Of a DNA stretch of 24,834 nt, positions 1 to 24,834 are shown piece after piece. The stretch is taken from NCBI GenBank assembly GCA_021824385.1, contig JAKAKU010000054.1, forward strand, positions 1-24,834, given 5' to 3'. The stretch is from a bacterium. Its GTDB lineage: Bacteria > Patescibacteriota > Microgenomatia > UBA8517. The notes beneath the pieces are model-generated. The model saw nothing but the letters and a program-made list of their open reading frames with translations, was not told the DNA's origin and did no database searches. The stretch's first letter is position 1; each line of letters starts with the position of its first letter. The translations under genes and the position numbers were made by a program.

Positions 1-1209
1 TTTCATAGTCGGAAGGAGTGGGTCATTTGTATTTCCTAAGACGTCAAAATGTTCACTGTCGAGTACATGATTCCATTGCCAATACAAGTAACCGGCACCT
101 CCATTTGCAAAAAAAGCACTCATTTTTTGGTTTATGAGATTTGCTCTTCGGGTTCTTCCTGCCGCGTCAGTTGCTGCTATTCCAGATTCTCCAACGATGA
201 TCGGTTTATGCAAAATTTGGGTGGCCTGAGCAAATGAACAGCCAATTTTAGCTTGATATGTTTTTAAACATTCTGCTGATGTTGGGTTAGGAAGACTCCA
301 GCTTCCATCTGCGTTTTGTACGCCACCGGGAATCGCTTGTGTATCGCTGCCCCAGTATCCCCAGTCGTGAGCCTCAGCAAAATCTACTGATGGAAGGCCG
401 TATACATCAATAAAATCTTGGCCAGTGGCCCCTGAAGCACCATTGCTCTGAGTGCCGACAGTGACTAAATGATTTGAGTCGATGCTTTTTATCAACGATC
501 CAATGTCAGTTGCAAACCCAACAAGCGGAGACTTTCCATTTACTTTGAGACTGGTATCGGCTTCATTCATCATCATCCAGCCAAGAATCGTTGGTTCATT
601 TTTATATCGGTCAACTATCTTTGCTACGTAGTCACGGTACGATATCTTATATCCGCTATTTACTGTTTTATATCCATTTGTGTACCAGGTATCGCCTTGG
701 TATTGCCACTTTTGTATATGTCCGTTTCCTCCGCCACCCGGCTCTGTACAATATCCCTGACCATCTTCTAATACGGGTATGACACGGAGGCCGTTTTTGC
801 GCGCTGTCGAAATTACTGCGTCAATACCTGAAAAATCGGTTGCTCCATTTGTGTATTTTTGAAATGCCCAAAAGCGTAGCACTGTTGCACCTGCATCTGT
901 TTTCATTTGTGACATTATTTGGTCGAGTTCAGTTGGAGTGAATTTAGGGAACCATCCATTTTGTGCAACACACGAATACGGTCCTGATGCTCCTGCTGCA
1001 TCAAAAAGGTTAAAGCCCACAAAGGCAAAGGGTTCTGTGCCAATGAAAAATTTTGTGGAGTTCCGTGTCACGAATATATCAGAATTTGCCGCATCCGATT
1101 GCCAGTCTAAGACAGTGCTCTTTAGCTGTAAGAAATGTGATCCTGCAATGGCTGTTGCTAAGAGAACTCCTAAGATAAGTAATGGTTTGACAACACCGCT
1201 TTTTTTCAT
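1..1209 (-). CDS. GH5-type secreted glycoside hydrolase (cellulase/mannanase-like), C-terminus outside window
   Basis: Reading the minus strand from the ATG at 1209 gives 403 codons open to the left edge, so the C-terminus is missing. Residues 1-25 form a basic start plus a hydrophobic stretch, a signal peptide or membrane anchor, so the enzyme acts outside the cell. The (beta/alpha)8 landmarks of glycoside hydrolase family 5 follow in order: FVGFNLF near 63-69, Arg112 in TVLRFWAF, the acid/base Glu216 in WMMMNEAD, His281 in AEAHDWG, the nucleophile Glu341 in IIVGESG, and Trp378 in YLYWQWN. These match beta-1,4-glycan endo-hydrolases, mannanases more than cellulases in my reading, but the substrate is a guess. 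A TAGAAT hexamer lies 7 bases before the ATG with no Shine-Dalgarno. It sits just downstream of the nucleotidyltransferase on the same strand. Confidence 0.85.
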   Translation of the reverse strand, partial: MKKSGVVKPLLILGVLLATAIAGSHFLQLKSTVLDWQSDAANSDIFVTRNSTKFFIGTEPFAFVGFNLFDAAGASGPYSCVAQNGWFPKFTPTELDQIMSQMKTDAGATVLRFWAFQKYTNGATDFSGIDAVISTARKNGLRVIPVLEDGQGYCTEPGGGGNGHIQKWQYQGDTWYTNGYKTVNSGYKISYRDYVAKIVDRYKNEPTILGWMMMNEADTSLKVNGKSPLVGFATDIGSLIKSIDSNHLVTVGTQSNGASGATGQDFIDVYGLPSVDFAEAHDWGYWGSDTQAIPGGVQNADGSWSLPNPTSAECLKTYQAKIGCSFAQATQILHKPIIVGESGIAATDAAGRTRRANLINQKMSAFFANGGAGYLYWQWNHVLDSEHFDVLGNTNDPLLPTMK

Positions 1210-1216
1210 CTTTTTA

Positions 1217-1222
1217 ATTCTA
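1217..1222 (-). promoter_or_regulatory. Putative -10 element of the GH5 gene (leaderless)
   Basis: TAGAAT on the minus strand (5 of 6 to TATAAT), 7 bases before the ATG. No convincing -35 and no Shine-Dalgarno. Transcription would begin at or next to the start codon. Confidence 0.4.
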
Positions 1223-1279
1223 TTTTTTTAACGGAGAGAGCGCAACACACAATCCGTGATAGGTGCGAGTGCGTTGAGT

Positions 1280-1921
1280 TTAGTGCGACTCTAAAAATTC
1301 GATAAAAAGAAGCATCGTGTGAGCACGTTCTTCGAGCTCACCTTTGAGAGATTGTTGCCATAAAACATCGAAATTTTCTGGCAGTTTTTTAAGCGAAGTT
1401 ATATTTTTAAATGCAGTAGAAGATGGGGGAGTTGGCACACCATTTAAAAGGTAAAACCCTTCTACAACTTTCCATAAATTACTTGATACATGAAAGCTTA
1501 AAAAAGCATGATTTTGCGATTCATGTGCAGCGCGTATTTTTGACTTCGCACTCGAAAGCCATTTTCGGGGAAAAGTAATAGGAACATACCCGTCAAAAAT
1601 CTCTTGAGCCAGCACTTTTAATTCAATGAGTAAATCTTCAGGATCGTACACGGCTTTTGCATCCATCCATTGATAAATATTCATGGCATCTTTCTTCATT
1701 TTATTTTTAAAACCAATAAGTGAATTACTTTTAATTTCAACGGTTACACCGTTTATCGTTTTTTCTTTAAATGAGTGCCCCTTTTTAGTAATTACTAAAA
1801 TATCCAAATCTGAGTCTTTGGTGGCATCTCCTCGGGCGACACTTCCAGTTACCATAACTGCCCGATTTTTTTGTTGAAGTTTACTGGCTACCTCGGCGAG
1901 GACTTTTTCATGCTTTGTCAT
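1280..1921 (-). CDS. Minimal nucleotidyltransferase with C-terminal helical domain
   Basis: A 213-residue protein with the nucleotidyltransferase signature GSVARG at 26-31 followed by SDLDIL, giving the metal-binding pair Asp38 and Asp40. The rest is a mostly helical C-terminal half ending in LKKLPENFDVLW, the general architecture of the kanamycin-nucleotidyltransferase/MNT superfamily. It would transfer an NMP to a small molecule or protein; the substrate cannot be read from sequence. It is colinear, almost without gaps, with the 211-residue protein at 17241-17876, sharing for instance MN[IV]YQW[ML]DAKAV, LPTPPS-type and LKKLPENFD blocks, so the two are paralogues. It is divergent from the DipZ-like gene with only 15 bases between starts. 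An extended TGA-TATATT motif 7 bases upstream suggests a leaderless transcript. Confidence 0.85.
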   Translation of the reverse strand: MTKHEKVLAEVASKLQQKNRAVMVTGSVARGDATKDSDLDILVITKKGHSFKEKTINGVTVEIKSNSLIGFKNKMKKDAMNIYQWMDAKAVYDPEDLLIELKVLAQEIFDGYVPITFPRKWLSSAKSKIRAAHESQNHAFLSFHVSSNLWKVVEGFYLLNGVPTPPSSTAFKNITSLKKLPENFDVLWQQSLKGELEERAHTMLLFIEFLESH

Positions 1922-1928
1922 AGGTTTT

Positions 1929-1937
1929 AATATATCA
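1929..1937 (-). promoter_or_regulatory. Putative extended -10 of the nucleotidyltransferase gene
   Basis: Minus strand TGA-TATATT (hexamer 1929-1934), 7 bases before the ATG at 1921. It overlaps the start region of the divergent DipZ-like gene. Confidence 0.45.
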
Positions 1938-3685
1938 TGGAATATAACACGAGCATGATATTACTTTTTGCTTTCGCATTTTTAGCAGGAATTATTACTG
2001 TCTTGTCACCGTGTATTCTCCCAATTCTTCCAATCGTTTTGACTTCATCTCTTGGTACCAGTAAGAAGGTTGAACGATCACGCCCATATGGGGTTGTCAT
2101 GGGATTTATTTTAGGTTTCACCTTTTTTACTCTTTTTTTGTCTACAATTGTACGAATTTTGGGGATACCTGCCGATAGCTTGCGACTGTTTTCTGTATTT
2201 GTAATTGCTCTATTTGGTGTTTCACTTTTAGTACCCAAATTTCAGGCAATGACTGAGCAGTTGTTTGCAAAAATGTCTTCGATGATACCCAGTGGCCAAA
2301 GCCGAACAGGTTTCACAGGCGGTCTTATTATTGGCCTATCGATCGGACTGCTATGGACACCGTGTGTTGGCCCTATTTTGGCATCTGTTATTTCTTTGGC
2401 GATAACAGGAACAGTAACCATTCAAGCTGTTTTAATCACCTTCTCGTACTCACTCGGAACGGCGATACCCATGTTTGCAATAATTCGAGGAGGGCAGAGC
2501 GCCCTCAAGAACGTACCATGGCTTCTGAAAAACCTATCAAATATTCAGAAAATATTTGGAATTCTCATGATACTTACTGCAGTCGCAATTTTCTTTAATT
2601 TTGACAGAACATTTCAGACATTTATTTTAAATAAGTTTCCCAATTACGGTTTGGGGCTTACTCAAATAGAAGACAACAAACTTGTTCGTGATCAGCTGGG
2701 ACAAAAACAAAATACTGAAGTAAAGCCCGAAGACATGGGGAAGCCAATGTTTAGTTTGCTGAATAAAAAAGGTATTACTGCGCCTGAGCTTATTTCCGGC
2801 GGCCAATGGTTTAATTCAGATCCACTTACGCTTACGCAACTAAAAGGAAAAGTGGTGATCATTGATTTTTGGACATATAGCTGTATCAACTGCCAACGAA
2901 CACTGCCGTATTTGAAGGATTGGTATGCAAAATATCATGATAAAGGACTCGAAATAATTGGTGTTCATGCGCCAGAATTTGAGTTTGAAAAAAGCCCAGT
3001 AAACGTATCAAAAGCAATAAAAGACTTTGCACTCAAGTATCCGGTCATGCAAGACAATAATTTTGCGACATGGCGCGCGTACCAAAACCAATATTGGCCT
3101 GCGAAATATTTCATTGATAAAGAAGGTTTTATTCGGTACACCCATTTCGGTGAGGGTGAGTATGATAAGAGTGAACAAGTCATTCAGGAACTACTTAAAG
3201 AAGCGGGAGCAGCTGAACTTCCTACTACCATCGACAATCCAACCTATACCGTTAGTGTTGGTACGCCAGAGTCATATTTGGGATATAAAAGAATTGAATA
3301 TCTTGCAAATAGTACGCAACTGAAGCCGGATGAACGAAGTACATATAGTGCCCCTCTTTTTTTGGGAAATAATCAAATGAGTTTTGTGGGGAACTGGACG
3401 GTTATGAGCGAATATGCAAACCCTGAAAAAGGGGCAATACTGAATTTTAAATTTGATGCAAAAGAAGTGTATTTGGTAATGAAACCAACAAATAATAATT
3501 CTTCAATAAAAGTATTTATAGATGACAAAGTGCAATATCCTGGCGAAGATGTCAAAAACGGCATCGTAACGCTTGAAGCGGACCGCTTATATAAACTCGT
3601 GAAACTTCCGGATCGAGGTATTCATACGTTGCGCCTTGAGTTTCAAGACAACAATGCTCAGTTGTTTGCGTTTACATTTGGGTAA
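1937..3685 (+). CDS. dipZ: DipZ-like protein: CcdA/DsbD transmembrane domain fused to extracytoplasmic thioredoxin and a CBM-like domain
   Basis: The 582-residue protein has the three-part layout of mycobacterial DipZ. Residues 1-235 form about six membrane helices with the CcdA cysteine motifs LSPCILP (Cys26) and WTPCVGP (Cys143), which carry reducing equivalents from cytoplasmic thioredoxin across the membrane. Residues about 275-425 form a TlpA-like thioredoxin domain with active site CINC (Cys316, Cys319) and the usual cis-proline region (YWPAKYFID). Residues 430-582 resemble the beta-sandwich at the C-terminus of DipZ. The likely job is keeping exported cysteine proteins reduced or repaired; its neighbours include several exported proteins. 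The start is uncertain: ATG at 1937 is the longest, while ATG 1955 (residue 7) has TATAAC 6 bases upstream, matching the leaderless pattern of this window and leaving the first helix intact. Confidence 0.9.
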   Translation: MEYNTSMILLFAFAFLAGIITVLSPCILPILPIVLTSSLGTSKKVERSRPYGVVMGFILGFTFFTLFLSTIVRILGIPADSLRLFSVFVIALFGVSLLVPKFQAMTEQLFAKMSSMIPSGQSRTGFTGGLIIGLSIGLLWTPCVGPILASVISLAITGTVTIQAVLITFSYSLGTAIPMFAIIRGGQSALKNVPWLLKNLSNIQKIFGILMILTAVAIFFNFDRTFQTFILNKFPNYGLGLTQIEDNKLVRDQLGQKQNTEVKPEDMGKPMFSLLNKKGITAPELISGGQWFNSDPLTLTQLKGKVVIIDFWTYSCINCQRTLPYLKDWYAKYHDKGLEIIGVHAPEFEFEKSPVNVSKAIKDFALKYPVMQDNNFATWRAYQNQYWPAKYFIDKEGFIRYTHFGEGEYDKSEQVIQELLKEAGAAELPTTIDNPTYTVSVGTPESYLGYKRIEYLANSTQLKPDERSTYSAPLFLGNNQMSFVGNWTVMSEYANPEKGAILNFKFDAKEVYLVMKPTNNNSSIKVFIDDKVQYPGEDVKNGIVTLEADRLYKLVKLPDRGIHTLRLEFQDNNAQLFAFTFG

Positions 3686-3687
3686 TC

Positions 3688-3713
3688 CTGAGTCTTATTC
3701 ATCGTTGACTCAG
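3688..3713. repeat. Inverted repeat between dipZ and the surface protein gene
   Basis: CTGAGTC (3688-3694) and GACTCAG (3707-3713) form a perfect 7-base inverted repeat with a 12-base loop, just after the dipZ stop. No T-tract follows, so it is a poor terminator. The right arm overlaps a possible -35 (TTGACT, 3705-3710), so it could also be an operator. Confidence 0.35.
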
Positions 3714-3734
3714 CTCAGCTTTCTTGCTTAGATT
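3705..3734 (+). promoter_or_regulatory. Possible promoter of the surface protein gene
   Basis: TTGACT (3705-3710), an 18-base spacer, then TAGATT (3729-3734), about 20 bases before the ATG at 3754. No Shine-Dalgarno is visible. The fit is modest. Confidence 0.35.
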
Positions 3735-3753
3735 AAAGTGCCTATTTATTGCT

Positions 3754-6700
3754 ATGAATATTACTGACGAGTCACAAAAAACACTTCAGGAAAAACTTCA
3801 TCTGTTTCGAACGTTATCAGGTAGTCAGTCATACAAAAAAGCTCGAAGTGCTCTATCACTTTTTGTTCTTGGGGTAGTTGCAATAAGTTCACTGTATTTT
3901 GCAAACAGAACAAAACAAACACCTCAGCCACAAAATTCCTCAGCTCAAACGCTTCAGTCAGTACGTTTTATGAATGTTTATTACATTCCTTCAAATAGCA
4001 ATTATGCTGGTAAGACTACCTACTTAAAAAATCTTCGTGATGGGGTACGAATGCTCTTAGGGTATGCTTCTGCTTACCACCACGACTTAAATAAACAAGT
4101 TGTACAATTTGACGAAGTTGGCCCACTGTATACAAGAAACGAACAGCGTCCTCATATAGATGGCTCAACCGATGAAGTAAGAAAACAAAAAACTCTTACA
4201 GCTATTCTCAATGACACTCAAAATAACGCAGAAAGCATTTGTTCTGTGGTGAATCGAATGCATCTTGATGAGGTGTGGTTGTGGTTTGATCCCACTGTGG
4301 ATGATGCACCAGGGGAAGAGTTTGTCATTATGAACAATACCAGTAGCTACGGAGCCCGGTATCCTGCCGATACCTGTCCAAATGGCACCCAAACATTTGT
4401 TGTTATGGCTTTTGATTACCATGCTCCTGCACAAAATGCAGTCCACTCATTTGGACATTATTTGGAAACGTTGCTCGATAATATGCAAGGTGACGATATG
4501 TTTGTAGGACGTTTCATGGGGGCAGCTTACTATCCAAACGACACGGTATATGGCATACCAAAAGATCCCTATATTTTGTCGGAGCGCTGCGGAACGGTTC
4601 ACACACCTCCAAATATTCCTCTTGATAAAACAACTGGACGGTATGCGGGGTATGACTACACAAACGCAAATCAAATTACCAATAACAAGTGCTGGAATTG
4701 GACTCCCGATGGTTCTGGAACAGCAACCTCTGTGAGTGCACAGACGTGGATAGGTATGCCAACACCTCAACTTCCTTCAGGACTCATTACCAACAATGGT
4801 GAAAATTACTATCTGTGGTGGATGCAGAATATGCCTCATTCAAGTAATCAGGTTTATTTTAATGGCAAAAAGATTCCAACGTGGTGGGACTTTGTTGCAA
4901 ATACAGATGCACAAATTATTAAATATCAAAGTGATAGCACCTACTGGATGAACCCAGATTTATGGCCTCCGGTGGCGGCAACCAAAACGGCAGTATGCAC
5001 TGGCACTTCTGGCTATTATTCAAGTTGTACCTATACACCAGGTAGTACTGTGCTCGGGACTCACACCGAGAACAATCAGGTTTTGGCAGCAACCACGTAT
5101 GACAATATTGCGCTGGTGACTGTTGCATATGGCACAAATAATCCTATTAGTGTTTCTAATATTACTTTTTGTGGAGATGCTATGACTCGAGTAGGAGCAG
5201 GCCCCTCAAATGGTGGGGGAATGAAGACTGAAATGTGGTATCGGCTTGCACCAAAAAGTGGAGTTTGTCCGGTGACCGTACGTTTTAGCGCCGACCCAGG
5301 ACAGAGGATTGTAACTACCACAATCTTTAATAATATCGACCAAGTAAACCCTGTAGGTGCAAATACCACTGGTGGATTTTCGGGGCCGTATACGGCAACT
5401 CCGGGAAGTATTAGTGCCACACTTACCGGGCCAAAGGACAGCTTAATGGTGTGTACCTATGCACTGTACTCAGAACAATCAAATCCACCCAGTGCAAACA
5501 ATGCAACTGCGAATCCTGGAACTTTGCAGTTATGGAAATTTGAGCAACCTAAATTTGATACTGGCCAAATTGCAAACGTATGGGCAGGAATTGGTGGCGG
5601 GGTTCAGCGAGTTAACGATAATCAAAGTACAACGTTATCGTGGAAAACCGTAAAACAGCAACCACAAAGCTACACATGTGCCAATCTAAATGTGAAACCC
5701 TTCACCATCCCATTAACCACACCAGCCCCCATTCCAACCCCAATTCCATCAATCAGTCCTACGAGTACCCCAACGCCTACAACAGTACCAACCCCCACAG
5801 CCACACCTCTTAGCTACTTGCTTGTTCCAAAAGATCAAATAACTGCTGTTGCCACCAGTTACCATGTGGGCTATGAACCACAAAAAGCATTGGACACCAA
5901 TACCTCAACGATATGGCATTCCGAATGGAGCCCGCTGGCTGCTCTTCCACAACAAATAACAATGACGCTTCCCAATATATATAAAGTGGGGAAGATTGGA
6001 TATTTACCTCGACAAGATGCCGTGAACGGAACGATTACTGGATACAAAGTTCTGGTGAGTACCAATGGTACAAGTACCACTACTGTTGCAACGGGAACAT
6101 GGGCTGATGATACAACGCTCAAATCTGTTACTTTTACTCCAGTCGATGCAAAGTATGTATCTCTCGTCGTAACATCAGGACACGGAGGCTATGCATCAGC
6201 TTCCGAACTTGCTGTGTGGTATGTTGGAACGCCATCGACACCTGTACCCACCCCTGTTCCTACTGCCACTCCAACATCTACTACGAGTTATTTTCAGATT
6301 GCACCCTCACAACTTTCCGCTGTTGGTTCAAGTCAACATGTGGGGTATGAGTCGGCAAAGGTAACCGATAACAACACAGCAACATTTTGGAATAGTGAAT
6401 GGAGCCCGTATGACCCGGCTCCGCAATCGATAAAAATTGCACTCGGTGGGCTTTTCCCCGTTTCCAAAATTATCTATACTCCACGCCAAGATGGCTCTCC
6501 TGTGGGGAATATAACAAGTTACAAAGTTTCTGTGAGTAATAACGGAGTAACCTATTCGCCTGTGGCAACGGGGACATGGGCTGACGATCAAACACCGAAA
6601 ACTGCAGCGTTTTTCCCGACGTTCTCAAACTATGTAAAACTTGAAGCGATAAAAGGAAATTCGGGGTATGCATCTGCATCCGAAATATCAATTTGGCAAA

Positions 6701-7113
6701 CACCAATCAATCTCTCGTATTCGAGCACTGCAACTGCAACCAGCCAACACGTTGGCTACGAGGCCTATCGTGCTACTGATACGAATGTCGCTACATTTTG
6801 GCACAGTGAGTGGAATCCATACTCAGCCCTTCCTCAATCACTTGTTCTCAATCTTGGAAAGCAATTTACGGTAAAGGGAATAGTTTATATGCCACGCCAA
6901 GATGGAGCGCTCGCCGGAACCATAACTGCATACAAGATTTATACAAGCTTAGACGGAACAAATTACCAACTTGCGTACACGGGCACCTGGCCTGACGACT
7001 CAGTTTATAAAACAGTGATGTTTACTCCCGTTAACGCTTCATATGTAAAGATACAGGTAGATGGAGGAGATGGAAGCTATGCCTCAGCAGCTTTATTAGC
7101 TATCATTTACTGA
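3754..7113 (+). CDS. Large membrane-anchored surface protein with three C-terminal F5/8 type C (discoidin) domains
   Basis: I chose ATG 3754 (1119 residues) over the in-frame TTG at 3724. A cytoplasmic head of about 30 residues is followed by one membrane helix (about 30-52). Residues about 70-400 form a domain I cannot name; it contains H231-S-F-G-H235-Y-L-E238, a possible metal or catalytic site but not HExxH. Residues about 413-640 look like an extracellular beta-sandwich with a few cysteines. A Pro/Thr linker (650-686) leads to three tandem repeats at 687-825, 845-983 and 986-1119, each with HVGYE, a D-x-N-x-x-T-x-W core and (H/N)SEW. This is the F5/8 type C / CBM32-like fold that binds glycans or lipids. 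The likely role is attachment to a host cell or polysaccharide, with a possible hydrolytic activity in the N-terminal domain. The TTGACT/TAGATT promoter is weak. Confidence 0.8.
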   Translation: MNITDESQKTLQEKLHLFRTLSGSQSYKKARSALSLFVLGVVAISSLYFANRTKQTPQPQNSSAQTLQSVRFMNVYYIPSNSNYAGKTTYLKNLRDGVRMLLGYASAYHHDLNKQVVQFDEVGPLYTRNEQRPHIDGSTDEVRKQKTLTAILNDTQNNAESICSVVNRMHLDEVWLWFDPTVDDAPGEEFVIMNNTSSYGARYPADTCPNGTQTFVVMAFDYHAPAQNAVHSFGHYLETLLDNMQGDDMFVGRFMGAAYYPNDTVYGIPKDPYILSERCGTVHTPPNIPLDKTTGRYAGYDYTNANQITNNKCWNWTPDGSGTATSVSAQTWIGMPTPQLPSGLITNNGENYYLWWMQNMPHSSNQVYFNGKKIPTWWDFVANTDAQIIKYQSDSTYWMNPDLWPPVAATKTAVCTGTSGYYSSCTYTPGSTVLGTHTENNQVLAATTYDNIALVTVAYGTNNPISVSNITFCGDAMTRVGAGPSNGGGMKTEMWYRLAPKSGVCPVTVRFSADPGQRIVTTTIFNNIDQVNPVGANTTGGFSGPYTATPGSISATLTGPKDSLMVCTYALYSEQSNPPSANNATANPGTLQLWKFEQPKFDTGQIANVWAGIGGGVQRVNDNQSTTLSWKTVKQQPQSYTCANLNVKPFTIPLTTPAPIPTPIPSISPTSTPTPTTVPTPTATPLSYLLVPKDQITAVATSYHVGYEPQKALDTNTSTIWHSEWSPLAALPQQITMTLPNIYKVGKIGYLPRQDAVNGTITGYKVLVSTNGTSTTTVATGTWADDTTLKSVTFTPVDAKYVSLVVTSGHGGYASASELAVWYVGTPSTPVPTPVPTATPTSTTSYFQIAPSQLSAVGSSQHVGYESAKVTDNNTATFWNSEWSPYDPAPQSIKIALGGLFPVSKIIYTPRQDGSPVGNITSYKVSVSNNGVTYSPVATGTWADDQTPKTAAFFPTFSNYVKLEAIKGNSGYASASEISIWQTPINLSYSSTATATSQHVGYEAYRATDTNVATFWHSEWNPYSALPQSLVLNLGKQFTVKGIVYMPRQDGALAGTITAYKIYTSLDGTNYQLAYTGTWPDDSVYKTVMFTPVNASYVKIQVDGGDGSYASAALLAIIY
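5812..7110 (+). repeat. Three tandem repeats encoding F5/8 type C domains
   Basis: Three related units at about 5812-6225, 6286-6700 and 6709-7110. Each encodes HVGYE, then W(H/N)SEW about 17 residues later, then PRQD, GTW(A/P)DD and GxxxYASA. The first two are separated by a short Pro/Thr linker, the second and third abut. They have diverged clearly in DNA, so the duplication is old. Confidence 0.8.
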
Positions 7114-7145
7114 GTCTGACAATATTCCAATAAACCCCGTGTTTA

Positions 7146-7181
7146 TGGTATAATGCAAAGTATTCTCAATTAACAAAGGAG
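7146..7181 (+). promoter_or_regulatory. Extended -10 promoter and Shine-Dalgarno of the TPR-like gene
   Basis: TGG-TATAAT (hexamer 7149-7154) is a perfect extended -10; no clear -35. It is followed by a leader of about 28 bases with AAAGGAG (7175-7181). The Shine-Dalgarno is 7 bases before GTG 7189, which decides that start. The ATG at 7187 overlaps it but meets TGA immediately. Confidence 0.7.
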
Positions 7182-7188
7182 AATAGAT

Positions 7189-7863
7189 GTGAGTGATTTT
7201 CGCACATTGATGCAACAAGGACACGATTTGTACATGGCAGCAGCAATCGCGCGTGGTAATGTCATAGTCTGGCAAAGTAATTTGTACCAAGCAATCGGAT
7301 ATGTCAGTGAAGCATTGCTTGTCGCAAACGAAAATGCAGAACACGCACGAGCATATTCGCAGCTTGCTGAAATTCACCAAGAACTTGGAGACTTGGACTC
7401 AGCAGAAAAGTATCTTCGATATATTTTCGAATATGTGCCAGATGACATCATTGCATACAGTCATCTTTTGCAAATTGCGTGTTTACGCTACAAGTCTCTC
7501 ACGATAGCTCCGTCTGAGTTATCGCTTTCTAAGCGCGGTGAGACAGGTGCAGCCCTGAAGCGAGAGGGCCGAAAAACGTTGCAGGGTCATCGGATTGACC
7601 AAAATGCAAAAGTACTCATAGAAAAGGCCTATTCTCAAATGTCGATGGGGCAACTAAACGCCGCCGTATATATTGGGGTCTTGAAGCAAACCATTGAGTT
7701 TGCAGTACCATATCTTATCGCCTGTTCGAAGTTTGAAACGGTGAGGGAATTGTACCTCTTGGTCATAGTAGGGCCGTGGCACAATTATTTTCTTACTGAT
7801 GCAGTTGCGTTTGATCTCACTACACTTCAGGTAACTGCGCGCAGGGGCATGTCTAGTTTATGA
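7189..7863 (+). CDS. TPR-like repeat protein, hypothetical
   Basis: A 224-residue soluble protein with no signal peptide or membrane segment. Residues about 40-100 look like tetratricopeptide helices (for example HARAYSQLAEIHQELGDLD followed by AEKYLRYIFEYVPDD), with small/large residue spacing of TPR motifs. The second half is less clear, with more helices around 140-200. It probably serves as a protein-protein interaction scaffold; no enzyme motif is seen. The GTG start is fixed by a strong Shine-Dalgarno 7 bases upstream, unusual for this window. Extended -10 promoter and terminator flank it, so it is a single-gene transcription unit. It could be well expressed. Confidence 0.75.
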   Translation: MSDFRTLMQQGHDLYMAAAIARGNVIVWQSNLYQAIGYVSEALLVANENAEHARAYSQLAEIHQELGDLDSAEKYLRYIFEYVPDDIIAYSHLLQIACLRYKSLTIAPSELSLSKRGETGAALKREGRKTLQGHRIDQNAKVLIEKAYSQMSMGQLNAAVYIGVLKQTIEFAVPYLIACSKFETVRELYLLVIVGPWHNYFLTDAVAFDLTTLQVTARRGMSSL

Positions 7864-7869
7864 GAATGG

Positions 7870-7898
7870 TGCGGTGGCTTTTGTCACCGCATTTTTTA
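7870..7898 (+). terminator. Rho-independent terminator after the TPR-like gene
   Basis: Stem TGCGGTG (7870-7876) / CACCGCA (7885-7891), 8-base loop, then TTTTTTA. It starts 7 bases after the stop codon. Confidence 0.85.
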
Positions 7899-7917
7899 TT
7901 TGAAGTAAATATTCACT

Positions 7918-8424
7918 TTAAAACAAGTCAATATATTCTCTATTAATTCCCTTTACAAATGTTTTCTTCGCCAGCTTATTATCGACATCTCCATACAGAT
8001 CGGATTCACGATCAAAGTAATAACGTTCCTCGCCTTGAGCATCATTTCTACCTCGTTCTTTTGTAAGAATTCCTCCGCCAGTTGGTTCAGGAGAATCGTT
8101 TGAAAGTATTCCAGTTTCTTTCGCAAATTCATAAAGTTGCTCATGGTTTATCTCCCATGTGGCCCCACCAATGATAAATTGACCTTTATCATGGGGATTT
8201 TCACCGGAGCTTGGAATAAATACATAACTGATATGCTTGGTTTCATCACTGATGGGAAATACTTTAGTAAGTCTTCTATCGAGAGTTATTGCGTCTTCTG
8301 TGTCTTTGCCTTCCGCGTCTTTAATTTTTATCTTGAGCGGCATATATTCTGCTTCATATTGCTCTACATTACGAAGTCCGCGACTTCCGAAACTTTCTTC
8401 CCCAGAATTACCTTTGTCTTCCAT
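7918..8424 (-). CDS. Hypothetical acidic soluble protein
   Basis: A 168-residue protein, highly charged, without signal peptide, membrane helix or cysteines. I do not recognise the family. The middle (about 45-110) has beta-like strands (KVFPISDETKHISYVFIPSS and GQFIIGGATWEI), the ends look disordered, with a Gly/Glu-rich N-terminus and a Glu/Arg/Asp-rich C-terminal third. It stands alone between two terminator-bounded plus-strand units. A TGA-TATAGT motif lies 5 bases before the ATG, in line with the leaderless starts seen elsewhere. Conserved reading frame of this length with plausible composition supports a real gene; function unknown. Confidence 0.6.
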   Translation of the reverse strand: MEDKGNSGEESFGSRGLRNVEQYEAEYMPLKIKIKDAEGKDTEDAITLDRRLTKVFPISDETKHISYVFIPSSGENPHDKGQFIIGGATWEINHEQLYEFAKETGILSNDSPEPTGGGILTKERGRNDAQGEERYYFDRESDLYGDVDNKLAKKTFVKGINREYIDLF

Positions 8425-8429
8425 ACGTC

Positions 8430-8438
8430 ACTATATCA
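8430..8438 (-). promoter_or_regulatory. Putative extended -10 of the acidic hypothetical gene
   Basis: Minus strand TGA-TATAGT (hexamer 8430-8435), 5 bases before the ATG at 8424. No Shine-Dalgarno. Confidence 0.4.
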
Positions 8439-8486
8439 GGTAACTGTTCAAATATACAATAAACTAATTGAAATAGACCCATAGAA

Positions 8487-8559
8487 TTGTACTAAATACC
8501 AGTTGATGATAAAATTGGAAGCCATAAATTTGGCAATAGGTGAAGTTATGTACAAGGAG
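8487..8559 (+). promoter_or_regulatory. Promoter and Shine-Dalgarno of the PspA/IM30 gene
   Basis: TTGTAC (8487-8492), 17-base spacer, TAAAAT (8510-8515) preceded by TGA as an extended -10. The leader of about 47 bases carries AAGGAG (8554-8559), 9 bases before ATG 8569. This is the most conventional promoter in the window. Confidence 0.7.
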
Positions 8560-8568
8560 TAAGGATTC

Positions 8569-9333
8569 ATGTCACAGACTTTAGGTGGGAAGATCGGTAT
8601 GTTGTTCAGAATGACTTTGCACGACATTGTCGATAAGGCTTTGCATGGGAATCCAATTGTAACCTTAAATGAATATTTGAGGGACCATCAAGAAGCCTAC
8701 GACCAGATGGAAGAAGATGTTGCTGCAACAGGGGGAAACTTAAAAACAGCCCGCCGAAAAGTTCAAGAGTACACCGACTATATTTCTCAGTTAAATGATG
8801 AAATTCAGGTGATTCTCACGAACGCTGATCCAACTGACGATTACAAGGCCAATAACAAGGCCACAGAATTGGTAGGGCAGGAAGAGCTGCTCGAAAATCA
8901 GAAAAGGGTTCTTGATTCAGCCGAAAAGACATATAAGGCAGTATCTGACACCCGCGACAAATTGCAGGGCAGAATTATTTCCTTGAAGAATCAAATTGCT
9001 CTGCTGAAAGCAATCAAATCAGAAGCAGATGTTAAGAACATGAGTGCAGATATTCTGATTAAATCTGCCAATATTCTTTCATCTGGGTCCGTGTCCGTAG
9101 AAAGTTTGGCTGAAACAATTCGGGCACGTCGTGATCAGGCTGATGCACGACTTGAAATGGCGATGGAAAAAGTTAACTCATCAGGTGGCGATAATTTGGT
9201 TCAAAGCAAGGCAGATGCAAAGCTTGCAGAAATTCGTTCTCGTTTGGGCATTAAAGATGAAGCGTCCGGATCGTCGACTACTTCTCTTGACATGACGCCT
9301 GATGAATTGCAGAAAATAGCTGCTGGATCGTAA
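8569..9333 (+). CDS. pspA: PspA/IM30 (Vipp1) family membrane-remodelling protein
   Basis: A 254-residue, almost entirely helical protein. The N-terminal amphipathic helix (MLFRMTLHDIVDKAL region, about 11-26) is where the family binds membranes. A long coiled-coil hairpin runs from about 35 to 160 (NEYLRDHQEAYDQMEEDVAA, then repeated heptads), followed by a further helix around 190-210 and a C-terminal tail DMTPDELQKIAAGS. This is the ESCRT-III-like PspA/IM30 architecture, which assembles into rings or rods and protects membrane integrity under stress. The conserved N-terminal family sequence is loose here, so it is a divergent member. Its own promoter, strong Shine-Dalgarno and terminator make it a monocistronic, probably well expressed gene. 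No PspB/C/F partners are nearby. Confidence 0.75.
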   Translation: MSQTLGGKIGMLFRMTLHDIVDKALHGNPIVTLNEYLRDHQEAYDQMEEDVAATGGNLKTARRKVQEYTDYISQLNDEIQVILTNADPTDDYKANNKATELVGQEELLENQKRVLDSAEKTYKAVSDTRDKLQGRIISLKNQIALLKAIKSEADVKNMSADILIKSANILSSGSVSVESLAETIRARRDQADARLEMAMEKVNSSGGDNLVQSKADAKLAEIRSRLGIKDEASGSSTTSLDMTPDELQKIAAGS

Positions 9334-9346
9334 AATTTGAGGTTTG

Positions 9347-9376
9347 GGCGGGGTGTTTTACACCTCGCCATTTTTT
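9347..9376 (+). terminator. Rho-independent terminator after pspA
   Basis: GGCGGGGTG (9347-9355) pairs with CACCTCGCC (9361-9369), one G-T wobble, 5-base loop, followed by ATTTTTTT. Confidence 0.85.
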
Positions 9377-9394
9377 TGTCGAAAAACATCACTT

Positions 9395-10006
9395 TTATTT
9401 CAAAAGTTGAAATGTATCAATCACTGCATCTACCTCGTCCTGGTACCCTTTTCCTTTTGGATCACTCACAGAATATGCAATAACCACTGCGGTGAACGAT
9501 TGTGGACTTTTTTGGAGTACTACATACGTTGTTGTGCCTAACCCTCTGAGTTCATACGTAAATCCCGGGTAGTTATTTACAGTCACTGCCTTTTTTGGCT
9601 GAACACTTTCACTCGTTCCATCTGAGATCATTTGTTTGATATGCGCGTCTACCCATTGTTCTAGTGTTTGTGAATTCAGTTCGACTGACTCAAACACCAT
9701 GAGCGCTCCATCTGTCATTTCACTTTGTGGCCGTTCTGTTTCACCTCTTTTATAAATGCGAATATATTTAGGGTCTTTCGTATCGAGTATGTAATCATTC
9801 GGGTACAAGAACGAGTATCGATTATCTGGATCTGAATAGCTACTTCCACCTGCTTTTAGGGTATCAACAAAGGGATTTGTAGTTGGAGACGGTTTACTTG
9901 AATTAGCTACAAATGTTTCTGGAGGCATTGGCTCTTTACCTTTGGCTGAGTACAGTATCGCAATAGCAACAACGCATATTCCGGCAATCAACAGTGTTTT
10001 CTTCAT
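9395..10006 (-). CDS. Membrane-anchored PsbP-like protein
   Basis: I start it at ATG 10006 (203 residues) because MKKTLLIAGICVVAIAILYS is a classic N-terminal anchor; the longer in-frame start would put 30 unlikely residues before it. TATAAT lies 6 bases upstream. After the anchor and a Pro/Ser/Thr spacer (about 25-50), residues 55-203 hold a compact domain beginning YSFLYPNDY and ending in DAVIDTFQLLK. That pattern, a beta strand of 'fsfkyP..w' type, a long helix with TLEQWVDAHI, and a terminal 'IlsTFkf' helix, resembles the PsbP/Mog1 fold common as solitary lipoproteins or anchored proteins in Patescibacteria. It acts outside the membrane; function unknown. There is no lipobox cysteine in a cleavable position. 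Confidence 0.65.
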   Translation of the reverse strand: MKKTLLIAGICVVAIAILYSAKGKEPMPPETFVANSSKPSPTTNPFVDTLKAGGSSYSDPDNRYSFLYPNDYILDTKDPKYIRIYKRGETERPQSEMTDGALMVFESVELNSQTLEQWVDAHIKQMISDGTSESVQPKKAVTVNNYPGFTYELRGLGTTTYVVLQKSPQSFTAVVIAYSVSDPKGKGYQDEVDAVIDTFQLLK

Positions 10007-10012
10007 ATCGTT

Positions 10013-10018
10013 ATTATA
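10013..10018 (-). promoter_or_regulatory. Putative -10 of the PsbP-like gene
   Basis: Perfect TATAAT on the minus strand, 6 bases before the ATG at 10006. It decides that start and points to a leaderless mRNA. Confidence 0.5.
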
Positions 10019-10058
10019 AAACACCATTGTAAGGATTTGGTATGGAATATGTCCCAGC

Positions 10059-10087
10059 TTGTCTAGAAAAGTATTTTGTACTACTAT
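10059..10087 (+). promoter_or_regulatory. Putative promoter of the PRPP-synthetase-like gene
   Basis: TTGTCT (10059-10064), 17-base spacer, TACTAT (10082-10087), 8 bases before ATG 10096. If real, translation starts at 10096, not at the upstream ATG 10042, which would lie before the transcript start. The alternative is ATG 10042 with a weak AAGGAT upstream. Confidence 0.4.
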
Positions 10088-10095
10088 GTGGTGCA

Positions 10096-11508
10096 ATGGC
10101 TGAAAGACCTCAATTTGGAATAGAACTTCTCACCGAACAGCAACGACTTGCGACAAACGGTGTATACACCGGACTTCGAGACAGGGAAGACCCAATAACA
10201 TGGCGGACCATGGCTATTCAAATGCGATCTATTTTAGGGTCAAGCAATCCAGAACGAGTACCTGCGACCGCATCACTTCAAGAGGCAACAACTTTTGTGG
10301 AGGAAATGACTCGGGGAACCTATATGGAAAATCTGACGCCAGAAATTTTGTATGCATTAGGGTACAAAGAAATAGAAGACGGGGGGCACTTGGATACGTT
10401 GATTATTTCCCCACGACACGCTCCTGACGAGTTGTTTTGGAAACTGGCCGACCAACTATCTGAAGAGGGCCAGCAAATTGGTGTGTTTATTCCTGTCGGG
10501 CATTATGCAGATCATGAACCCAGGATCTTAAGTCCTCGCAAATTGTTTCATGACGTTGATAATGTGGTTCTCATTGGTTCAACACAATATATGTATGGGG
10601 GAAGTGTGAGTGTATTTGTTGAAACATTAAATTTACTTCGTAACGAAGAGTTTGCGCCAAGAGTGAAAAACGTATCTGTTGTTATCCCGATGTTTGCAGG
10701 AAGTCGGGGACACAAACTGGGGCAGGCCCCTGAAATTGGATATGAAGTTTTGCAATCAAAATCTATTCCTGCACGATTTTCACTTGACGTAAAAGACGTA
10801 CTCGACGAACTCGGAGAAAACGCACCGAATGTACAATTTTTTTCGGTAGATATTCACAATGAAGAGTACCCAAATGATGAATTTGTTCGGCGCGGTTTTG
10901 AATTTACTTCAATCGGTCCTGAAGACAGTTTTGCCCATGCAGTAGTCAGGGAAATAAAAGAGCAAAAGTTGCAAGAGCTTCCACTTCGACTTATTGCAGT
11001 CGACAGGGGTGCTGTCAAAAGAACTGAAAAACTTGCAATTGAAATTCTTAAATTACAATCAAATGGTTATAACTTTATTGATGTTGTTGAAGTTAAAAAG
11101 GTTCGTAACACAGCAGGACAAGTAGAAAGTGCGAGTGTTGAGAAAATTGTTAGAATGAGCGCTGAGAGCGACGTAGTTACGAAGACCGTAATAGAAATGA
11201 GTAGTGAGGAATTGGCAGCGGCTTTTATACGAGTAACCGATGACGACATGCTCGATTCCGGAAGGTCTGCCAAAACAGATGATGTATTAATTGACCAATT
11301 GATGCCAAACCCAAAACTCAAAATGACGGTTGTTTCTCATCCCGTTATGTCAGAAGGCGTGAGATCTGCGCTTGATAATACCGGGTCTGATGTGATTATT
11401 GTGGGTAACACCTTAACAAACCCAGAGCTGTATAAAGACAGTAGGGGAAGAGTACGGGTAGTTGATTTGTCTTCTGACATTTCAAAAGCAATTAATCAAA
11501 AGAAATAA
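10096..11508 (+). CDS. Divergent ribose-phosphate pyrophosphokinase (PRPP synthetase) with N-terminal extension
   Basis: A 470-residue protein (488 from ATG 10042) against about 315 for ordinary Prs. The first ~130 residues are extra and unrecognised. After them come the Prs landmarks in order: an IIQST-like strand (VVLIGSTQYMYG), VVIPMFAGSRGHK for the YFGYARQDR loop, SVDIHNEE for the metal-binding DLHAEQ, AVDRGAVKRTEKLA for the PDxGGxxRA segment, KKVRNTAGQVE for the catalytic flexible KRR loop, D382-D-D-M-L-D-S-G for the PRPP-binding DDMIDTGG, and HPVMSEG for THPIFSG. It would make PRPP from ribose 5-phosphate and ATP for nucleotide synthesis. Key acidic and basic residues are kept, so activity is likely, although the loops differ. 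The downstream kinase begins 9 bases after the stop. Confidence 0.75.
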   Translation: MAERPQFGIELLTEQQRLATNGVYTGLRDREDPITWRTMAIQMRSILGSSNPERVPATASLQEATTFVEEMTRGTYMENLTPEILYALGYKEIEDGGHLDTLIISPRHAPDELFWKLADQLSEEGQQIGVFIPVGHYADHEPRILSPRKLFHDVDNVVLIGSTQYMYGGSVSVFVETLNLLRNEEFAPRVKNVSVVIPMFAGSRGHKLGQAPEIGYEVLQSKSIPARFSLDVKDVLDELGENAPNVQFFSVDIHNEEYPNDEFVRRGFEFTSIGPEDSFAHAVVREIKEQKLQELPLRLIAVDRGAVKRTEKLAIEILKLQSNGYNFIDVVEVKKVRNTAGQVESASVEKIVRMSAESDVVTKTVIEMSSEELAAAFIRVTDDDMLDSGRSAKTDDVLIDQLMPNPKLKMTVVSHPVMSEGVRSALDNTGSDVIIVGNTLTNPELYKDSRGRVRVVDLSSDISKAINQKK

Positions 11509-11517
11509 AATTTATTC

Positions 11518-12072
11518 ATGGAAGCAGTTAGTAACATAATTCAAAATGTAATCGCATTATCAAAAACTAGAATATTTCTGATTGTTGCGATTGATGGAAT
11601 GCCAGGTGGTGGAAAAAGCACCTTGGCTAAGCATTTCTTGAGAGCTAACCCAGATATTCAGATAATTAAAACAGATAGTTTTTTTGATTTTAATACCAAT
11701 CAAAACGACCTCAAGAGGCTACATCAAGTATTATCAGATATAAGAAGTGGAAAGACTGCTCATTTCAGTATTTATGACTGGAGTTTAAAGAAAAATGTAC
11801 AGGCAAAATCGATTGAGCCCAAGGGAATTATACTAGTGGAAGGAATCTGTTCGCTTGATACTAATCTTGTTCACTTTTACGATTACAAAATATGGGTGGA
11901 TTGTCCTCCAGATATTGGAATGAAGAGAGCTCTCTCTCGTGACAAAGGTGCAAATAGAGAACTGTGGGAACTAAAGTGGATACCAGAGACAATTGATTAC
12001 ATAAACACACAACATCCTGACAAAAAAGCGGATACGGTAATAAGCGCCGCAAATATTCCCGTTTTTATCTGA
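11518..12072 (+). CDS. Uridine-kinase-like P-loop NTPase
   Basis: A 184-residue protein with Walker A G27-M-P-G-G-G-K33-S-T in the first strand-loop-helix, then TDSFFDF (the uridine kinase 'D.FY' acceptor-side region) and LVEGICSLD (Walker B/DxD-like region of the NMP/uridine kinase group). A second strand IWVDCPPDIGMKRALSRD fits the lid. It phosphorylates a small acceptor such as a nucleoside; the exact substrate is not shown. It is shorter than typical uridine kinases and its C-terminus ends just before a palindrome-rich block, so a shortened tail is possible. It directly follows the PRPP synthetase in the same orientation, which makes a nucleotide-salvage role attractive. TAAAAT, overlapping the upstream stop, lies 6 bases before ATG 11518. 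Confidence 0.7.
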   Translation: MEAVSNIIQNVIALSKTRIFLIVAIDGMPGGGKSTLAKHFLRANPDIQIIKTDSFFDFNTNQNDLKRLHQVLSDIRSGKTAHFSIYDWSLKKNVQAKSIEPKGIILVEGICSLDTNLVHFYDYKIWVDCPPDIGMKRALSRDKGANRELWELKWIPETIDYINTQHPDKKADTVISAANIPVFI

Positions 12073-12116
12073 CATTCGACCCCGGACAAATTATTTTGGG
12101 CAGGGTTACATAAAAA

Positions 12117-12720
12117 TGTTCGAACACTGATTCTCACTCAGTTGCGTTAGCTCGTCAATGCGGAGTGGCGGCTGCCCCTGCCCGCCATGCTTCGCATGCG
12201 ATGCAGGCAGGCGCCTCAGCCGCCACATTATTTGCTTGAGGCCGTTGGCCTCATCTTTACGCTTTCGCTTCGCTCAAGCTATTTTTTGCGCGCTACAGCC
12301 GCTTCGCGTCTGGTCTATATTTGCCCCTTACAAGGAAAGTGCGGGGTATTCTTTTTCAAAGAATATCTGCTTACGCAAAGCAAACGGTATAAGCGCCTCA
12401 AGTTGCCTAACGGCAAAGCCAAGCTACGCAAGGCTTGAGGTTCCCTAGCTTCGCTAGGAAAGAGGCTAGTTGGTCGCTTTGCGACCAAACCGTTTGTGCC
12501 TGCGGCTCACTCCCGTGTGGCCCCGCTAAGCGGGGGAGGCACCGCACCGTTTCGGTGTCAAAAGGGAACCGTCCGTCGTCTAAAGTATTTTATACGTCAC
12601 GGTTAAAAGGCCGAAATTTCGACACTTCCACCGTTTAACGGACCGTTCCCACCGTTAACGGTGAAATGAGGCTAATTTGTAACGGACCGTTAACGGTCCG
12701 CCTGCCCGACCTTTGGCGGG
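12117..12720. repeat. Dense array of short hairpins with different stem sequences
   Basis: Perfect stems read directly: GTGGCGGCTG 12165-12174 with CAGCCGCCAC 12217-12226, enclosing CCTGCC/GGCAGG and CATGC-TTC-GCATG; TGAGGCC-GTT-GGCCTCA 12237-12253; TATTCTTT-TTC-AAAGAATA 12347-12365; TGCTT/AAGCA 12368-12382; CCTCAAG 12396-12402 with CTTGAGG 12434-12440, enclosing TTGCC-TAAC-GGCAA 12403-12416 and AAGCC/GGCTT; CCTAGC-TTC-GCTAGG 12444-12458; TTGGTCGC-TTT-GCGACCAA 12470-12488; GTGCCT 12496-12501 with AGGCAC 12537-12542, enclosing CCCCGC-TAA-GCGGGG 12521-12535; CACCG-TTT-CGGTG 12545-12557; CGAAATTTCG 12612-12621. The stems are not copies of each other, but most loops are three bases (TTC, TTT, TAA, GTT). 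It could be a large structured RNA, a recombination or integration hot spot, or remnants of palindromic mobile units. No T-tract terminators follow the hairpins except perhaps the last. Confidence 0.75.
12630..12700. repeat. Cluster of AACGG/CCGTT half-sites forming perfect palindromes
   Basis: ACCGTT/AACGGT words recur: AACGG-A-CCGTT at 12637-12647, the 14-base perfect palindrome CACCGTTAACGGTG at 12650-12663, and the 18-base perfect palindrome CGGACCGTTAACGGTCCG at 12683-12700. More single half-sites lie on either side (12545-12557, near 12598 and 12726-12740). Unlike the upstream hairpins these share one core, so they look like binding sites for a dimeric protein next to the promoter region of the gene at 12759. 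Confidence 0.6.
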
Positions 12721-12728
12721 TTGTTTAC
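12698..12728 (+). terminator. Weak terminator-like hairpin at the end of the array
   Basis: CCGCC (near 12698-12702) can pair with GGCGG (near 12715-12719), or CCCG with CGGG, followed by a short GTTGTTT. No long T-tract. Confidence 0.25.
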
Positions 12729-12753
12729 GGTTAGCGGTTGTTAGTGGTACTCT
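12724..12753 (+). promoter_or_regulatory. Possible promoter of the single-pass membrane protein gene
   Basis: TTTACG (12724-12729), 18-base spacer, TGG-TACTCT (hexamer 12748-12753), ending 5 bases before ATG 12759. The -10 fit is weak; the position matches other starts in the window. Confidence 0.3.
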
Positions 12754-12758
12754 GATAT

Positions 12759-13487
12759 ATGCAACCCGATGATTCAGGTAGCTCAACTCCAAATTCACCA
12801 CACGCTCAAACTGCCAAAAAACAGAAACGAGGCACCCATGGTCAGTTTGTAAAAGGAGATACAAGCTCAATGCCCCAAGCAGAGGTAAAGCCGCCTTCAT
12901 TTGTAAGTAAATTAACCTCAGGGTCTGGAGCTACCGACAACACCCCTCCACTATTGAGTTTTAAAATCACAAATCCCGTTACCTACTTAAAGCTCTGGTG
13001 GAGGAAAATAATGAGTAATGAAGGGATTGATTTCAGATTTAGAATTCATCCAATTACAGCAGTCGTAATTACGCTAATTATCTTAGGTGGAACTTTTAGT
13101 GCAGGCTTTATCGTTTCAGCTCTCAGGAATGTCCCAGTTGTAAGCCAGTTTATCCCAACCCCAACACCTCTTCCTGCTACACCAAATCCAATTCGAGATA
13201 CTGCTTTTACTGGGATCTTACGGAAGGTGGCAACTAACCAATATTATTTACAAACAGGAGATGGTCAAGCAGTTACATTACAGGTCCCAACAAATGTTGA
13301 TTTAGAGAGTTTAATTGGCAAAAGAATCTTTGCCAGTGGAAAATATAATACCCAAACAGGAATACTTCTCGTAGAAAATGCCACATCCCTAGAAGTTCTT
13401 ATCAAAAGCACAAGTGTTCCAACCAGTTCACCAAGTCCAACACCCACACCTGAGCCAACTATTTCTCCTGCAGAAGTGACACAGTAG
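12759..13487 (+). CDS. Single-pass membrane protein with extracytoplasmic beta domain and Pro/Thr tail
   Basis: A 242-residue protein. Residues 1-90 are polar, Ser/Pro/Lys-rich and likely disordered in the cytoplasm, followed by TNPVTYLKLWWRKIMSNEGI and a single membrane helix (about 105-128, ITAVVITLIILGGTFSAGF). Residues about 148-215 form a small beta domain (TGILRKVATNQYYLQTGDG with later strands LIGKRIFASGKYN), compatible with an OB-like fold. The tail is a Pro/Ser/Thr stretch ending the protein. The phrase around the helix seems familiar from Microgenomates-type genomes, from memory only. Function unknown. Its last 29 bases overlap the convergent racemase gene, so the tail must tolerate the opposite frame. 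Confidence 0.65.
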   Translation: MQPDDSGSSTPNSPHAQTAKKQKRGTHGQFVKGDTSSMPQAEVKPPSFVSKLTSGSGATDNTPPLLSFKITNPVTYLKLWWRKIMSNEGIDFRFRIHPITAVVITLIILGGTFSAGFIVSALRNVPVVSQFIPTPTPLPATPNPIRDTAFTGILRKVATNQYYLQTGDGQAVTLQVPTNVDLESLIGKRIFASGKYNTQTGILLVENATSLEVLIKSTSVPTSSPSPTPTPEPTISPAEVTQ

Positions 13488-14145
13488 AGTCTGCCAAAAT
13501 TTTCATAGTGTCATAAACCTTCTTGTCTTTGTAATCCTTTATTGCCAGTTGCAGGTCCGTACAAGCTAAAAGAATAGTGTCTACGTTTTCAAACTTACCA
13601 AGAATCTCAAACAATTTATCTTTATCTTCGTAATTAGTGTTATTCATAACAAGCCTCTCAATTATTTCTCCAAGACTTTCTTGATCTGAGTCCGCCGGCA
13701 ATGTTGTCTCAATATCTGATTTTTCAAAAACATCGTTATAGAGTCTATGTTTAATTGTTGTAGAAGTAGCAAGTAGTCCAACTTTAGATATATTTTCTTT
13801 TTTTAAGAAGTTCTCTGTCTCTTCAACAATACTCAAAACAGGGATTTTTACGGATCCTCTGACTTCTTTGATAAATATATGAACAGAATTGCAGGGAATT
13901 ACAATAAAATCGGCTCCTCCTGCTTCTAATCGCTTGGCAGCGTCTACCAAATATGGAATATATCTCTCTTCATTCTTACTTTCTTCAATAAGCTCCCGTT
14001 CAACTTCATATTCCAGTGGAACGCTGTACATAAGAATAGGAGGTCTGGAGAGTTTATTCGTTTCAAAGCTTTTAGAAATAATTTCCAAATAAAATTTAGC
14101 CGTTGTTTCCGGTCCAAGTCCTCCAATTATTCCAATAGTTTTCAT
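13459..14145 (-). CDS. Aspartate/glutamate racemase family protein
   Basis: A 228-residue protein with the family's full motif set: GIIGGLGPETT at 5-15, PCNSVH with catalytic Cys85, and LLACTDLQL with catalytic Cys195. The usual second motif is GCTE; here it is ACTD, a conservative change seen in aspartate-racemase-like branches. Two-cysteine, cofactor-independent 1,1-proton-transfer chemistry would interconvert L- and D-aspartate or glutamate, for peptidoglycan or another D-amino acid use. Both cysteines are present, so it should be active. TGA-TATAAT lies 7 bases before the ATG, a strong extended -10 placed for leaderless transcription. It is convergent and overlapping by 29 bases with the membrane protein gene at 12759. 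Confidence 0.9.
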   Translation of the reverse strand: MKTIGIIGGLGPETTAKFYLEIISKSFETNKLSRPPILMYSVPLEYEVERELIEESKNEERYIPYLVDAAKRLEAGGADFIVIPCNSVHIFIKEVRGSVKIPVLSIVEETENFLKKENISKVGLLATSTTIKHRLYNDVFEKSDIETTLPADSDQESLGEIIERLVMNNTNYEDKDKLFEILGKFENVDTILLACTDLQLAIKDYKDKKVYDTMKILADSTVSLLQEK

Positions 14146-14152
14146 ATAAGGA

Positions 14153-14161
14153 ATTATATCA
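14153..14161 (-). promoter_or_regulatory. Extended -10 of the racemase gene
   Basis: Minus strand TGA-TATAAT (hexamer 14153-14158), 7 bases before the ATG at 14145. Perfect hexamer; no obvious -35 and no Shine-Dalgarno. Confidence 0.55.
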
Positions 14162-14205
14162 GCGTTGTGGTTTGTCTAGCCACCTAATGTAGTAGCATAT
14201 TGCTT

Positions 14206-14529
14206 GTGAAAGTAATAAAGAAAAACAGATTTACCAAAGCCCGTGGAGGAAGTTCAAAGCTTCTTGTTTTATCGTGCGCCAAATGTGGTAACGAAATAGT
14301 AAATTATCAAAAGGATGGTATAGGAACGTTACTACGTTTGTATTTAGATAGAATAAGAGGTCCAAGAGAATTATTAAATTCAATTGAAAGTGTTCACGAA
14401 AAATCAACCATGCCAAACTTAGTATGTGATCACTGTAGTGCACTAATTGGAGTCCCAATGATATATGAAGTAGAAAACAGGTTAGCTTTCAGATTAATAA
14501 GAGGAAGTTTTTCAAAGAAGACATTATGA
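14206..14529 (+). CDS. Small zinc-ribbon protein
   Basis: Read from GTG 14206 (107 residues, MKVIKKNRFTKARGGSS...), with TAGCAT 7 bases upstream; TTG 14200 is an alternative. The two knuckles are CAKC in the first third (LVLSCAKCGNEIVNYQ) and CDHC near residue 75 (LVCDHCSALIGVP), a CxxC...CxxC zinc ribbon. The intervening segment GTLLRLYLDRIRGPRELL is helical and basic. It may bind nucleic acid or a ribonucleoprotein; no catalytic motif. Short, self-contained, on the plus strand between two minus-strand genes. A short inverted repeat (ACTACT-T-AGTAGT, 14535-14547) follows the stop without a T-tract. Confidence 0.65.
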   Translation: MKVIKKNRFTKARGGSSKLLVLSCAKCGNEIVNYQKDGIGTLLRLYLDRIRGPRELLNSIESVHEKSTMPNLVCDHCSALIGVPMIYEVENRLAFRLIRGSFSKKTL

Positions 14530-14556
14530 AATCACTACTTAGTAGTTCCACTCGCT

Positions 14557-14590
14557 AAAAAAATACTGGCCCTAAATGGTTAGGGCCAGT
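14557..14590 (-). terminator. Rho-independent terminator of the zinc-finger gene on the minus strand
   Basis: ACTGGCCCTAA (14565-14575) and TTAGGGCCAGT (14580-14590) form a perfect 11-base stem with a 4-base loop. On the minus strand it is followed by ATTTTTTT (A-run 14557-14563 on plus). Confidence 0.9.
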
Positions 14591-14601
14591 CCGTCACGAG
14601 T

Positions 14602-14620
14602 TAACAGCTTGTAGCTGTTA
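14602..14620 (-). repeat. Hairpin overlapping the stop codon of the zinc-finger gene
   Basis: TAACAGCT-TGT-AGCTGTTA, a perfect 8-base stem with a 3-base loop, including the TAA stop at 14618-14620. It precedes the main terminator and may protect the 3' end. Confidence 0.55.
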
Positions 14621-15334
14621 TTCCTCGTCCCCAGTGTCATCCTCGTAGTAATCATCATCGTCATCATAGGACCACGATGCTGGGTATAGATCTTTGCGAG
14701 CTTCCTCAAACTTTCGTTCAAGGTCGTCTATGACCTCTTCGGGAAATGATTTCTGCTTACGCATATCTCGGATAAAAGTGATCCACTCACCCTCCAGCGC
14801 GCCTACAGTCATTCCCCCGAAAATCGAATGGCAGACCTCAATACCCTCTCCCCACTGGCTCATGCGCTCCTTGTTAAACTCGCTAACTAGCCTCTCATAC
14901 TCTTCTTGTTCTTCATAGTAGCGGTCTTCAGAGTACATTTCCATTTCGTCATACTGCTCGTCAAGCATTTGCTGATATTCAGCATCCGCAGACGCTTCGG
15001 CATTCTTCCATTCCGATCGTAGCTCTTCTGTATACTCGGTTTCGGTTAAAAAACCTCCACACTCTATTTGAAAACAGCTTCTACAACGACCGTTTAGGGA
15101 GAAATGATCACTGCGTGTATGTCCGCACCTTGCACAGACTTGGCTTTCAAATTCAGCTTGTTTAGCTGCTTCTATTGCCGCATCTGCATCAACTTTGGCC
15201 CAGTACCATTCCCAGGCCTCGTCGATTGCCTCTTGTTCCATCAGCTTATAAAGCTGCCTAGACAGTAGGCGTTTGAACATAGTGTTGAAAATTGGTATAT
15301 AACGTGCAAACTTCATCCAATGTACCTGTTTCAT
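14618..15334 (-). CDS. Zinc-finger protein with acidic, coiled C-terminal half, hypothetical
   Basis: A 238-residue protein. Residues 1-30 are basic and hydrophobic; 35-62 form a helix rich in Ala, Glu and Trp. Two zinc knuckles follow, CARCGH (about 67-72) and CRSCFQIEC (about 83-91). Residues about 100-160 are a charged Glu/Tyr/Met-rich coil, then a mixed domain with SIFGGMTVGALEGEW, and the C-terminus is strongly acidic (SYDDDDDYYEDDTGDEE). I do not recognise the family. The strong Shine-Dalgarno AAAGGAG 9 bases before ATG 15334 and a long leader set it apart from the leaderless genes nearby. Its own strong terminator makes it a single-gene unit that is probably abundant. A nucleic-acid or ribosome-linked role would fit but is inference. 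Confidence 0.6.
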   Translation of the reverse strand: MKQVHWMKFARYIPIFNTMFKRLLSRQLYKLMEQEAIDEAWEWYWAKVDADAAIEAAKQAEFESQVCARCGHTRSDHFSLNGRCRSCFQIECGGFLTETEYTEELRSEWKNAEASADAEYQQMLDEQYDEMEMYSEDRYYEEQEEYERLVSEFNKERMSQWGEGIEVCHSIFGGMTVGALEGEWITFIRDMRKQKSFPEEVIDDLERKFEEARKDLYPASWSYDDDDDYYEDDTGDEE

Positions 15335-15507
15335 TTGAAGGAACTCCTTTGCTAATCTTGCAGCGATATTGCCGCTAACTAACCAGTGAGCTCCTACCCG
15401 CTTACTCCAAAAAAGGAGGGGAAAAGGGCTGAAATTTTACTTCCAAATAGTCCTGATATCCCGAACAGACTGTCTGGATGCCCATTGCTGAGCTTTTCAA
15501 CTTACCT
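15335..15507 (-). promoter_or_regulatory. Long 5' leader (about 165 bases) of the zinc-finger gene
   Basis: Between a TGG-TACTAT promoter (hexamer 15508-15513, minus strand) and the ATG at 15334. On the minus strand it contains CAGACAGTCTG, CTCC-T6-GGAG, an AGCG/CGCT pair around AATATCG, and AAGGA-GT-TCCTT over the Shine-Dalgarno (AAAGGAG, plus 15344-15350). The last could partly hide the ribosome site. I recognise no known riboswitch or T-box pattern. Candidate autoregulatory or RNA-structured leader. Confidence 0.45.
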
Positions 15508-15516
15508 ATAGTACCA
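15508..15516 (-). promoter_or_regulatory. Extended -10 promoter of the zinc-finger gene
   Basis: Minus strand TGG-TACTAT (hexamer 15508-15513). It is back-to-back with the promoter of the DUF3850-like gene, whose -35 starts only 4 bases away. Confidence 0.5.
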
Positions 15517-15519
15517 CAT

Positions 15520-15547
15520 TTGAACGTTTATATAAAGTATATATAAT
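15520..15547 (+). promoter_or_regulatory. Promoter of the DUF3850-like gene
   Basis: TTGAAC (15520-15525), 16-base spacer, TATAAT (15542-15547), 6 bases before ATG 15554. Transcription would start at the start codon; no Shine-Dalgarno. Confidence 0.55.
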
Positions 15548-15553
15548 TCAAGT

Positions 15554-15820
15554 ATGTCAAAAATTGAAAAGAAAATACTTCCTGAATACTTTGAACCAAT
15601 CCTGCAAGGGAAGAAAAAGTATGAGTTACGTTTAGCGGATTGGGAGTGCAAAGAAGGGGATACCCTGCTTCTTAGAGAATATGATTCTGAAAAGCGCGAA
15701 TATACAGGTCGTGAATTAGAGAAAAAAGTGTCGTACGTCGCCAAATTTAAAATTGATGATTTATTTTGGCCGAAAGAAGAAATAGAGAAGTATGGAATTC
15801 AAATTATCTCTTTAGAGTAA
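15554..15820 (+). CDS. DUF3850/ASCH-like small protein
   Basis: An 88-residue protein whose order of motifs matches DUF3850, a branch of the ASCH/PUA-like beta-barrel: LPEYFEPILQGKKKYELR near the start, EGDTLLLREYD in the middle, then YTGRELEKKVSYV. ASCH-fold proteins bind RNA or modified nucleotides; an RNA- or nucleotide-binding role is family knowledge, not shown here. Length equals the bare domain, so nothing else is fused. It is leaderless by its promoter. Its final 9 bases overlap the end of the convergent DUF84-Nudix gene. Confidence 0.8.
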   Translation: MSKIEKKILPEYFEPILQGKKKYELRLADWECKEGDTLLLREYDSEKREYTGRELEKKVSYVAKFKIDDLFWPKEEIEKYGIQIISLE

Positions 15821-16750
15821 CTCTTTTAATATTCTCTCAGCTATTTCATACTGGTCAGGGAAATTTAGATACTCTTTCAAATCACTTCTTTTTACCCATC
15901 TAACCTCTCGTATTTCCTCAGGTTGTATTTTAATTTCTTTTTTGTCACCTGTGAACCTAACTAAAAAGTACATTTCTTCTTGTCCTCTGTAAGTTTTGCC
16001 TTCCTTCTTCTGCCTTCTTGCAATTACGAACGGTGGCCAGTCATATCTTGTAACCTCTTTGCTTTTCTTGAGTATCTCAAAATTGTCTGTTCCAAGTTCC
16101 TCTTTAAATTCTCTTAAAAGTGCCTGTTCAGGAGTTTCACCTTCTTCTATCCCGCCTCCGGGGTAATTCCAATCATTTTCTTTATAAATTACGAGTTGAT
16201 CAAGTAAAAACTGCCCCTCATTATCCATCACAAGTCCGCAAACTTTTTTCCTGTATCCCAAATTTCCATGAAGTTTTAAGTATTCTGCATATGAATTCTG
16301 AACTGCCTGAGTAAAAGGGGAGAGCCTTGTAATTAGGTTTTCATCTATTTCATTGTTCTTGGCATATTCACGAATTACATCTCCAAACCATGCTCCATCT
16401 TTAACTTTTTTAGAAACTTCCTCTGGTAAATGTAGTTCTTCCCCTTCACCAATAAATTCCTCACCATCTTTTGTAATTAAACAGGAGTAGGTAACTAAAT
16501 GATATCCGTCATCGTAGTCATGAAGCCCTCCCTCCAGTCCAAAGTAAAAAGCGGCATCAGGTTTCAGTTCTCTTGCGTGTTTTGCCCTGTTTACTGCTCC
16601 CTGTTTTGTTTCCTCTTTGTCTAGTGGTTGGGTAGAAATCTTAGAATCAGCTTTTGTGCCTTCCACATCTACTTCCAAATGAAGTTCTTTGAGAGCACTC
16701 TCTAAAATTTTCAATTTATCTTTGCTTTCTGAACCAAGTATTATTTTCAT
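15812..16750 (-). CDS. Fusion of a DUF84 (YjjX-like) inosine/xanthosine triphosphatase and a Nudix hydrolase
   Basis: A 312-residue protein in two halves. Residues 1-162 are DUF84/YjjX-like: MKIILGSESKDKLKI, QPLDKEETKQGAVNRAKHA (41-59) and FGLEGG (70-75), the segments that bind the deaminated purine triphosphate. Residues 165-312 are a Nudix domain with box G199-x5-E205-x7-R213-E-x-x-E217-E218-x-G220 complete. Both halves remove unwanted nucleoside phosphates, so the fusion is a plausible two-step sanitiser (NTP to NMP and further) or acts on one shared substrate. It is the last gene of a four-gene operon. Its start overlaps the previous stop by ATGA. Fusions of these two domains are not ones I can recall as common, which makes the joint activity interesting. 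Confidence 0.85.
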   Translation of the reverse strand: MKIILGSESKDKLKILESALKELHLEVDVEGTKADSKISTQPLDKEETKQGAVNRAKHARELKPDAAFYFGLEGGLHDYDDGYHLVTYSCLITKDGEEFIGEGEELHLPEEVSKKVKDGAWFGDVIREYAKNNEIDENLITRLSPFTQAVQNSYAEYLKLHGNLGYRKKVCGLVMDNEGQFLLDQLVIYKENDWNYPGGGIEEGETPEQALLREFKEELGTDNFEILKKSKEVTRYDWPPFVIARRQKKEGKTYRGQEEMYFLVRFTGDKKEIKIQPEEIREVRWVKRSDLKEYLNFPDQYEIAERILKELL

Positions 16751-17244
16751 TTTTTATTGTATAGCTCAATTGCATCCTTAAACATTGCGTCTCCTGTCAC
16801 TTGCCATTGAACATATTCAGTTACTTTTTCCATTGGAACAAATTTGCGTACCCAAGTATTACCATTCGCAGGGTCAGGTGTCTGAGGAAGTAATTCTTCA
16901 ACTTCACATATACATCTAATTTGGTACCCTTTTCGTTCAGGGTTGCTGAGTGGGTAGGTAAGTTGGGCTCCAAGAAGTTTTATGTTTTTTACTTTTACAT
17001 CTACTTCTTCAATCATTTCTCTCTTTAGGGTTTCTTCTATTGTTTCATCTCCTTCAGGGTGACCACCTGCAATTTGCCAAGGACCTTTCTCGCTTGATTT
17101 ACAGATAAGTATTTCGTTTTTATCATTGAAACAAATTCCATAAACCTGATGATATGGTTGGAATTCCTTCATTGAATTCCCTTTTATCCATATATGCATA
17201 AATTCAGTACCATTCCAAACCATTTTGTTTTGTGGATATTTCAT
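16747..17244 (-). CDS. Nudix hydrolase
   Basis: A 165-residue single-domain Nudix protein. Box: G61-x5-E67-x7-R75-E76-M-I-E79-E80, with the late glycine changed (V81-D82-V), which does not remove metal ligands. It hydrolyses a nucleoside-diphosphate-linked compound; the substrate is unknown. The ATG at 17244 is supported by the 4-base ATGA overlap with the upstream nucleotidyltransferase stop; a downstream Met at residue 25 is the alternative. The stop overlaps the DUF84-Nudix start in the same way. It is not a near copy of the Nudix half of its neighbour. Confidence 0.85.
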   Translation of the reverse strand: MKYPQNKMVWNGTEFMHIWIKGNSMKEFQPYHQVYGICFNDKNEILICKSSEKGPWQIAGGHPEGDETIEETLKREMIEEVDVKVKNIKLLGAQLTYPLSNPERKGYQIRCICEVEELLPQTPDPANGNTWVRKFVPMEKVTEYVQWQVTGDAMFKDAIELYNKK

Positions 17245-17876
17245 TTAATTAAATATTTTATTAATTTCATTGTAGCCTCGGCTCTTGAATCTAAACTTCC
17301 CGTTAAAATATCTTTCCAAATCTCATCAAAGTTCTCTGGTAATTTTTTAAGTGTTTTTATTCTCCTAAAAGCAGTTGTTGAAGGTGGAGTGGGAAGAGAG
17401 TTAATGATGTAGAGGCTTTCAACAATTTTCCAAAGGATATTTGAAATGTTAAATCCCAAAAGTAAATCATTTTTAGATTGTTTTGCAGATTCTGTTTTGG
17501 CAAGTGAACTTTCAAGCCATTTTTTAGGTAAAACAGGGGGAGTGTAACCGATCAAAATGTCCTCTGCATATTTCTGAAGTTCAGAAAGTAAATTGTCTGG
17601 GTCGTGAACTGCTTTAGCGTCAAGCCATTGGTAAACATTCATTGGCTCACCTTTCATTTTCTGTTTAAAACCTTCAAGGGTATTAGTTTTAACCTCAACC
17701 AGTCTGCCCTCTATCTCTCTTTCCTCAAAAGAATGTTCAGTTTGAGAGACCACCAATAAATCAATGTCAGAGTTTGGGGTATCTTCATTTCTGGCCACAC
17801 TGCCTGTCACAAAAACCGCCAAATTGTCTTCTTCTAAGTCGTAGCTAATTTCTTTCAGAACACCCTCTGTTTTCAT
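17241..17876 (-). CDS. Minimal nucleotidyltransferase, paralogue of the protein at 1280-1921
   Basis: A 211-residue protein with GSVARN at 25-30 and SDIDLL giving Asp37 and Asp39. By eye roughly half the residues match the 213-residue protein near the left end, colinear over the whole length, including NVYQWLDAKAVHDPDNLL and LPTPPSTTAFRRI and TLKKLPENFD. Both proteins keep the metal-binding aspartates. It probably transfers a nucleotide to an unknown acceptor, or removes one in reverse. It lies in an operon between a CYTH protein and a Nudix hydrolase, each junction an ATGA overlap, so the four proteins are likely made in fixed ratio. The paralogue near the left edge stands outside such an operon. 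Confidence 0.85.
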   Translation of the reverse strand: MKTEGVLKEISYDLEEDNLAVFVTGSVARNEDTPNSDIDLLVVSQTEHSFEEREIEGRLVEVKTNTLEGFKQKMKGEPMNVYQWLDAKAVHDPDNLLSELQKYAEDILIGYTPPVLPKKWLESSLAKTESAKQSKNDLLLGFNISNILWKIVESLYIINSLPTPPSTTAFRRIKTLKKLPENFDEIWKDILTGSLDSRAEATMKLIKYLIK

Positions 17877-18448
17877 ATAAATGGGTTTTTGCCACCAAAC
17901 AATATCTCTGGAGTGTGGTTGTTAATTCTATCTTCAGTTATTCCATACTTTTCGGAGTAGAGTTCGTCAACTGCACAAAACTTTGCTTTTGAATAATCCA
18001 AACCAAGTTTTTCAGAAGCATTTTTAACGTCATTCTCGCTTTTTCCTTCTATCTCAATAAATGGTTCCAAAAACGGCCACTCGTCAATTGTAACTTCTGT
18101 ATTATCAAGCTCCCAAAGTTCTCTTTTTGTTTCCTGAAACGCTTTTTTCTCGCAACCAATTGTAGTTAAAAGAGTAACGGCTTCACTAAAGTCATCAACC
18201 TTAAGCTGAATCTCCTTTTGGTCTTCTATCTTTGTGCCGTCAATAATTTTAAGGCTCATTGTAATCTTATCTCCTTCATCCCGAACTCTAAGCCATCCTC
18301 CTTTTATTTCATGTCCTTTGGGAAGATTAAACACAGCTCTCTTTTGCATAAATTCAGGCCTAATCAGCTTCGCGTTAGCTTTTTTAAGAAGTTCGCGTGC
18401 TTTACTCTTTTCTATATTAGTAAATGTAGCTTCAAATTCTGTATACAT
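17873..18448 (-). CDS. CYTH-domain protein (adenylyl cyclase class IV / triphosphatase fold)
   Basis: A 191-residue protein with the CYTH tunnel signature. ExE lies at the N-terminus (Glu4-Phe-Glu6), followed by WLRVRDEGD with Arg54 and Arg56, SLK (Lys67) on an inner strand, EIQLKV (around Glu79), ETKRELWEL (Lys108/Arg109), TIDEWPFLEPFIEIEG with Asp122/Glu123 and Glu132/Glu134. These are the charged residues that bind a triphosphate and metal in class IV cyclases, thiamine triphosphatases and inorganic triphosphatases. Which reaction it performs cannot be told. It is the first gene of the four-gene operon. TAAAAT lies 6 bases before the ATG, with a 20-base inverted repeat directly upstream. 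Confidence 0.85.
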   Translation of the reverse strand: MYTEFEATFTNIEKSKARELLKKANAKLIRPEFMQKRAVFNLPKGHEIKGGWLRVRDEGDKITMSLKIIDGTKIEDQKEIQLKVDDFSEAVTLLTTIGCEKKAFQETKRELWELDNTEVTIDEWPFLEPFIEIEGKSENDVKNASEKLGLDYSKAKFCAVDELYSEKYGITEDRINNHTPEILFGGKNPFI

Positions 18449-18454
18449 AGTGGT

Positions 18455-18460
18455 ATTTTA
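18455..18460 (-). promoter_or_regulatory. Putative -10 of the CYTH operon
   Basis: TAAAAT on the minus strand, 6 bases before the ATG at 18448, placing the transcript start at the start codon. No Shine-Dalgarno in the usual position. Confidence 0.5.
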
Positions 18461-18480
18461 CTACAAACCTCCCCTTGTAG
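18461..18480. repeat. Inverted repeat touching the -10 of the CYTH operon (operator candidate)
   Basis: CTACAA (18461-18466) and TTGTAG (18475-18480) flank an 8-base core, directly against the -10 hexamer. The site covers the spacer and -35 region of the leaderless promoter. A repressor here would block the operon. The core reads GGGGAGG on the minus strand but lies too far from the ATG for a ribosome site. Confidence 0.45.
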
Positions 18481-18524
18481 GTAACATACCGCCTATCAGA
18501 AAAGCATTTTTGTCTAATTCTTTT

Positions 18525-18556
18525 TTGTTCATTAATTGGAAGACATATCGTATACT
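18525..18556 (+). promoter_or_regulatory. Possible promoter of the glycosyltransferase-terpenoid cluster
   Basis: TTGTTC (18525-18530), a longish 20-base spacer, TATACT (18551-18556), about 21 bases before ATG 18578. No Shine-Dalgarno. Confidence 0.35.
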
Positions 18557-18577
18557 ACTACGAAACCTTTGCTTACA

Positions 18578-19825
18578 ATGACAGATTTAATTATTAACAT
18601 TCCAGTTCACAACGAAGAAGAGAGATTGCCTGAGTTATTTGACAGCATTCAACGTGCTCAAAAAAATTATCATATAGAACTTGTACTTGTAAACCATTTA
18701 TCTACTGACAACTCTATTGGGATAATAAACAGCATTCGGTCAAAGTTTTACAAAGTTAATGTGATTAACGAAATGTTTCCTTTAGCTTGTGGAGGTAAAC
18801 CTAGAAATACTGGGTTTGGGGTTGCAATAAAGTTAGCAGATAAATATTTAAGTGAAACTGGTAAGCGTATCCCTATTGCAACTTTAGATTGTGATACTCA
18901 AGTCTCAGATAATTTTATTGAGGATGCAATGAAAAAATTAGCATCTGGGTATGATATTGTTACATTTCCAGAACGTTACAATCAAAATATTTTATTTAAT
19001 TGGATAAAAATGCAGGATGTTTCGTTCCAAGAGAATGCAACAAAGGCATTGATTGGTTTAAATTGGTTCAGATACGAGTTGCTGTGGGGGTTAATTCTCA
19101 AAGGGATAAAGGAAACAAGAGGACCAGGAGGTTATGTTATGTCCTCTAACACTTTAAACATGCTTGGACATCTCCAACCATTGGATAAAAATGGAAAACC
19201 TGTAACTGGAGAAAATAATAGGCTTGGAATATTAGCTAACAGAATGGACCTAAAAGTATATTGCTCACCTTTTTATTCGACTGTTCATCCTCGTAGAGAA
19301 ATTTCATCATACTCAAGAAAAAATATTCAAGAAAAAGGATATTCGCTAAACGAATTCGGTTCAGAGGTTTTTAAGTTAGCGAGACCCGTAAATGATTATC
19401 CTAAACTTAACGCTAAAGAATGGGATGAAAGTTTGGTTAAAGGAGTATCAAGAGCTTTAAAAATGTCTGCAACTAGAATAGCCTGTTATAAAAAGTTTGA
19501 TGAATTTAGTGAATTATTTCCTAATATAAGTTGGAAAAAATTAGTTACAGCCTGTAAAAAATATATCGACTCAAATAATTTTGACGAAGACGAACTTTCT
19601 GTTACTGGCAGCTACATCTATAGAAACATGATAGACTTTGCCACTGAATCAATTGGCAAGGACAATTTCTCAAATTTAATTTTAGAAATTATCTCTTATA
19701 TCCCGGATAATGAATACTTAAAATCTTGGGCTACGGATAATTCCGCTACCATTCAACCTACTAATTGCATTATAAAAGACTTGCAAATTAAATACATTAA
19801 CGAATATGAGAACAGAAAAAGCTGA
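18578..19825 (+). CDS. GT-A fold glycosyltransferase (family 2-like)
   Basis: I use ATG 18578 (415 residues); the in-frame TTG at 18536 would add 14 unlikely residues. The family 2 start is plain: LIINIPVHNEEERLPELFDS, then ELVLVNHLSTDN. The metal/sugar-nucleotide site is D104-C-D106 in TLDCDTQVSDNF. The remainder (about 150-415) is an extended region with no membrane helices I can see and no family I know. It would transfer a sugar from a nucleotide donor in the cytoplasm. It heads the cluster and its last 20 bases overlap the start of the isoprenoid-synthase-like gene, so the two are probably translated together, which hints that its acceptor may be made by, or related to, that enzyme. Confidence 0.8.
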   Translation: MTDLIINIPVHNEEERLPELFDSIQRAQKNYHIELVLVNHLSTDNSIGIINSIRSKFYKVNVINEMFPLACGGKPRNTGFGVAIKLADKYLSETGKRIPIATLDCDTQVSDNFIEDAMKKLASGYDIVTFPERYNQNILFNWIKMQDVSFQENATKALIGLNWFRYELLWGLILKGIKETRGPGGYVMSSNTLNMLGHLQPLDKNGKPVTGENNRLGILANRMDLKVYCSPFYSTVHPRREISSYSRKNIQEKGYSLNEFGSEVFKLARPVNDYPKLNAKEWDESLVKGVSRALKMSATRIACYKKFDEFSELFPNISWKKLVTACKKYIDSNNFDEDELSVTGSYIYRNMIDFATESIGKDNFSNLILEIISYIPDNEYLKSWATDNSATIQPTNCIIKDLQIKYINEYENRKS

Positions 19826-20816
19826 AACAATAGAACCACCATTGAACCCAGAAGAGCTTATACTTGTTGAGTATAAAAACGCAGGAATTGATATGTTGTC
19901 TCGGGAATTAATCTCTTCACTAGACGAGCAGGAGTCTAAGCCGATAGCTTACACCCATGAACTGTGGTATTCAAAAACAAAAACCATGCTTCCAAGCATT
20001 ATTTCATCGGAAATTGGGATTGACCCAAAAGAAATAACTATGCTTTCTACATCCATTGACGTTTTGTGGACACTTTCAGTTATGGTTGACGATATTTATG
20101 ATCAGGATACTCATAGGAGATCTAAACCTGCGGCGTGGACAGTGTTCGGAGCAGAACAAACCTACAAATCTGCTCAGGCAGGGTTTGAGGACGTTTTGCA
20201 AATCTTAGCAAAGCATTATGGTGTGAAATCAGCACAATTGTGCAAATCGAGCGTAGAAAGAGGATTGCAATCGATAAAGGATCATAAATTCATTGAACTG
20301 TCTTGTGGTTTTAATCAGCTTGTTGAAAACTATGGTAATCGTGATGCTTTCTTTGCGAGATTTCCTTTCGAAGCCCTTTCTATTCAATATCCAGAATCAG
20401 CCAAACAGCTTGAAGACTCAGCTATTGCACTCGAAAAGTATTATTTTGCCGGTCAGATAGGTAACGATCTGGATGATATGTTTAAAGAAGTAAATGGAAA
20501 TTGCAGGTACAGTGATGTAAAGTCAGGATTAGTAACAGTTCCAACCAGGATTTTGTGGGAAAAAATGACTGAATCAGACAAGGAATCTTTTCTTGAAATT
20601 TTTGATACGAAAGAACTGACTGAAATACAAAATGTAATTCTTAACCAGTTAAAATACAAATATAGCGTTTTTGATAGGTCATTTGAAAAAATTGTTGAAA
20701 GTTACACTGAATCTATCAAAATTCTTCAGCCGATATTAAGAGAGCCTACACTGGAAATATTCAATGGACTTTGTAAATCACAATTGCAAAAATTTTCTAA
20801 ATATAAAGCTCTTTAG
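19806..20816 (+). CDS. Isoprenyl diphosphate synthase / class I terpene synthase-like protein
   Basis: A 336-residue helical protein. The first aspartate-rich motif is D95-D-I-Y-D99, followed as in trans-isoprenyl diphosphate synthases by R104-R105-x-x-P108 and WTVFGAEQT. The second metal site is QIGN220-D-L-D-D224-x3-E228, followed by D237-VKSG-LVTVP, the 'DL..GK.TLP' element of that family. The synthase second motif is normally DDxxD; here it is NDxxD, and the same bases also read N-x3-D-x3-E, close to the NSE triad of terpene cyclases with Asp for Ser. The IPP-binding GGKR region is degraded (SKTKTMLP at about 56-63). It may therefore condense or cyclise a prenyl diphosphate rather than elongate chains. 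Start ATG overlaps the glycosyltransferase by 20 bases; its stop overlaps the convergent CrtC-like stop by 4. Confidence 0.75.
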   Translation: MRTEKAETIEPPLNPEELILVEYKNAGIDMLSRELISSLDEQESKPIAYTHELWYSKTKTMLPSIISSEIGIDPKEITMLSTSIDVLWTLSVMVDDIYDQDTHRRSKPAAWTVFGAEQTYKSAQAGFEDVLQILAKHYGVKSAQLCKSSVERGLQSIKDHKFIELSCGFNQLVENYGNRDAFFARFPFEALSIQYPESAKQLEDSAIALEKYYFAGQIGNDLDDMFKEVNGNCRYSDVKSGLVTVPTRILWEKMTESDKESFLEIFDTKELTEIQNVILNQLKYKYSVFDRSFEKIVESYTESIKILQPILREPTLEIFNGLCKSQLQKFSKYKAL

Positions 20817-21727
20817 AACCAAATCTCGCTTAGTCCTTTATTGGTTTCAACAATATCTCCTGTTTGTAGTGTACCTTCACTGAGAAATCTAATATATGCA
20901 GATTCGACTTTTCCATTGCCATCTATTGTCAAAATATTATCGGTGAGAATTACGCTCGGTCGGACTTGCAATAAAAAATTGTCAGAGGCTAAAGTTAATG
21001 AATTTGGGTAAAAATAACCAAGCCTTTCATGCATAGTTGAACCTTCACTCCCGATATGAAAACTATCATATGACCCAGCGAGATGTCCGTCTTTATAAGT
21101 CAATAAATGTCGTTCTTTATCGTTGAAGCCATAGACACATCCAAGTCTATCCCCAAAGAACCTACCAAATTTCCAACCTTTCAATAAGGTAGAAAGAACC
21201 TCTCTATTATTATCAGTATCTTTAATATCAAATCCATTGAACCAATTATGGTCGTGGTATCCTTCGCCATTGAAGGGCATAACTTTTTCACCTGAAATTA
21301 TTGCCCCAGTAACTTTAGCCCTTGGGACCTCAACTTTCCAAAACATTCTTTCATCAGTTAAATGCATATTTTGGCTTGGCAGAAGTGGATCAAACAACAG
21401 ATCAATCTTAGCCCTATCTGAATTACTTTCTAGATGATAAGCACCGTTTTCTATAGTGACTTTGTGGTTGGATAATTTAAGATATTGTGAGCTAGAACTA
21501 ACGAACTTGTCGTCACTGACTTCATGATACGCAACAATCGGCTTATTGGGTTCATTTACAAACGCTGAAACTGTTGGATTATTTTGTCCTAGATGAGAGT
21601 AAAAGATAACAACAAGTCCAATTCCATCTTGGGAGGTCGCATCAAAATACCACCATTCCGCTTGAGAAGTTGAATGTTCAAACTCGGGCCCTGAAATATT
21701 GTGTAGTCTTTCATTGGAACTTGACAT
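20813..21727 (-). CDS. CrtC/AttH-like lipocalin-fold protein
   Basis: A 304-residue beta-rich protein without a signal peptide. Two landmarks of the CrtC (carotenoid 1,2-hydratase)/AttH family are present: E24-W-W-Y-F-D29 in the N-terminal domain and G156-Y-H-D-H-N-W162 at the start of the C-terminal part. Members bind long hydrophobic substrates in two lipocalin-like barrels; CrtC hydrates acyclic carotenoid ends, tocopherol cyclase closes a ring, and fungal relatives promote Diels-Alder closures. A role in modifying the isoprenoid made by the neighbour is an inference. It lies on the opposite strand, tail-to-tail with the synthase (stops overlapping) and head-to-head with the kinase. TACAAT is 8 bases before the ATG. 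Confidence 0.75.
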   Translation of the reverse strand: MSSSNERLHNISGPEFEHSTSQAEWWYFDATSQDGIGLVVIFYSHLGQNNPTVSAFVNEPNKPIVAYHEVSDDKFVSSSSQYLKLSNHKVTIENGAYHLESNSDRAKIDLLFDPLLPSQNMHLTDERMFWKVEVPRAKVTGAIISGEKVMPFNGEGYHDHNWFNGFDIKDTDNNREVLSTLLKGWKFGRFFGDRLGCVYGFNDKERHLLTYKDGHLAGSYDSFHIGSEGSTMHERLGYFYPNSLTLASDNFLLQVRPSVILTDNILTIDGNGKVESAYIRFLSEGTLQTGDIVETNKGLSEIWF

Positions 21728-21735
21728 AGGAACAT

Positions 21736-21741
21736 ATTGTA
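21736..21741 (-). promoter_or_regulatory. Putative -10 of the CrtC-like gene
   Basis: TACAAT on the minus strand, 8 bases before the ATG at 21727. It lies within the 49-base divergent intergenic gap. Confidence 0.4.
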
Positions 21742-21751
21742 CATCTTGGTG

Positions 21752-21757
21752 TATAAT
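21752..21757 (+). promoter_or_regulatory. Putative -10 of the APH-type kinase gene
   Basis: Perfect TATAAT, 19 bases before ATG 21777, leaving a leader of roughly 13 bases without a Shine-Dalgarno. TTGACA at 21721-21726 is too far (25-base spacer) to pair with it. Confidence 0.4.
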
Positions 21758-21776
21758 CGACCAACAATTTCAAATT

Positions 21777-22949
21777 ATGAGTCTAGTTGAACTAAAAAAT
21801 GATTCTATTTTATCGGATATTAATTCTCAAATTGTTAAGAATTGGTTTGCCGACTATCTCGCCACGGGTGAGTTTGATCAAACCAAATTTGAACTTGAAG
21901 AGATAAACAGAGACGAAGAAGATAAACTAATACCCACAAGAGCCTTTTATTTTAAAGCGACAATTAATGATGTCGAATATTTTGTAAAGACTTTTCACCA
22001 AAGACAAAATTTCGTAGAATCAGAACTTATTAACAATAATGTTTTTGATAGATGTGAAGGAGTTAGAATACCCACTTTGCACCAGGTATTAAAGTCAGAC
22101 TCATTCAGCCTGCTTGTGTATGACTATATTAAAGGGCAAACTTTACAGAGCTACTTATCAGATACTGAGGCGACAATGGAGAATAGCAAAGATGATATTA
22201 TGTTGACCGTCTTAAATCAGTCTATTGCTCTCTCTTTATGTGCAGAAAAAGGCAATCCAAAAACAATAAACCTAGCTGGCCCAGCAAAAACACCCTTTTC
22301 TACACACATCCTAAATACTGACTTTTATAAGAAGTCTATGGAGGTTTATGAACCCTTCGCTATGTTAAAGCCAACTATTGAGGATTCATTCCCTGGATAT
22401 ATATTAGATAGACATCCTAGAAACATGATTGTCTCGAATAGTGATGTCTTCCAGACTGATTTTGAAATAGTTGGGCTTTCTTCTCCAATATTTGAACTGA
22501 CTAAGATGTTGCGTGGAGGAGTTACTAAAACATATAAACCTGCAGCTCTCTCAAGCTTAGACAATGAAGAATTAATTCAGAAAAGTTTTTTAGAACTAAA
22601 TGCATTTACTGCCGAAGAGGAAAATGCTTATGTAGATTATTATTTTTTTAATAGATATCCTGAGTATGGATCTAAAGAAAGAGACTTATTTCATTATCTC
22701 TATACAGTAGCGGCCGCGCATTCACATTTAAATTTAATGAATAGAGCACTTGTGGCGAAAAAAGCAGACCCTGATCTTAATATCGCGTCATCATCCGCCA
22801 TGTATCATCTTTTGGGTTACTTAAGTCTTCAAGCTAATATTTATAACGGTTCTGAGTTGTTAAATAAAGTGGTAAGCAGAGATCAAATCCATGAGCTTAA
22901 TTTGGTAACCAAAGAGATTGCAATCAATTTTAACTTAGCATATGAGTAG
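21777..22949 (+). CDS. APH/choline-kinase-type small-molecule kinase
   Basis: Read from ATG 21777 (390 residues); the longer frame start at 21699 runs through the divergent gene's start and the promoter. The protein-kinase-like fold is seen as K71 in VEYFVKTFHQ (ATP lysine), LLVYDYIKGQTLQSYL as the hinge, D211-R-H-P-R-N216 as the catalytic D-x4-N, and D228-F-E as the metal-binding DxE. This is the aminoglycoside/choline/homoserine kinase layout, so the acceptor is likely a small hydroxylated molecule. Being next to an isoprenoid-synthase-like gene, phosphorylation of a prenyl alcohol or of a sugar are both open. Its end overlaps the GT4 start by 8 bases. Confidence 0.75.
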   Translation: MSLVELKNDSILSDINSQIVKNWFADYLATGEFDQTKFELEEINRDEEDKLIPTRAFYFKATINDVEYFVKTFHQRQNFVESELINNNVFDRCEGVRIPTLHQVLKSDSFSLLVYDYIKGQTLQSYLSDTEATMENSKDDIMLTVLNQSIALSLCAEKGNPKTINLAGPAKTPFSTHILNTDFYKKSMEVYEPFAMLKPTIEDSFPGYILDRHPRNMIVSNSDVFQTDFEIVGLSSPIFELTKMLRGGVTKTYKPAALSSLDNEELIQKSFLELNAFTAEEENAYVDYYFFNRYPEYGSKERDLFHYLYTVAAAHSHLNLMNRALVAKKADPDLNIASSSAMYHLLGYLSLQANIYNGSELLNKVVSRDQIHELNLVTKEIAINFNLAYE

Positions 22950-24249
22950 ACCTGAATTTGAGCCTAACGAAGTGAAGGAAAGAGAATTATTTGGGCATAA
23001 TATCATGATATATTCATCTTCGCTCCCAGGTACTATAGGGGGAATTCAAACTTGCAACCAGGCTCTCATTGAGAAAGTAGTCTCGCAAGGTGCTTCAGTT
23101 TGTTGGGTGTATCCTAGGACCGAAAAATCCGATTTTGAAAATATAGAATGGGTAAATAACCAAAACAGTAAGGTTCAATTCTTGCCACTTGAACCAGAAA
23201 ATCAAACAAAGGAAGGGCTGAATAGGGCTTCAGATATCGCAATCAAAGAGTGGCAAGATCATCTTTGCCTACATAACGATACTGAAATACTAATAAACAT
23301 GCCAAGTAATTTTGGTGAACAGATAGCCAATAGTATTCCTCAAAACTTAATACCCAAAACAACTTTATGGTTTCATGGAATGATAGATCTTAGTGAACAA
23401 GCGTTATCTAGCTTCGATACAAAACTATATGAAAAATATAAGCAAAGCGAAGACACTAGAGAAAAATGGAAAAAGTCGTTTCGAACACTTAGTGACAAAG
23501 GGTTTAAGTTTGTTTTGGTATCTGAACGTGTAAGGGAGTCATTCCTTAGAAATGAGGTGCTTAAACCTGATGACTACGTAGAAGTTTTGCCACCACCATC
23601 TGACATGTGTCACGAATGTCAGGGGAGCCAACGTGAGAAAATTACAGATATAAGAAATGGATTTGATATGGTGTCCACAACAGTTATGAGGATTGAACCG
23701 AGAAAAGGGATAGAGAATTTATTCCATTTAGGTATTGAACTTGAGAGTCAGCTTACTGACAATAGAAAAGTCAAGTTTATAATAGTGGGCGCCGATCAAA
23801 ACTCAAGTTACTCTGATTTGTTAAAGACTAATGCATATACGCTCAATCAACGTCTTGGTGCTGTTCATTTTGAGATCGTAGAAGCAAAAACTGGACAAGC
23901 TCTATGCGACTATTACAATGCTTCTGATTTTTTTACAATGCCATCGATTACTGAATCATTTGGTTTGGTAGTGGTAGAGGCTGCATCTCATGGGCTTCCT
24001 GTTATATCCTGGGGGGAGCAGGATACTCTAAAGAGTGTTAATAGACTTAATGAATTGGGTTACTCTATCCCCTGTGAGCTAGACAATATTCATTTGCACG
24101 ACAAAGAAGGTGCAAAATTTATTATTGACTTAATGAATGATCCTTTATATAAAACCACAATTGGTGAGAAGGCAAAAGAGATTGTCCTAAAAACTCAAAA
24201 CAAAGCAGAAATTCTCAATAAATTAATATCAATAATTATAAATAAATGA
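22942..24249 (+). CDS. GT4-type glycosyltransferase (GT-B fold)
   Basis: A 435-residue protein. The N-terminal domain starts IMIYSSSLPGTIGGIQTCNQ, with the Gly-rich acceptor-side loop of GT4 enzymes. The donor-side domain has VMRIEPRKGIENLF and PSITESFGLVVVEAASHGLP with the E-x7-E pair Glu338/Glu346 that holds the nucleotide sugar. It acts in the cytoplasm on an unknown acceptor. A CHECQG cysteine pair in the middle is unusual for the family and may bind zinc. The first 8 bases overlap the kinase; the stop overlaps the next start (ATGA), so three genes form a tight operon. Confidence 0.85.
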   Translation: MSRPEFEPNEVKERELFGHNIMIYSSSLPGTIGGIQTCNQALIEKVVSQGASVCWVYPRTEKSDFENIEWVNNQNSKVQFLPLEPENQTKEGLNRASDIAIKEWQDHLCLHNDTEILINMPSNFGEQIANSIPQNLIPKTTLWFHGMIDLSEQALSSFDTKLYEKYKQSEDTREKWKKSFRTLSDKGFKFVLVSERVRESFLRNEVLKPDDYVEVLPPPSDMCHECQGSQREKITDIRNGFDMVSTTVMRIEPRKGIENLFHLGIELESQLTDNRKVKFIIVGADQNSSYSDLLKTNAYTLNQRLGAVHFEIVEAKTGQALCDYYNASDFFTMPSITESFGLVVVEAASHGLPVISWGEQDTLKSVNRLNELGYSIPCELDNIHLHDKEGAKFIIDLMNDPLYKTTIGEKAKEIVLKTQNKAEILNKLISIIINK

Positions 24250-24834
24250 TAGACAACTTTGAAAAATATAACAAACTTTGGAAGTTATCACGGAACGTGA
24301 AACCTTTGATAATTCTGATAGGCGGTTATTGTGGTACTGGAAAGTCTACATTTGCAAGCCAAATAAAAGATAGACTAGATTTTATGAATATCATTCCAAC
24401 AGGCGTAATTCGGTCAATTTACCAGAGTATATATTCAATAAATGAAGCTCCATATTTACATGGTCATACGTACAAATTATTTGATCTCGAAATGTATTCC
24501 AAGCTTTCTTTTGAAAAAGCAGTTATTGATTCGTATACAGACCAAGTTAATATTGTTGAACCAGGTATCGAGAAGTTAATTGAATTTGCACACAGTGAGG
24601 GTCAACAATACATTATAGAAGGTAATCACATTATGCCCTCTCTTGCGATGAAATACATTAATAAATCAAATGTAATCTCTTTGTTTTTTAAAACCTCAAA
24701 CAATAGCACTCTTACCTTAAATATGACAGGTACAACTCATAAAAGGATATTGTCAGAAAAAGAGATTCTAGCTGCAATAAAACTTCAAGAACACACTACT
24801 GATGAGGTCAATAAAAATAACCTTCCTATATTTG
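24246..24834 (+). CDS. 2-phosphoglycerate-kinase-like P-loop kinase, C-terminus outside window
   Basis: The ATG at 24246 overlaps the GT4 stop (ATGA). I translated 196 codons to the right edge. Residues 20-35 give LIILIGGYCGTGKST, with Walker A G27-x4-G32-K33-S. Then come TGVIRSIYQS (the nucleotide/acceptor region), LHGHTYKLFD, and IIEGNHIMPS, which matches the IIEGVHLxP Walker B-type segment of archaeal 2-phosphoglycerate kinase. Real 2-phosphoglycerate kinase activity makes cyclic 2,3-diphosphoglycerate precursor, but many relatives phosphorylate other small molecules, so the acceptor is open. It is the second kinase in this cluster. Truncated by the window edge, not by mutation. Confidence 0.7.
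   Translation, partial: MIDNFEKYNKLWKLSRNVKPLIILIGGYCGTGKSTFASQIKDRLDFMNIIPTGVIRSIYQSIYSINEAPYLHGHTYKLFDLEMYSKLSFEKAVIDSYTDQVNIVEPGIEKLIEFAHSEGQQYIIEGNHIMPSLAMKYINKSNVISLFFKTSNNSTLTLNMTGTTHKRILSEKEILAAIKLQEHTTDEVNKNNLPIF

What the first reader, a model, noticed from the sequence alone, without database searches (positions are those of the whole stretch)
18578..24834. Compact glycosyltransferase - isoprenoid synthase-like - CrtC-like - two-kinase cluster
Seen: GT-A enzyme, terpene/isoprenyl synthase-like protein, CrtC/AttH-like protein, APH-type kinase, GT4 enzyme and a P-loop kinase lie together with start/stop overlaps (20, 4, 8 and 4 bases). Known: CrtC acts on isoprenoids and two kinase steps can build a prenyl diphosphate from an alcohol. 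Inferred: synthesis or salvage of a glycosylated isoprenoid. Host-dependent Patescibacteria are often short of isoprenoid precursor pathways, so a salvage-plus-tailoring route would be new. The cluster continues beyond the right edge.
Basis: partly seen in the sequence, partly recalled or inferred. Interest (0 to 1): 0.78.

Follow-up and report, generated by a model that had tools for sequence, protein, structure and literature searches.

The report
Patescibacterial terpene-synthase-like glycosylation gene cluster
This stretch of a tiny, probably host-dependent bacterium's genome carries an isoprenoid-type enzyme that appears to have lost the site for building longer chains and sits beside sugar-attaching enzymes, so it probably helps make a sugar-decorated terpene-like molecule; the pairing recurs in scattered relatives.

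The parts
18578..19825 (+). GT-A (GT2-type) glycosyltransferase, 415 aa, partner of the synthase (20-base overlap)
   Evidence: Pfam Glycos_transf_2 49.7 bits, cut-off 23.3. Best BLAST match among 421 frames is the GT2 next to the Collierbacteria synthase (9e-6), but a profile of the recurring GT2 subfamily scores it 33.7 bits, below three generic GT2s
19806..20816 (+). IDS-fold, terpene-synthase-like enzyme, 336 aa: DDxxD at residues 95-99, NDxxD at 220-224, IPP site largely changed
   Evidence: Pfam 44.0 bits; AlphaFold pLDDT 89.3; fold matches; tree; site counts
20813..21727 (-). CrtC/AttH-like (lipocalin-like) protein, 304 aa, opposite strand; label weak
   Evidence: Sub-threshold Pfam DA_N 20.2 bits; 26% over 55% of the query to 'lipocalin-like domain-containing protein' at 4e-4; EWWYF and YHDH-x-W shared with the G023 relative; its CrtC reading is from recall
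21777..22949 (+). APH-like kinase (a longer TTG frame starts at 21699)
   Evidence: No Pfam match, no PDB match; one relative, G205, 8e-15, sharing D-R-x-P-R-N and D-F-E stretches; the kinase reading of these is from recall
22942..24249 (+). GT4 glycosyltransferase, 435 aa
   Evidence: Glycos_transf_1 56.1 bits; full-length match to the GT4 near the G707 synthase, 23% over 431 columns, 8e-26, shared CHxCQ
24246..24834 (+). P-loop kinase, 196 aa seen, cut by the contig end
   Evidence: NCBIfam 2-phosphoglycerate kinase 101.5 bits, below cut-off 343
17873..18448 (-). CYTH-domain protein upstream of the GT-A gene; a CYTH gene also lies near the G619 synthase; membership in the system open
   Evidence: CYTH 42.1 bits, cut-off 23.2; L044 4917-5501 CYTH 42.8 bits

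Best explanation
The core is a terpene-synthase-like enzyme derived from an isoprenyl diphosphate synthase. It binds metal and an allylic prenyl diphosphate through DDxxD, the first Arg after it, an Arg in place of the usual Lys, and NDxxD, and ionises it. Having lost most of the IPP site it no longer extends the chain; the cation is quenched by water, cyclised, or deprotonated. The paired GT-A enzyme, and here the GT4, then attach sugars to the terpenoid; in relatives methyltransferases and a NUDIX hydrolase complete the set. Shown: fold, clade, residue pattern, recurrence of a synthase-glycosyltransferase core in relatives. Inferred: loss of chain extension, terpene formation, glycosylation of its product by these enzymes, and supply of the prenyl diphosphate by a second canonical IDS or by the host.
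For: IDS fold. One branch with 100/100 support splits 8 synthases from 13 canonical IDSs. Site counts, 8 synthases vs 13 canonical: DDxxD 8/8 and 13/13; first Arg 8/8 and 13/13; IPP-site Lys 0/8 vs 13/13; IPP-site Arg replaced by Lys 8/8; Trp 8/8 where canonical have H/E/Q; second Arg 1/8 vs 13/13; ND for DD 8/8 vs 0/13. Precedent: in Melampsora, changing the Arg of this motif (R81P) turned a GGPP synthase into a nerolidol-forming enzyme without GGPP synthase activity, and 7 of 10 listed IDS-like terpene synthases have an ND second motif (PMC7484799, passages); termite GGPPS-like terpene synthases keep the first Asp motif and one other motif (PMC13143122, passages). GT2 adjacent in 5 of 7 other intact loci, methyltransferase in 5, NUDIX in 5. 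Methyltransferase profile is nearest 3bus and a D-glucose O-methyltransferase. A separate canonical IDS exists in 6 of 8 genomes.
Against: No activity data. Arg to Lys is conservative, and the window protein itself keeps the second Arg. PMC7484799 says that the ND change alone does not make a terpene synthase; the usual NSE triad is not complete here (Asp in place of Ser; Glu at the last place in the window protein but not in the others). The window GT-A is not shown to belong to the recurring GT2 subfamily. The window has no methyltransferase of that kind beside the synthase. No canonical IDS was found in G000 (68% complete) or in G001, so the source of the substrate there is unknown. Sequence alone does not exclude a prenyltransferase with another acceptor.
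Confidence: 0.5

Rival explanations
1. A prenyltransferase with a non-IPP acceptor: it ionises an allylic diphosphate and hands the prenyl group to a sugar, glycerate, nucleoside or aromatic acceptor; the glycosyltransferases and kinases make or extend that acceptor.
For: Same site pattern. Sugar- and glycerate-type neighbours: GT-A, GT4 and a 2-phosphoglycerate-kinase-like protein, PIG-L next to the G476 synthase.
Against: No acceptor gene is common to the loci; a new acceptor pocket is not evident from sequence; it explains the methyltransferases no better.
Confidence: 0.2
2. An ordinary chain-building IDS with an unusual IPP site, making a lipid carrier or quinone tail; the glycosyltransferases belong to a surface-glycan locus.
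For: Its best fold and sequence matches are chain-building IDSs; UPPS is present in 8 of 8 genomes; Arg to Lys in the IPP motif keeps the charge, and the window protein keeps both Args after DDxxD; it is the only PF00348 match in G000.
Against: 6 of 8 genomes have a separate canonical IDS; four IPP-site positions differ consistently from 13 canonical IDSs; the gene is rare and patchy, unlike a housekeeping synthase.
Confidence: 0.17
3. One reading: the APH-like and P-loop kinases phosphorylate a prenyl alcohol twice to feed the synthase, and the CrtC-like protein hydrates the product.
For: IspH absent from 8 of 8 genomes and no GHMP kinase in 8 of 11, so in many of them C5 units or prenyl groups must come from elsewhere; the kinases lie within 4 kb of the synthase.
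Against: Kinases are nearest to 2-phosphoglycerate kinase and to a gene in a sugar-type locus. I saw neither kinase beside the synthase in the 7 other intact loci. The CrtC-like gene is on the other strand, with a relative in only 2 other genomes of 373, one of them a 45-aa frame.
Confidence: 0.06

Closest known systems
trans-isoprenyl diphosphate synthases (PF00348; e.g. 1wy0 GGPP synthase, 3mzv decaprenyl diphosphate synthase)
   Different: IPP-site Lys, Arg, H/E/Q and second Arg changed; Arg for Lys in the KT motif; Gly for Phe before Gln; NDxxD second motif
IDS-like terpene synthases of Melampsora rust fungi and of termites (PMC7484799, PMC13143122; passages)
   Same: IDS fold family, altered IPP-site residues, mostly ND second motif in the fungal ones
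   Different: Those arose within eukaryotic GGPP synthases; here a separate patescibacterial group. Fungal ones have NDxxS, here NDxxD; no activity has been tested here
Classical bacterial class I terpene synthases (NDxxSxxxE; recall and PMC7484799 passage)
   Same: DDxxD, an Asn-Asp second motif, an Arg about 40 residues before it
   Different: Sequence and best fold matches are to IDSs; the second motif has Asp in place of Ser
RebM / D-glucose O-methyltransferase type enzymes (3bus, 6uv6; the name RebM is recalled)
   Same: Top PDB matches of the methyltransferase that recurs near this synthase in 5 relatives
   Different: Family resemblance only (E about 1e-27); N-methyltransferases follow closely; no such gene near the synthase in the window

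Membership tests
trans-isoprenyl diphosphate synthase (fold family, PF00348) | Pfam score over cut-off and IDS fold | tested here: met
trans-isoprenyl diphosphate synthase (chain-building enzyme) | Two Asp-rich motifs DDxxD | tested here: not met
   First present; the second is NDxxD in 8 of 8, DD in 13 of 13 canonical
trans-isoprenyl diphosphate synthase (chain-building enzyme) | IPP-binding residues (GKxxR, second Arg after DDxxD) | tested here: not met
   Lys 0 of 8, Arg 0 of 8 (Lys instead), second Arg 1 of 8, that one being the window protein; canonical 13 of 13 each
trans-isoprenyl diphosphate synthase (chain-building enzyme) | Condensation of an allylic diphosphate with IPP | not testable with these tools
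   Needs an enzyme assay
IDS-like terpene synthase | IDS fold and descent with altered IPP site | tested here: met
IDS-like terpene synthase | Second motif of the NSE/NSD type (NDxxSxxxD/E) | tested here: inconclusive
   ND present in 8 of 8; Asp at the Ser place in 8 of 8. PMC7484799 finds the triad not absolutely required (passages)
IDS-like terpene synthase | Terpene formed without IPP | not testable with these tools
   Needs an enzyme assay
Recurring synthase-linked GT2 subfamily (window GT-A) | Scores above generic GT2s with a profile of the 5 members | tested here: not met
   33.7 bits against 78.5, 45.9 and 36.7 for three generic GT2s; pairwise BLAST and phmmer rank the subfamily first, so a distant link stays possible
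2-phosphoglycerate kinase (P-loop kinase) | NCBIfam equivalog cut-off | tested here: not met
   101.5 bits, cut-off 343, protein cut by the contig end
Carotenoid 1,2-hydratase CrtC / AttH-like | Family profile or fold match | tested here: inconclusive
   No CrtC Pfam match; DA_N below cut-off; model pLDDT 33, unusable; no PDB match for a two-sequence profile

The most novel reading that the evidence does not exclude
Some Patescibacteria, which mostly lack a C5 isoprenoid pathway of their own, carry a deep, previously undescribed group of bacterial terpene synthases evolved from prenyl-chain synthases, and use it with dedicated glycosyltransferases and sugar methyltransferases to turn prenyl diphosphates, built from host-derived units in most of them, into a modular family of glycosylated terpenoids, perhaps signals or surface lipids acting on the host.
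Probability: 0.35. Interest if true: 0.8.

Novelty: new variant of a known kind. Interest (0 to 1): 0.58.

Why it matters
Patescibacteria are described as poor in biosynthesis, and in the genomes searched here IspH is absent (8 of 8). A dedicated, recurring terpenoid-glycoside locus would point to a small molecule made from host-derived material, and would add a bacterial case to the conversion of chain-building synthases into terpene synthases known from fungi and insects. The synthase is short and gives a confident model, so the idea can be tested directly in E. coli.

Tried and rejected
Register of the IPP motif: I first read the Arg of GKxxR as changed to Pro, as in fungal R81P (the row labels for 57 and 60 still carry that register). 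The columns and the spacing to DDxxD (34-37 in the 8 synthases, 36-53 in the canonical) showed that this Arg aligns with Lys59, so the claim was dropped.

GT2 link: a profile of the five synthase-linked GT2s does not report the window GT-A at default filters, and with filters off scores it below three generic GT2s. hhalign gives 96.6% probability, which shows GT-A homology only.

CrtC-like fold: the single-sequence model failed, pLDDT 33; a profile of two against PDB gave nothing. APH-like: no PDB match; the profile of two gave only kinase matches at E 0.045 and worse. P-loop kinase against PDB: a designed protein at 2.9e-6 over 23 residues and a uridine kinase at 0.024, not used.

Defence: PADLOC has no match in five of the six cluster genes and one 18.9-bit stretch in the APH-like protein; the GT4 passes Pfam GT4-conflict (34.5 bits, cut-off 26) but scores higher with general GT4 models. 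Rfam and tRNA scans of the window found nothing. Promoter-like (33 against 26.2, sd 5.1) and terminator-like sites (3 against 3.7) are near shuffles.

Spread beyond Patescibacteria: phage records 1 match, 24.9% at 2e-4 in an unannotated Enterococcus phage record, not followed; plasmids 1 match over a quarter of the query; viral contigs 0; genome contigs 0, then 4 loci, all with patescibacterial titles. These searches are limited; absence elsewhere is not shown.

Rows left out: of 15 loci tried as canonical IDS rows, 13 gave a row (L036 and L004 gave no frame that passed my filter). Seven of the 13 came in as weak matches of the class search for the synthase itself, six from the PF00348 search. 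Four rows have long branches (G023, G263, G377 canonical; G476 synthase). The decayed G337 copy was left out of alignments and tree. A third PF00348 match in G370 was not followed. The structure job used 5 of the 8 synthases, those from sources its rule names.
Full report
WHAT IS THERE. The window is a whole 24834-base contig (C54) of a genome of 926,600 bases in 148 contigs, 68% complete. It is in the same family as G092, whose contig has the same length (802,554) as CP055308.1, titled Candidatus Woesebacteria bacterium isolate Ch104a. So the host is a patescibacterium; that its class is Microgenomatia is my recall of these names. The arrangement is GT-A and synthase (+), CrtC-like (-) tail to tail, then APH-like, GT4 and P-loop kinase (+), the last cut by the contig end.

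RELATIVES. Of 56 relatives searched, 3 matched at E 1e-3, own genome included, one of them weakly. Of 373 class genomes 12 matched, 5 of them at E below 1e-20: G000, G054, G092, G370 and G337, the last with two stops inside. Of 379 phylum genomes 5 matched a four-sequence profile at E 1e-15: G000, G092, G476, G619, G707. An eight-sequence profile found 2 of 5 genomes in the family of G707 and 1 of 85 in the class of G619, in each case only those already known. A pattern scan of the GTDB species genomes with the window protein alone confirmed none; with an alignment it gave 4 loci, all with patescibacterial titles, among them a Collierbacteria one (L028). The gene looks rare and patchy, hence accessory. 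The same-genus genome G001, 97% complete, has no match.

CLADE AND SITES. In a maximum-likelihood tree one branch (100/100; 100% of 200 bootstrap trees) separates the 8 intact synthases from 13 canonical IDSs of class genomes (the root is unknown and four rows are long). Counts over the 8 synthases against the 13: the three Asps of DDxxD 8/8 and 13/13; first Arg after it 8/8 and 13/13; second Arg 1/8 (the window's own) and 13/13; Lys of GKxxR 0/8 (T 5, H 2, S 1) and 13/13; Arg of GKxxR 0/8 (Lys in 8) and 13/13; the place seven before DDxxD Trp in 8/8, in canonical H 7, E 4, Q 2; Lys of the KT pair replaced by Arg 8/8, kept 13/13; Phe before Gln replaced by Gly 8/8, kept 13/13; first Asp of the second motif replaced by Asn 8/8, kept 13/13; Lys of the late GK pair 0/8, kept in 11 of 13 with 2 gaps. 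Which residues bind IPP and which the allylic diphosphate is recalled from farnesyl diphosphate synthase structures. PMC7484799 (passages) supports the Arg of this motif: R81P abolished GGPP synthase activity of a rust-fungus enzyme and gave nerolidol; 7 of the 10 IDS-like terpene synthases in its table have an ND second motif. It also says that the motif change alone (D250N/N254S) gave no terpene synthase. PMC13143122 (passages) reports that termite GGPPS-like proteins conserve only the first Asp motif and one further motif. The pattern here fits an enzyme that still ionises an allylic diphosphate but has largely lost the IPP partner. Against it: Arg to Lys is conservative, and the window protein keeps both Args after DDxxD.

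NEIGHBOURHOOD. The 7 other intact loci are Woesebacteria L016, KatS3mg091 L017, Shapirobacteria L005, Collierbacteria L028, G619 L044, G707 L045 and G476 L046. A GT2 of one subfamily adjoins the synthase in 5 (L016, L017, L005, L028 downstream; L044 tail to tail). A 283-291-aa methyltransferase lies close by in 5 (L016, L005, L028, L044, L045). A NUDIX gene lies close by in 5 (L016, L017, L005, L028, and a more distant one in L045). A 216-217-aa methyltransferase is in 3 (L016, L017, L044). A GT4 that matches the window GT4 over its full length (23% over 431 columns, 8e-26) is in 1 (L045). A PIG-L protein is in 1 (L046), and an unknown 356-395-aa protein in 2 (L045, L046). The decayed ninth copy (G337, L018) keeps pieces of the synthase, the GT2 and both methyltransferases. 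The window shares with these the synthase, a GT-A gene in the partner position (order reversed) and the GT4; its GT-A is not shown to belong to the same subfamily, and the exact six-gene order occurs in none. The methyltransferase profile is closest to 3bus and a D-glucose O-methyltransferase, in keeping with methylation of a sugar, though other methyltransferases score near.

OTHER WINDOW GENES. CrtC-like: 3 of 373 class genomes match, own included; the better other one (G023, 2.1e-6) lies beside a P-loop kinase and a NUDIX gene, the third is a 45-aa frame. APH-like: 2 of 373, own included; the other (G205) lies in a run of radical-SAM, sugar-aminotransferase-like, PIG-L-like and SDR genes. 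P-loop kinase: nearest 2-phosphoglycerate kinase models, below their cut-off. These point to sugar or glycerate chemistry rather than prenyl phosphorylation; none of it is a test of function.

ISOPRENOID SUPPLY. IspH: 0 of 8 genomes (controls 10 of 14). UPPS: 8 of 8. A canonical IDS: 6 of 8 (G023, G054, G092, G370, G337, G377), none in G001 and none in G000 besides the window gene. GHMP kinases: 3 of 11 genomes, as adjacent pairs about 3 kb from UPPS in G370 and G337 (mevalonate-like by position, recall), and one in G000 beside a phosphatase-like and a sugar-nucleotide-dehydrogenase-like gene, so more likely a sugar kinase (recall). HMG-CoA reductase and the other MEP or mevalonate genes were not searched. 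PMC9166423 (passages) states that in freshwater CPR classes other than Gracilibacteria only C10-C20 isoprenoid synthesis seems possible; PMC10221324 (passage) notes a near-complete mevalonate pathway in Peregrinibacteria. G000 is incomplete, so its absences count little.

VERDICT. A recurring core (IDS-derived synthase plus glycosyltransferase) in a modular patescibacterial locus, of which the window is a divergent version. Terpene-glycoside synthesis is the best reading (0.5), a prenyltransferase with another acceptor 0.2, an ordinary IDS 0.17, prenyl-alcohol salvage by the two kinases 0.06. I found no description of it in the listings (15 of 37 listed), which cover only the open-access papers held; apart from the passages of the four papers cited I read listings and abstract starts only.

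Noticed in passing
window 1280-1921 (-) and 17241-17876 (-): Two nucleotidyltransferase-like proteins, 50% identical over 208 aa, at opposite ends of the contig; the second has NTP_transf_2 38.2 bits and weak matches to PADLOC candidate models.
   Followed up: no
window 15812-16750 (-): One frame joins a DUF84/NTPase_I-T domain (residues 6-138) to a NUDIX domain (166-303); a second NUDIX gene follows at 16747-17244.
   Followed up: partly
window 12001-13000: Local GC rise to 0.50 against 0.34-0.46 elsewhere, with only short overlapping frames around 12158-12448.
   Followed up: no
L060 5272-6546 (-), L047 4427-5716 (-) and 7797-9095 (-): UPPS genes in the window's family have open frames of 426-450 aa (G000, G001, G092, G023) against 235-249 aa in G054, G337, G370 and G377, so they carry a C-terminal extension of about 190 aa; G092 has two copies.
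   Followed up: partly
L044 4917-5501 (+) and window 17873-18448 (-): CYTH-domain genes lie near the synthase both in the window and in the distant G619 locus.
   Followed up: partly
L018 6497-9805 (-): In G337 the whole synthase-GT2-methyltransferase set is present but broken into short frames, a decaying copy.
   Followed up: partly
L059 4249-10445 (+): G205 locus with radical SAM/SPASM, PseC-like aminotransferase, BshB-like PIG-L, SDR and the APH-like relative: an amino-sugar-type set in another patescibacterium.
   Followed up: partly
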